From assembly GCF_000281045.1 (NCBI RefSeq), contig NW_008246127.1:57204-121203 (forward strand): 64,000 nt of DNA, given 5' to 3'. The stretch is from Saprolegnia diclina VS20. Lineage: Eukaryota; Oomycota; Saprolegniomycetes; Saprolegniales; Saprolegniaceae. A program made the position numbers and the translations under genes. Position 1 is the stretch's first letter. Each line of letters opens with the position of its first letter. Under the pieces are notes generated by a model. It was not told the DNA's origin. It worked only from the letters and a program-made list of their open reading frames with translations, and searched no databases. Positions 1 to 64,000 of this stretch are shown here, piece by piece.

Positions 1-1291
1 TGTGGGCGTTCCTGTACCATACTCCGCTTAGCCTGGTTTTAATAGCAATTGTTCTATTGCAATGCATTATTGAGAACAATTTTGTCTTCTGAATGTGGGA
101 AATTTAATTGCATGGAAAGCGTCGATTTCAGGGGAGTTGTCAAGTAGAACGTCGTCCGTTTTTTCCCTGGTTTTTGGAGTGTTAAAGGGCACTATCGACA
201 TCTCCACTGCAAACGCCGCAGCGGGCAGGAGAGTGAGGGTCTTGTGGGTGTGAAAGGCTTTAGAGCACACTTTGCACTTTGAATCCTTATCTCGGATTTG
301 GCAGAATAATTTGGCGCATTATTTTCTCCCGCGGTCCAATACCGGTATGTGGGCTCCACATTTCCCTAGTGCCTTCGAAGAAGTGGAAGAGGTTTTCCGC
401 GCAAGGCCGAGCGTTCCAGAAGATTAAGACATGAAAGCACGCACACGTTACAAGGTCCAGGCGCTGAGCAAGCGAGCTCGAGCCATCCACGAATTTGTAG
501 TATCAGTCAAAGCTAACCCGCCTCGCCCACCTCTGGCATGGCGAACACCAACGCGGTTGTTGCCCCCAAATAGCTCGGCTGGTAGCTACCACTGTCAAAC
601 TTTACATGGGTTTACTCGATCTAATCCCAACAAATCAGATGAGGCTCGACGTCGTGCAGAGTAGCTTCAAGACGCTTTCTGTGGTTGTGCAGCCCTCATC
701 TAAGCATTGAAGTGAATCGTGATACCGGTGCGAGCGGCTTAACTCCCTGCCGAAGCAGCAACTGAACAGTACATTCACAGCGTTATTACGTCGTTGGTGC
801 GCTTTTAGAAACAAGCCATATTTTAGGCTCGTTCGTTGACCCTTCCTCCATGAAAGCTGGTTACGAACATACCAACTCTGCCGTTGCCATCTCTACGCAT
901 GTCCTCCTCACGTGGACGGCTGTGTCAGTATCGTCATCTGACAACAAAGATACTCTGTCCTGCGCTATGCTCTGTTTAAGCGTCTCGGATGAAAAGGGTA
1001 TTCCCGCCACCTATTTCACGGCGATAAGCAATCCAAAGCTAGGAGCAGACACTCCACAACATTGAAACACAGCGAATAAGCTTGGTGCGTGGGACTCGTG
1101 AATTCAAGGGCTTGTTCGTGCGTCTTTGGTGTGCAATGGATACCACCACCTGTTATATATCTGATGCGCAATATCAGTCCTTTGTCTGGGAACGCACATC
1201 GCATCTGATTTGGCTAGTGTCTGAGAATTGCGTGTCGACTGCTCTCGCCGGCATCAACTACCATTGTTCTATTCGCCACAAAGAAATCACT
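1..1291. other. No gene recognised; 5' flank of subtilisin gene
   Basis: Short open frames occur on both strands but none has codon bias, a domain or a plausible exon chain. A TATATA stretch lies near 1155, and open reading extends upstream of 1292 in the protease frame without an ATG, so this is taken as 5' flank. Confidence 0.5.
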
Positions 1292-2710
1292 ATGGTCTTC
1301 GTCGCTCGCGCACTCATCGCTGCGACCGTGGCCAGTGTCGTTGCCGCCGACGTTTCCAAGATTCACCCCAAGCTTCTCCAGAAGCTGGAGTCCTCCACGG
1401 TTGCCCAAAACATCATCGTCGAGTTCAAGGGCACTGCCGAAGAAGCGCTCGCCGCGCCCAAGCTTGAGGCAGCGTCGTTAGCGTCGCGTGCGGAACGCGC
1501 CGAGCTGGTCCGGACGACCCTTGTTGACAACGCCGCCTCAGCGCAAGCGTCCGCGCTCAAGCTCATTCAGAGCTCCAAGCTTGAGTCTGCGGCCAAGCCA
1601 ACGCAGCTCTGGATTAGCAACGCCCTCTTCATTAAAAGCGCCGAGAAGGACCTCATCAATGCTCTTGCGAAGCTGCCCGAGGTCGCCTTCGTCCGTCCCG
1701 AAGCCATGGGCCGCCTCATCACCTCCGAGATCTCGACGTCCGAAGCCGTTGCCGCCAACACCACAGAATGGGGCCTCAACATCATCCAGGCGCCGGAGGT
1801 GTGGGCCAAGGGTTACCGTGGCCAGGGTGTCGTCGTTGGTTCCATTGACACGGGTGCTCGTGCCACACACGAAGCGCTGAAGGGCAACTTCCGCAGCCTC
1901 AACGGCTGGTTTCAGCCCGAAGGTCGATCGCCTACCCCTGTCGACAACAACGGCCACGGTACGCACACGGTCGGCACGTCTGTCGGCGGCAACGGTGTCG
2001 GCGTCGCGCCCGATGCCAAGTGGATCTCGTGCGAAGGCTGCCTTCCCAGCGGCAAGTGCCCCGAGTCTGTGCTCGTGGCTTGTGCGCAGTTCATGCTCTG
2101 CCCGCACGACGCCGAAGGCAAGAACCCGCGGTGCGACCTCGCACCCCATGTCGTCAACAACAGTTGGGGCGATGACGACGAGATCCCGGACGTGCCGTAC
2201 TACAAGGGCCCAATGGCCGCGTGGCGCAAGGCTGGCATCATCCCCGTCTTCGCAAACGCCAACAGCGGCCCCAACTGCGGCACGGTGCTCAGCCCTGGCG
2301 ACTACGATAACGTCATTGGCGTCGGAGCCACGACCAACAAGGACGGTCTTGCGACGTTCAGCAGCAAGGGCCCCAACAAGTTTGGCCGCATGAAGCCCGA
2401 TATCTCAGCGCCCGGCCAAGGTGTCCGCTCGAGCTACAAGACGAGCGACACGTCCTACGCGAGCTTGAGCGGTACGAGCATGGCGACGCCTCACGTGACG
2501 GGCGCCATCGCGCTCCTCGTGTCGGCCAAGCCCGGCATCACGTATGACGAAGTGTACTCGCTCTTGACGCAGACGGTCGAGACCAAGTCGCTCATCAACG
2601 ACCCACTCACGTGCGGTGGGCTTCCGGGCGACAAGTACCCGAACAACAACTTTGGCTACGGCCGCATGAACATCTTGCGTGCCATCGAGAAGATCAAGGC
2701 GAGCTGCTAA
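1292..2710 (+). CDS. Secreted subtilisin-like serine protease (S8)
   Basis: Single-exon gene of 472 residues. The ATG at 1292 is chosen because it opens a hydrophobic signal peptide (MVFVARALIAATVASVVAA); the frame is open further upstream but without ATG. A propeptide (about residues 20-150, with an IIVEFKGT I9-like strand) precedes the peptidase domain. The catalytic triad is visible: Asp in GSIDTGA (about residue 186), His in NGHGTHT (about 222) and Ser in SGTSMATPH (about 396). The oxyanion region reads FANANSGPNCG, as in bacillopeptidase-F-type S8 enzymes (family knowledge). The enzyme is expected to be secreted and to degrade extracellular protein. No intron is seen, unlike most neighbours. 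Confidence 0.95.
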   Translation: MVFVARALIAATVASVVAADVSKIHPKLLQKLESSTVAQNIIVEFKGTAEEALAAPKLEAASLASRAERAELVRTTLVDNAASAQASALKLIQSSKLESAAKPTQLWISNALFIKSAEKDLINALAKLPEVAFVRPEAMGRLITSEISTSEAVAANTTEWGLNIIQAPEVWAKGYRGQGVVVGSIDTGARATHEALKGNFRSLNGWFQPEGRSPTPVDNNGHGTHTVGTSVGGNGVGVAPDAKWISCEGCLPSGKCPESVLVACAQFMLCPHDAEGKNPRCDLAPHVVNNSWGDDDEIPDVPYYKGPMAAWRKAGIIPVFANANSGPNCGTVLSPGDYDNVIGVGATTNKDGLATFSSKGPNKFGRMKPDISAPGQGVRSSYKTSDTSYASLSGTSMATPHVTGAIALLVSAKPGITYDEVYSLLTQTVETKSLINDPLTCGGLPGDKYPNNNFGYGRMNILRAIEKIKASC

Positions 2711-2887
2711 GTGTCGAGCTTCGAGCTAGTCGAGCTAGGTGCATTACTCGACTGCCATAATGTATTGTGAGTGAATCTTGTCGATTGTAGCTTTGAGGGA
2801 AACATTTCAGAGGTGGTTATTGAGCCTCAACACAGTACACCAGTGTAGTCTTTATTGAGCGTTGGCTTCTTTCGGGACATTATTAGC

Positions 2888-4700
2888 TTACTGCTTGCTC
2901 GCGACGAGGAATCTGTCGAGGAGGCTGCGCACCATCGGGCTCAGGTTTTGGCGCTCGTGCTACGCGAGAGTGCACATCTGTAGCTATCGTAGGCAATAGA
3001 ATACCTCAAAGCAAAACATGATGGCGCCCATGGACAAACCAAAGAGCATGACCTCGCCGTAAGGTACATCAGCGAGCCAGCGTGTGTCACGGAGCATTAT
3101 GAAGAGAGAGTCCACGGCCCGCGGTAGTACGTACAGGGCCAGCTCTACCATCGGATTGTTCTACCGTCACAAGGCCTCGTTTCGCGTCGTACCCGACCGC
3201 CGGCTCTTGGCTTCGATGAAGATGGCAAACGACGAGACGAGCCCTAGCAGAGTCCGACTAAAAACCATTTTCGTCTCTGCCCTCATGCGTACCGGCGGCA
3301 AAGTAAGCGGCTTTATGGTCGCGCTTCAAGAGGCACCGAAAGACGCATATCGCGGCCTGGTACACGGCGACGAACGAGCCCATGAAGAGCGTGGAGCGGA
3401 ATCCACCGACGACGCCTTGGAAAAGCGAGTAGATCGGTCTAAGAGATGACGTCAGCATACAATTCCCGGAGCGACCGTCCTACGTGCGAAGGAAGCGCCG
3501 GAACTGCAGCACAACCTGCGGCACGATGTTGAGCGACATATAAAGCGGCAAGGTGCTGCGCATCGCCTTGATGAGCGTGAGGAGAAAACCGTAGGAGCAC
3601 GACGTCGTTGGGTGGTGGATAAGACCGCACGGAATGCACTGCAACAACCTCATATCGAATGGGACTCCAGATAGCATGCGTACTTTGGGAAGATTGGTCG
3701 TGCTCGTATAGACAAACGGTGATCCCTTGTCGGAGAGGAAGCGCGTGATCTCCGCCGGCTCGACCGGCAGACCGCTCGTGTTGCGCTGCACAAAGTTGAG
3801 AACCTTGTAGCCGACGGGGCCAGTGCGCTGAATGAAGCTCGAGTACTCTTTCGGCAAGATAGATGGCCGCATGATGAACGTGTACATGACCTAGCGCCAT
3901 TCTTTGCTGCAAACAAACGGATCCAAGTGTACCTGGGCGGAAGTGAGACCGAAGAGCAATGAGTCACCGTGGGCCCACTGGCTGCCCCAAAAGTGCCAAG
4001 CGTCGCGAGACTTGGCACTGTTGTAGAGGCACTGAAGCGCACGTGCAAGTGCATAAAGCGCCAGCGACCGACGACTAAACTGCTGCGTCAGACGACAGAC
4101 ACTCGATACGGGGCGAGAATTTTGTACCGCTCGGGCTCGACAAACACGACAGCCGAGCCTGCCAGCGTACCCGCCAGCGCCGTCGTCATGGGATCTTCGC
4201 CGAGAGCCTCCGTTTCTTCGTTGCCGTGGCGTAGACGCCGGATAATGGCTTTGAGCGCTTGGTAGCCGCCGGTAAACCAGCCGATGAAAAGGCCCATCGA
4301 GACAGCCTCGACGCGAAAGCTAAGGTGCTTCTCGCTCAGTAGTACCTTGAGATTTGCGATGGCTTTGAACTGTCTACAGCGTCGATCGGTGGTTCTTTTC
4401 GCGCCTCGACCAAGCGCAATAGTACCTCTTTTGCAATAGCAGCACAATGCGCACGAGCACGGCGATGCCGGCGCGTACGTTGTAGGCGAGGATGAAATTG
4501 GACGCGCCGGTCTGCGCCGCAGAAGCAAGTTCTCGGAAAAGAGGCTGCTTCTCCTTCGTCGCCTCGGACGTCTCGGAGGCCATCGAGACCATCGACGCGG
4601 ACGGCGCCAACCGACTCGCAGCCGCCATCTCGAGATCTGCGACCGACTTTGATCCGGAGATATCCGGATACAGCCATGCGGATGGCGTGCACGATGGCAT
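2888..4700 (-). CDS. TMEM135-like membrane protein
   Basis: Eight exons on the minus strand: 4700-4426, 4373-4128, 4074-3933, 3890-3484, 3438-3293, 3243-3193, 3144-3005 and 2959-2888. All phases close, giving 492 residues. Recognition rests on several blocks: SRRSELALYVLPRA near the C-terminus, RRSLALYALARALQCLY in the first half, SAQVMYTFIMRP, and the C-x3-HP-x2-SC segment CGLIHHPTTSC. TMEM135 family members are multi-pass proteins linked to peroxisomal and mitochondrial dynamics (family knowledge). Several hydrophobic segments are present (for example MLFGLSMGAIMFCF). All seven introns are 42-53 nt. The function is inferred from homology only. Confidence 0.85.
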
Positions 4701-5126
4701 CAGAGCCCGAGCCCTACGACGTCATCGGGCGAACGGCAACTTGGCCGTTGCTGCACGGAAAGTCAGATTCATCCGACCACTCGCCATGTCACTCTGGTAT
4801 AGTTTTGACTCGCTTGAGGATATGCGACTTGAACCCGGTGCTAATTCGTAAGATGGTGCCGGTAGCTACCGCGATGGTCAAGGTACCAAGGTGGTCCCGT
4901 GGGAAGCCAATGGCGACCAGATATGCTTTGGTGACAGGACACGCGTTGCAACACCCCTCGATGATTTTCGAGATGGTTTATGTGAATCTAACGTTAGGGT
5001 AATTTTGTGGTTTTGATTGTACTATCGTCCTGGACCCTTATCGCTACGATGGTCCACGTCTTCTTTCAAAGAACGTTTCCATCGCTCAAATGAGCAAGCA
5101 CCGCACAAACGACACATCAACCTGCC
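4701..5126. other. Intergenic, nothing recognised
   Basis: It lies between the 5' end of the TMEM135-like gene and the 3' end of the next minus-strand gene. Overlapping short open frames lack any domain or coding character. Confidence 0.5.
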
Positions 5127-6670
5127 TTATGTCGTTGAAACTTGCCAGTACATGGTGCCTTCGACGACAAACGGTCGAAGCAGTCGTCGCGACACAAGCG
5201 TGTCGAGGAAAATTTCGAGCCGCTCGAGCTCGCAGTCGGTCATTTTCTCGGACACTTCAGTCAGTGTCTACGTGCAAGAATGCTTCAGTGCTGACGAGAC
5301 CGACATAGGACGTACGAGGGCTTGGTGAGCATCTTCGCGGAAGAGACTATACAGCGTCGTCATTTGATACGCCGCGAGCCCGCGCTAGCCAAGACAACAA
5401 GAGTCAGACAACGCGAACGCAAAAGGTGTCGTACCTGGAAGGCGACGGGAAACAGAGAGAGGTCGAACGCCGGAATCGGCTCGCTTGGCGACGCAGCATA
5501 CAGAGCGTCCATGGCAGGTTGGTACGACGTGTCAGCGCCTGCAATCCGGTTCGAGAGTGGCGTGTGGGGCGTCATGACGCGCAGCTTTGTGCTTAGCAGC
5601 GGCGATCCCAGGTGCGGCGACAGGAGCGCGTCCTCGTCGTTCGACTTGGACGGTGTCTTTCGAGGCGTCTTTCGGGGCGTCGAGGTGAGCTCGGCGACGG
5701 CGCTGAACCGGCGACGGAGATTTGCCGAAGGCGTTGGTGCCCACTGCGGGGATAGCAGCACGTTGTTGAAGCCACTAGTGGCCTTGATCGCCGACGACGT
5801 AAAGTGACGCTCTGGTGTCGATGGCGTCTTGGCCTCCTCCGCCCCGTCGTCGTCTTCCTCGTTGAATGGAGTGTGCTGCAGCTGCACATGACGCGAGAGC
5901 ACAGGTATTTCGGGCGACCGCGCGTTTTGGCTCGAGAGGCCACTCGTATCGAGACCGTTGCTAGCGCCTGTGTATCGCATAGGTGTTGTCGTTGTAAGCT
6001 CGACCTGGAGCGACGACGCGGACGCCGATGTGTTCGATCGCACTGGCCGTGTCGGCGATCGAGAATACGTCGGCGCTTGGAGCACTTGGACGTTGCTCGA
6101 GAGCGTTGGGAGTTCGGGCGTCGGCATGTGGATCTCTGTGAGCGACGGGGCATTTGTCGGGGTTGCCGCCGGTGGCTTGCGCATAAAGGGGGTTCGGAGC
6201 ATGGCGGGGCTCGGGACGTCCAAAGATAAGTTGCTCTCGCTTAGCGACGATGTCGTCGCCGTTGCTCTCGCAATCTTGTGACTCGCCTTCTTCTCTTGCT
6301 CGAGCACAGTCGTCTTGAGGCGCACCTCTTGTTCGTCAATGTCGTGCATCAGAAACGAGTCGTACTGCTCGTCGGCGCCGTCCGAGGATGCAGCCATCGA
6401 CTCGTTGTGCACGCTCGTGTCGTGCGCTGAGGCAGCCTCGTGCGCTCGGGTCGGGGCTTTGGCCGTCATCGGGTCCTGAAGCTGTGCAAAGAGGTCCTGG
6501 AAGAGAAGGCAGTGCGCGTTCATCTGACGCGTCGTTGCTCCGTGGCGCCGGACGCTGCGCAAAAGGAGCGTCGCTTCCTTGTGCGCCTTGCTGAGCTGAG
6601 CGTCAATGTCCGCGAGGACAAAGGTCATCTTCTGCTCGAGCTCCTCGTCCATCGCTGCCCAGCTCTTCAA
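5127..6670 (-). CDS. Ser/Thr-Pro-rich protein with N-terminal coiled coil; possibly SKA3-like
   Basis: Three exons: 6670-5435, 5384-5316 and 5267-5127 (introns 50 and 48 nt), 481 residues; the start may instead be the Met seven residues in (MDEELEQKM). Residues about 5-70 form an acidic/basic helical segment. The middle is disordered and packed with S/T-P sites (TSTPRKTPRKTPSK, SPHLGSP). A motif is repeated as PTPELPTLSSNVQ and SPEIPVLSRHVQ. The C-terminal 70 residues (LTEVSEKM, LEIFLDTLVSRRLLRPF) look like a compact helical or winged-helix domain ending YWQV. This layout, helical N-terminus plus repeated S/T-P-x-L motifs, resembles the kinetochore protein SKA3, but similarity is weak and the name is a suggestion. 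Confidence 0.7.
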
Positions 6671-7308
6671 ACACTATTTGAGCTGTAATAACGCGTAAAA
6701 ATAAGACGGTAATACGTTTTTTGTTTAAACAGAGAGGCCAACGGCTTGATTCACCATTGCAGGTCCAATTTGTGGGCATGTGAATGATCGCGTTGAGCTG
6801 CTTGCTATACATCTCCATTGATCTCTTGGCAAAGGAAGATTGCGTCGGGACTTAAGCACATCGATGGACAAACAGTGACGACAAGACCTACACTCAGACG
6901 TCTCCAACAACAATGCGGAATGACGCAGTGTGAGCTAGGGTGCTTATGAGGACCACAGTGCGCACGCCGATCAATTGGTTCGTGAGTATGTGCTTACCGC
7001 CATCTCCTCGGCTGGGTCGTAGGCGAGCTTGAGTGTGTGGAACACAGCCGTGGAGAGTAAAACGTGTTTGACCTTCAACGCCGGGTTAAAGTATACAGTT
7101 GGCGGGAACACGTTTGGCGTCTGGAATTAAAATATTTTTTATCTGAAATTGTGGGCGGGAACGCCCACGTCCGATACATTGCCGCGTTTTTTTAAAACTG
7201 ATGAAGTAAAAATATCTTAGAGCAATAATATTATGACTTGACGGGTATTTGCGTCCTCAGTTCCCAACATTTTCCATCTTCAAGCTCAGCTCAAGCACTA
7301 CCTGAAGC
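6671..7308. other. Divergent intergenic region upstream of RAD51
   Basis: It separates the minus-strand Ser/Pro-rich gene from RAD51. It contains AT-rich tracts near 7125-7230 and the Inr/FPR-like element at 7257-7276. No coding potential is seen. Confidence 0.6.
7257..7276 (+). promoter_or_regulatory. Oomycete Inr + FPR core promoter of RAD51
   Basis: The sequence TCAGTTCC followed by CATTTTCCA matches the initiator-like element and flanking promoter region (CAWTTTNYY) known from oomycete genes. It lies about 33 nt before the RAD51 ATG, a usual distance. Confidence 0.6.
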
Positions 7309-8598
7309 ATGAGTGGCATGATGCAAGGAGCGCGCTATGAGCATGATGCCGAGATGGTCGAGGAAGACATGGGTCAAGCACAGATCCAGGGCCCCTGCGG
7401 GATCAATGCGCTTGAGCAGTCGGGGATCAATACCTCGGATATCAACAAGCTGAAGGACGCCGGCTTCCACACGGTTGACGCGATCGCGATGGCCACCAAG
7501 AAGCAGCTCATCGCGATCAAGGGAATCACCGAAGCCAAGGCTGACAAGATGCTAAAGGCGTCTCGTGAGATGGTCAACGTGGGCTTTACGACGGTGGGCC
7601 TTAGGCGATCCACGGTAAACAGGCACCTGATCTTTATGTCGTGCTAGGCCTCCGACGTGCTCCAAAGTCGTAAGGACCTCATCACCCTCACGACGGGCTC
7701 GACAGCACTCGACGAATTGCTCCGCGGAGGCTTCGAGACAGGCTCCATTACCGAAATGTTCGGCGAGTTTCGCACTGGGAAGACGCAGCTTTGCCATCAA
7801 CTGTGCGTTACTTGCCAACTTCCCGTCGACAAGGGCGGAGGTGAAGGCAAAGCCTTGTACATTGACACTGAAGGGACGTTCCGGCCGCAGCGCCTTGTCG
7901 CGATAGCCGAACGCTACGGCCTCGACGGTACTTGGCGCATGATCTATTGTGTCGAGTACTCATACCACGATCAAACCCTAGGCGACAGTGTCCTTGACAA
8001 CGTCGCGTTTGCTCGTGCTTACAATTCGGAGCACCAGATGCAGCTACTTTCGCAAGCATCCGCGATGATGGCAGAATCTCGATACGCGCTCGTGGTAGTT
8101 GACAGTGCCACTGCGCTCTTCCGCACCGACTATTCGGGGCGCGGCGAGCTGGCTGCTCGTCAGCAAGAATTGGCCAAGTACACGCAACATATTTTTCATC
8201 AACCAGGCGCGCGAACTTTCGTAGGTTTCTTCGCGCCCTCACGCGCATGGCAGACGAATTTGGTGTCGCTGTTGTCATCACCAACCAGGTACACCACAAC
8301 ACTAAGGATCCAGTGCAGTCACTTAGACGTCGTAGATGACAGCGAACCCGGACTCGGGGATGTTTTCGAAAGATCCGCTGCAGCCGATTGGCGGCAACAT
8401 CATGGCGCACGCCTCGTGCACGCGGTAGAGGATCGTTCATCGCGAGTGGGCGGTCCTATAATCGACGCTCGTAGGTTGCGTCTCAAGAAGGCCCGTGGCG
8501 AAAACCGGGTCATGAAGGTGATCGACTCGCCCATCCTTCCTGAAGCTGAAGCTATGTACTCGATCACGGAACAAGGGATCCAGGACGAGCAAAACTAA
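7309..8598 (+). CDS. RAD51: RAD51 recombinase
   Basis: Six exons: 7309-7593, 7648-7927, 7982-8177, 8225-8288, 8336-8424 and 8475-8598; 345 residues, close to the usual 339. An N-terminal HhH region (about 27-90, [15 protein letters not shown]...[11 protein letters not shown]) is followed by the ATPase core: Walker A GEFRTGKT (about 134-141), IDTEGTFRP, Walker [13 protein letters not shown] and [11 protein letters not shown]. It catalyses ATP-dependent strand exchange on ssDNA in homologous recombination. N-terminus and core are RAD51-like, but the L2 loop reads [12 protein letters not shown], which is closer to DMC1 than to the NQVVAQVDG of many RAD51s. The gene ends 63 bp from the convergent organellar recA. 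Confidence 0.95.
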
Positions 8599-8661
8599 GA
8601 ACAAATATCTAAGACTCCGCCATCTGTATGATCCGGGCTTAGCGCTTGACCAGCGCAGTGA

Positions 8662-10472
8662 TTATCGGGTCGTAGTCGTGGAGTCTTCTTGGATTTGCAC
8701 GGTTTGTTCCATGTCGTGTACCTCGGCCATAATAGCGTGAATGTCGACCCCATCGACGTCGATGCCAGGGGTGGGTTCAACAGTCGCCGATACAGGCTCC
8801 AGCGGGGTGTCGCGCGTCAGAAGTGCAGCGCGAATCTGAGCCTCGATGGTCCGCGCGATGTCTGGGTGCGCCTCAAGGAACTGCTTGGCCTACGTCATCA
8901 ACCGCATAAGTCACAACCTTCTGCGCCACGACAAAGACCTTGCTGCGTCCCTGCCCAATTGGCTCTAGTCGTACAGGTATATAAGCTTTCTAGTGCCCAA
9001 ATATATCGAGTACCATCGTTGTAGGCATACCACGAACCGGACCGCTTCATGGCGCCAACCTGCGTACCGAGGTCGAGCTAGAAGCATACATCGCGTCTTC
9101 GTGTGTATCTGTCCCTTGAGGAACGTACGATCTCGGACATGCGGTCGATGCCCTTGCCGTAAATCACGTCAAAGTTGGCGACCTTGAAGGGCGGTGCGAG
9201 CTTGTTTTTGGCCACCTTGACGACGGTTTCGTTGCCAATGACCTAATGATGTACCGACGCTTAGGACTACGTGGGGAGAGGCAACGTGTACGTTCTCGCC
9301 TTCCTTGATTTGCGTCTTGCGGCGAATATCGAGGCGAACTACGGCCAAGGAAACTTGAGCTCAACGCAGTCCAAAATAGAGTACTCGATGCATAGTAGCG
9401 CAACGCCGTGCCGCCGGATGTGACTTCAGGAGACCCGAAAATGATGCCAACCTAAGCAAGTGAAGGCTGTTTCCAAAGAAAGGTTGCAACCTTTTGGCGG
9501 ATCTGGTTGAGGAAAATGATCATGCAGTTCGACTTGGAGAGAGACCCAGTGAGCTTGCGCAACGCCTGTGCATGCCAATGAAACGGAGAACGCGGAGCTG
9601 GAATTTGCCATACCTGGCTCATGAGGCGTGCCTGCAGCGCGATCTGCTGGTCGCCCATCTCGCCCTCAAGTTCAGCGCGCGGTACTAGCGCGGCGACACT
9701 GTCAACGACGACCACGTCGATGGCTCCCGATCGAATCAGCGTGTCAGCAATTTCGAGCGCTTGCTCTCCAGAGTCGGGCTGCGACACATAAAGCTCGTCA
9801 ATGTTGACGCCTAATCAAGCGTGCGTGAAATGCAGCGATTGTTGTTTCATTCTCTGACGTACCTAGAGCCTTGGCATAGTGGCCGTCGATTGCATGCTCG
9901 GCGTCGATGAAGGCGCAAGTTCCACCCTAAACAATCAATGCACCAGTCTGGCTCTCGTACAGTGGCAAGAGCATGGAATTACGTTCTTCTGGGCTTCGGC
10001 GATGCAGTGGAGGGCAAGCGTCGTTTTGCCCGAACTTTCGGGGCCATACACCTCAATCACACGCCTATTTTATGCAGCAGTGAGCTCTCTCGTGGATACG
10101 GCGTCGCTTATGAGAGACCCGCGCGGCAGTCCGCCAATGCCGAGTGCTACGTCCAACGAGAGCGAGCCCGTAGACACAACATCAATGTCGTGGGCAACAC
10201 CGCTAGCCAAGGTTACGCATAGGGCGAACGAAGCCATGAGTATGCACTTACCTAGCGCCGAGTTGCATCACAGCGCCCTTGCCAAAGCTGCTCTCGATCT
10301 GGCGAATAGCCATCTGCAACGCTTGGCCCTTGTCGCCTGCAGAAGCGACAGTGAGCACCTAGAGCTGACCTCCATGTACGCATGTACCAGAGGCGCTCGG
10401 CGAGGCCTTGGTCTTCTTGCAGCGAACGAGCGCGCGGGCCACGATGGCAGGCGCACGAGAAAACGACAGCAT
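8662..10472 (-). CDS. recA: Bacterial-type RecA, probably mitochondrial
   Basis: Thirteen exons: 10472-10388, 10336-10252, 10202-10119, 10064-9983, 9926-9863, 9810-9614, 9565-9491, 9451-9385, 9338-9292, 9242-9129, 9077-9014, 8964-8939 and 8889-8662. All phases close, giving 405 residues. The first 28 residues ([20 protein letters not shown]...) are basic and acid-free, like a mitochondrial presequence. The core has the bacterial signatures [17 protein letters not shown], Walker [70 protein letters not shown] and IGQGRSK. The C-terminus is an acidic and Thr-rich tail. Expected role: strand exchange and repair of organellar DNA (family knowledge). Introns are 39-56 nt. Confidence 0.95.
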
Positions 10473-11443
10473 CTCGACGTTCCTTCCCGAAGCTTGGTTG
10501 TGATCGATTTCGGATACAATTCACTCTATTTCACACGCTTCACACTATAAAAGTCAAGCTCGTTCGTCATCACTTTACAAGACGCTGTGATGCAAGCCTC
10601 GCTTGGCGTACTCGGTACGGAGCAAAGAAAAACCAGGTAGTGCCTGAAGACGACGCATGAATGACGCTTTGATTCTTGCAGCGCGCTCCCGGCTTGAAAG
10701 ATGTGGTCGCACAGTATATCGTTTCACACTATAATAGCTCCCGTTGCATTTGAAAAAAGAGTTTTAATGTACACATATTCACATATTGCATATTACATAT
10801 CATAGATGATGTGTTTTAAGAGGATCGATTTGGCGCCAAAGTTGCTGTTGTCGAGCGAGCGGGAACCGCTGGTATTCCAGCACTACAGCCAGTGGAGGTC
10901 AAACAACGACACTGCTTGCGTTTTCTACCGATATTATGCGGGCGAAATAAGTGATACTACCGGTACGTACGGTACCCTGGGTAAAAGCGACCAATGGCCG
11001 CACGGGCTGGAAATCCAATTCCTCCCGATGAGCCCACGGCGTCATTGTCAGCCTCGTGCAGCGCTTCGAAAATTCATGTGGATTGATTGGCTAATCGAGG
11101 CACGTTGGCTCTGGGTTGGATAAACAAACGATTGTTGACTCCAAAAATCTCTCTGATTATTGACCCTGGACTGCCCTGGACCAAAAGTGATCGCTTCTGC
11201 CTCGCACCATGCTGTCCAAATATAATGCATTGTACAGAACAATGAAATTGAATGGATCTCATAGCCCAGTACAGTATTACATGTACATTTCGGGCAAACG
11301 ACGCAAAACCGAGGTAGTGCATTCGATTTGGTTTGGAACCGCATCGCTGGGCCGATCTTTTTGAGGGTTGCGCGTGATTGTTCGGCACTCATGCGCGAAA
11401 CCTTCCGTGACCTAAATTTACGTTGCTTCACTGCGAAAACACC
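10473..11443. other. Intergenic between recA and WBP2-like gene
   Basis: No gene is recognised. A motif recurs at about 10528-10551 and 10717-10735: TTTCACAC near TATAA (TATAAAAG, then TATAATAG). A run of ACATATTCACATATTGCATATTACATATCATA near 10770-10803 is AT-rich. Short open frames on both strands lack coding character. Confidence 0.45.
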
Positions 11444-12164
11444 ATGTCCTTCACGCCTGCGCTCTTCAGTGACAACGGGAAGGCACTGCCGCTAGCCAAC
11501 ACGGACGAAGTGTTCATCCTAGAGCGGCCGTCGATTGCTTTCCAGTGCCTTGTCGACGGGTGCGTTCCATTCCCAGTACACGTGCAGTGGCGATGGCGGG
11601 AGTAGGCACAAGTTCAAGGCCACCGGCCGCATCTACATAACGACGCATCGGCTCGTGTTTTGCGCCGACAAGGCCGCGACGCAGCACGGCCGGTTCTTTG
11701 AAGCTTTTGTGAGCGCGTTTGTTCAACGTGCCATGTATACCCTAACGCGAACCCAGGAAATCCCACTGGATAACATTGCGGACGACAAGTTCAACCAACC
11801 AATGTTTGGCTCGTGCAACATTACTGGCGACGTCTTTCCGGTAACTCAACAGCATGCAACCTTGAGGCGCCGAAACAACTAGGTGGGCACGGACGAAGGA
11901 GACATGGCGACGCCGATCGAGTGGCGTATTTCGTTTCCGAACGGTGGCACGGGCACGTTCTTGCCCATCTTTCTTCGCCTCATGGAGCACAAGAAGCACG
12001 GTACATACGACTTGCACCATCGCCAAACCCTATACGTACATCCAGCGGGGCTCGTCGACGAGGCGTTTGCAGAGAAGCAGCGCAAGGCGTACGTGGACCC
12101 AAACGACCCAACGGTCATCTATGTTTCGCAGCCCGTGCGCCCGCGTGGTAAAGACACCGTCTAA
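11444..12164 (+). CDS. GRAM-domain protein, WBP2-like
   Basis: Four exons: 11444-11559, 11606-11708, 11757-11840 and 11883-12164 (introns 42-48 nt), 194 residues. A PH-GRAM fold is suggested by HKFKATGRIYITTHRLVFCAD, EIPLDNIADDKFNQPMFGSCNITG and IEWRISFPNGG, in the order seen in WBP2 (GTVYLTPYRVIF, the KQPVFG region, YKLTF). WBP2 proteins bind phosphoinositides and WW-domain partners. No PPxY motif is visible here, so a WW-binding role is not supported. The C-terminus (YVDPNDPTVIYVSQPVRP) is extended. Confidence 0.75.
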
Positions 12165-12546
12165 AATCGAAGACAAAGACAAGCTGCCACATATTTTTGG
12201 CGCAACTACCTACCACCTTGTTTCGATATCTTGCTCCAAACGACTTTCACATCCACGCTTGTTGCCGTGTTGGAGGGCACCTTTCGTCTTACAACGATAC
12301 TGGATGGATGCGTTATTCAACTCCAACCACAGCAGCTTTGGTCACTATCAACCATAAAGGCTCTGTCAAACCCTCCTACTGCGGTAGAGGTGCTGCGACA
12401 CGGCGCTGCCACGTCACAGCGTGGCTTTGGGGATGTGTCAGTGCCATGCGAATTTTTCATTGGTCGATCGTGGTTTGTATACAAGACCCGACTTTCGAAG
12501 TTGCCGTTAGTTCATCTTTTGCACGGACGCCGTCACATCACCTGGC
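12165..12546. other. Intergenic, nothing recognised
   Basis: This is 382 bp between two plus-strand genes with no domain or convincing exon. Confidence 0.45.
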
Positions 12547-12912
12547 ATGATCCTCCCGCGCTACTCGGTCTTGATCCCGACGCTCGTCGTCCTCAGCTAC
12601 GGCGTGTACCAAGCCTGCCTTGAGCCTGCCCTTGGTGACGAGTGCACCACGGACGACGACACCGACGAAGCGGCCATTGACGTTCTGCCGCGCATCGTTG
12701 TCAAGGTTGTGCACACGGGCAAGTCGAGCCTCCGAAAGACGCGGAAAGCGAGACCCACCAAGCGCGTACACTTCCAACTACCGCTTACTTGCGATAATCA
12801 GCAAGACGACCACCGCCATCTCGGCAGCTGCAAAGACATGGTGCTTGCGCCGACCACGCGGCCTCGACGACATAGCACTGGTGCGATGACCGCCGGACCA
12901 CTCGTCGTGTAG
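12547..12912 (+). CDS. Small hypothetical protein with N-terminal hydrophobic segment
   Basis: A single open frame of 121 residues starts at ATG 12547. Residues 6-20 (YSVLIPTLVVLSYGV) could be a signal peptide or anchor, followed by an acidic patch (DECTTDDDTDEAA) and a basic central part (KSSLRKTRKARPTKRVH). The first two thirds have C/G-rich third codon positions like real genes nearby. No domain is recognised; it may be one exon of a larger gene. Confidence 0.4.
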   Translation: MILPRYSVLIPTLVVLSYGVYQACLEPALGDECTTDDDTDEAAIDVLPRIVVKVVHTGKSSLRKTRKARPTKRVHFQLPLTCDNQQDDHRHLGSCKDMVLAPTTRPRRHSTGAMTAGPLVV

Positions 12913-13731
12913 GCCCGGTAGCCCATCTTAACATTAGTACTATTTATGATCCTTCCTTCCTGGGCTTCCATGGCAAGAGAGACATCAAGCCACAGATGCC
13001 TGAAGCTTGACCATCGAACGGACGGATCAGTTGAAGTTGGGGACGGGTACCAGGGGACGCCCATCTGGTCCGACCACGCGCGCGCTGTCGTCATCGACGA
13101 TTGGGAGGAAGAAGCCAATGGCAATGGTAGAGACAAATGACAATGAACTCCTTCGACGCGCTCCTCCCGGGCGTTCGCTCACAGCCCCTGCGATGGGGCT
13201 TTGGTATCTATCCACCCGTCCATGGTTGGCGACGAGCGCCAACGGACAGTCGAGTAACCCACGACGTGAACATCCGTGCAGTAACACATCTCCTTGAAGT
13301 TGCGTCGGCGAGATTCGAGCAGCCTCACGATTACCTCGCGCGACTGTTGGCAGCCAGGATACCGGTACTGTAGTCACGAGGGATTCTTGTTGGGTGGGCG
13401 AGCCTTTTGCACTGCACGAGTGAACTGCTTGGCAGATGCTAGCGTTTTGGTCCAGTCCACTCTGCGTTCGTGGAAGGACTGCCTCGGTCCACCTAGGCCG
13501 CAAATATCCTTCGCCCAACGAATGCGGATCAGCCGCGGCTCGTCGCACGCTTACCACCAACGTCGTGTTCGTTGTGACGTATCGGATGGCATCGCTCGTT
13601 CACGTAGTCGTTCACGTAGTCGTCGTTGGTGGCGCCCCGCACCCCGTGGGCCGTTGCTGTTGTGCGATTGGCTGGAATTTATTTATTTTTTGAAGAAAAA
13701 GAAACATGCCAAAGATTTGGAAGCCTGTGGC
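12913..13731. other. Gene-poor stretch with ambiguous minus-strand coding fragments
   Basis: On the minus strand several protein-like fragments occur in different frames (for example around 13400-13610, including YVNDYVNE and WTKTLASAKQFTRAVQKARPP; and around 13260-13370, SREVIVRLLESRRRNFKEM). I could not join them with consistent phase, so no gene is called; a degraded gene is possible. A 12-bp unit TTCACGTAGTCG is tandemly duplicated near 13599-13622. AT-rich sequence at 13676-13700 precedes pyruvate kinase. Confidence 0.4.
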
Positions 13732-15743
13732 ATGCACAGCGAGAACCAGACCTTGTCGCCGCGCCACCGGCTCACGCTCCGCGGGGGCTGGGAGCACCGG
13801 CCGCGCATCGTGTCGTCGCAGCTGCACGAGAACCAGACCAACGGCGACAAGCCGGTGCGTGCCGTTGGCAGCGCAGCCTCGTCCTCATCCACGCTCGCTG
13901 GACATGTAGATCTACAAGGTTGGCATCTCGCTTGCGCAGATCTTAGACCGCAGCTACACGCTCGGCCGCTTTCGCCAAACCAAGATCATCTGTGCTATCG
14001 GTCCAAGCTGCTGGTCGACGGAAATGCTTGGGCGACTGCTCGACGCTGGCATGAACGTCGCACGCTTCAACTTCTCCCATGGCGACCACGCGCTGCATGC
14101 GCGGTCGCTGTCCAACCTGCGCGACGCGATGCAGATGCGCCCCGGGTGCCACTGTGCCGTGCTCCTCGATACCAAAGGCCCTGAAATCCGAACGGGTAAT
14201 TGCCGTCGTTGCCTGGAACGTTGTCGAAATCATCGTCGTATGTCGATTCTGTAGGGCTTTTGAAAGACCACACGCCCGTGCACCTCGTCTCGGGCCAGGA
14301 GCTCGTACTCGTGGCCGATGAGGCATTTCAGGACGGCGACGCGACGCGCATCGGATGCAATTACGCGCATCTCGCGACGTCCGTGTCACCCGGGTCCACG
14401 ATCCTCGTCGACGACGGCGGGCTCACGCTCAAAGTGCTGGCGTGCACAAGTGCAACCCAAGTCGTGACGCAAGTTCAAAACAGCTACGTGCTCGACGAGC
14501 GCAAAAATATGAATCTGCCCGGTACCTCTCGACTCGCGTGGTACTCTGGTTGTCTCACGACAACGTAGGGGCTGCACTGCGCATCCCAGGTATCACGACC
14601 AAGGACGAGCACGACCTACGCGAATTTGCAATCCCACAGCGCGTCGACATTGTCTCTGGTTCGTTTGTTCGGTCTGCTGCCAACGTCCGGTACGAGCATT
14701 CTAGTATTATTTGGACTGAGCTCTCGATAGTGCGATTCGAGCCTGTCTCGGGGACGCTGGCAAGTACATTCGCGTGCACGCCAAGATCGAGAGCCTCGAG
14801 GCGCTACGAAACATTGATGAGATCATTGCGGAAGCCGATGGCGTCCACGTCTCGCGCGGTGATCTCGGCATGGAGCTGGCCCCGGAGCAAGTTTTCATGG
14901 CGCAAAAACTCATTATTCGCAAAGCCAACCTCGCCAACAAGCCCGTCGTGACGTCAACGCAGGTGCGGGCGTTTGCATTTTCAATCGCTAACGCAACACA
15001 GATGCTCCAATCCATGACGAAGTGCCCGACGCCGTCCCGCGCAGAGTGCACAGACGTGGCCAACGCCGTCCTCGATGGAACAGACTGCGTCATGCTCTCT
15101 GGAGAGACAGCCAAAGGTCAATACCCGGTCGAGGCAGTCGCAACCATGGCACGCATTTGCATCGAAGCGGAAGGTAGCATTGTGTAGCAATTCCGCTTCA
15201 CGGTCGACGTAGGCTCGCTGCATTACCCGACGCTGTACACCAACCTGCGCGATGCGACGCCCAAGCCCATTAGCATATGTGAGGCCATGGCTTCGTCTGC
15301 CGTTGAGACGGCGATTGATATCCAGGCCAAGCTCATCGTGGCGCTTACCGACTCGGGCTACACTGCCAAATGCATCGCCAAATACCGGCCAGCGGCGCGC
15401 GTCCTGGCGGTGACGGCCGAGCCGTACGTCGCACGGCAACTCGCGGGTCTTTCACGGTACGAGCAAATCATGAAGGCAGTTGGTGGGAAAATGAATGTGC
15501 ACTAGCGGCATCACGTGCCTCAAAGTGGCTTCGATGAGCGGCACGGACGACCTCATCGACATTGCGATCGAGTACGCCAAGCGCCAGCGCTGGATCGCGA
15601 GCATGGACATCGTCGTCGTCTTGCATGGACTCGTCGAGGGTGCACCAGGGCGCACGAATGTGGTCAAGATCATCCAAGCCAACGACCACGGGTACGCGTC
15701 CCCGATGAACCATAGGTCGCCGGTCAGTGTCGCGTTTCCGTGA
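13732..15743 (+). CDS. Pyruvate kinase
   Basis: Eight exons: 13732-13854, 13910-14195, 14255-14521, 14569-14689, 14731-14962, 15002-15173, 15213-15456 and 15506-15743; introns 39-59 nt, 560 residues. It converts phosphoenolpyruvate and ADP to pyruvate and ATP. Visible family motifs: [92 protein letters not shown] and [15 protein letters not shown]. The first ~55 residues are an extension with no clear targeting signal. The C-terminal allosteric domain ([24 protein letters not shown]) is present. Confidence 0.96.
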
Positions 15744-16510
15744 AGTACTACCAAGGTCATAACCTTTACGGCCTTGTACTACGAAGCAGTGTTAGACAAA
15801 CTACTAATATTGCATGGGCGATTCATTTCTCTACCTTGTACCGAGTACGTCTACTGTTGACGCCAGAGCTGGTTCTTGAGAACCCCGCGAACTCGTTCGT
15901 CGACAGTGCATTGGCACTGGGCTTTATCTACTCTCTCCGACTAGAACTGCGTAGTCCTCGATTGCACTACATGCCATGTACAGCTTGAGCTGGTGCTACA
16001 GATGATGCTACACTGTGCACTTTCATCACGGCGGCCCGTTCGATTGGCGTCGTGTGTGCCATCATCAAGAACGTTTAGTACCCGACACGCACTAGTAGGT
16101 GCGACGACGTGTCGGAAACATAAAGCAGAGGAGGCGGCGTGGAGTCATCGTCGTCGGAGGCTACTGCAACCGAATCAACGAGCGTGGGACGATGTTGGCA
16201 CATGGAGCCGTTGGCGTCGCGCTGTTTACTCATGGCTTACCGCGTCGACATTACCACCGCCCTCAATTCGGACAAGTCCGATTTTCAGTTCAGACAGTAC
16301 GTGATTGGTGCGCCGAAATTTAAACGCACCAATCCCACAATCGAACGTGGTATCTTGGCCTCCATTCTCGCGTGGCGCCACGACGGAGGGGGCACGGTGA
16401 CCTAATTAGCGCAGTGGTGGTATGTTGCCACCGCTTCGAAGGTCGCACGAAACATGTGGTGTGTCACGTCGCCTGTGTGGCCATCGTGGACAGTGCACGG
16501 TTTGCTCAAG
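15744..16510. other. Intergenic, nothing recognised
   Basis: It lies between pyruvate kinase and the first triple-zinc gene. No domain or coding bias is seen. Confidence 0.45.
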
Positions 16511-16528
16511 TTCACTTTACAATTTCCT
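16511..16528 (+). promoter_or_regulatory. Oomycete Inr + FPR core promoter
   Basis: TTCACTTT-A-CAATTTCCT is an almost ideal match to the oomycete initiator (TCAYTYY) followed directly by the flanking promoter region (CAWTTTNYY). It lies 17 nt before the ATG at 16546. Confidence 0.75.
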
Positions 16529-16545
16529 TCGAAACCAAAACGACG

Positions 16546-16977
16546 ATGACTACAGCCATGATGCCAGCCACGACGCCGTTGTGGCACCGCCCGCTCAACG
16601 TCGTCCTTCTACCCTCCATGCTCTGCGCACCAGCGCCGACGCGCCTTCCCGGTATCGAAGCGCTCTTGCACCCGACGACGCCGAGCCCAACGACGACGAG
16701 CCCAACGTCAACACGATCACCGCGCTGGCGCCACTCCAAATACTGCACGGTCGAGGGTTGCGAACGCGTCTCGCAGCGCAACGGTCTCTGCCACCGTCAC
16801 GGCGGGAAGCGCACGTGCAAGGATGTGTCGTGCAACGCAAAGGACCGCGGGAACGGCTACTGCATCAAGCACGGCGGTGGTCGGCCCTGTGATGTCGCTC
16901 AGTGCACAAAGAAGGCTCGCCGTCAAGGCTTGTGCACACAGCACCACCGCATGGTGCTGGTCAAGGACGCGTGCTAG
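16546..16977 (+). CDS. Triple C-x4-C-x9-C-x2-H zinc protein (WRKY19-like), copy 1
   Basis: Single exon, 143 residues, starting at the first ATG after the core promoter. Residues about 65-135 contain three successive zinc modules: CTVEGC...GLCHRH, CKDVSC...GYCIKH and CDVAQC...GLCTQH, the first two ending in HGG. Such repeats are abundant in oomycetes and are often annotated as WRKY19-like transcription factors because plant WRKY19 carries the same module; no WRKYGQK domain is present. The N-terminus is short, Thr/Pro-rich and contains VVLLPSML. DNA binding is inferred only. A close paralogue lies 1.7 kb downstream. Confidence 0.85.
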   Translation: MTTAMMPATTPLWHRPLNVVLLPSMLCAPAPTRLPGIEALLHPTTPSPTTTSPTSTRSPRWRHSKYCTVEGCERVSQRNGLCHRHGGKRTCKDVSCNAKDRGNGYCIKHGGGRPCDVAQCTKKARRQGLCTQHHRMVLVKDAC

Positions 16978-18676
16978 GTCCTGAGAATGCAAGAGCTTAT
17001 TTAAAACAAGAAGAAACCCATGTCGTTACCATCCCGGTTTGTCGAGCGTTGTATGATGCTACGCCTCGTCGTACGTTCAACCACTGAGCTCGTATACTAG
17101 AGAAAGCCAGAGAATTCTCGTCGGCAAAATGTCCTGGCCGTCCGCAATCATCACACAGAGGGCCCATTTAGCTGCCCGAACTTGGCACTGCGTGGGTCCA
17201 CCCGACTTTATGGTGCAGAGGCAAGTTATGTCCAGCACCAGGGGACAGGACGCGCATTATCAATCGCTCGTGCCAGCACTCACAGCAAAAAGACAACGAA
17301 ACCACTGCATACCCAACATCGTCGCAAAGGTACTTTCGGCTTCGTTCGCGGTGCTGCTGCGACGTGCGAACGTACGTCAAGCAATCAAAAGCCCAGTCGC
17401 TTCGTGGTCCGAGCTGCAGGGCTCGGCGCCCCGAGTCGTTGTCGTTGGCCCAGCCCCATCTCTTAAAATGAGTGCATGCACTCTCCACCTAGTACGTGAC
17501 TAGCTCGTCGTATTGACTACGTATACGCGTACGTCGTCGTCGTTGTCGTCGATGGCTTCTCCCAATCACATGGAGCTCCGCGTCGTCGAAGCGCCCAACA
17601 CGAACCTCAACCATTGTTCTTGCAAATACGACGTGCAGTATCTGCTACGAAGTATTTGTGGTCGGTGTTGCATCGCTCCTAGACACGGAGAGCCATTTTT
17701 ATTGTCATTGGGAGCCCCAATGTCACCGCGTCTTGTCCACTAGGAGCGAGTGAAGCATCAAAATTCGTTGCTTTTCTCGTTTCGCAACTTGGATTGCTCC
17801 CTTTTGCGACGTAGGGCGACGCTGCACCCAAGAATGCACCTGATGCACTAATCGCAACTGATGATGCATCGGATTCTTGAAGCGGCCGTACCACGTCGGC
17901 ATTATTTAGCGCTGCGAGGAGACTTTGTCACCAAATTTTAGCAGGCAGTGGTGCACAGGTGGCATGGAGCTCATCTTTTGTTTGGCCAAGCAAGGCTTCC
18001 GTCCATCTCAGTTATCGAGGTACATACAGCCGTAGCCAGAACTTGTCCTCTCAACACGGCGGCGGCTTGGCAGCGCGTAATGACGTCGCATCGTTTAGTT
18101 TACAGTACCGCGCAGGTCCTGGAGGAATCAAATTCCGGGTCCCCACCACGTGTCGCAGAGAAAAAAACGATCTTTTTTTCTGGTGTACTAAACGACGACG
18201 CGGCGTTCGGCAGCCGGTGTCCCAGTGACCGCTACAGAATAGGCCTGCAGCTGCGACCACGTTTCTCGAGTCGTCTCGACATTCGCCAGCATTCACGACG
18301 AACTCGCTGCAGAACGACCGCCTCTCCTCTTCGCGATGAGCAATCCTGCTCGTCGTCCAGCAGAGTGTGATCTGCCGACAGCGGCTTACCGCAGCGCCGT
18401 ACCACGGCGTGGATCATCTCATCCAGGATGACGTGGGGAAGGGCCTACTCTGCAACGTAAACAATGGCCATGGAATAAACCCCCAGCCATCTGGTTTACA
18501 TCCCGGATCTACTTCATACAAAGCTAGTATGGATGCGGTACGGCGCGCTCATGATAACCTGAACAGCTGCTTTCGCCGTGAGAGTAGGATGATGCGCAGG
18601 TAATATTCGCTTCGATCTTCTTTCCAAGACGAGTCTGCATTTCGAGATTGGCGCCCAAACGACCAACACAAGCACG
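16978..18676. other. 1.7-kb spacer between the two zinc-protein paralogues
   Basis: Open frames on both strands overlap one another without a dominant frame, domain or exon chain. No terminal repeats or transposon remnants are seen that would explain the duplication. Confidence 0.45.
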
Positions 18677-19159
18677 ATGATGTACCACCACTACTCGGAG
18701 GCGCCCTACTATGCCACCGCACCGCTGCCCGCGCACCCGCGAGACATGGTGCTCCTGCCGTCGATGCTCTTCCGCGACCATCTCGTGTCATCCCCGCCCT
18801 TTGAACAGTCACGTCGTGCGCCAACGACGTTTGCACTTCCGTCGATCAAGAGCCTTCTGTCCGAGCCCAGCATTGCCCCTGTCGAGGCAACGCCGGTGGT
18901 GCCGACCAAGCCGCGCTGGCGTCCGTCCAAGTACTGCACGGTCGAGGGCTGCGAGCGCGTTTCGCAGCGCAACGGCCTCTGCCACCGTCACGGCGGGAAG
19001 CGATCGTGCAAGGACCCGTCGTGCAATGCCAAGGACCGTGGGAACGGCTACTGCATCAAACATGGCGGCGGCCGCCCTTGTGACGTGGCCCACTGCGGCA
19101 AGAAGGCGCGGCGCCAAGGCATGTGCACGCAGCATTTTCGCCTCGTGAACACGCCGTAG
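18677..19159 (+). CDS. Triple C-x4-C-x9-C-x2-H zinc protein (WRKY19-like), copy 2
   Basis: Single exon, 160 residues. The zinc core (about residues 85-157) is almost identical to copy 1 at 16546: CTVEGC...CHRHGG, CKDPSC...CIKHGG, CDVAHC...CTQH. The N-terminus differs but keeps MVLLPSMLF and an LPSIKSLL segment. A tyrosine-rich start (MMYHHYSEAPYY) is specific to this copy. No strong Inr/FPR element is seen upstream, so the two copies may be regulated differently. Confidence 0.85.
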   Translation: MMYHHYSEAPYYATAPLPAHPRDMVLLPSMLFRDHLVSSPPFEQSRRAPTTFALPSIKSLLSEPSIAPVEATPVVPTKPRWRPSKYCTVEGCERVSQRNGLCHRHGGKRSCKDPSCNAKDRGNGYCIKHGGGRPCDVAHCGKKARRQGMCTQHFRLVNTP

Positions 19160-19624
19160 AAGACTTGGCGCGCACTGTACATTACCACTAGTTCTATAGG
19201 CTTTCCTATGGTAGCTCGATTATTTAAGAAGCCGTTCGTCGGGCCACAATCGTATAGCCGATGATTCCAGACTTGTAGTGTCCAAGATGATTCCTACTAC
19301 CTGCCTACATGGTTCAGGGCAGTTGCGTCGGAAGTTCAGAAGCCATGGGTCGCTGTGACCGTACACCTACCCTCCAACGATCCAGCGTACCATCATCCTA
19401 TCCAGCGCCCCAGCTGGGTCGTCCGCCGGTGTGATCACACAACATCGTGCGCGTGACAGACACCCGTTTGCGCAGTTCGACCCGCAGACGAAGCTGTGCA
19501 GAAACGACGTTCTTGATTATTGCTACTACACACGTGGGTGCTTCGTGATCACGGTGCTCCGTCGCGTCGATGCCAACGCGGTTGCATATTGGTCCAGGGC
19601 CCAGCGTGAGCAACGACTGCATCA
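19160..19624. other. Intergenic, nothing recognised
   Basis: It is the convergent spacer between the second zinc gene and prolyl-tRNA synthetase. Confidence 0.5.
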
Positions 19625-21323
19625 TCAGGCACCGACGTGCGCCCGCAACTCCGACGGCGCCACGTAGGACACATTCATGCTGGGACGGTGCAGCACTTCC
19701 AGGAGCCCCTCGGTCGCGAACCGCTTTCCGACTACGATGCGCCACGTGTACCCAATGAGCTCGGCCTCCGTGAGCTTGACGCCCGGGCGCTCGGTCCAAC
19801 GGTCATCAAGCATCACGTCGTCCGGCAACGCAGCCGCGAGGTCCGTGGCGACCGCCGTTGCCGCCGACTCGGTGTCCTTGCCGACACCGATGACGACGGC
19901 CTTGTACGGCGCGATGGCGTCCGGCCACACGATGCCGTGCTTGTCATGAAGGCTCTCGACGGATGCGGCCATGAGGCGCGTGACGCCCATGCCGTAGCAG
20001 CCCATGTCCATGTTCTGCGCCTTTCCGTGCGCGTCGAGGTACGTCGCACCGAGCGCCTTGGAGTACTTGTCCCCAAGGTAAAACACATGTCTACCAGACA
20101 AGCGTCATGAATGACATCAACCGGCGTTCGTACCCGACTTCGATGCCCCGTTTCTCGACGAGCTTGCCGTGCTCGCAACACGGGCACCCATCGTGCTCTT
20201 TGGCCAATCGAAAGTGACCCGAGATGGCGTTCTGGGCCGCGAGGAAGTCGGCGAGACCGCCCGACGGCGCAACGCCGGCGTCGACAAAGATGGAAGGGGA
20301 CGGCAGCGCCAGCGCGCACTCGACATGACCCGGCTTGACTTCGACAAGACCATCGACGTCGTCAATATGGTCCTTGAGCGAGAGCGGGTTCACCTCGCGA
20401 CCTTCCGGCGTCAAGATGACAACGAGCTGTGTCTTGTTCTCGGCCAGGAAGAGCGTCGGAGTGTAGCCATGTGCCGACGCCACGAGGTCACCTAGCGACG
20501 CGATCGGCGCCGAAATGCTCGACGCTGGCAGCACACCGCGCGCCTTCTCGACGTTGGCCGCGTACGTGCACGACGAGCACGACAGGAGCGCGTCCTCGCC
20601 AAAGCCCGAGAGCACGTGGAACTCGTGCGAGAGGCTGCCACCAATGTTGCCCGTGTCGGCTTCGACCTGCGCAATCGGCAGCTGAAGCTTTGCCAGGATC
20701 TTGTGGTAAGCGTCCACCATGAGGTGGTACGTCGTCTCGGCGCCGGCGCGGTCAACGTCAAATGTGTAGGCGTCCTTCATCACAAACTCCTTGGCGCGAA
20801 GGAGGCCAAATCGCGGCCGGATCTCGTCACGGTACTTGCGCCCGATCTGGTACAGGCGCAACGGCAGAAGCTTGGGCGACGAGACGGTCGAGGCAACGAG
20901 CGATGTGAACACCTCTTCGTGCGTCGGGCCAAGGCAGTGGGCGACGTCGCGACGGTCCGTCACGCGGAAGAGCTCTGGACCGCTCGATTCCCACCGACCG
21001 GTTTCCTGCCACAGATCGGCCGTGAGGAGGCAGGGCATACTCAGCTTCGAGCACTTGATCGCATGCATGTGCGTGTCGATGATGGCTTCAAGCTTCGCGA
21101 GCGACCGGCCTGCAAGCGGCAGCATCATGTAGATGCCGTTCGATGTTTTGCGGATGAAGCCGGCGCGGACCAGCAGCTGATGGCTGGGGATGGCTGCGTC
21201 GGCCGGAATCTCCTTCGTCGTCGGAATGAACGTGGCACTGCGGAGAGCAAGTGCTGGCGCTGTCGAGAGCGAGCGCGCGGACGTCAAGGCGCGGCCAGGG
21301 AGGCGATGGACGCTGCGCCACAT
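19625..21323 (-). CDS. Prolyl-tRNA synthetase, bacterial/organellar type
   Basis: Two exons: 21323-20134 and 20090-19625 (intron 43 nt), 551 residues. The ATG at 21323 (MWRSVHRLPGRALTSARSLS) gives an Arg/Ser-rich mitochondrial presequence; an in-frame ATG at 21389 is an alternative. It charges tRNA-Pro. Class II motifs: TSNGIYMMLPLAGR, LGPTHEEVFT, motif 2 RLYQIGRKYRDEIRPRFGL and RAKEFVMKDAYTF, DTGNIGGSLSHEF, RGIEVGHVFYLGDKYS and motif 3 GCYGMGVTRLM, then GIVWPDAIAPY and an HGTP anticodon domain. The insertion (editing) region between the catalytic halves is present but appears shorter than in E. coli ProRS. Confidence 0.93.
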
Positions 21324-21456
21324 GCCACCGATCTTGACCACGAACCGAAAAGACGCTCGGTGTCGAACACTTATCCGGATGACACTCATATCCGGATAAT
21401 GGATATCAAACGAGCAACTCTACTTCTCAAAAACAAGCCTTCGATTGTACTTGGGG

Positions 21457-24400
21457 CTACCAAACCGCGCCCATTTCGTGTTCAAAGAGTGCTGCCTTGA
21501 GCTGTGCAATCTCTTGGGCGGCGTTGGTCGCAATCACGCGCAGTTGGTCCTCTAACACTCGCACCCGCACCCCGAGCACGTTATTGTCGTCAGTCGAAGG
21601 TGGGCTTGACAGTGTCGCTGGGGTCTCCGTGTTGACGGCTTTGTCTGCGCGTGCCACGATGGCTGGCAAAAACGGCTTTGGCGGTGGGGGTTGATCCCGA
21701 ATGCTGTCGCTGGAGGCCTCGCCGTTGGCCTGTCGAGGTGGTCGTAATGGTGGAACCATCGGTTTGGTCGCCATCGTCCGCGCCGAGTCTAGTCCTGGTT
21801 GATGGGCACGGGCGGATGCGATATGGTATCTAGAACCTCATACTGTTATCGGACGTGAACAAGACAATGTTGTAGTACGTGGCTTGCTCCTTCAAAAAGG
21901 CGTTTTCGAGACGCAGGCGAAAAATCTCGGCCTACACGACGCGTCATTTCTCATCGGCGCTCAAGGCCGCGCACATGAACATTCGGGCCAATTGAGTTGG
22001 CCTTGGCTTCGGCAAGCTTGGTGTCGACGAGCTTCTCGAGCTTGGCGATGACGCTCTCTTGCGTACTAATGGTTTGCTAGCGAGCTATGAGCCCTGCGAC
22101 TTTCGTCATCAAGTCACCTTACCTTGTACACGCTAATTTTTTGCATTTCGCGCTGGGATTTCTGAACGTAGGCTGCTTGTGCGACGTGGGCAGCTTCCAT
22201 TTCGCGGTGCTTGGTCTATCGCAGCGTAAAGCCGACTGTGTGAGGTAGCGAGGACCTGGACGGCCAAGAGCTCGGCTTCAAAATTGCGGCAAGCGAGAAG
22301 CTTCTGCGTGAGGTCGCGATGGCTTTGGTCGAGGTCGTTGTACTTGGTTTGGAGCTTCCGGTAGTGCTGCGCTAGCAACGGCATGTTGCTGGTCGTGAGG
22401 CGGTTGCCTTCCAAGCATAGCTGCAGCTCCTACGAACGAAAAGCCATGAATGCGACCCCACCTTCTGATACGACTCTTTGTCCACCTCTTGTTGGCGCTG
22501 CTCGAGGGCTTCGTAATTGTTGATTTTGACCTGAAGCGTCTGCAGTAGCTGGTCCTTCCTTTGCAGCGTTTTCTACGAGTCATCGTGAGCTGACATGAAG
22601 TGCCACGTTTCCAGAGACTCGAAGATCTACGATTTCCGTGCCGCAGGTTCGAAGTGCTTGCGTCCGCTTGTCCATCTCCACGTGCAACTACATACTTTCG
22701 TTCTCGACGATACGATGCAACAATAAAACCTTCTCGATGGTGGCCTGCTTGGACCGTAGCTCCGTCGATAGCGTTTGCAGTTGATCTCGCATGTCGTCAC
22801 GCGGTGTTGCGACCAGCGGCGGCGGCCCACTATCGCTCAGTGGAACTTTCTCTGACAAGTGGTCGAGGGGAGCGAGCTCCAAGATGCGAGGCTCTGGTAT
22901 CCTGGTCTCGATAGCGCCGTCTCGGAAGAGCGACGCCACGACGCCAGAGATGCCTCCGGTGTCAACAACTGACGAAATCGGGTGGCGGTTGAGGCCTCTT
23001 GCGATCGCGCCCATCCACGCGTGTGTCTTGAGGATCGTTCGATTTGTGCACATGACGCGCTCGCTTCGAAAGGAGTCGTCACTGGTCCAAATACGGAGCG
23101 ATGCTAGCCACGGAGTGTTGGCATGCGTGCTAGAAGCAGCTGCAGTACCGCGCAGGACGAGCGAGTAGGGCGCCGAGTGCATTTGAAGCGGAATGCCCAC
23201 TGTGGTTTTCGCCTCGGACGAGGTTGCTCGCGGAGGCGACACAGTGACCGGAAGACTGCCTCCGACACATACCATCTATCCAAGCTTGCAGTGTCAAAAC
23301 AAGTATTGATGACGTACCTCGCCCTTAAGATTTGGTGCGTACACCGAGCACTGGATCCGGAGTGCCAGCGTCGCACAATCAAACGTTATTGGGTACTGCC
23401 AGTGGTACGCACTGGCGTCCCAGCGACCTCCGGGGGTGAGGCGCCATGAAATAGGCTGCCAACTTCGTAGGGCATCGGCGGAATCAACGACGGGCGCTGG
23501 CTACTGGCACGTGAGCTCGAGTCGGGATATTGACGCACGTACGAGCGGCGCATCGACGGTCCTTGCCGTTCCCGCGGCACCAGCGTCCAAAATCTCGAGT
23601 CGGAGCCTCGTCTTGTCGTCAACGAGGCTTGGGTGCATTGCATTTGACCCAATGCTCTCCAACGTTAGTTCGGCCCGGTGCAGAGGAGGCCTCCTAGCAA
23701 CCGATTGTTTGGAAGCTCATATCGGAAGATCAAGACGACGCACAGCAAGTGGGTTCGAAAAAACGTCACCAGGAGGCTCGCCGACGCGGCGAACGCGCTC
23801 GATGCTGGCGGCAGTTGCAGCTCCATCGACGCCTCCGAGTCCAACGGAAGATACTCGACGGGCATGGCTACTGCCGCGAGAAGCATATCTTGGCCATCAA
23901 GACTCTTGGCGATGATCTCGAGCACGACACCCCACACACCGCGGGTGCGCACACTGGACGGGACGTTGGCGGCAATCATCTCGTTGTAGATGGGCGATGC
24001 GCTCTAAGAACGTAGCATGAACGCCTTGTTGCTCCTCGCTGCGCTACCTGCTCGACAACGCGTGTTGCGCCGAACGGGGTGTAGAGCCCATCGTAGACCC
24101 GACGCTCGCCCGCGGGGCAGGTCCAAAACTCACAGGCCGTCGCTACGTCCAGCCGCCGAGTCGGTCGCAGCACGACAAATGTCGTCGGGGTAGGGTGTCC
24201 GAGGTGCTCGAATCCACGCCCGTAGTGTACAACAGCAAAGACGTTGTCGGTTGTCGCCGATGCACTAAACGGTCTAGCCACATTCGTCAATGCCACTGTT
24301 GGTTGCAGCGACTATACCGCGTTGTGGCTTTGATATCCTGCGGCGTCGTGCAAAACTCGGGACGAAACACCGCCGTGTCGGCGCTGGACAAGTCGAGCAC

Positions 24401-24670
24401 CGGCGGCGCGATGGACGTGCACCGGGGCAAGGCTTCGAGTTTGGACGGAAGCTGAATTTCCGAGTTTCGGCGTCCGACAAGAGGAGGGGATATCTCGGCG
24501 ACCGAGTTGCTTCGACTGCCCTCTGCAACTATAGGTGGAGTGTCGATAGATGGGCGGCGGGATCCATTGGAAGCCACTGGCGGGGGCGTCGGAGGCGGAC
24601 CAGCCATTCGATTCGAGCGGTCCCTCGAAGGGTTGTCTGCCCCCGTGGTCAAGAGAGACGGCTCACTCAT
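21457..24670 (-). CDS. C2-like and coiled-coil protein (CCDC33-like candidate)
   Basis: Multi-exon minus-strand gene. Exons from the start: 24670-24318, 24273-24048, 24003-23744, 23693-23543, 23500-23318, 23275-22730, then short exons from 22687 down to the last exon ending at 21457; in the part beginning at 22687 some splice sites are ambiguous. The N-terminus is disordered and Pro/Ser-rich. The middle has beta-rich, C2-like segments (VFAVVHYG, SPIYNEMIAANVP, LRLEILDAG, FDCATLALRIQCSVYAPN). The C-terminal half is coiled coil (KLQTKYNDLDQSHRDLTQKL, LEKLVDTKLAEAKANS, LRLENAFLKEQA, VRVLEDQLRVIATNAAQEI). CCDC33 combines C2 and coiled coil, but the name is a suggestion. Confidence 0.8.
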
Positions 24671-24963
24671 GCTGTAATGACGCGTTGGTCTTGAGCCAAG
24701 AGGACAGGCATGCAGCGCCAGGTACAGCTCGGTCAATCTAGCCGTTTTAGCAATAACGCCAGCTTGTGTTGAATTAACCAAACTTTATGAAACACTATGC
24801 CTGCGATAGCGTGTATCCTGGATGGCGGCGTAAATATGCATATTTGAAAAATGAGCCATGGGTGTCCTTGCGAGCATGACTTGTCACTCCGTGCCATGCG
24901 CACGTTCACGACCTTTCGATCAAGCCATGCACCGATACTAGTGTATTGGTCGAGGCGACATAA
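24671..24963. other. Short intergenic spacer
   Basis: No coding sequence is seen. In-frame Met codons up to 24781 could extend the upstream gene's N-terminus. Confidence 0.5.
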
Positions 24964-27900
24964 TCAATCTGTGAGGGGGCAAGCATGCTGTAGCGATCGG
25001 TGCCATTGGGGTGCCTGGCTTAACCCTGGAATGGTCTTGGCTGCCTTCAACACGTGAACGCGCCACGACTTGCAGTCCAAAACGTACACGACACCGTGTG
25101 CGCCACGCAGCGTGAGCAGTCCGTCCATGACCGCGGAAGCTCGGTCGAGGTAGTAGACGCCATTGTGCGTGCGGTGGTCGTGCTTGAAGAGGTACGTCGC
25201 GCCCGCCGAGAGAAAGAGGCTGTGAGCCACGGGCGCTGGGGACACACCGACGCGCCACTTGGCTGCGGCCGAGAGTAGCACTTTGGACACGAGCACGAGA
25301 CCAACGAGCGTCAAGAGGCGAGTGGCTTGGCCAATGTAGATGACGCCTGCATCGCACGCGACGTCAAAGTCCAGAGCCGTCGCAGAACAGCGCAGGTCAA
25401 TCGCCACTCGGTGCTCAACGGGCGCCGTCGTTGTCAGGAGCGCGGCGATGGCCCACACGACCGCATTATGCACCGAGAGGTAGTACGACGTGTACTCGCG
25501 CGTGAGAACGAGCAAGAGATCGCTGATGATGGACGCAAGCCACGTGACCTCGTTGGCTGCGAGCACAAGCTTGTACCACGGGCGGTCGTCGTAAAAGACG
25601 CTGATGACGCCGGTAAAATGCAAGGTTGGCGACGCCGTAGAAAGCATGCACTGGCGGTGAGGCTGCGGAGACACAGGAGCGGGCGGCCGACCCACGCGAC
25701 GCCCCGACGTGTCCGAATTTGAACATGTTGGTGCCTTCGACGTGGCCACAGCTCCGCAAGGCGTAGAAAACCACGAATGCTGCGATCGTGATCATTGTGA
25801 ACGTCACGTAGATAAGACAGCCACGAGCGTACTGCGCCAAATTGACGGGCACGTCGTGAGCCTGAACGGACTCCCGGCGGGGGTCTTGGAGGTTCGTGAG
25901 GAGCGTTAGATTGTTGCCTGCGTCGCCTTGAAACGCTACAACTTCCCGCGCCCCAGCAACCCATTCGTAGAGAAAGAGCCACGCGAAAAAGCCAAACGCT
26001 GGCTCGTCCAGTAGCTTTGCGTGCAAAAGCTGCAGCGGCGGCGCGCCGTCGAGGTATCCATAGTTGATAAATCCAATCTCCAAACTTTGAAGAGCGTGGG
26101 TCACATCCACGTCCGGCGCTGCAGACGGCACGTACGTCGTCAGAAAGGCCTGCGTTTGACCGAGGTACGCTCGACACGCCTCATAGTTAGTTGGGTCGAA
26201 CGCACACGAAGCCGATATGTTCATCGGAGTCGCCATCGCCGCTGCGACCACGTAGTGTTGTCGTGACGGTTCTATCCTGGCGAGGACTCCTGTTGTCGGT
26301 ACGCATGGCTCGGCGAACGAAAACAGATTGTTGAGTCCAATGTCGACCGATGAGGGGTACGCGACGTCTGGGCACAGCGGCGAGGCGCCGAACGTGACGC
26401 CTCCGCGTCCGAGCCACGGTGGCGGTACGGGATACGACGAGTCCAGTGGGATAATATTGGCATACGCGATCTGGGCTGGCGTCGACAGCGTCAAACTCAA
26501 GCGAACAAGGTCCACGAGGTTTCGAACTGCGCCAAGCACCCTCTTCGGGACGCTGATGTAGAGCATATCGACGGATCCAAAGGGGCCGAGGACGTTTGTG
26601 AGCAAGCTGAAACCTTGCGAAAGCGGCAGCGAGAGCACAGCGCTATGGGCGAGAACGCTTGCAATCGTGTTGTTGCCATACGCAAAGACAGAACTCAATC
26701 GAAGCAGACTGCAACCGTTGATCGTGCTCGAGTTGTCGACTACCGCCATCAAGTCGTTGGCGAGGCCCCAGTACATTTTGAAACTGGATTGGCTCGAGAA
26801 GCGGTAGGACCCATTCTGGCGCTGAAGGGTAAGGGGATACACGAGACCATAGGCGTTCACAATCGAGTACATGCTGGAGACGCCGATGTGCTTGAAGTTT
26901 TGCCACTGTGTGTCGTAGTACGTGACGTTGGCGCGACGCCAGACGTCTGCTTCGTCGATCAAACTTCGGCGCGGCGTCGAGAGCCAATGGGCTCCGGCAA
27001 TCGACCGCCGAAGCTCGGACGCGATACCGACGTCAAAAGCTTTGCCCCAGCATGCTGTAAATCTGGCTCTGTCCACATTGTGCACCAGCGATGCCAAGTA
27101 GACGGCGCCGTTGCTCGTCATGGCTCGACAGCGTGCTTGGCGGGTGCTGGTTGCGGCCATCTCCCACGTTTGATTCCAATCGACGTAGCAGTACGGGGTA
27201 AAGAGCCACGGCGCGTCACAGCCATCGATCGAGCGAAGGGCTTCGATGGCCACTTGGATCGAGGTCAAGACCGAGTGCTGCAGGCGAGCGCCATAGTTAG
27301 CCGGCGACGCCACGAATGCAACATCGGCGTCAAACGCCCCGATCAAATTGATGTGCTTGTCGTCCAGTCGACAGGACAGTGGCAGTGAAAGTCCAAACAC
27401 GAGTTGCTCCGTGAGCCACGACGCGACAAAGGCGTGACCGCCCGTGACGTTGAACCCGCTCCAATAAAAGTTGTTGGACAAGTCTGTTGTCGCCACGTCC
27501 AGGTACAAGACACTGCCGCCGAGGGATATGAGCATGTGTAAAAGCCCAAGCACAGCCATCAACCGGCGCCAACGCCGCGACCGCGTTGTTGGCGCAACGA
27601 CGTCGACATCCACGCGCTGCAACTGCGCGCTCAGCAGGTGCACCCCCGTCGGCGACGAAGAGCATTCAGGTACGAGGAGCCTCCAAAGCTTGATGTCAAA
27701 GAAGCACCGCATCGATCCGCAGGAGCAAAAGATGACACAGGCGAGCGCGCTTCCGACAGCGTCGAACGTCTGCGCTGCCGCAGCCGTTGGCAAGGGTTGA
27801 AGAAACATATGAGCGACCCCGGACAAGCGCAAACTGGGCTCGGCCAGCGGCAATACAGGATATACGACACGTTTCTGGAAGCACATGGCGGCCACGGTAA

Positions 27901-30214
27901 CGCCGAAAACGACGACGAGCTGAATGCTCACGAGGTCCAGCACGCGTCGAAAGCGCCCAATGTGAACGATCCCCGAGTCGCAGTGGACTACATAATCCAT
28001 GTTCTGGCTAGTGCACTGCCGGTTCAGCGTCGCGGTCGCTGCTACGGGCGATAGCACTTCGATGGCGACGACAATAAGCCACACGAGAAGGCTCGAGACG
28101 TGGCAATGCACGGCCGAAAGTCCCCGAGCAAACACAAGGACAAGTTCGTTGAGGACGTAGGTGACCCAGCACGCTTCACCCGCGAGGAGCATGACGATGT
28201 ACCAAGGCCGGGGCGAGGGCTGGAGCTGCACGACGAACGACGCGTCAAGCGCGACTGACGACGTGCTTAATAGCAAAATGGCAGCAAGACCGCGAAAGAG
28301 ACAAAGAGGCCGACCAACCCACGTCGCGCCAACCGTTCGGTTGAAGCAGACAAGGTTGCGTCCCACAATGTGAAAATCACGTTGGAACGCCAAGTAGAGA
28401 GTCCATGCACCCACGCCGCAGAGCGCCAACGAAACAATGAGCACGAGGTACCAGCCGACCTGCGTCGCGCTTTGCAACACTTGGCCAAGACCACTCGTCG
28501 AGTACTCGGTCGGCGCGTACGCGTTCGACATCAACACGAGCGAGCGCACGTCGCCTTCGAACGAGACGACCTCCCGGATGCCGAGAACCCACTCGCGGAG
28601 CAGCACCCAGCTCGCGAGTGTCCACGCCAAGTCCCCTGCGTCCAGAAGCGGCTGGTGCAGCATGGTCCATGTGCCATTGGGCGAGCGTGCGTACTGCATG
28701 TGCTCGAGACCCATGGCGACCACGTCGTTTGCGGCGGCTGCAAAGACGGATCGCGCCAAGTCGAGGCGCTGGCGAGCCCGCGAGGCTGCAGAGCAGTTCA
28801 CACCAGCAGCAGCACACGCCGCGCTACTCGCGTCGGTCGCAACGACGCCGAACACGACTGCGGCGGGGCTCGGTGAGAGCCAAAAGGGCGTCTCTTGCGT
28901 GCACCCATCGAAGAAGTCGAACGACTGCTGCACGAACGATGTCGGCAGGCTCGAGACGCACATGGGGTTGCCGCCGTAAAACGTATAGTTGCGCCACGCA
29001 AGCGGTGTTGGCGTCGTCAAGGCGCCCGCCGGGATTGTGCGGTAGGCGGCGCTTAGGGCCCGGTCGACGCCGAGGCGGGGAACGAGGGCTGCCTGGAACG
29101 CATCAAAAGCGGCAATTCGCGACGCTGGCGGTACTCTGAAAAACGCATCCACCGACAGGAACGGTCCGAGCTCGTACTGGAAGAGCGCGGCTTGGGCTGC
29201 AAAGACGCCAGTGACATAGTTGGTACTCCATACTTCGACAGGGATGGCTGGCAAGGACGCACTTACGTTGGCGCCTACGTAGTTGGACGTGCCCCAGACC
29301 AAGCTCCGGTTGAGGCCCTGCATGACCCAGAGGTCGTTGAGCGGGATGAAGAAGAGATTTTGCGACGTCCATGGGCCCGTCACGCGTGAAAGACTCTTGA
29401 TTGTTGTGCTCAGCTGCATCCCGAGCGAATTCTCAAGTGCGACCGTCTCGGTGACGCCGGTCTGCCACCGGTTCTGCCACTGCAGCACAAACCTTGAAAT
29501 GTTGAATGACCGCCAGTACGCGATTTCGGCGTCGACACTCGTGTTTGCTCGAGCAGACGCGGTGGTCGTGAGCCAACGGCGACCGGCTTCGGTCTCTTCC
29601 AAGCCGAGCTGAACCGCAACGGTGAACGGCATGTTGGGCCCGGCCCAGATCGTCACAAAGTCATTCCAGTCGATGTTGCGCAGCGTGGCCTCCATGAACA
29701 CGGCGCCATTCGTTCGGTACTTGGCGTCGCAGCGCGCGGCTCGCTCTGTTGTGTGGGCCACGGTGAAGGCTCGGTTGAAGTCGACGTAGCAGTGCTGCGT
29801 GTTCATGCGCATGGACCAGCTTGCGCTCAGGAGCCGAAGGTTCGCCACGGCGTACTCGATGGACGAGAGGTCGTGCAAAGCAAGCTGGCGGGGGTACGTC
29901 GGGTAGACATTCGTGACGGACGAAGACCCGTTGTAGCTCTTTTGCACACCAGACAAACAGTTTGTGATGGGAAATGTGGCTTCGGGCGTCGTCGCTAGGA
30001 CTCGGTTTAGCACGTCGATAAGGAACGCCTGGTGACCGCTCAAGTTGTAGTCGGGCCACCACAGATCGTTGCGAAAGCATGGCGTCAAGTAGACGAGAAA
30101 CCAAAGTCCGCAGCTCAGCGAAAAGAGGACGTAGACGCAGCCCACGATCGCCTCGAGACGGACCGTCCGGAATGGAGGCACCTTGGCGCGTTGCACTGGA
30201 GCTGGGTATATCAT
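24964..30214 (-). CDS. Giant internally duplicated multi-pass membrane protein
   Basis: A continuous frame runs from ATG 30214 to about 25709. The C-terminus is in another frame (about 25662-24964). A GT-AG intron 25708-25663 (46 nt, TCTCCGCAG end) would join them into 1734 residues. The protein is two homologous halves of ~800 residues. Each has a TM near its N-terminus, a large Cys/Asn-x-Ser/Thr-rich ectodomain (compare HCYVDFNRAFTVAHTT with YCYVDWNQTWEMAATS, and NGAVFMEATLRNIDW with NGAVYLASLVHNVDR), then about five TMs (TWVGRPLCLF, RPWYIVMLLAGEACWV versus RPWYKLVLAANEVTWL). No family is recognised; it looks lineage-specific. The proposed intron removes a stretch that is coding in the other half. 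Confidence 0.8.
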
Positions 30215-30862
30215 GCTCTGTCAATGTCACCGACACCAAAGCAAGGGCTCGAAACAGGTTTTATAACTGCTCGTGCCGTTATTCCTGCGCAGAGATCTGA
30301 TATTCTGATGTTGTTGGCAGCGCGTCTCCAACTGCTAGCTCCAACGGCTTCGTGACGACGACCGATGATATCTCTGCGGGAACGAGCGGCCACAAAGCGC
30401 CGCCACCCACGCCGCTGCCTTGTCCTCAAGTGGGTTTTCCTCCTTGGGTGCTATCCGGGTGGACGCGGGACGTGGATGCCAACGACGGTCGCATGTCGCA
30501 GGCACGGCGGCTTCCTGTCTACTGTGTTGGTAACTGGGACGGGCAGCGCCCGGTGACGGCGACAACGCTGTCGTTGAGGCTGCCCTTGTTCTTTTGCGTC
30601 TCACTGCTCCTGCGAGCCTGGCACGGAGCAGCTGGGCGCCTTGAAGTTGGGCGACGTCCTGTCTCCCGCCACAGTACTTGCACGGCTACTTTAAATAAAG
30701 CGTCTCACCTTGTATCGCAATAGAATGGATTGAAGCATTAAATAGCTTACGTTTTCTATGTGGCATTGTCGGAAAGCCGCGTATTTTTATTCCAGAGTGG
30801 GTCAGATAGGGCAATGTGGGAGATTGCACATTTGCCGATTGGCGTCCAAGCAGCAGCAGGCG
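30215..30862. other. Divergent intergenic region, nothing recognised
   Basis: It separates the giant membrane protein from the SulP transporter. Short frames on both strands have no domain. Confidence 0.5.
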
Positions 30863-33429
30863 ATGAAGTCTCCGGCGCTCTCTGGTTCGACTTGCGACCT
30901 GTGTCCAGGCTCATAGCGTCGTAGGTGTGACCCCGCGCGGCCACGTCACGCGGCTCTCGCTCCGGCGAGACGACGAGCATCCGTGGCAAAAGTCCCAGCC
31001 CTCGCTCACCGACTCGTGCCTCGGCTTGCCCGGTGCAACGGCCAAGAAGCCCAAGGCGTCGGCCTGGGAGTCGCTTGTGCAGAGCCTCATTTACGGCGTC
31101 ATCAATTCGATCCTGACGATCCCATGCATGTACGGCTACGCCGCCATCATTTTCAGCCACTCGGACTTTACCACCTTCATGCCCGCCCTCGCCAAGCTCG
31201 TGCTCCTCTCGAGCGTCGTGCACCAAATCATGTTTACGACGCTGAGCTCGCTACCCTTTGCAATTGGCCAAGTCCAGGTACTATTGCCGACAACCATGAA
31301 CATGTTGATCGATGTTTCTACCTAGGATGCCGGCCTCATCTTCCTCAGCGCCATGGCCACGTCCATCTGCAACACACTCGGCGAAGACGTGCCACTCGAA
31401 GCCAAGGTCACGACCGTCCTTGTCACGATCGGTCTCTCGACGGCCGCGCTCGGTATGACGCTCGTGGCCATTGGCAAGTTCAAGCTCGCGGGCCTCGTCT
31501 CGTACCTTCCGATGCCGGTCGTCGGCGGGTACCTCGCGTTCATTGGTCTCTTTTGTCTCTTTGCCGGCCTCTCGCTCTGCACGGGCCTCGTCATCAACGA
31601 CTTTAGCTCGATGGCGCAGCTCGCGTCGTGGCATTACCTGCTCTTGTGCGCGCCCGGCGTCGCCGGCGGGTACCTCTTCCTCCACGTGAGCCAGCGCTAC
31701 GACAACTCGTTTGCGCTCCCGAGCGTCATTGTTGGCGTCCCGATCCTCTTTTACTTTGTGCTCTACGGCTTTGGGTACAACCTCGAGGACGCGCGGTCGT
31801 TTGGCTGGGTCGCGCCGCTCGCGCCCGCAGCCGGCTTTTCCGAGATGCTCTCGCTCTTCTCGTTCGAGCACGTTCACTGGTATGTATTGCCGTCGCAGAT
31901 CACGACGTGGGTCGGCATGACCTTTGTCGTCGCCTTCTCGTCGTGCCTCGATGTCGCCGCCATCGAGATGGACATGGGCGCGCAGCTCGACATTGACCAC
32001 GAGCTCGCGTGCGTCGGGTGGAGCAACTTTCTCTCGGGCATCCTCGGCGGCTACACGGGCTCGTACATCTTTTCGCAGACGATCTTTACGTACCGCTCCA
32101 AGACCAACTCGCGCGTCGTCGGCATCTGCGTCATCATCTCGGAGTTTGCGCTCGTCGTGCTCCCAATCTCGATCATGAGCTACGTGCCTCGCTTCTTCTT
32201 TGCGGCAACGCTCATCTTTATCGCGATCGACCTCCTCCTCGAGTGGCTCGTGCACGTCTACCACAAGGTGCTCTTCCAAGAGTACCTCGTGCTCTGGCTC
32301 TCGTTCTTTGCCATCAACGCGGTCAACCTCGAGCTCGGCATGATCATCGGCATCGGCTTTGCCATCGTCAACTTCCTCATCGGCTACGCGCAGGTCAACC
32401 AGGTCCAGCGCGTGTACAAGTCGTCGACTGCGATCCGCAACTACGCCGCGCGCAGCGTCATCGCCGACAAGCGCGACTCGATCGTCGTGCTCGAGCTGCA
32501 CGGGTACCTCTTTTTCGGCACATCGGTGCACATTGTCGAGGACGTCAAGAAGTTTGTGCGCGTCCTCAAGCCCGTGAACCCGTACGGGTCGCTCGTGAAT
32601 CGACCGCTCGAGCACCTCGACGGCACGCCGCTCTCCCCCTCCGAGTCCAAGAACCGCCTCCCGACGCGGTATCTGGTCCTCGACTTCAAGCGCGTGACGG
32701 GCATGGACGCCACCGCGGCGCGCAGCTGCTTTATGATCCTTCAGGAGCTCTGCACGTCGCACAAGATTGACGTGATTTACGCCAACGTACTCCCGTCCGT
32801 CTCGCGCCTCCTTGTCAACAACGACATTGTCGACGAGACCGTGCTCTACCGCAACTGCGACGAAGCGCTCGAGTACTGCGAGAGCCACCTCATCTTGGCC
32901 TCGCGCACCAACTCATTCTTCCGCGCCGACGCCTCGCTCCCGCTCTTGCTCAACCGGTTCGTCGGTCTCCCCGACAACGCTGCCTTGTTTGAGCCGCTCG
33001 CGCCGTACTTTACCAAGCAGCTCGTCGAGTCGGACCACTACTTTTACCAGGTACGATCGATGCGCGCAAGAAGGAACACTCATGGCGTTGTAGATTTCCG
33101 AGCCGTCGCGCGCGTTTTACATTCTCGGCGCCGGCAGCGTCGATCTCTTTATGAACAAGGACGGTTCGGTCGACAATGGCGAGAGCGCGTCCTTGGCGCT
33201 GCTCGAGAAGGTGCACGTGGGCGCCATGTTTGGCGAAGTCGACTTTTTCGTGCAGCAAATCCGCCACCTCTCGGCGCGCGCGTCGAGCGACTGCACCGTC
33301 TTTTGCCTCACGCGCGACGCGTACGAGGCCATGAAGCTCGAGCAGCCGCGCCTCTACGACGAGCTCCGCGACGTGATCATCAAGAGCATGGCGCTCACGA
33401 TCGGCAACAACAACTGGCTCGCGCTTTAA
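30863..33429 (+). CDS. SulP/SLC26-type transporter with STAS and cyclic-nucleotide-binding-like domains
   Basis: Exons 31326-33050 and 33094-33429 are certain; 30925-31277 is strong. A 22-nt first exon (30863-30884, MKSPALSG) is inferred because the second exon lacks an ATG and this one splices in phase; total 811 residues. A multi-pass SulP domain (about 45-480) is followed by a STAS domain (about 505-640: VVLELHGYLFFGTSVHIVEDV, YLVLDFKRVTGMDATAA) and a cNMP-binding-like domain (about 700-800: AFYILGAGSVDLF, VGAMFGEVDFF). The same order occurs in yeast YGR125w-like vacuolar proteins. The phosphate-binding cassette is degenerate, so nucleotide binding is uncertain. The substrate is unknown; sulfate or another anion is expected from the family. 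Confidence 0.92.
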
Positions 33430-33645
33430 CTCTCTTCCGCTTGATGTATACAACACAATATAGAGGTCGTCGTCTTTGTATAACCTCGTCTCTCGGTCAG
33501 TGCGATGACGCCGTCGATGGCAAACGTCGTCTCGGTCGAGGACACCGTCGGCGAGCCTCAACTGATTATCTCGTCGCAGAAGAAACGAAGACTGGTCCAA
33601 GATCGCGTTTGCACCAATCAGCGTCAGTGACGCTTCACCACCGCC

Positions 33646-36600
33646 ATGGCCACCATCGCGCTTGACATTGGTCAGGCGGCGACGTACGGCAGCCACGGCG
33701 CCGTCGTCGCGGCCGAGTATTATTACGCGCTCGTGTTTCCCAACACGCCGCACGCTCTGGACGCTGGCGCCACCGACCGCATCTCGTTTGCCGACGCCAC
33801 CGACGTCATTAGGCGCGTCACATGCGGCTCGGACACGGATAAGGACGCCGCGGTCTCCGAGTTTCGCGACGCGTGGGTCGCCAAGTTTCGCAGCCTCGCG
33901 CCCGCCGCCTCGGACCGCATTCCGCGGCACTTTTTTCGAGAAGTAGGCGACCGAGTCGTTCTCTCTTCATCACGTGACGCGTAGCTCGTGCGCAACATCG
34001 TGCTCCAGCGGCTCGAAGCTGTGCCCGGCGTTGCGCTCGCGACGCAGATCTCGGCCGACGACCAGAACATCTACTGTTTCGTGCGCTTGACGAGGGACGC
34101 ACTGGTGCACATGGCCGGCGACGTGCAGCTCAACCTTCCCATTTGGCCCGAAATCGATCCTGGCAGCCAGGTAGCCTCGATGTAACTTCATCGAGCGCAT
34201 ACGATTGCGGGCTAGTATTGGCTAGAACACGGCCACGACACGACCGAGTACACGACCGACGTGGCCGAGAAGGAGCTGCATCGCCTCTTTCTGGAAGGCC
34301 ACGTGACTGCGGACGAGGCGCAGCTCTTCGCCGGCGAGTCGCCCGCGATGGTCTCTCGGCGCATCTCGGCGCTTAAACGCATCGCCAACTCGAGTCTCCA
34401 AACGCGCTTTCCGTCGACGGCGCTCTTGTACTTTCCGTTCCAGGCCGACCCCGCGCTGCACTACCTCTTCCGCCACGTCGAGGGCACGTTGCCGTTCCGG
34501 TGGGTCGACAAAGTGCGCCTGACCAAGGCGGCGCTCGACAAGGCGTTCAACTGCGAAATGCTGCGGCACGAAGGCTTCCTGACGCACCATATGTGCCTCC
34601 ACACACATACATCTACCGAGCACAGCGACGACGTGACCTTGGACCAGCTCTGTGCGCAATGGGGCGCGCTTAGCGCGTACGCCTACCTCTACAGCCACGG
34701 TATTTGCCGCTCGTGGCGCGTCCTCTTCTACCAGCCGATTGAGCTCATTCGCGACTACTTTGGCGAAGAACTCGCCCTGTGTACGTACCTTCTCGGTCGT
34801 CTCGCGTTGTCACTTTGACTAGACTTCGCCTTTCTATCGTTCTACGCCGAGATGCTCGTTGTGCTCATTGGCATCAGCATCGTCGACGCGCCCTTCTCGC
34901 TCGTGTTGCCCGACACCGTGCTGGGCTACTACAACATGGCACTCGCGAGCGTCAACTGCCTCTACTCGTGCCTCATGCTTCGAAAATGGGCCGTCCAACA
35001 GCAGGCGCTCGCCGTTGCTTGGGGCATGGACGACGTCAAGGCTGACGCCACCCTACGCGCCGAGTACACGGGTATCGTGTGCATCAGCCCCGTGACGAAT
35101 GCACCAGAGCTCATCGCTCGGCCGCAGCTGCAAGTACATCCCTCCTGATGGCTCGCGACACAACAGACTGCGCTGCTACTAGGCAATGCGCAAACTCCAG
35201 GCGACAATTCTTCTCTGTATCGCAATCGGGCTCAACGGTCTCGCGATCTACGCCGTGTTTGCCCTCCAAGCCCACTACGAGTCGATCTACGAGTCGGACG
35301 ACTCGGTTACGGTCTACTCCAACATTGTCATTGCGTTGCTGATCAATTTGAGTCAAGTGCCGTTCCAGCCGGTACGAAGCGTCTTGCGACGATGACGTGT
35401 CTTGCATCGCGCTGTAGATTGTCGTGTGTCTCAACCAGTTTGAGAACCACCGCACGCACCACGCCTTTCATGTCGCTCTGACCGTCAAGTGTACGAAATA
35501 GTTCCCCTCTGACGCAACCTAATTGCTTCTAGTCGCTATCTTTCAGACCATCAACAACTTTGGCCCGATCCTCTTCTCGACATACCTGAAGCCGTACACA
35601 TTCGGCTGCAACCAGTCGACGATGCCCCACTTGGACGCGACGGCGTGCGCCGACGAGACGGAGCATCTGCTCCTGAGTGTTCTCTTTTTCAACTTGGCGC
35701 TGTCGGTGCGCGAGATTGCGACGCCGCTGCTGCTCGCGATGCGCCACGCGTACAACGCCCGCCGGACGCGCGTTTACACACCACTGGACGCGGACATGGG
35801 GTGCGTCCATGTACCGCGTCCACCGCCAAACAGAGTCTTGTAGGCCTCGCTGCTTCAGCGACGAATTGAACCTCGACGTGTACGACGGCGTGCTCTTTGA
35901 CTATGCACAGATCTCCATCACGTTTGGGTACATCACGTGGTTTGGCGCCCTCGCGCCCCAGGCCGCGGTCATCGCACTCGTCATCACTCTCGTTCAAGTA
36001 CGGCGTTTCATCTCTCTTGTGGAGCGTGACGATGGTTAGATACGCGTGGATGCATACAAGCTGTGCTACTTGATGCAGCGTCCGATGCCGCTCCCCGCGT
36101 CTTCGATTGGAGGCTGGATGATCTACTTTCGCATGCTCACGCTCGCCGGCGTCGTCGTCAACGCGGGCAACGTCGTCATCGTGCAAATGCTGGCTTCCCA
36201 GGCCGACACGACGTTTGATAGCATCCCCGTCAGTGCGTGGCTCGATCAACTCTTCTCGCTGACGCTGCTCATGACGGCGCTCTACCTCGCGTCCGTGCTC
36301 GTCTCGCTCCACGACGCCTCGGATCGCGAGGTGCTCCACACGATCAAGAGCACGCTCAAGCGCCAGGCGTATCTCCAAGAAACGTACCTTTTCCAGCTCA
36401 CGAGCAAAGACAAGGTCGACCAAATTCAGCGACCGCCAGGGGACATCTTTCTCAACGGTACGTAAACGCCACGAGTCCCCATCTACACTATGTGCGTAGG
36501 CGTCTTCCGGTACATTGTGAGCGGCGACATCAATGACGGCGAGCAAGTCGAGGAGCTTCGCGAAGAGCTCGGCGCGCTTGAAGCCAAGATCCGCGCGTTT

Positions 36601-37310
36601 CCAAGGCTTGAGACAGAGTCGCTAGGCGCGCTATATGTCGTCGTCGTTGGCGCCAACATCCTACCGATCATGGACCGTTCGACCAAGGCGCTCGACGCAT
36701 TTGTCAAGGTCAAGCTCAAGCAAGGCGACAAACTCTTGCCCTCCAAAGCCAAGACCGTCGTCAAGAAGAAACAGCGCAGCCCTGTCTGGAACGCGCCGTT
36801 CGAGTTCAAGATCACGAGCATCGAGACGCGGCTCGTCATGGAAGTCTACGACTGGAACCTCGTCGGGAAGAGCGAGCTCGTCGGCGTCGCGTCCGTCCCC
36901 ATCACGCGCGCGCTCACAAGCGCCGTCGACTTTAATGAGATGGCTGTCGAGGTACGCGTAGCGACAAACTCTACAGGGGTGACTCAAACGGTAGGGCATC
37001 TGTGACATGGTGGCTCTCGACGTGCCCGTGGACATTGACTCGAAGCTGCTGGCCACCATGGCCAGCGATATCCCAAAGTTTGGCAAGCCCGTGCTGCACA
37101 TTAGCCTCGGCGTGCGCCTTAACCAGGTACGCTTGCCTTCTCCCACGTGTGCACCTCACATAAGAACGGTAGCTGGGCTGCCAAGGGCTGCGACTGCACA
37201 ACTACGTGGTGCGAACGCGAGAGATTGTCAAGACCATGGACACGTATCTGGTTTGGAAGCCGCGCCGCTTGCGGCAGCTGACCGTCAAAGATGGCTCAGG
37301 ATCGATGTGA
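33646..37310 (+). CDS. Anoctamin (TMEM16) with C-terminal C2 domain
   Basis: Twelve exons: 33646-33942, 33985-34170, 34216-34780, 34823-35133, 35183-35371, 35418-35490, 35533-35800, 35844-35997, 36040-36457, 36500-36951, 36995-37126 and 37173-37310; all phases close, 1060 residues. The cytosolic N-terminal third ends at IELIRDYFGEELALYFAFLSFY, the classic entry into the anoctamin TM domain. Later signatures are HRTHHAFHVALTVKFAIFQTINNF, YDGVLFDYAQISITFGYITWFG and IRVDAYKLCYLMQRP. Anoctamins are calcium-activated channels or lipid scramblases. After a linker, residues about 855-970 form a C2 domain (LYVVVVGANILPI, DAFVKVKL, SPVWNAPFEFKI, LVMEVYDWN). The ATG context is ACCACCGCCATGG. The gene starts 216 bp after the SulP gene on the same strand. 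Confidence 0.93.
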
Positions 37311-37365
37311 GAAAAGTTCTATCGTTTAACTCTATGTATCTAGTAAATAAGTTGAATTGGCGCGG

Positions 37366-38292
37366 CTACACGGGGCTAACTTCGGTCGTGTGCATCATGT
37401 ACGGTTCCGTGGGCGCTTGCGACGCGACGCGAACTTGTTTTCGGCGGTGCGTCATCTCGGTCGGCGTCTTGCGCTGGAGGTAGAGGAGGCAGAGCGCCGG
37501 GAAGACGTCCGGCACGAGCGTCGACCAGACGGTGAAGGGCACGATGTCCATGTTCTCGATAAACGCCACGTCGAGCGCCAAGCACGCCGTGAAGAAGACG
37601 CGGAGGCAGATGCACAGCATGATGGTCCAGAGAGAGACGAGGAGCTTGGAGAGCGACCGGTAGACTTCGTCTTCGCCGAGGACGGCGCGGGCGCGCAGGA
37701 GCCTCGACGCAATGCAGCAGCCTTGGTACACGAGGAAGAAGCCGGTGCCGAGGAGCGTCACGCACCCCGAGACGACGAGCACGTAGTACAGTGGGCTGTT
37801 CATAAAGTCGATTTGGCCTGCGAGTGTGTCGGGGTACGTGGCGATCGCGCAGGATGAGCCGAGAACGCAGAGGAAGATGACAACGTTGCACGCGAGAACG
37901 ACCTTGCGCAGCGTCACAGGGCCATCGTGGTGACCCGCGGCTGCGGCGCGAGCCCATGCAAGCGCAATCATGGCAAGCGCAAAGCACTGCAGCAGCTGGG
38001 CGTAGACTTCACACAGAAACATACCAATCCACTGAGTGCTGTTGGGGTTCACGATGAATTGGAGGCTCGTCGGCGTCTCGGCAGCGACAGCAAAGAGCAG
38101 GAGGAGGTGGAAACCGATGCGCTTGAGGTCGCTGTGGTGCGTGATGTGCATGTAGAGCTGCGCGGCGATACCGACCGTGACGACAGCGTACAGCGAGAGT
38201 GAGATGTAACCCGCGACCTTGTAGCCGACAACTTCGGACGGCGTCAGGCCGCTGTCCGACGCCGTCGGAGCGACCGAGCCCGTCGAGGACAT
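37366..38292 (-). CDS. Seven-transmembrane protein, copy A (TOM1/THH1-like?)
   Basis: Single exon, 308 residues, with seven hydrophobic segments and short loops. An N-terminal Ser/Thr-rich tail precedes TM1 (VAGYISLSLYAVVTVGIAA). Landmarks shared with copy B are QWIGMFLCEVYAQLLQCFALAMIALAWARAA, RVFFTACLALDVAFIENMDIVPFTVW and VPDVFPALCLLYLQRK. The topology and W-A-R motif recall plant TOM1/TOM3/THH1 membrane proteins or GPCR-like proteins; the assignment is weak. The gene converges on the anoctamin, with about 55 bp between stop codons. Confidence 0.8.
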   Translation of the reverse strand: MSSTGSVAPTASDSGLTPSEVVGYKVAGYISLSLYAVVTVGIAAQLYMHITHHSDLKRIGFHLLLLFAVAAETPTSLQFIVNPNSTQWIGMFLCEVYAQLLQCFALAMIALAWARAAAAGHHDGPVTLRKVVLACNVVIFLCVLGSSCAIATYPDTLAGQIDFMNSPLYYVLVVSGCVTLLGTGFFLVYQGCCIASRLLRARAVLGEDEVYRSLSKLLVSLWTIMLCICLRVFFTACLALDVAFIENMDIVPFTVWSTLVPDVFPALCLLYLQRKTPTEMTHRRKQVRVASQAPTEPYMMHTTEVSPV

Positions 38293-39025
38293 TCAAAATG
38301 GCAGCGTTAATGGCCACCGCGCGCGCTAGATATCCAGTCGGCCCGTTCGATTCTGTTGCGCGAGGTTGGCTTGTCACGGTATGTCCTTGAGTTGATTTTG
38401 AGAATACTTTGACTTTTGACTTGGATTTGTATTGGTAGAAGTGCAGTTTGAGATTGCTTTTGAGTTTGCACTTGGACAGTGTATCGGCAGAACCATGGAA
38501 GGGGATGTGCAGCTGTGCAGGAGCCTCTAGCGTTCGTCGCGCCATACGACCCCGTCGGTAATAGTGTAGGAAGATGAGCGACGTCGGCGCGGTCGATGTG
38601 CCAAGCGCACGCCATCGACATCGAACGCGGGGTGGTCAGAAGACGTGTCCGAATGCTTGCATCCGCGGCGCGTCGAACGACGTTGCAGCGGCTTACTTTA
38701 GCCAGCAACAAGCACCGGTGCGAACAAGACTTCCACTCTTGTTCACCTGAACCGTTCTCATCGTGTGTACGTTGTTGAGCCGTGTGCCAACTACAGAGCT
38801 GAACTACAGTACCGGTGACTAGGCAGACAGTGGTTACAATTGAATTAGCCACCGGGGTGACCTATGGTCCGAGCTAGAAACACTGTTGGTGAGCCCCTGG
38901 GTGAGCCCTGTCAGTGGAGCACAGTTTGGTGCCACGAACACACGTAGTTGCTCGGACTCGAACCATAGAAGTCGTGAATAAGTTAAGGTTAACAAAGAAA
39001 GATACATACTAGTAGATTCGCACAG
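38293..39025. other. Spacer between 7TM paralogues
   Basis: No gene is recognised. A stretch at about 38395-38475 consists of imperfect repeats of TTTGA/GACTT type (low complexity). GGTGAGCCC occurs twice at about 38890-38910. Confidence 0.45.
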
Positions 39026-40015
39026 CTACGCGTGGCAGCTCGGGCTCGCATGGTCGTTCCACGCCGCGTCCATTGTCGCCGTCACGGTCTGTAGCGCGTC
39101 TTCTTCGGTGCCAACGGCGACGCGCTGCACCTTGCACGAGGCGGCCGGCATGCGTCGTTGCAGGTAGAGGAGGCAGATGACGGGGAAGACTTCAGGCACG
39201 AGGCTTGCCCAGACTGTGTGAGGTACAACGTCCATCTCGCGTACGAAGCGGAACTCACAGGCGCCGCACACGATGAAGAAAACGCGAAGCACATTGCAGA
39301 GCATGATGATCCAGACTGACAGAAACAGTTTGGTCGCGGACCGTGAAAAGGCGGTCGCGCTGAGCATGCTTCGCGACTGGAGCATGCGCCGGTAGATGCG
39401 CGTCGCTTGAAAGAGCAGCAAGCTCGACGTGAAGAGGATGACAACCGAGCCGAGCGAGACAATTAAAATGTGCAAAACGCTGTCGTTGTACTCGCTCACA
39501 CCAGCGACGTCGTCGGAGAAGGTGAATACGGCGCCGTCGGTCGCGAGCATGGCGAGTACCATGGCAGCGGAGATACCAATGATGAAGCGCTTGAAGCGCA
39601 CGGGGCCGTGCGCGTACTGCCCGACCATGGCGACGCGAGCCCAGGCAATAGAGAGCATCGCGAGTGCACAGCAGAGCAGCGTGTCGGCCAGCAGCTCGGC
39701 CACAAAGGCGCCGATCCAGCGCTGGCTGCGAGGGTAAAACACGGCCTGGACGTTGAACGGGATGTTGCCGACGATCACGTGCAGCAAGAGCACGTGGAAC
39801 GTCACGCGGCGGAGACCGCTGCCGTGGCGTACGTGCAGCACGAGGCGAGAGAGCACGCCGAGGGCCACGATCGCGTAGAGGACGAGGGAGAGCGCGCCAG
39901 CGACGCGCTGCGCCCGCTCCTTCTTGAAGCTTTCCCACGCGTCATGGTTGGCTTCCATTGTGGGCAATGAAATGTGGCTGCCGCGCCTCTGCGGTGCTGT
40001 TTCATGACGGGGCAC
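39026..40015 (-). CDS. Seven-transmembrane protein, copy B (TOM1/THH1-like?)
   Basis: Single exon, 329 residues from ATG 40015, or 310 from the Met at 39958 (MEANHDAWESF). It shares with copy A the segments QRWIGAFVAELLADTLLCCALAMLSIAWARV, SVWIIMLCNVLRVFF, EMDVVPHTVWASLVPEVFPVICLLYLQRR, so it is a tandem paralogue in the same orientation. Third codon positions are strongly C/G. No characteristic GPCR motif (DRY, NPxxY) is visible; the function is unknown. Confidence 0.8.
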   Translation of the reverse strand: MPRHETAPQRRGSHISLPTMEANHDAWESFKKERAQRVAGALSLVLYAIVALGVLSRLVLHVRHGSGLRRVTFHVLLLHVIVGNIPFNVQAVFYPRSQRWIGAFVAELLADTLLCCALAMLSIAWARVAMVGQYAHGPVRFKRFIIGISAAMVLAMLATDGAVFTFSDDVAGVSEYNDSVLHILIVSLGSVVILFTSSLLLFQATRIYRRMLQSRSMLSATAFSRSATKLFLSVWIIMLCNVLRVFFIVCGACEFRFVREMDVVPHTVWASLVPEVFPVICLLYLQRRMPAASCKVQRVAVGTEEDALQTVTATMDAAWNDHASPSCHA

Positions 40016-40846
40016 TCACGCAGCCATGTGCTATGTTATAACAATGGGTACGCTGCAAGTTTCCTGTGGCTTGAAACACACAACCGTACACCGGTCTGGA
40101 CGACCACTGCGTCAAGTGCAAGCATTGTACCGGTAGGAGAGGACCGTGGTGTAATAAAGTATACGTCACGTTTACGTACTGTCGTAGCAGTTGACAGAGA
40201 CACACTACTGGTCTTGCAAGCATGGTTCTGCATGCACAAGTTGTTTGATGTTGCAGTGGAATCGCACCGTGGGCACTGCAGCACTGGTGGTTCATAAAGT
40301 TGCGTTCTTCAAGTCTTATTGCAAACTGATATGCGTTGACAGTGCCAACAGTGTTGCAGAACGCGCCGCGCGCCATTTTGGGGCGCGTCAAAAGCACTTG
40401 GTCGCAAGCATCCAGCGCCACTTCTCGTCGACGAACACAGTATCCAGAGCTGTATCCAGTGCGTTCATTCTTCCGTCAAGTCCGTTAACACAACGAGGAC
40501 AACTACTGGTAGATTAGCTTCGGCGATAATGGTACCCGAGCGCTCGCCAGCCTCGAGAAGGACTACATTGACCGCAAGCGCACGCGGCGGCGAGTAATCG
40601 TTACCCGGCACTTTAGCAACCATGCCCACGGTGCCAGTCTTCGCTACGTCCGGCATACAACCTGTACCGCATGAACCGTTTTCAAAGCTACGTGCTCGGT
40701 GCGATCGAGCCTGGCCGTGGCTACCGGTACTGCTGGCACATGAAGATATGTATTGAAGCCGTGTGTCTTCGCCCATGGATAGGCTGTCGGTGCACAATCG
40801 AGTCGATCATACTAGTAGACATACTACATGGGAGCAAATAAAATGC
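40016..40846. other. Intergenic, nothing recognised
   Basis: Several weak frames overlap. A plus-strand fragment near 40525-40630 reads protein-like (ALASLEKDYIDRKRTRRR) but has no start, domain or exon partners. Confidence 0.4.
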
Positions 40847-41119
40847 CTAGAAGCCCATGAGCTGTTCGACAAAGATGCGCATTTCCTTCCGGCTCAGAAG
40901 GCCGTTGCCATCGACGTCGAAGGCGGTGAAGCATTCTTCAAAGTTGACGGGCGGCACGACGTCGCCGTCCTTCTCGTACTCGGCGATGAGCGTATTGACG
41001 AACTTGCGCGTTTCTATCTTGTCGAGGTACCCGCTGTCGTCGCGGTCGTACGCGCTCCAGATCGTATCGACACACTGGTCAATCGTCCCCTTGAAGCTCG
41101 CTTGCTGGGCCGCGTTCAT
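40847..41119 (-). CDS. Small EF-hand calcium-binding protein
   Basis: Single exon, 90 residues from ATG 41119 (MNAAQQASFKG); an upstream in-frame ATG at 41152 would add 11 residues. Two canonical EF-hand loops are visible: DRDDSGYLDKIE (positions 1, 3, 5, 12 = D, D, S, E) and DVDGNGLLSRKE (D, D, N, E). The spacing (about 45 residues) fits a single paired EF-hand domain. It probably acts as a calcium sensor or buffer; the partner is unknown. Confidence 0.85.
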   Translation of the reverse strand: MNAAQQASFKGTIDQCVDTIWSAYDRDDSGYLDKIETRKFVNTLIAEYEKDGDVVPPVNFEECFTAFDVDGNGLLSRKEMRIFVEQLMGF

Positions 41120-42049
41120 GCTCTCCCGTTGTCGACCTTCTGCTGCCACCAAATGATGGGCCTTTTTCCCGCCAGGTCCAAATTGGGATGTCTATCCTAA
41201 TTCGAGGCAGAATCCGAAATGAGGCCAGCAAAAAAGGACGCTGTATGGGACACGGACGTGGATTAATTTAATCGAGTAAATCTATTTTATTATTGACCTT
41301 CAACGTTTCTGTGCGCAAGTTGACGCATTGAGGAGCTCGGCGATGACGGTTTGCTGCCGGCACGAAATCTAGCACAATCATTTTTCACTACTTTCACACA
41401 CGTGTGTTATTGTCTATACGAAGGTGCAGCAGCACAACTACGAGCCTCTCGTCATACTTCAGGTAGAAGCAGTACCAAGCGAGAAGCTAGGAATTCGGCG
41501 GCTTGCGACATGGACGAGGCTACGCCATGTAGCCTCGCCATAAACTTGGTGCCATCGACGGGGTTGCGCTCTCGGTCCTCCACCTTCTTTCTTCGATTGT
41601 TCAATTTTATTTTGTTGTCATCGGGCAATCGACTTGGGTTCATGGAATGTGGCAAGAATAGAAGTTTTTTAATTTTTCGCAATTTCATAATCAAATAACG
41701 GATCTTGAAGTTGCCATTCGAACATGGCACATCTCCCCGCGTTCTGTCGTCGTCCGTGTTATATATCCAATGTACTCTAGTGGACACTAGCCTACCCCGG
41801 TACTGAAGCTGTGCCCGACTTACTCCTCTCACGATTGCATTCGTATCCTAGAGCGTGAGTGAGGAGTTTTCATCGCGAATTTCCCACGGGACACGCGAGA
41901 AAGTGTAGGCGACACCACGTGAATATTAGTTTCTCACGCGTGTGTGTTACGGTTTCTGGTTGATGCTGGGCTGTTATCAGCGCCGTGGCACTTTCGATCC
42001 GAGTCGCACGGGTGCGGACAGGACTCCAGATTGCGATCGTTGTTGTCAG
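41120..42049. other. AT-rich intergenic region
   Basis: It contains AT-rich islands near 41265-41295 and 41640-41700. Open frames here lack C/G third-position bias and domains. Confidence 0.5.
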
Positions 42050-43104
42050 ATGCGCCTCGAGTCCACCGCCGCTGCCACGTCCATCGACGCGGCCACCAAC
42101 GCGGCCATCGCCGCAGGCTTCTTTGTCTTCTTCGCCGGCATGTTTCGCTTCTCGTGGAAGTACTGCCTCCAGCACAACCCCAAGTTTCCCGACTTTAGCC
42201 CTGCCGAGAAGGCCGATTGGTGCTCGCGGTGCGCTGCTTCACGATGTAGAAAGAAGTCGCTCACAATATGAGTAGCATCAACTCGACGATTCACGCCATT
42301 GTCATTGTCGCTGGCGTCGTCTACGCCATTTGCGTCATCCACTGGGACAAGGACTACTTGCCAATGAGTTCGATCCAGCCCGCTTGCACCGTCTTCTCCA
42401 TTGGTACGCGATACCAGCTTCTTGACGCGAGGGCCTCATTCGCGTTTCGTCTGTGTCTTTAGCGATCGGGTATTTCCTCTTCGATTTGATCGTCGTCATT
42501 GCGTGGCCCGTGCCAATGCAATCGGTGTTTGTGATCCACCACGTTGTCGCAGTGTACGCTCAACTCGCTTGCATTTCTGAAGGGCATATCTCATGTCCAT
42601 TCCTGTAGTGTGCCGTACATCATCAACAACTTTGTGTCGGCGTGCACGGGGTGCCAGTTTGGCCTCCTCCTCTTTCTCCTGGTCGAGATTGCGACGCTGC
42701 CGCTCAACGCGCGGGGCTTCATGGAGTCCATGGGCCACCACGACTCGCTCTCGCACACGCGTTCCATCTATGCCACGTACGTGACGTGGGCCGTGACGCG
42801 CACGCTCTTGCCCGTCTACCTTCTCTACGTCTTCTGGTCCTTCTCGTACCCAGCCGACAAGGACGACAATGTGTGCTTCTACCCCAACCTGATTTGCGCG
42901 CACATCATCGCGGCCTTTTGCGTCGGCGTCTTTTGCTTTGTGCACACCCCCGAACTCGTGCACCGATGGAAAGCCGTGGTCGAGAACGTGGCGCCCACGA
43001 CCGTGCAGGACGCGAGCGACCCCGTTGTCGCGCCCCACCCGACAAAGCAGTACAAAGCCAACCTCGTCAACGACAACTACACAGCCCATTGCGACGAAGC
43101 ATGA
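42050..43104 (+). CDS. TLC-domain membrane protein (TLCD4/TMEM56-like)
   Basis: Four exons: 42050-42228, 42276-42403, 42463-42553 and 42609-43104 (introns 47-59 nt), 297 residues. TLC (TRAM/LAG1/CLN8) features: KADWCSRINSTIHAIVIVAG after TM1, IGYFLFDLIVV, FVIHHVVAV, and TRSIYATYVTWAVTRTLLPVYLLYVFW. TLC proteins act in ER or plasma-membrane lipid metabolism or sensing. The first intron's acceptor (42275) was chosen over a nearer TAG because only it restores the conserved SRxxSTIHA block. The C-terminal tail is polar. Confidence 0.88.
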
Positions 43105-43782
43105 TCTTCCAAGACGACTTGTCATGTACACTACCCCTATTCCAACTACACTAGGACTACAAATAAACTAAATACACAACTGGCTTCCTGCTGCTAGCGC
43201 AGTGATTCGAGACGAGATGCACAAGGGCCCCAAGGAGCGACATCGATTCAAACGAGGCTCCCGAGGACAGCGGTGCAAGGATGGGACGACGGACACAGCA
43301 CGATTACGCAAGTTCGCTGGCATGTGCACGGTATACCATTTCGAACTTTCGCGTCGACTCGCAGTCGACACGACACCACTGGGATGACGCTGCATCGTCG
43401 CATGCGTCGATGTGTTATGATACTGTTTGCGTTGAAAGTTGCATGGCATCAGACCACCAACTGCGAACAATCACGAACGACGGACGCTGCAGCCTCGTAG
43501 ATCCACACGCACGCACCACAGGTGCGACAGTGCTGCTGTGCCGAGCGGCGCTCTTTAGGCCAAATAAGCTTACGTGGAGTTGGCTCCGAGCGTCTGTCAA
43601 CGTATCTTGGGCGTTCGAGCTCGCGTTGTGGCTGCCACTGCAACGTCGTGTGTGATTGGCTAAAATACGGATCAGGAATACGATCTTATTGGCTACAATC
43701 CAGCGATTTTGCGATTGGTGAAAACTGTGTACCAAACGTTAGCGATTTTGGACGGGCCGCAAGGACTTGACGACGACGGACG
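43105..43782. other. Intergenic, nothing recognised
   Basis: No coding sequence is seen; CCAAT-like motifs in both orientations occur near 43650-43725, upstream of the U2A' gene. Confidence 0.45.
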
Positions 43783-44955
43783 ATGCGCTTGACCGCCGAA
43801 GTGATCTTAAACGCCCGCGCCCACATCAACCCGCTCCGGGAGCGCGAGCTGGACCTCCGAGGTACATGCCTCCTCATGCTGCAGAGGCCTCAGCGCGCCT
43901 AGGCTACAAGATCCCTGTTATCGAGAGCCTCGGTGCGACCAAGGTACGCCGAGGATACATGGTAGCCGCGACGCACGAACGACGTAGGACGGCTTCGACT
44001 GCCTCGACTTCTCGGACAATGAAATCAAGAAGCTTGAGAACTTTCCTCGCCTGCGCCGCGTGCGCATGCTCCTCTTCCACAACAACAAGATTGCGCGCAT
44101 CCAGGAAAACCTGGTCGAGGCGCTCCCGAACCTCTCGGTGCTCCTCATGACCAACAACAGCCTCGCCAACCTCACAGACATTGACGCGCTCCGCTGCTTT
44201 GACAAGTTGGATATCCTTTCTACGCTTTGCGACCGCTTCCATCGTTCCACCAACTTTTTGGCTCCTTAACCACGTAGCACATACGTTGTCGTTGATCGGG
44301 AACCCCGTCACGCGCAAGTCGTACTACCGCGAGTACGTCATCCATACGCTTCCGCAGGTCCGCGTCCTCGACTTCAAGAAGATCCGGCCTGTCGAACGGA
44401 CAGAAGCCGCCCGGCTATTCAATTCGCTCGCCGGCAAGAAGATTGCGGATGGCGAGGCGGCGCCAGAGCCGACACCTTCGTCGTCAGAGCCGATGCCTTC
44501 GTCGCCGCCGCGCCCCTCCGTCACGGAGCTTCAAGTACGCCGCTTGCATCTTTTGTCTATTGGAGACGCGGTCCCATGCACGCGTTGTCTCTTAGGCGGC
44601 CATCGTGAACGCGACCTCGCTCGCCGAAGTCGAGCGCTTGGAGGAACAAGTGAAGGAAGCGCTGTCGCCTCCGCCGGCGTCGCCGCCCCACGAAACGGCC
44701 CCGTCGCCCAAGAAGACGCCGTCGCCGAAGCGTGAGGTCGTCGCGTCCCCGAAGCGCGAAGTCGCATCGCCGCCCAAGGTGGCGTCGCCCAAGAAGTCGC
44801 CCGCCCCGTCCAAGGCCGTTGGCGGCTCGGTGGCGTCGATGAAGGTCACGGAGCTCAAGGAAGAGCTGAAGAAGCGGGGCCTCTCGTTCAAGGGCCTGAA
44901 AGCGGAGCTCGTCGCGCGTCTCGAGGAGAGCATGGCGCACGACATGGAAATGTAA
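43783..44955 (+). CDS. SNRPA1: U2 snRNP protein A' with C-terminal SAP domain
   Basis: Five exons: 43783-43861, 43903-43943, 43988-44210, 44281-44534 and 44596-44955; 318 residues. It closely follows U2A': RLTAEVILNARAHINPLRERELDLRGYKIPVIESLGAT, FDCLDFSDNEIKKLENFP, LLMTNNSLANL, GNPVTRKSYYREYVIHTLPQVRVLDFKKI and NATSLAEVERL. U2A' is an LRR protein that with U2B'' binds U2 snRNA stem-loop IV in the spliceosome. After a Ser/Pro/Lys-rich linker, residues about 280-310 (MKVTELKEELKKRGLSFKGL) form a SAP motif, not part of the animal protein. The third intron is of U12 type. Confidence 0.95.
44211..44280 (+). other. Candidate U12-type AT-AC intron
   Basis: The 70-nt intron starts ATATCCTTTC, the U12 donor consensus. 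A U12 branch site TCCTTAAC lies near its 3' end, the branch A about 11 nt before the terminal AC. Removing it restores KLDTLSLIGNPV with the exact length of the corresponding U2A' segment. A GT-AG alternative (44244-44275) is shorter than normal and inserts extra residues. Confidence 0.8.
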
Positions 44956-45554
44956 GCGTCGTTTGACTAGTGCTAACGGCGGTATAAGCAAGCTTGTATT
45001 GATGCAACGCAGATTGCTACGAGGTATATAGCAGGTGTGCGAGAACATCTCGAACTCGAATCAGGGGTCTGAACCTTGTTCCCAGCACCTGTTTGTGGAC
45101 GACTGGCCAAAACCATCAAGCCACTCGAGACATTGAACGGTGGTGACACTGCACAGAGTGTGAATTCGGGAAGCCAAGCCAAACACAGTCTTTGTGGATA
45201 TGGAGGCGGTCGCTCACGCCATGGAGTGTTAAGACCCAGGAGTAGTCTCGCGTTGCCCACCGTTCTGTGCGCCCAAGTCAAAATGGGAGCAGCCCAATTC
45301 TTGCTTGGAGCCATTGACCCTGAGATCGACAACGACCACCCCCGTGCTTAAACGGTGGAGCGATCTTTTTGAATAACCGGATCCGAATAAAAAGCATTTG
45401 ATTGTCTACTATAAAAATGACTGCTATTTTGTACAACTTTGCAGCAATTATATTATTGAAGAAATGTGGGTGGTCTTCACGGCCGGATACAAGTGCCGGA
45501 TACTCGGTATCCTATTCGTACGGATAATATAGCACTGGGTCCATTTGCAGTTCA
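44956..45554. other. Intergenic, AT-rich toward 3' end
   Basis: Sequence at about 45395-45460 is AT-rich. No gene is recognised. Confidence 0.5.
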
Positions 45555-46449
45555 ATGGTGTGCGACCGTGTCGACGCGCCGCTCTCGCTCGGCGGGCTCT
45601 TCGCCAACAGCGACTCGGAGGACGAGGCGTTTGTCAACGAGTACGAGACGCAGAACATTGCGATCGGCGCCGACACGTATGCGATTCGCCAGTTCTCGTT
45701 CCACGAGGCCAACGCCAACAAGGTGTGGCCCGGCATGTTCAACCTCGCGAGCTTCATCGACGCCAACAAAGCGCGGTACAGCGACGGCAAGATCCTCGAG
45801 CTCGGTGCTGCCACAGGTGCGCTGGCCATCCACCTCCGCGCCGACCCGCGGCTGTATGACGTCATGACGAGGTACCACCTCTTGCTATGGCGGTCGTATC
45901 GTTCCAGAAAGCTTCGTGCTGTTTTGCATCATACTGCTGCCCTTTCCCAAAGGGCTTGATGCCATCCGCTTGCGTCTTCTAGTGACATGGCCGACGACGG
46001 CACGATCGAGGCCAACATCGAGTTCAACTCGGCGCTCAATGGTAACCCGCTTGTACTTGGTAAACGAGATGCCATTCCTTCCATAGGCCAAGTGATCGGC
46101 GAACACTACGCACACACGTGGGGCACGGGCTGGAAGAGCCCCGGGTCGGTTCGATTCGTCATTGCGTCCGACATTTTGCTCTACGTCAGGTGCGTCTGTG
46201 GATCTTGACGCGCTGTCGTGACGCCTTCGGTCTAGTGCATACCCGGCGCTGGTGACGACGCTGCTCGAGATCTTTGAGGACGACGCGACGACCGAGTTCC
46301 TCATGAGCTGGAAGCGGCGCATCGCCGACTCGGCCGTCTTCTTTCGCCTCATGGACGACGCCGGGTTTCAAATGCACCACCACGGCGCGTGCATCTACTC
46401 GTTCTTCAAGCCCACGACGACATGCGCATACCTCCAGTCTCTCATGTAA
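45555..46449 (+). CDS. Lysine methyltransferase-like protein (METTL21/22 class)
   Basis: Four exons: 45555-45871, 45983-46041, 46087-46189 and 46236-46449; 230 residues. It is a seven-beta-strand SAM-dependent enzyme. Motif I is KILELGAATGALAIHL. The post-motif region reads VRFVIASDILLYVSAYPALVTTL, a layout typical of METTL21/22-type protein-lysine methyltransferases. The preceding block TYAIRQFSFHEANANKVWPGMFNLASFI corresponds to the W-x-A/G-x2-LA substrate-side motif. The first intron is 111 nt, about twice the local norm. The target protein is unknown. Confidence 0.85.
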
Positions 46450-46793
46450 CATATCCCACTGCAACTAGACGCAAGAATACTCTACATATATCACTTTCAA
46501 ATGCGTTGAAACCCTCTCAAGTGTAAGCATGTGGACGGAACTCGAGGCGCAACAACCATCGACTATCTGACATGCGCCAATGCGTCGGGGATGGACGATG
46601 ACCAGAAATGTGGCAAAATTTCAACAGGGGTCCACTTTTGTCAACGTTAGCACCATTGTTCACCTTGTCTCCTACTAAGATAACTATCTGCGGGAAGCTG
46701 CCAGATAGCATTCAGCTCGGTGCATGACGCAAAACCTTTCCCAGGGCTAGGGCATGAAATACCCTAGCTATAACGGAACATCCCTTTTCACGA
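46450..46793. other. Convergent intergenic spacer
   Basis: 344 bp between convergent genes; nothing recognised. Confidence 0.5.
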
Positions 46794-49423
46794 TTACACG
46801 GTATCGAGCTCGTTGCGACCGTTGCCGACGCATTGATTGTCGATTGCAGCGACCGACGCGTCACTAGTCGTCTCGAGACCTTCACGTCGATGGCCGTAGA
46901 TTTCATTGCCGACGACATGCGCGTGGGCGTGGTCCGAGACGTAGATGCCACTGGCGCGGCCGTTGCAGATGTGGTTGCGTCGGACGACAGCGGTGCTTCC
47001 GACACCGCGGACATCGATGCCTGCCATCGCGTTCTTGTGCAACACGTTGTCGTCGATCGTCGCGCGGCCGCCCGAGTGCAGGAGAATGCCGCCTTTGAGT
47101 CCGCGCACAATCGTGCATTTCTCGATGGTTGCAAACGCATGGGCGGTCACTACTCGCAGCATAGGTCAATGGCTCAATCCAGTGTCCGAACCTTCGACGC
47201 CAGCCATGCAATTCTTCTCCACGCGGCAGTCGCGCATCGTGAGTGTGCCGAACGCGTGTACAAAGACGCCACTTTTCTTGCAGTTGGCGACCGTCGAGTG
47301 CGATAGTATGCAAGCAGCGCCCCCAGAGACGTCAACGCCGCAACCGGCAGACCGCTCGACCGTGCAGTGCAAGACGTCGACCGTGGCTTTGCCTGTGTGG
47401 AGTATATGAATACATAATGTTGCGACTGCGAGTACTACCGCACACGTAGAGCCCAGCCTGAAGGCCGTCGGTGATACGCGAGTGCCTCATGACCACGTGG
47501 GACCGATTGGCGACACAGACGACTGCGATGTTGGGCGCGCTGCGCTGCACCACGCACCGTTCGATCAAGACGCGGCCAGAAGACACGAGGAGTGTGTGGG
47601 TCTTGGGTGTCGGTCGCTTCGGCGGCTGCAGCACAAGTCCATCGAGAACGACGCTGGCGTTTCCTTCGACAACGATGTGACCGATCACCACCGACGAGTC
47701 TTCGCGGTACTTTAGTCAAACGTTTTCGAGGTGCAGAACGTACCACATGTGCCTTGCAGCGTAATGGCTTTTCCAATGCGCAAGGTCGATACAATATACG
47801 AAGCAGGTGCGAGAGACAGCGTGGCGCCAGCATGCGCCGCTTCGATGGCGGACGCGAGATCGTCGGTGGCGCCCACTGAAACGAGCGATGTCGATGGCAG
47901 CTGTGTTGCTGCACTACTCGGCGGCAGCAAACTGCAGTCCTCCATGTGCTGGCGCGTGCACTTGGTAGGTGTCGCCCAAACCTCGTCTTTTCCTACGACG
48001 CAAGAGATGTGGAGACAATATCCGAGTTCGTTTGACGCACTGTGTCTGGTTGCTGACGAAAAGACAGCTTGGCTCGATGGCAACAGCGATGGCAACTCGG
48101 CCGTCGATGGGGCTTGTGCGACGAGCCACGCCTTGACGACACCGTATACGTCGAGCGATGTGGACCGCGTCTTGATAGACTAGACCAAACGTGTGCATAC
48201 GTAGTGGCCAATCAAAGTGTACGTGTATACCATTGGGTCCAGGTGGGACGTGGTCACGTCATGACCGATGGAACGCAGAGCGTGCTTGAACGCAGCGAGC
48301 GACGGGGGCTGAACATGCTTGAACGCGCGAAAGAGACGCGGCACCGAGTAGTAAAATGGTGCACTCGGCTCTTCGAGCAAAATCCCATCCAAGTACCTAC
48401 AGCACTCATCACGTCACATCTCAATTGGAGGTCCTACCGCCGCGCTGCGTCCAGACCTGGCATCGACGCCGCCGTGCTGAGGACATTGCGCTCTTGCAGC
48501 GGCCCCATCCAGAACGGACCACCTCGCTACACGTAGCAAGTATTTTGCGCCTGCACGCCTTTTGCCAACTACCTGCAGCGCGTTGTTGCAGATGGGACAT
48601 TGCGCTGCGCAGGTCACATCAGCGCCGAGCTCGTGCACGTCAAAGTGTGCACAGCGCGTGCATTGGTCGACGACCGCGAGCGGCACGCGGGGCGCGTCAC
48701 CGGCCTCTTGTACACGAAAGATGACGCGCGTGAAAAAGTCAAATGCTGTCGACAGCAGCGGCGTCACCGACCGGTTGCAGTCGGCTGCAAGTGACGCGGC
48801 ACGGCCCAGCACGATGCGGCAGCGCGCCGTAGCGTCGAAAACACTCGGCGTGCGACGGTCCATTCTTTCCGAGAAGCGTGTGCATGTCCGTGTCGGTGGC
48901 GCAGACGACGCCACCAACAGCAACCGAGGCAATCGCACTCGGCAGCAGCGCCGCACATGTTCCGAAGGGGTCGAGGTCGACCACGTGGAAGCGTTCTCGG
49001 TGCTTCCAGAGGCACTCGACAGCGTCCATTCGGGTCGCCTGCACGCGGTCCGAGACGCCGTTCTCAGCAATGTTGAGTACTATTGCAGCGTGCGCCGCGG
49101 CGTCCAGGTCGTTGGCGACAGACAAAGCACCCGGCACCTCGAGCGCATAACTAGTTGCACGTGTAGCTTTGGACAAGAGCGAGGGTCGTACCGGATGGCG
49201 CGAATGCCGGTGCCCGCCATGGCGTCGAGCGCGGCAAACGACCGCGGTAGCTGGCGCTGCGCGGCGAGGGCTTGCAGGACCAAGACGGTCAAGTCGCGTT
49301 GCAGCTCCTACAAATAATCCATCTGCTGAGCATGCACTACTGAAAGAAGCGCACCTGGTGAGCGCTGAGAAAGACGTTCTCGTCTTGGGCGATCGTCGCT
49401 CGCCCTTCCGCATGGGCTGCCAT
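46794..49423 (-). CDS. TRM1 tRNA (m2,2G26) methyltransferase reading into a beta-helix domain
   Basis: Nine exons: 49423-49355, 49307-49192, 49150-48573, 48526-48438, 48396-48231, 48179-47744, 47699-47439, 47392-47192 and 47149-46794; about 756 residues. TRM1 dimethylates G26 of tRNA. Visible: LDAMAGTGIRAIRYALEVPG (SAM site), FHVVDLDPFGTCAALLPSAI, GGVVCATDTDMHTL, VTPLLSTAFDFFTRVIFRV, zinc pairs CTRC and CPIC, GGPFWMGPL and APFYYSVPRL. Near 48815-48830 the frame slips by one extra base and the HEMALR segment is missing. Exon 6 runs from the TRM1 C-terminus without a stop into parallel beta-helix (NosD/FBXO11-like) repeats (GGILLHSGGRATIDDNVL, SGIYVSDHAHAHVVGNEIYG). Whether one protein or two genes is open. 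Confidence 0.85.
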
Positions 49424-49877
49424 GCCAATCAATCCATCAACCGTAAAGTCTAACAACACGCAACTTGTATCCAGATGGCAAATTTGACCTTATCAGTGAT
49501 CTTGTTGAGCGTGAGCTTTAGGCGTGGATAGTTCGCTGGTGAACAGCTCGTGGATAGCACATAGATCGCTGCTGCATAGCACACCCTTTTGGTGATGCCA
49601 AGCACAACGCTGAACCTTCCTCTAAATACACCCACCCGCCAACCGCAACATGGCGGGTCGATACGTCTCGTGTTGTTAGCCATTGATTAAAGTATGTCAG
49701 AGTACCCAGGTCGCAGCGTAGGCACTGCGATGGTCTGTACTGGAAGGCTACTGTTTTCTCTAGGTCTCCAGTCCCTCCGAGACCCTGCTTTCTACCCAAA
49801 GCTCTGAGCAGGTACGTCACGAACACTTGATGTCCATGGGTCATGGGTGGGTGTGTAGCCCACGTTGCCAGCAACAG

Positions 49878-50167
49878 GCTCGGACGAGGCCATCGCGCGG
49901 CAGCTGCACGATGAGCTCAACGGACGCCGCTACGTCATCGCCCAGCCCGTGATCCAGGCCCCGTTCAATTGCGGGTCGTGCCAGACCCTCCATTCAGTGC
50001 AGAACCCGCGGGTCGGGTGTCAATTCACCTGCACCGAGTGTGGCGCCATCAACCTCATCCACCCGCCCCGCCAAGTCATCTTGTACGGCTCCTGTCAGCA
50101 CGACTCCATGGAACTCAGACCAACTAGGGCGCGCGACACCTCGCCCGTCTTTTGCGCAATCAGTTGA
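49878..50167 (+). CDS. Small zinc-ribbon protein (5' exon uncertain)
   Basis: The supported exon starts after CAACAG at 49877 and ends at TGA 50167. It encodes SDEAIARQLHDELNGRRYV, then a Cys cluster CGSCQTLHSVQ...CQFTCTECGAINL of the C-x2-C...C-x2-C zinc-ribbon type. It has no in-frame ATG. One possible first exon is 49694-49709 (MSEYPG, splicing in phase), but the intron would be 168 nt, much longer than usual here. The tail after HPPRQ may contain a further intron. The function is unknown. The rest of 49424-49877 shows nothing else. Confidence 0.5.
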
Positions 50168-50253
50168 GCGGTAAGTTCAAAGAAGGCGTAACCTCGACAC
50201 AACAAACTAAAATATAATGGTACTTGTACCCCATCAAGAGCTACACCGCTCGG

Positions 50254-52885
50254 CTATCCTAGCGCCGAAGAGCTCTTTGGAGCTGGTTGCAATATTTCGA
50301 GCTGGCGTTGCATAGCAGACAGTGTCGCAGCAACGCTTTCCATGCTGCGCTGGAGGGCCTCGTTTTGCAGCTTCGTTTCGGCCTTGAGTGTCTGGAGCTG
50401 CTTGGCGATCGTCCAGACCTTGTTGGCGACGAGCTTCTCATCCGCGTCACTCGACACGTCGTCGTCGTCGACCTGCTTGTTCTTGTCGGACGTCTTGGTC
50501 TCACCTTCGCCGCTGGTTGGCACCACGAAGCCTCGGAGCTGGTGCTGCAAGTTGTGTTTATCGCGGCCACCCAGTGCGCGCTCTGCTTGGCGCTCAATCT
50601 TGCGCCGCGACGACCCGTAGGCATTGATGCGCTTCTGGAGGTTGCGCTCTGCGACGGCGGTCACGCGTGCAAGCGTCTCGGCCGACAAGTTGTGCTGGCC
50701 GTACAGTAGCGCAATGCGCTTGACCACGAGGTTTTTCATCTCAATGGCAAACTCGGGAAAGTCGCCCAGAACACTGTTGAATCCCTACAAAGTTGGATTT
50801 GCAGTTGGATCGACGCTGGTGCTGCAATGCATTATTGACCTCTTTCGTTAGAATGCAGAGTTCGGCCATGGACGCAGCCCGCACGGTGCGCGTTCGATAT
50901 ACCTATCTCTCGAGTTAGGCCATATAAACTGGGAGACCTACCTCCATGACGAGACCGATTTCGCCAAAGAAATCGCCGTCGCCCAGGAGCACCGTCTCCT
51001 GGTGCGGCAGGCGGGTGTGGGCGTCGGCGGTCAACGGATCCGGGTACGCGGACGGCAGCACCTCAACACAGCCTTTCACGACCATGTAGAGCTCCTTCCC
51101 AATGTCACCCTGAAGGAGCAAATGAGACAGACGCAGAGACGCTCGAATGACCTCTTGGAAGATGTAGTCGCCCGACATGTAGACCACTTGACGCAGAAGC
51201 ATACAGATCATGCCAAGCACGTCGTCTGTCGCGTGCTGGAAGAACGGGATCTTCAAGAGCTGTTCCTTGTAGAGGTAGATGGCGATCTGGCGGCGCAGGA
51301 CCAGCGACATGCCTTCGTCAGACAGCAGAGTCATGTTCTCCGAGAGGTTTCGATTCTACGCGTGTGAGAGCCGAGACTCCTCGTGTGCATGCACATGTAC
51401 GTTGAGCCAGAGGTAGTCGTAGTACGACGACACGCGTTGCTACCACGCGTTGGGACAGAGCATGCCACAACAACCACGTACGCGAAGGTGCTTGGGCAAG
51501 TTCAGCGAGTCCATCTCGTGGTGCACTTGGTCCATCTTTTTGCGAAACGCATTGCCAGTGCGGTTGACACTAGTACACGTTCTTTGCGAGGACAACTTGT
51601 CCACATTCGAATACCTCTGCACGAGGTGGATGATGTTGCCGAAAATGAGCGCCATAAAGACCGCACTGAGCGGCTGCATGACGACCGCCCACACGTACAA
51701 GGAGAGAGGCGTTGTGCCCGTGCGGTAGGCGCCGTCGACGACCGTGTCGTTGTTGACGAGCGCCTGAAGGTTGCCGCCGAGAAGGGCCGACTGCGCGACG
51801 TGGAACGCGAGCAAGTACACACTCATGACCTACGTTGTCGTCACCTAAGCCAGCCGCCGAGAGAGATGACGCACTTGGTCGTTTGCACACAGTTTGTCCG
51901 TCGATCCGTCCGGGCACGGACCGACGAGCAGCACCCAAATGCAGCTAGAGAGCAATCTCAAACACCGAGACGCTGAGTTAATCGTACGCAGCGCAGTGTG
52001 CAACGAAAAAGAGCGCACCAAACACAGTGACGATGCCGCCGTAGCCGCGGTACCGATGGACGTTCTTGAGGAGCCGCCCGAGGCGCAAAAGCTTTGGAAT
52101 CTACCGCATCTCGTAAGAAATGCCACCAAGTAAGGGAGCGCCTGTACTTTGAAGTACTTCATGAGTTTGACCGAGTGGCGCGTCGATGCACTTGTGGCGG
52201 TGTCGCTTGGCATGAAGAACTCGAGCGGGAAGGACGAGAACGCGTCGACGTAAAACCAATACGACCGAATATAGTGAGTCGTGATGATGCGCGGGTTCAT
52301 GATGATGACGCCGCAGTCGACGAGGCCGGTCCGGAACCGCAGCAGCATGTCCAAGATGAACCACGCGTCCAGGAAGAGCATAAAGTAAGTCACTCCGTCG
52401 GGCGGATGCCACCAATCAAAACTCATCTCGAGCGGCGCGAGCCAGCAGTAGACGACGACAAGGGCCACCGAGATGAGGTCCAACGTCGTTTTCGCATTCG
52501 ATAGCGGATGCAAAACGTATTTGTACTGCAGCCCTCGCTCGAGCTCCTCGATTGTCTGGCGGAGCACATTGGGGTTGCAGCGCCGGGTGCTGAACGCCGC
52601 CGTCAACGTGCGCTGAACCGTCGCCTTGTGCACGGACGCAAGAAGCCGCTGACCGACGCTGGGTCGCGTCACGGGCTGTCGTCGCCTCGGCGGCGCAATG
52701 CCCGGTGCCGTGGGTGCCGCGAGTTTGCCGGACGCGGTGCGGTCGACGAGGGCGTCGGTGCAAATGGTCGACGACCGCCGCGGCTCGGACGATGACGCTC
52801 TGCCGTCAGCTGTCGTAGTGGACGCGTAGACGCGTCGCGACGGTGCTGGCACCGACGGCGCGACCGTGTACTCGTCACGTCGCAT
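50254..52885 (-). CDS. Cyclic-nucleotide-binding cation channel (CNG/HCN-like) A
   Basis: Ten exons: 52885-52148, 52100-51988, 51944-51875, 51829-51615, 51569-51482, 51439-51401, 51355-51152, 51109-50942, 50902-50840 and 50784-50254; all phases close, 742 residues. A disordered Ser/Thr/Arg-rich N-terminus precedes a six-TM core (LDLISVALVVVYCWLAPL; DAWFILDMLLRFRTGLVD; YWFYVDAFSSFPLEF; IPKLLRLGRLL). C-linker: VNRTGNAFRKKMDQVHHEM and YYDYLWLN. The cNMP-binding domain has FGEIGLVMEVYRTRTVRA with the conserved Arg. A coiled-coil tail ends SSSALG. The pore region (HVAQSALLGGNLQAL) lacks GYG/GFG, so ion selectivity cannot be assigned. Confidence 0.92.
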
Positions 52886-52961
52886 GAAAATAAAGTGCAA
52901 TTGAAACGGTCCGCGCGTTTTGGGTTTCGCGCTTCAAAAGGCAGTCGCAGACTTGCTTGCG
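52886..52961. promoter_or_regulatory. 76-bp spacer between head-to-head channel genes
   Basis: The start codons of two divergent channel genes are only 76 bp apart, so both 5' UTRs and core promoters must share or overlap this segment. Inferred from gene positions; no Inr/FPR element of good quality is seen. Confidence 0.5.
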
Positions 52962-54996
52962 ATGACCGAGAGCGTACGTGACGCGGCCATCGCGAGCTCT
53001 GTCGTTGCCGTGGACCTCGGCAACGACATTGCCGTCAAGCTACCGAAACCGCACCCTGTGCGCGGCGATCTGCGCTTCTCGATGGGGCTCCGCGACAAGT
53101 GGCTTGCAGTGGCAACGCGGCGCCCGGGACAATCGAGCCTCGGGTACGGTCTGGCACCGACGCTGCCGCTTCGCCCGTTCATGATCAACCCGCTCGGGCT
53201 CTTTCGACGCGTCTGGGATATGCTCCTCGCGTCCGCTGTCATCTACCTCTGCTGGTACATTCCCTTCAACGTCGCGATCGTGTGGTGGACGCCAACGTCA
53301 GAGCTCGCTGCGTTCCATACTGTCCTTGACATCTTCTTCGCTGCCGACATGCTCCTCAGCTTCCGCACCGCTGTCGTTGTCTACGGCGAAATCATCGACG
53401 ACCCGCGCCTCGTCGCCCAAAAGTATCTCAAATCGTGGTTCCTCGTCGACTTCATCTCGGTCTTTCCCGCCGAGTGGCTCGTGCCCAGCAGCAAATCGTC
53501 CCGAAAAAGCGTCAAATTGCTCAAGTACATCAAGGTATCGATTTATCAAGTTCCACCCATATCATATGTGAGATCTAGTTGCCGCGCATGCTTCGCTTGT
53601 CGCAACTCGTGCGCCGCTTTCGTCGCTTCCAGCGCTATGAAGGCGCCGTGGCCATCTTCTCGGCCTTGATCTTTGCCGTGCACATTGCAGGGTGCGTTGT
53701 ATCACCGTACAGTGCCTACACATGTGTCTAGCTGCGGCTGGATCCTGGCCATGGCACCGTGCGAGAACGTCCCCCCCATGGCCCCCCAGGACCTCCACAT
53801 GTTTTGCGACCCGAGCAACGTACCCTACCCCACTGCGTGCAGCACTGACACTGCGTAGGTGTTTGAAGCCTACTCGCTCGGGTTCCATTACGCGCTCTCG
53901 ATCATGACGCTGGCCTCGCTCGACAATGTGTATGCGACCTTCGACCCGCTCTGCGGAGGGTACCGTCTCGCGTATCTCAATGCATCGACGATCCCCGACG
54001 GCCTTCTCGTCATGAGGTATACGTTTCCGATAGATGTAACAAGTGGCACCACTACGAGTAGCAACTTGTTGGCGATCGCGGGCATACTTCTCTGCGCCAT
54101 CATGATCGGCAGCTGCGTCTTCGTCGTCGAGAGGTATGACTCCTGCAACCTCCTTTTCCTCAGGGAAAGGAGCGTAGCTGGAACCGAGCGGGGTACCAAT
54201 TCCGCAAGCGCATCGACATCATCAACCACGAAATGGAGTTCCTGCAGCTGCCCGAGCACCTTCGCGTACGCGGTGGTCCTCGTGCGATACTCTTACGTGT
54301 CGATAGCATCGGATCCAAACGTACCACCAGTACCTCTGGACACACCAGGGAAGCGCGACGGAGAAGGTGACGCTGCTGCAAGACAAGGGCATGTCGGAGC
54401 CGCTCCGTAAGGAGATTGCGATCTTCATGTACCGCGACATGCTGGCCAAGATCCCGCTCTTCCGGACCGCCAATGACCAGCTCCTCGGGCTCATCTGCAT
54501 GTGCCTCCATACCGTCATCTACCTCCCGCGCGACATCATCATCACGCGCGGCGAGCTCGGAAAAGACCTCTTTGTCATTTCGAAAGGGTCGGTCGTCGTC
54601 CTCGCCGAGGCCCATTCGCTTGAGGAGACGGACGTGGTGCTCACCGAAGGCGACTTCTTTGGTGAAGTCGGTCTCCTCATGGCCGTCGAGCGCACGCGCA
54701 CCGTGGTCGCCAAGACCATTTGCGAACTTGGTGTGCTCGCAAAGGTCGACTTTGACAGCGTCATGCACCAGTTCCCGGCCTTTGCAGTCGAAATTCAAAA
54801 GCTCATGCTGCATCGCAATCTCCACGCGATCGGCGCCGTCGAGCGACCGGAAGAGCCACCGCTCGACCAAACGATCTCGGCCCGGTCCGCCTGGGAGTCG
54901 TCGGGCGCGTCAGTCGAAGCGCGCTTAGACCGCATTGAAGAGCTGCTCACGCTTCTCGTCGCGGAGAAGGAGAGAGCACATGCTACTGCACCCTAG
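52962..54996 (+). CDS. Cyclic-nucleotide-binding cation channel (CNG/HCN-like) B
   Basis: Seven exons: 52962-53534, 53579-53691, 53732-53819, 53859-54016, 54062-54133, 54178-54265 and 54307-54996; introns 39-45 nt, 593 residues. Membrane segments: VWDMLLASAVIYLCWYIPF, LDIFFAADMLLSFRTAVV, SWFLVDFISVFPAEWLV; S4-like LPRMLRLSQLVRRFRRF. C-linker: WNRAGYQFRKRIDIINHEMEFL. The cNMP domain has IVTRGELGKDLF-like strands and a cassette FFGEVGLLMAVERTRTVVA with the conserved Arg. The pore stretch (FHYALSIMTLASLDN) lacks GYG. It has a shorter N-terminus than partner A and a C-terminal coiled coil (RLDRIEELLTLLVAEKERA). Confidence 0.92.
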
Positions 54997-55046
54997 AATG
55001 CGTCATGTATATGGAAGAATGGAGTAAATTTGATTGCAAGATGATG

Positions 55047-55655
55047 TTACAAGCCGAAAAAGTCGAACGCCGAGGCGAGCGCCTGGCGCGCGCGGACGGC
55101 TGCGGGTTTGGCCTCGCTCGGGTTGGACGACGACGACGGGGGGTGGTGGGACGATGGTGTTAAATAGGCGCTGCCGCTCGCGTGCATGCTCGTGTTGGAC
55201 GCCCGGCGCTGCGTCTCCATCGAGCGGACGATCAGCACTTCGTGCTTGCGCTTCTCGCTCTCTTCGCGCCGGACGGTCTTTTCAATGTCGTACTTTTTCT
55301 GGAGCATGCGGTAGAGCTCCTTGTCGGACCGGCGAAGGCGCTCTTCAATGACAGCGCGTCGGCGCGCTTCCTCGTCGCACTTGCGCTCCCACATGCGCGC
55401 TTCTTCTTGGAGCCGCGCGCGCTCGGTCTCCCACTTGCGCTCGTCTTCCGCGCGGCTGGCTTCCATGTTGATGCGCTCGCGGGCTTCGATCTCGAGCCGG
55501 CGCTCGAGGTCCTCGTTGACGTACTCGAGGTCGTTGTGGCGGCGCGTCTGCGCCTCAAGCGCCTTCTTCGTGTCTTGGAGCTCGTTCTGCAGACGCATGA
55601 CCATCTGCGAGTCCTGCCGGCGCTCGCGCTCAAAGAGCGGGACGTTGGCCTCCAT
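55047..55655 (-). CDS. Coiled-coil protein
   Basis: Single exon, 202 residues from ATG 55655. Residues 10-150 are a continuous Glu/Arg-rich coiled coil (LQNELQDTKKALEAQTRRHN, NEDLERRLEIEARERINMEA, MWERKCDEEARRRAVIEERL). The tail is Ser/Pro-rich and ends RARQALASAFDFFGL. An upstream ATG at 55721 with a GT...AG pair was tested but does not splice in phase. It converges on channel gene B, with 50 bp between the stop codons. No family is recognised. Confidence 0.75.
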   Translation of the reverse strand: MEANVPLFERERRQDSQMVMRLQNELQDTKKALEAQTRRHNDLEYVNEDLERRLEIEARERINMEASRAEDERKWETERARLQEEARMWERKCDEEARRRAVIEERLRRSDKELYRMLQKKYDIEKTVRREESEKRKHEVLIVRSMETQRRASNTSMHASGSAYLTPSSHHPPSSSSNPSEAKPAAVRARQALASAFDFFGL

Positions 55656-57210
55656 GTCCTAGGAAGATGCCATTAGCATGATCTTGATGGCGGAAGAGGA
55701 CGCCTACATGGGGGTTGCCATGATTCCACTTGGCGCTCTTGTCGGTAGCCAGCATGCGTCTCTGCTCCCTCGGGGAATACGGCGACGGAACGCGGGGGTA
55801 CGGGAGCGGCGCGATCGCGGACGTCGGTGGGCGATGGGCCCGAATTAACCAAATGGCCCAAATTACCAGTGCCTTGTTTCACCTTATGCTTCGGTCCTAT
55901 TCCTGGTGCGTGGGAATCGACGTGAAGAACACGCGTGGTTTTCTCGCCGATTTTTCACGTCGCCCCGCAAACCAGAATGCATGACTGACAGCGTGGACAG
56001 CACGAGGCGACTGTCGCCACAACGTCCACGGCCCAAGCGCTCTTCATCGTTCCTCGTCGAGGCGCGCTCTTTCCATGAGGATAGGTCGTCATTACGGTAG
56101 CCACCTGATGTCGAACGTGGGTGGATCTGCTTCGTGAACACTGGATCGCAGACAGGCATTTCGCGGCAGCTGTGCGAAGGCTGGGTAAACATGTTCACCA
56201 CGTTGGGGCCAGTCATGGAGGCAGCCGCTGCTATTTGTCTTGATACGCGGCAATCTAACCTGGTCGTTGGACACGAAACCGCGGGCTGGTCGAATCGTGA
56301 TGGGACAGGTCTTGTACGTCAGTGTAGGCGAATAGCTTGCAGAATTCGCATTTGCGGTTCTCGCTCGTCTCGCCAGTGCCAAAGCTAATGCGGTATGTCA
56401 TGCTGAAGCTTTGGGACTAGAAACAAGCAGCGTCCGTGTTTGACGCCCGTTGAAGCGCGTGCGCCGTTGTATTTTTCACGTGGTACGTGGCAGTCCTCTG
56501 GCATTTCTCACGTGATGTGAGAAAAACGCATTGGTCACGCCTAAATTCTTTGACACGCATTAAATGCCTTGCACTTGTTGTTTGTATACTCGGTCGACTA
56601 TTTTTATGCACCCGATCTCGGCCTAATTAGGAGCGCCGTGCGTCCGAGCGTGGTGGACCGAGTGGTCTTCTTCACCACGTGCGTACGCTCGCTGCTCTGC
56701 CGTCTCTATGCTGCACGTCGCAGGAGAGAAGCCACTTGCTTTGAGAGCTTCTTCCGCTTCTCGACGATCGCAGCCGCGCGCATCGTACTGTGTACCCGCT
56801 GGCAATTGATGTGGCAGCGGCTTCAAATCGAAGCTCAGTGCACTGTGATTGGATGAAATGCAACCAATCCACGTCGGATCCAGCGTTTCGCGCCTGTCGA
56901 AAACTGAAGTGTGATCTCTTGCCGCCCCGATGCTCCGACACCCGACGATATTAACAGGGGCACAGACAAGCAAGAGGAGGCTGCTGCGTCGCCGACACGA
57001 AGCGCATCCCACCGAGGGCTGTGGGACGGACCTTGAAGTCAGGGGATTGTGGACAGCAGGAAAGGCGCGCGACTCATTACACGCCCCAAGATCGACCACC
57101 CGACACGCTGAACCGACGCTTTCCATTGGCCAATATGTACCAATGGAAACGCGCGCTGCAGCCACAGCATATTTAGGATAAACCGAAACGAACAAACTCG
57201 ACTAGGATCC
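55656..57210. other. 1.5-kb intergenic region, nothing recognised
   Basis: An open frame of 190 codons exists on the minus strand (57195-56623) but has no ATG-proximal signal, domain or coding bias. The remaining sequence is unremarkable. Confidence 0.45.
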
Positions 57211-58403
57211 ATGACTGAAAATAGGACCGATCAGAAACGTATCCAAGGCGGCTCGTGTGGCATGAAGGAGCTTGTGCTGTGTACGGCCGTCGGCCTCTGC
57301 GTGGGCATGTACCTGCAGCGCCGGCGCGAGGCCGAGGTGAAGGGCCCATCGACCAAGTTCATCCGCAAGGCCAGCATCACCTGCGTACGGCGCTGCCACC
57401 TGCGTCGCGTCGCTCATGCCAAACTGTGTAGGAGAGCTGCTGTGCGCCCGAGCCCCACGTGCTGCCGCACTCGCACAGCATGGTCTGGGAGAGCGACTTG
57501 CCACTAATCTACACGGAAAAGCACGCGGAGAGCGCAGGTCGGCTCATCCTCATGCGCCATGGGCAGTCGGTCTGGAACCGCAAGCCCGACCGCCCGAATG
57601 ACCCGTGGCGCTACGCCGGCACGGTGGACATTCCGCTCTCGGACGTTGGCATCCAAGAGGCGCTGCAGGCCGGCGAGTCGCTCCAGAACATCCCGCTCGA
57701 CTTGGTCTTTTGCTCGCAGATGGACCGCGCCCGGGCCACGGTAGATCGTTCGATGTAGGAGAATGATGCCTCAGGCGTCGTAGGTCTCGCTCGCGCTCTC
57801 GATCCACGAGAGTGGCCGGACGCCCATCGTCGTGTACAACTCGCCGCTCGAGCGTCCGGATTTCGAGGACCTCTACGACGTGGACGACCCGACGCACTTT
57901 GCGATTCCCGTGTACGTGACGCCGGCGCTGAATGAACGCAACTTTGGGTCGCTCCAAGGCGTGCCGTCGACACAGCACCCGACCAACCTCGCGCCGATCC
58001 GCAACGAGTTTGGTCTCAAGTTTCCTGGCGAGAAGGGCGAGAGCTGCGCCGACATTGAGGCGCGCGTCATGCCCTTCTTCCGCCAGTTCATCGAGCCCCA
58101 GCTCGCGGCCGGAAAGAACGTGCTCGTCTCGACCCACGGCTTTGTCTTGCGAACGCTCATGAAGTCGTTCGAGAAGATGGACGAAGACTTCTTCAACGCG
58201 CAAATGAAGCTCGAGAAGACGGATCCATCGGCCTGCCGCCTCCTCGCGCCCACAGGTTGGCAGCAGCCGAGGTCGCTTGGATATGAACGTTATCTGTAGG
58301 CGTCCCAATCATGTACGAATACCTCGACGGCGAGCTATTGCCGCTGCCACAGTCGAGAAGAGACCGCGCCAAGTCGATCGCGCGGTCGGCGCCGACGTAT
58401 TAG
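57211..58403 (+). CDS. Membrane-anchored phosphoglycerate mutase-family (histidine phosphatase) protein
   Basis: Four exons: 57211-57384, 57432-57740, 57784-58255 and 58300-58403 (introns 43-47 nt); 352 residues, or 335 if translation starts at the Met at 57262. Near the N-terminus MKELVLCTAVGLCVGMYLQRRRE is a signal anchor or organelle signal. The catalytic core has LILMRHGQSVWN (phosphorylated His), IPLSDVGIQEA, FCSQMDRARAT, LNERNFGSLQG, a substrate-binding Glu region and VLVSTHGFVLRTLMKSF (second His). The C-terminus GVPIMYEYLDGELLP matches the P-x-G-x-P-x-x-Y-E segment of dPGM. A glycolytic role is possible, but anchor and atypical spacing leave a different phosphatase role open. Confidence 0.88.
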
Positions 58404-58642
58404 CTCTCGATAGAGCAGTCGTCTTCGCATAGCGACTCGGTCCTATGCTAGAGACTCTTTGACATACCTTCAACTCGGTCGATAGAGGAGATACTGTGGT
58501 GGGGGCGGGCACACTTGAGGCCGGTCGTGCAGTCGGATCGTGGGTGGCGCGGCTAAGGTGGCGTGAATTTAGCGTTTCCGCGGCTCCTGATTGGTGCAAA
58601 TTCGCCCGGCCCGGCGACCGTCAATTACAAGCTTGGACCAAG

Positions 58643-61600
58643 ATGCAATCCCAGCAAGACCCCGACCTCGACAGCTTCTCGTACGCCTTTGTCGAGCAGG
58701 ACGACGACGACGACGACTTCGTCCCCGAGGCCCAGCACCAAGGCGCGCTCTCGTCGGCCGCCATGGGCTACGCGGACATCGACCTCTCGATGGACGCGGC
58801 CATGCTCGCGTCGCTCGACCTCGACGACGACGACGGTGGCATGCCGGATGCGCCTGTCGAGCTTCCTAGCCACGCCTGTGCCTACTGCGGCCTGCACGAT
58901 CCCGCGAGCGTCGTCAAGTGCGTCTCGACGGACAAGTGGTTTTGCAACTCGCGCGGCAACACGAGCGGAAGCCACATCATCCAGCACCTCGTGCGCTCCA
59001 AGAACAAGGAGGTCGCGCTGCACCCGGACAGCCCGCTGGGCGAGACGGTGCTCGAGTGCTACAACTGCGGCTGCCGCAACGTCTTTCTCCTCGGCTTCAT
59101 TCCGGCCAAGCAGGACTCGGTCGTCGTACTGCTCTGCCGCGACCCGTGCCTCCAAATGAACGCGCTCAAAGACTTGAGCTGGGACATGTCGCAGTGGCTG
59201 CCGCTCATCGACGATCGGTGCTTCCTCCCGTGGCTCGTCAAGGTGCCGACGGAGCACGAGCAGCTGCGGTCGCGCCAGATCACGGCAACCCAGATCGCCA
59301 AGCTCGAAGAAGTGTGGCGCGAGCACCCCCAGGCGACGCTCGAAGACCTTGACCGACCGGGCGTCGACGACGAGCCGAACGCGGTCCAGGACCGGTACGA
59401 CGACGGGTACCAGTACCAGAACATCCTCGGGCCGCTCGTCAAGATGGAGTCGGACTACGACAAGAAGATGAAGGAGGCGCAGACGCAAGACAACGTGTTC
59501 GTGCGCTGGGACATTGGCCTCAACAAGAAGCGCAACGCGATCTTCTCATCGAGCCGCCCGGACACGGACTTCCGGCTCGTCCCGGGCGACGAGATCCGCC
59601 TTCGCCTCGGGCCGGGCTCGGCCTTGATGTACGGCAAGGACTGGGAAGGCACGGGGCATGTCCTGCGCTTTGACGAGTCGGAGGTCACACTCGAGATGCG
59701 CAACTCGCACGTGCCGGTGCGTCGCCTTCTTGTATAGCTCTCCATCCACCATGTCTCTGCGCAGGTGGACATTACCGACGGCTACTGCGTCGACTTTGTG
59801 TGGAAGTCGACGTCGTTCGACCGCATGCAGGGCGCGATGAAGACGTTTGCCGTCGACGACACGTCGCTCACGGGGTACCTCTACCACAAGCTCCTCGGCC
59901 ACGACGTCGAGATGCAGACGCTGCGCACCGCGCGGTCGACGGCCACGATCGGTCTCTCGGTGCCCGGCCTTCCGGAACTCAACCCGTCGCAGCTCGCAGC
60001 CGTGAAAGGCGTGCTCACGCAGTCGTTGAGCTTGATCCAAGGCCCGCCAGGCACGGGCAAGGTACCCCTTCTACGAAGACTTCGTTTCATATTCACAATA
60101 CTGTCGGTAGACGGTCACGTCGGCGTCGGTCGTATACCACCTCGTCAAGCAAAACAGCGGCCAAGTGCTCGTGACGGCGCCCAGTAACATTGCCGTCGAC
60201 CACTTGACGGAGAAGATTTCGGCCACAGGGCTCAAGGTCGTGCGCCTTGCCGCCAAGAGCCGCGAGGCCGTCGCGTCGACCGTCGAGCACCTCAGTCTCC
60301 ATGCGATGATCAAGGGCCTCGACAGCCCAGACAAGGCCGATCTGCGCAAGCTCATGCAGCTCAAGGAAGACCAAGGGTACGCTGCCTCTCTTTCTATCGG
60401 TATATCAACCTCTCCAACGTGTAGCGAGCTCTCGTCGCAGGACGAGAAGCGCTTCAAGGCCCTCAAGCGCAACGCAGAGCGCGAGATTCTTCAGGCCGCC
60501 GACGTCATTTGCACGACGTGCGTCGGGTCAGGCGACCCGCGCTTGGCCAACTTTCGCTTCCGCCAAGTGCTCATCGACGAGGCGACGCAAGCGACGGAGC
60601 CCGAGTGTCTCATCCCGATCGTGCAGGGCGCCAAGCACGTGGTCATGGTCGGCGACCACATGCAGCTCGGGCCCGTGGTCATGAGCAAGAAGGCGGCCAA
60701 AGCAGGTTTAAACCAGTCGCTTTTCGACCGGCTTTTGCGGCTTCAGCACCGTCCGTTCCGCCTCCGCGTGCAGTACCGCATGCACCCGTGCCTCTCGGAG
60801 TTCCCCTCCAACATGTTTTACGAGGGCGAGCTCCAAAACGGCGTGAGCACCTCGGATCGCATCCTCAAGCACGTGGCGTTCCCGTGGCCCAACCCGCAAA
60901 AACCCACGTTTTTCTACATTTCGCTTGGCGCCGAAGAGATTAGCTCGAGCGGCACGTCGTACCTCAACCGCACCGAAGCGTCGCACTGCGAAAAGTGTGT
61001 GACCCACTTCCTCAAGGCCGGCGTCCAGCCGTCCCAGATCGGTACGCATGTTTGCCATTTTTCAAGCTGACGAGCGGACGCAGGCGTCATCACGCCGTAC
61101 GAGGGCCAGCGCGCGTACATTGTCAACTTTATGCAGCGCAACGGCCCGATGCGGTCGCAGCTCTACAAGGACGTCGAGGTCGCGTCCGTCGACTCGTTCC
61201 AGGGTCGCGAGAAGGACCTCATCATCCTCTCGTGCGTGCGCTCCAACGAAAACCAAGGTACTTGATGTTATGCTGCAAGATGTCGAAGAGGCGTGTAGGC
61301 ATCGGGTTTCTGAGCGACCAGCGCCGCCTCAACGTCGCACTCACCCGCGCCAAGTACGGCGTCATCATTCTCGGCAACCCCCGCGTCTTGGCCAAGCAAG
61401 AGCTTTGGAATGACCTTTTGAACCACTATCGCGACAACCAGCTCGTCGTCGAAGGCTCGCTCAACAACCTCCAGCCGTCCTATATGCAGTTCCCCAAGGT
61501 CGAGAAGCCGCGCGCGCGTCGCCAGACCCGCGCGTACGACAACAGCGGCATGGCGTACACGCGTCAGGACCCCTTGCCGCCACTTGACTCGCGCTTTGAC

Positions 61601-61873
61601 CCGCGCTACGAGGCGTCGCGCCGTGCGCCGCCGCTGCCACCGCGCGCCGGTAGCAACCGCCGCCAGCCCTTTGCGCCCGGTCCGCTCACGCAGCAAGAGG
61701 AGAGTGGCGGCTTCCTGATGACGCAGCAGTCGATGCTCGATGGCCCGTTCACGCAAGCCGGTGCAACGCAGTCCTTCTCGCAGTTCTCGACGGGCATGAG
61801 CCAAGACACGTTCGACTACAAGTCGCAGAACATGCCCATGTCCCAGGACGTGCACAAGACTGGGTTTTACTGA
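58643..61873 (+). CDS. UPF1: UPF1 RNA helicase
   Basis: Six exons: 58643-59716, 59765-60061, 60111-60376, 60425-61041, 61084-61257 and 61299-61873 (introns 41-49 nt); 1000 residues. UPF1 is the ATP-dependent RNA helicase at the centre of nonsense-mediated decay. An acidic N-terminus precedes the CH zinc domain (about 79-165: [30 protein letters not shown]). SF1 helicase motifs follow: [84 protein letters not shown] and [13 protein letters not shown]. The C-terminus is disordered with several SQ/TQ sites ([26 protein letters not shown]), candidate PIKK phosphorylation sites. Full length; no broken motif is seen. Confidence 0.97.
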
Positions 61874-62119
61874 GGCGATCGCGATCGAGAGAGCGAATGG
61901 TACTCGGATGCTCGCCATGTGTCCTTGGCTCAGGATGTCCTCCTCCTAGACGAGCACCGACGCATGCTGGCGGGAATCGCAACCGAGGGCGGCCAGAAGA
62001 CCAAGCGCTGGCCCGCGCGACGAGATACTAAGTGCCAAATACACCTTGCCCTTGTCGCTCGACGCGCTTTTACACAACCCTTTGGAAAAGGTCTCCCATT
62101 GACTGAAAAGAAGAGAAGG

Positions 62120-62845
62120 ATGGAGTGGATCGATGCGGAGCGTGGACTGCTCTCGGTCGCCTTGCAGCCGTGCCAGCTCTGCGCCGACGCACTCGTCGAC
62201 ACCCGAGGTCTCTGCAATGCGCTCTGCCCCGCCCGCGTCTGCACAAGCTGCCTCGCACAGTACATCGCTGCCGCCTGTGCCTCCAGTGACGTTGTCGCCA
62301 ACGTCGCCTGTCCGATTTGCATCTTGCCCATGCCGCTGCCAGCGTGGAAGGCGCGGCTTCCAACTGACGTCTTTGCGGCGCTCGGGGCGAAGCTCGGCGC
62401 ATCCTGCGCCAGTTTTTGCCCGACGTGCTCCGGGGAGCTCCCCCGCGCCTGCGTCACGGTAGCCACCACGTGGAGCGCGGTGCTGAGCGACCGATACGAT
62501 GCGCTCCACGCCGAGTGCTTGGCCTTTGACGCCGGTGAGCGCACAGCGGCCGAGCTCCTTTCGTTTCTCACCAACGTCTTTGGACCGTTTGCGCGCAAGA
62601 TTGTGCCCGCCATGTACCAGTGGATGGCGACGAACCACAGACTCTACGCATTTGTGGCCACGCGCCAGCGGCACCGAGGACCGACCGCGTGGTATCCGTG
62701 CTGCCTCACGATCGAGTCATCGACGGACGCTGCGCCGACAACGGCCGAGGTGGTGACGCCAGGGCGCTGGCCGCGGGCGCTCAAGGCGTGGTCTCGACAG
62801 CACAAGCGCAACAAGCTTGTGGTTGTGGACAACGAGGCGTCATAA
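62120..62845 (+). CDS. Cys-rich RING-like protein
   Basis: Single exon, 241 residues from ATG 62120. Residues about 15-120 hold a Cys array: CQLC, LCNALC, CTSC, VACPIC and, further on, FCPTC. This recalls RING/IBR domains, although the expected His ligand is not evident. The remainder is helical with no known domain (LLSFLTNVFGPFARKIVPAMYQWM) and a basic tail (WSRQHKRNKLVVV). An E3-ligase role would be a guess. It follows UPF1 by about 245 bp on the same strand. Confidence 0.7.
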   Translation: MEWIDAERGLLSVALQPCQLCADALVDTRGLCNALCPARVCTSCLAQYIAAACASSDVVANVACPICILPMPLPAWKARLPTDVFAALGAKLGASCASFCPTCSGELPRACVTVATTWSAVLSDRYDALHAECLAFDAGERTAAELLSFLTNVFGPFARKIVPAMYQWMATNHRLYAFVATRQRHRGPTAWYPCCLTIESSTDAAPTTAEVVTPGRWPRALKAWSRQHKRNKLVVVDNEAS

Positions 62846-63672
62846 GCTAGCGATAATATTCCATACACAAATGTGCAAATGACGTGGCAGCACCAGACGT
62901 CGGCAGTCCATGGTGACTTCAAGGATGTACACAGCACAAAATTTGATTCGAGCAGCACGCGAAGTGAAGTGCATACGATAGAGCCAAGAGCCACAATCGC
63001 TAATGGCCAGGCCATACCAAGGCACCATAGCACGTGTCTTGATTGCTGTCTTGATATAGCGCCGTGGAGCATCTGTAGCTCAGTGCCCGGCCCGCCTGTG
63101 GTTGATGGGGCCAATTTCTGGTCATGTCGTTCTGCGCCAACACTTTGGTCGGCAACTTGGTTCTTTCCAGCATGAGCACAGGAGGCTCGTACTACATCAC
63201 ATCACATTGTGTTCAAGCTCCCTGCAATGTCAAGCAGACGCGGAACGTGACGGGAACGTGCTCGACAAGCCACGGGGCCTGGTTTTGCCCAGTTTGACAC
63301 GGGCAAACTCTGTAACTCGATACAAATCGGAGGTTTTACCCGCCAGCAACGTTACTCGCATGTGCTTTGTCCCAACTCATCAGCAATTGACATCCGAGAT
63401 CCCACGCTCGAGGCGAGGAGCTTCGCCATCGACGATGGCGTCGCAAGCACATACACTAGACATGCCGGTAGAGGCTCGTCAAGCCTTTGCCGTGCCTTGT
63501 CACCTGCCTATGCCCGAGCCTCGTTGCACTTGCGGGAGCAGCCGATCACGCATTCACTTGCTGACGATGGCTGGGTGAGAAACTTCGCTGCAAGTTCCTG
63601 ACGCACACCGTCTTTCTACTAGTTACTCGTGACAGAACCCAAGCCACTCGAAGACGACAACGACGACGAGCG
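62846..63672. other. Intergenic, nothing recognised
   Basis: No coding sequence or RNA gene could be supported between the RING-like gene and the terminal partial gene. Confidence 0.45.
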
Positions 63673-64000
63673 ATGCTTGGACGACCAGTGCTCCTGTCAT
63701 TGCTGCCTCTGCTCGGCCGCTGCGCCGCCAACAAGTCTGTCGTGCCCGAAAATGACGCGACCAACGTCATCTTGATCTGCTCGCTGAGCATCGGCACGAT
63801 CGTGCTCGCGGTCGTCGGCCTCGCCATCGTGCTCCTCATCTGGAAGCCCCGCGCCGCGTCGACGTCGTCGCTCTCTTGCGCCGACATTGACGCGTTCGCG
63901 GGTGTCAGCGACGGCCCGACCGTCGTCGACCAAGTGCAACTGCTCGAGGACATGGCGTTCGGCCTCGTTGACGCCAACGGCCACGACGAACCGGCGTTCT
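63673..64000 (+). CDS. Partial single-pass membrane protein (cut by window end)
   Basis: ATG 63673 opens a frame still open at 64000 (109 codons). The N-terminus (MLGRPVLLSLLPLLGRCAA) looks like a signal peptide, followed by a short polar ectodomain (NKSVVPENDATN) and one TM segment (VILICSLSIGTIVLAVVGLAIVLLIW) with a stop-transfer KPR. The cytoplasmic part is acidic. Layout fits oomycete receptor-like proteins, but no kinase or other domain is within the window. Confidence 0.6.
   Translation, partial: MLGRPVLLSLLPLLGRCAANKSVVPENDATNVILICSLSIGTIVLAVVGLAIVLLIWKPRAASTSSLSCADIDAFAGVSDGPTVVDQVQLLEDMAFGLVDANGHDEPAF

Follow-up and report, generated by a model that had tools for sequence, protein, structure and literature searches.

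The question raised by this locus is whether the Saprolegnia diclina VS20 gene for U2A' (SNRPA1), a core protein of the major spliceosome, is interrupted by a minor, U12-type AT-AC intron, and whether such an intron would place one spliceosome under the control of the other. The first-pass annotation of the window (the whole analyzed stretch of 64 kb) had proposed the former and suggested the latter. Minor introns have been reported in Saprolegnia, with dozens per genome (Larue and Roy, 2023; PMC10639083). These, together with those of Phytophthora (PMC10639083; Bartschat and Samuelsson, 2010, PMC2846911), are of the same kind and come from the same or a related group; the intron considered here thus belongs to a known kind. 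U2A' is not mentioned as a minor-intron host in the parts of the literature surveyed, supplements aside, and SNRPA1 appears in the portions of PMC10639083 consulted as an expression marker only.

Structure of the U2A' gene

The U2A' gene extends over 43783-44955 of the forward strand and is modeled with five coding exons (43783-43861, 43903-43943, 43988-44210, 44281-44534, and 44596-44955). They encode a protein of 318 amino acids with an LRR_9 domain and, in exon 5, a C-terminal SAP domain. Introns 1 (43862-43902, 41 nt), 2 (43944-43987, 44 nt), and 4 (44535-44595, 61 nt) are of the GT-AG type. Intron 3 (44211-44280, 70 nt) follows an exon that ends in phase 1, and its sequence motifs place it in the U12-type AT-AC class. 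It had been described as longer than nearly all other introns of the window, which holds within the U2A' gene, the gene for which the comparison was made.

The protein reached 221.2 bits with LRR_9 in Pfam, and its closest solved structure in a PDB comparison was human U2A' (E 2e-61), with an alignment free of gaps over the intron 3 junction. The top match among those listed was the Saprolegnia parasitica protein SPRG_12513 (96% identity, several positions differing), and the database protein of S. parasitica shows an identical spliced junction. The earlier statement that removal of the intron restores the exact conserved length is correct for the leucine-rich repeat part; the whole protein has 318 residues and ends in an extension that carries the SAP domain. 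The same pair of LRR_9 and SAP domains was seen, among the matches listed, in other oomycete entries and in an Ectocarpus entry; the vertebrate entries listed had no SAP domain.

Splice site motifs and competing intervals

Direct reading of 44211-44280 on the forward strand gave ATATCCTTTC...TCCTTAAC CACGTAGCAC, ending with C at 44280, and bore out the donor, the branch site, and the AC at 11 nt that had been claimed. The donor (44211-44220) matches the 5' splice site RTATCCTT, and the branch site (44263-44270; branch A at 44269 by consensus) is close to TTCCTTRAC. The terminal AC forming the 3' splice site (44279-44280) lies 11 nt from the branch A, and the branch site is followed by CACGTAGCAC alone, without a pyrimidine tract. 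When the window was searched with the pattern ATATCCTTN{25,55}CCTTRAC, a single match was found, and none of 100 dinucleotide shuffles contained any. Removal of 44211-44280 as an AT-AC intron preserves the reading frame, with the intron in phase 1.

A different reading would have the major spliceosome remove another GT-AG or GC-AG interval, the U12 motifs being accidental. All in-frame GT-AG, GC-AG, and AT-AC intervals were enumerated between 44180 and 44318, giving 16: the called one, eight other AT-AC, six GC-AG, and one GT-AG interval. Such alternatives do exist, and some Aphanomyces gene models resemble GT-AG or GC-AG solutions of this sort; however, only 44211-44280 left the conserved protein without lost or added residues. 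The GT-AG splice from 44244, named beforehand as the outcome that would speak against the call, would remove 44244-44277 (34 nt) and keep the frame; its donor, however, is GTTCCACCAA, and it would introduce residues that the homologues with a clean junction lack. The remaining 14 alternatives in frame leave missing or extra residues. Given this and the absence of the U12 motif pair from the shuffles, we regard removal of another interval by the major spliceosome as extremely improbable.

Minor spliceosome components encoded in the genome

The genome (54.15 Mb, 169 contigs) was searched along with 14 control genomes, and all four minor snRNAs were recovered above their Rfam gathering scores, each with one match: U12 (64.6 bits, gathering score 53), U6atac (84.7, 33), U11 (59.9, 39), and U4atac, which barely passed (53.6, 53). 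Since 42 of 241 candidates were scored for U12, 46 of 557 for U6atac, 48 of 364 for U4atac, and 39 of 1085 for U11, these figures stand for at least one copy of each. None of the control genomes exceeded the cut-off for any of the four; at a loose E of 1, matches appeared in 3, 8, 1, and 1 of the 14 (U12, U6atac, U4atac, and U11, respectively). U4atac and U6atac are strongly complementary, with a predicted duplex of -46.1 kcal/mol, a figure given without a shuffled baseline. In the flanks of the U4atac and U11 loci (L012 and L013), CGTTCGCCATGTAG was noticed by eye about 60 bases upstream, at a nearly equal distance in both; it is perhaps an snRNA promoter element.

The search for minor spliceosome proteins covered 65K, 48K, and 59K. 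Two exons at locus L061, the second-ranked genome match to the 65K query, had RNA-binding protein 40, which we take to be U11/U12-65K, as their best PDB match, the first exon with E 1.9e-6 against 0.0014 for U1A; a 28-residue piece upstream in the same locus gave no PDB match. The top genome match to the 65K query, at L060, had U1A and U2B'' as its best PDB matches and was rejected as 65K, being of the U1A/U2B'' type. The single genome match to the 48K-type zinc finger PF05253, a profile that also passed the cut-off in one control genome, was rejected as proof of 48K: its surroundings, for which Pfam gave PF05253 only, are presumably more like TRM13 than 48K. The 59K profile PF16021 matched neither this genome nor any control and is thus uninformative. 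The four snRNAs together with the 65K exons speak against the notion, raised at the outset as a possible objection, that the species lacks minor spliceosome components.

The motifs, the preserved frame, the gap-free alignment to human U2A' at the junction, the minor snRNAs, and the 65K exons thus agree, and on these sequence grounds 44211-44280 is very probably a U12-type (minor) AT-AC spliceosomal intron within the U2A' gene, as first proposed; we put the probability at about 0.94. In the transcript, U11 would pair with the donor of intron 3 and U12 with its branch site, the U4atac/U6atac.U5 particle would join after them, and cuts after positions 44210 and 44280 would allow the exons to be joined in phase 1. 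We infer both this route and the order of the steps, the latter being the established one for the minor spliceosome.

Candidate minor introns elsewhere in the genome

Across the genome, the pattern ATATCCTTN{25,55}CCTTRAC occurred at 28 places and its GT counterpart, GTATCCTTN{25,55}CCTTRAC, at 2, with no match to either in the backwards control. An earlier pattern, TATCCTTTN{28,58}TCCTTRAC, had yielded 15 places (control 0), 14 of them preceded by A and 1 by G. These counts cover strict motifs in a restricted length range and are not a total; GT introns with weaker motifs escape them. An AC was present 7-23 nt beyond the branch A in 26 of the 28 AT matches, which is weak evidence alone because such an AC is common by chance. 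The other two (L034 and L042) lacked a suitably placed AC and were set aside as probable accidents in coding sequence.

The 26 AT candidates to which a 3' end was assigned measure 63-81 nt within the searched length range (median 71), and the distance from branch to end is 10-17 (median 12). Phase 0 is the commonest (11, 8, and 7 introns in phases 0, 1, and 2), and the last three bases are TAC in 18, CAC in 7, and AAC in 1. For L033, L035, and L044, the second-ranked 3' end was chosen, on the basis of a kinesin motif in L033 and of spacing or preference by eye in the others. These candidates resemble known U12-type AT-AC introns in having the donor ATATCCTT, CCTTRAC 10-17 nt from the end, and minor snRNAs in the same genome. 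They differ in the branch site, which reads CCTTGAC in 24 of the 26 and CCTTAAC in two, the U2A' intron among them.

Among the peptides of the other 25 AT candidates, 15 received Pfam names at E ≤0.01. Seven were above the curated cut-off (kinesin, class II tRNA synthetase, enkurin, KTI12, ELMO, HIT zinc finger, and ubiquitin hydrolase), and all seven matches span the joined junction, which supports the AT candidates as a set of real introns. The remaining eight names did not reach that cut-off, and for three (LRR_6, Helicase_C, and WW) the match does not span the junction. Coding scores, taken as the best of several frames and without a formal null, were negative for L040 (AT) and for L058, one of the two GT matches.

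The strict set (loci L029-L058) comprises 28 AT against 2 GT matches, counting the two AT matches that lack a fitting AC. This share is far from that in human, where about 26% of minor introns are AT-AC, and above the 77% (196 of 253) in Blastocystis (PMC10639083). The Blastocystis introns are likewise rich in AT-AC and often in phase 0 (49%), but their mean length is just under 42 nt, in contrast to the median of 71 nt found here in the searched length range. No AT-AC share for Saprolegnia is given in the consulted portions of PMC10639083 and PMC2846911, supplements aside. A nearly AT-only strict set is relevant to the question of why AT-AC minor introns persist in some lineages that lose the GT-AG ones.

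A divergent U6atac

The U6atac above the cut-off (L010:1501-1618, minus strand; G000:C21:605691-605808) reads AACCGAGAGACGG in place of the AAAGGAGAGAAGG of the Rfam consensus, its 5' block carrying three changes, A13C, G14C, and A21C, when counted from the first base. In the usual register against ATATCCTTTC, donor positions +4, +5, and +8 to +10 pair, whereas A13C and G14C leave +6 and +7 unpaired. The continuous pairing with donor positions +4 to +8 is thus missing from the only U6atac above the cut-off, and the mismatch at +6 and +7 is a trait of the splicing machine rather than of intron 3. The predicted U6atac-donor duplex amounts to -4.1 kcal/mol and is out of register, compared to -8.2 for human; the U11 of this genome pairs with the donor at a predicted -7.3 kcal/mol.

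A degenerate U6atac copy beside a tRNA gene (L011:1501-1591; 29 against a cut-off of 33) also keeps AACCGAG, and its occurrence in both copies speaks against a base-call error. The canonical block AAAGGAGAGAAGGTTAGCA was not found anywhere in the genome within 2 mismatches; at ≤3 mismatches there were two places, both with 3, namely the U6atac and an unrelated one, and the backwards control gave 8. At the fourth base of the U12 snRNA (L009:1501-1654, minus strand), C is replaced by G; this base belongs to the region pairing with U6atac, which is itself changed at position 21. For the duplex of U12 and U6atac, a value of -5.5 is predicted in human and here alike, although here the duplex lies in a different register.

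In human cells, U6atac bases 14 and 15 pair with donor C5 and C6, the GG14/15CC change suppresses CC5/6GG, and mutations of donor and U6atac at adjacent pairs require matching changes (PMC4980772). U12-type splicing still proceeds with a U6atac into which the functional domain of U6 has been placed (PMC3584512), so that weaker pairing between U6atac and donor is possibly tolerated. Either the assembly or the search has missed the true U6atac, or weaker pairing by U6atac is tolerated in this lineage. The U6atac change is the main result at odds with a plain textbook reading, and together with the dominance of AT-AC it is more surprising than the U2A' intron itself.

The poor pairing would also suit a reading in which intron 3 is an AT-AC intron removed by the major spliceosome, AT-AC ends being found outside U12-type introns as well (PMC3584512). 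The full U12 donor and branch consensus, the lack of a pyrimidine tract between branch site and 3' end, and the presence of minor spliceosome genes in the genome oppose this U2-dependent reading, which we judge very improbable, if slightly less so than the removal of a different interval. For the U12-type reading, a tentative extension, which we hold as a whole to be possible but rather doubtful, is that the Saprolegnia minor spliceosome may have been rewired. In this proposal, U6atac would act without pairing at +6 and +7, U12 and U6atac would have changed together in helix I, the donor would be chosen mainly by U11 and proteins, AT-AC introns would have gone to near-total fixation, and the U2A' intron would be a survivor. 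No altered U6atac from oomycetes or stramenopiles appeared in the literature surveyed, as far as titles and abstracts tell. A natural U6atac with the base-14 change of the human suppressor tests offers a handle on how much donor pairing is needed.

Distribution of the intron among oomycetes

From 495 homologues found, 60 of the 120 among the matches listed were aligned. The junction was broken in 9 of the 11 Saprolegniales entries and in none of the 27 other named oomycete entries among these 60, entries of one species not being independent. By species, it was broken in four of six Saprolegniales (Thraustotheca clavata, Aphanomyces euteiches, A. astaci, and A. invadans) and clean in S. parasitica and A. 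stellatus. The broken models are P0003-P0010 and P0045. In four of them (one from T. clavata and three from A. astaci), LDIL precedes an F or S, which corresponds to a read-through of GAT ATC CTT T.., as in unspliced GATATCCTTT... In our view, the broken models are probably traces left by gene prediction programs unable to deal with AT-AC introns, and intron 3 would thereby account for the shared breakpoint in 9 of 11 Saprolegniales U2A' models. At the protein level, the contrast of 9 of 11 with 0 of 27 suggests that the intron is probably common to the order Saprolegniales and old there. The clean junction in 27 of 27 entries fits an absence of the intron outside the order, and correct splicing would look alike.

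Predicted dependence of U2A' on minor splicing

If intron 3 were retained, the frame would shift and translation would end after residue 133, so the output of U2A' would depend on minor splicing. Intron 3 might further be seen as a dedicated switch: acting through U2A', the minor spliceosome would determine how much of the major one is available. This idea draws on the early stop, on the seeming conservation of the intron in several Saprolegniales, and on a table in PMC3584512 that lists U2A' with the U2 snRNP and not with U11/U12. The known feedback on the genes for U11-48K and 65K (USSE) is likewise a case of the minor spliceosome controlling a splicing gene, but it relies on U12 5' splice sites arranged in tandem close to an alternative U2 3' site (PMC3584512), whereas U2A' has one donor. 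Exact TATCCTT occurs twice in the window, in intron 3 and about 31 kb away, and there is thus no tandem U12 donor at U2A' and no USSE arrangement.

Furthermore, among the 17 host genes with Pfam names (16 AT and 1 GT), no clear spliceosome subunit other than U2A' was recognized; a DEAD-box-type helicase fragment, with Helicase_C below the cut-off, is the host at L045. An early stop upon retention is not peculiar to U2A', and the 27 named oomycete entries from outside the Saprolegniales, clean at the junction (as correct splicing would also leave them), speak against such a switch as well. We therefore consider a dedicated switch unlikely, though less remote than the two alternative splicing routes weighed above, and the suggested cross-regulation of the spliceosomes is not supported. 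As judged from the gene model, production of the U2A' protein would depend on minor splicing without a dedicated regulatory circuit, a dependence common to any minor intron whose retention shifts the frame. A core protein of the major spliceosome would thus have been made dependent on minor splicing in these organisms.
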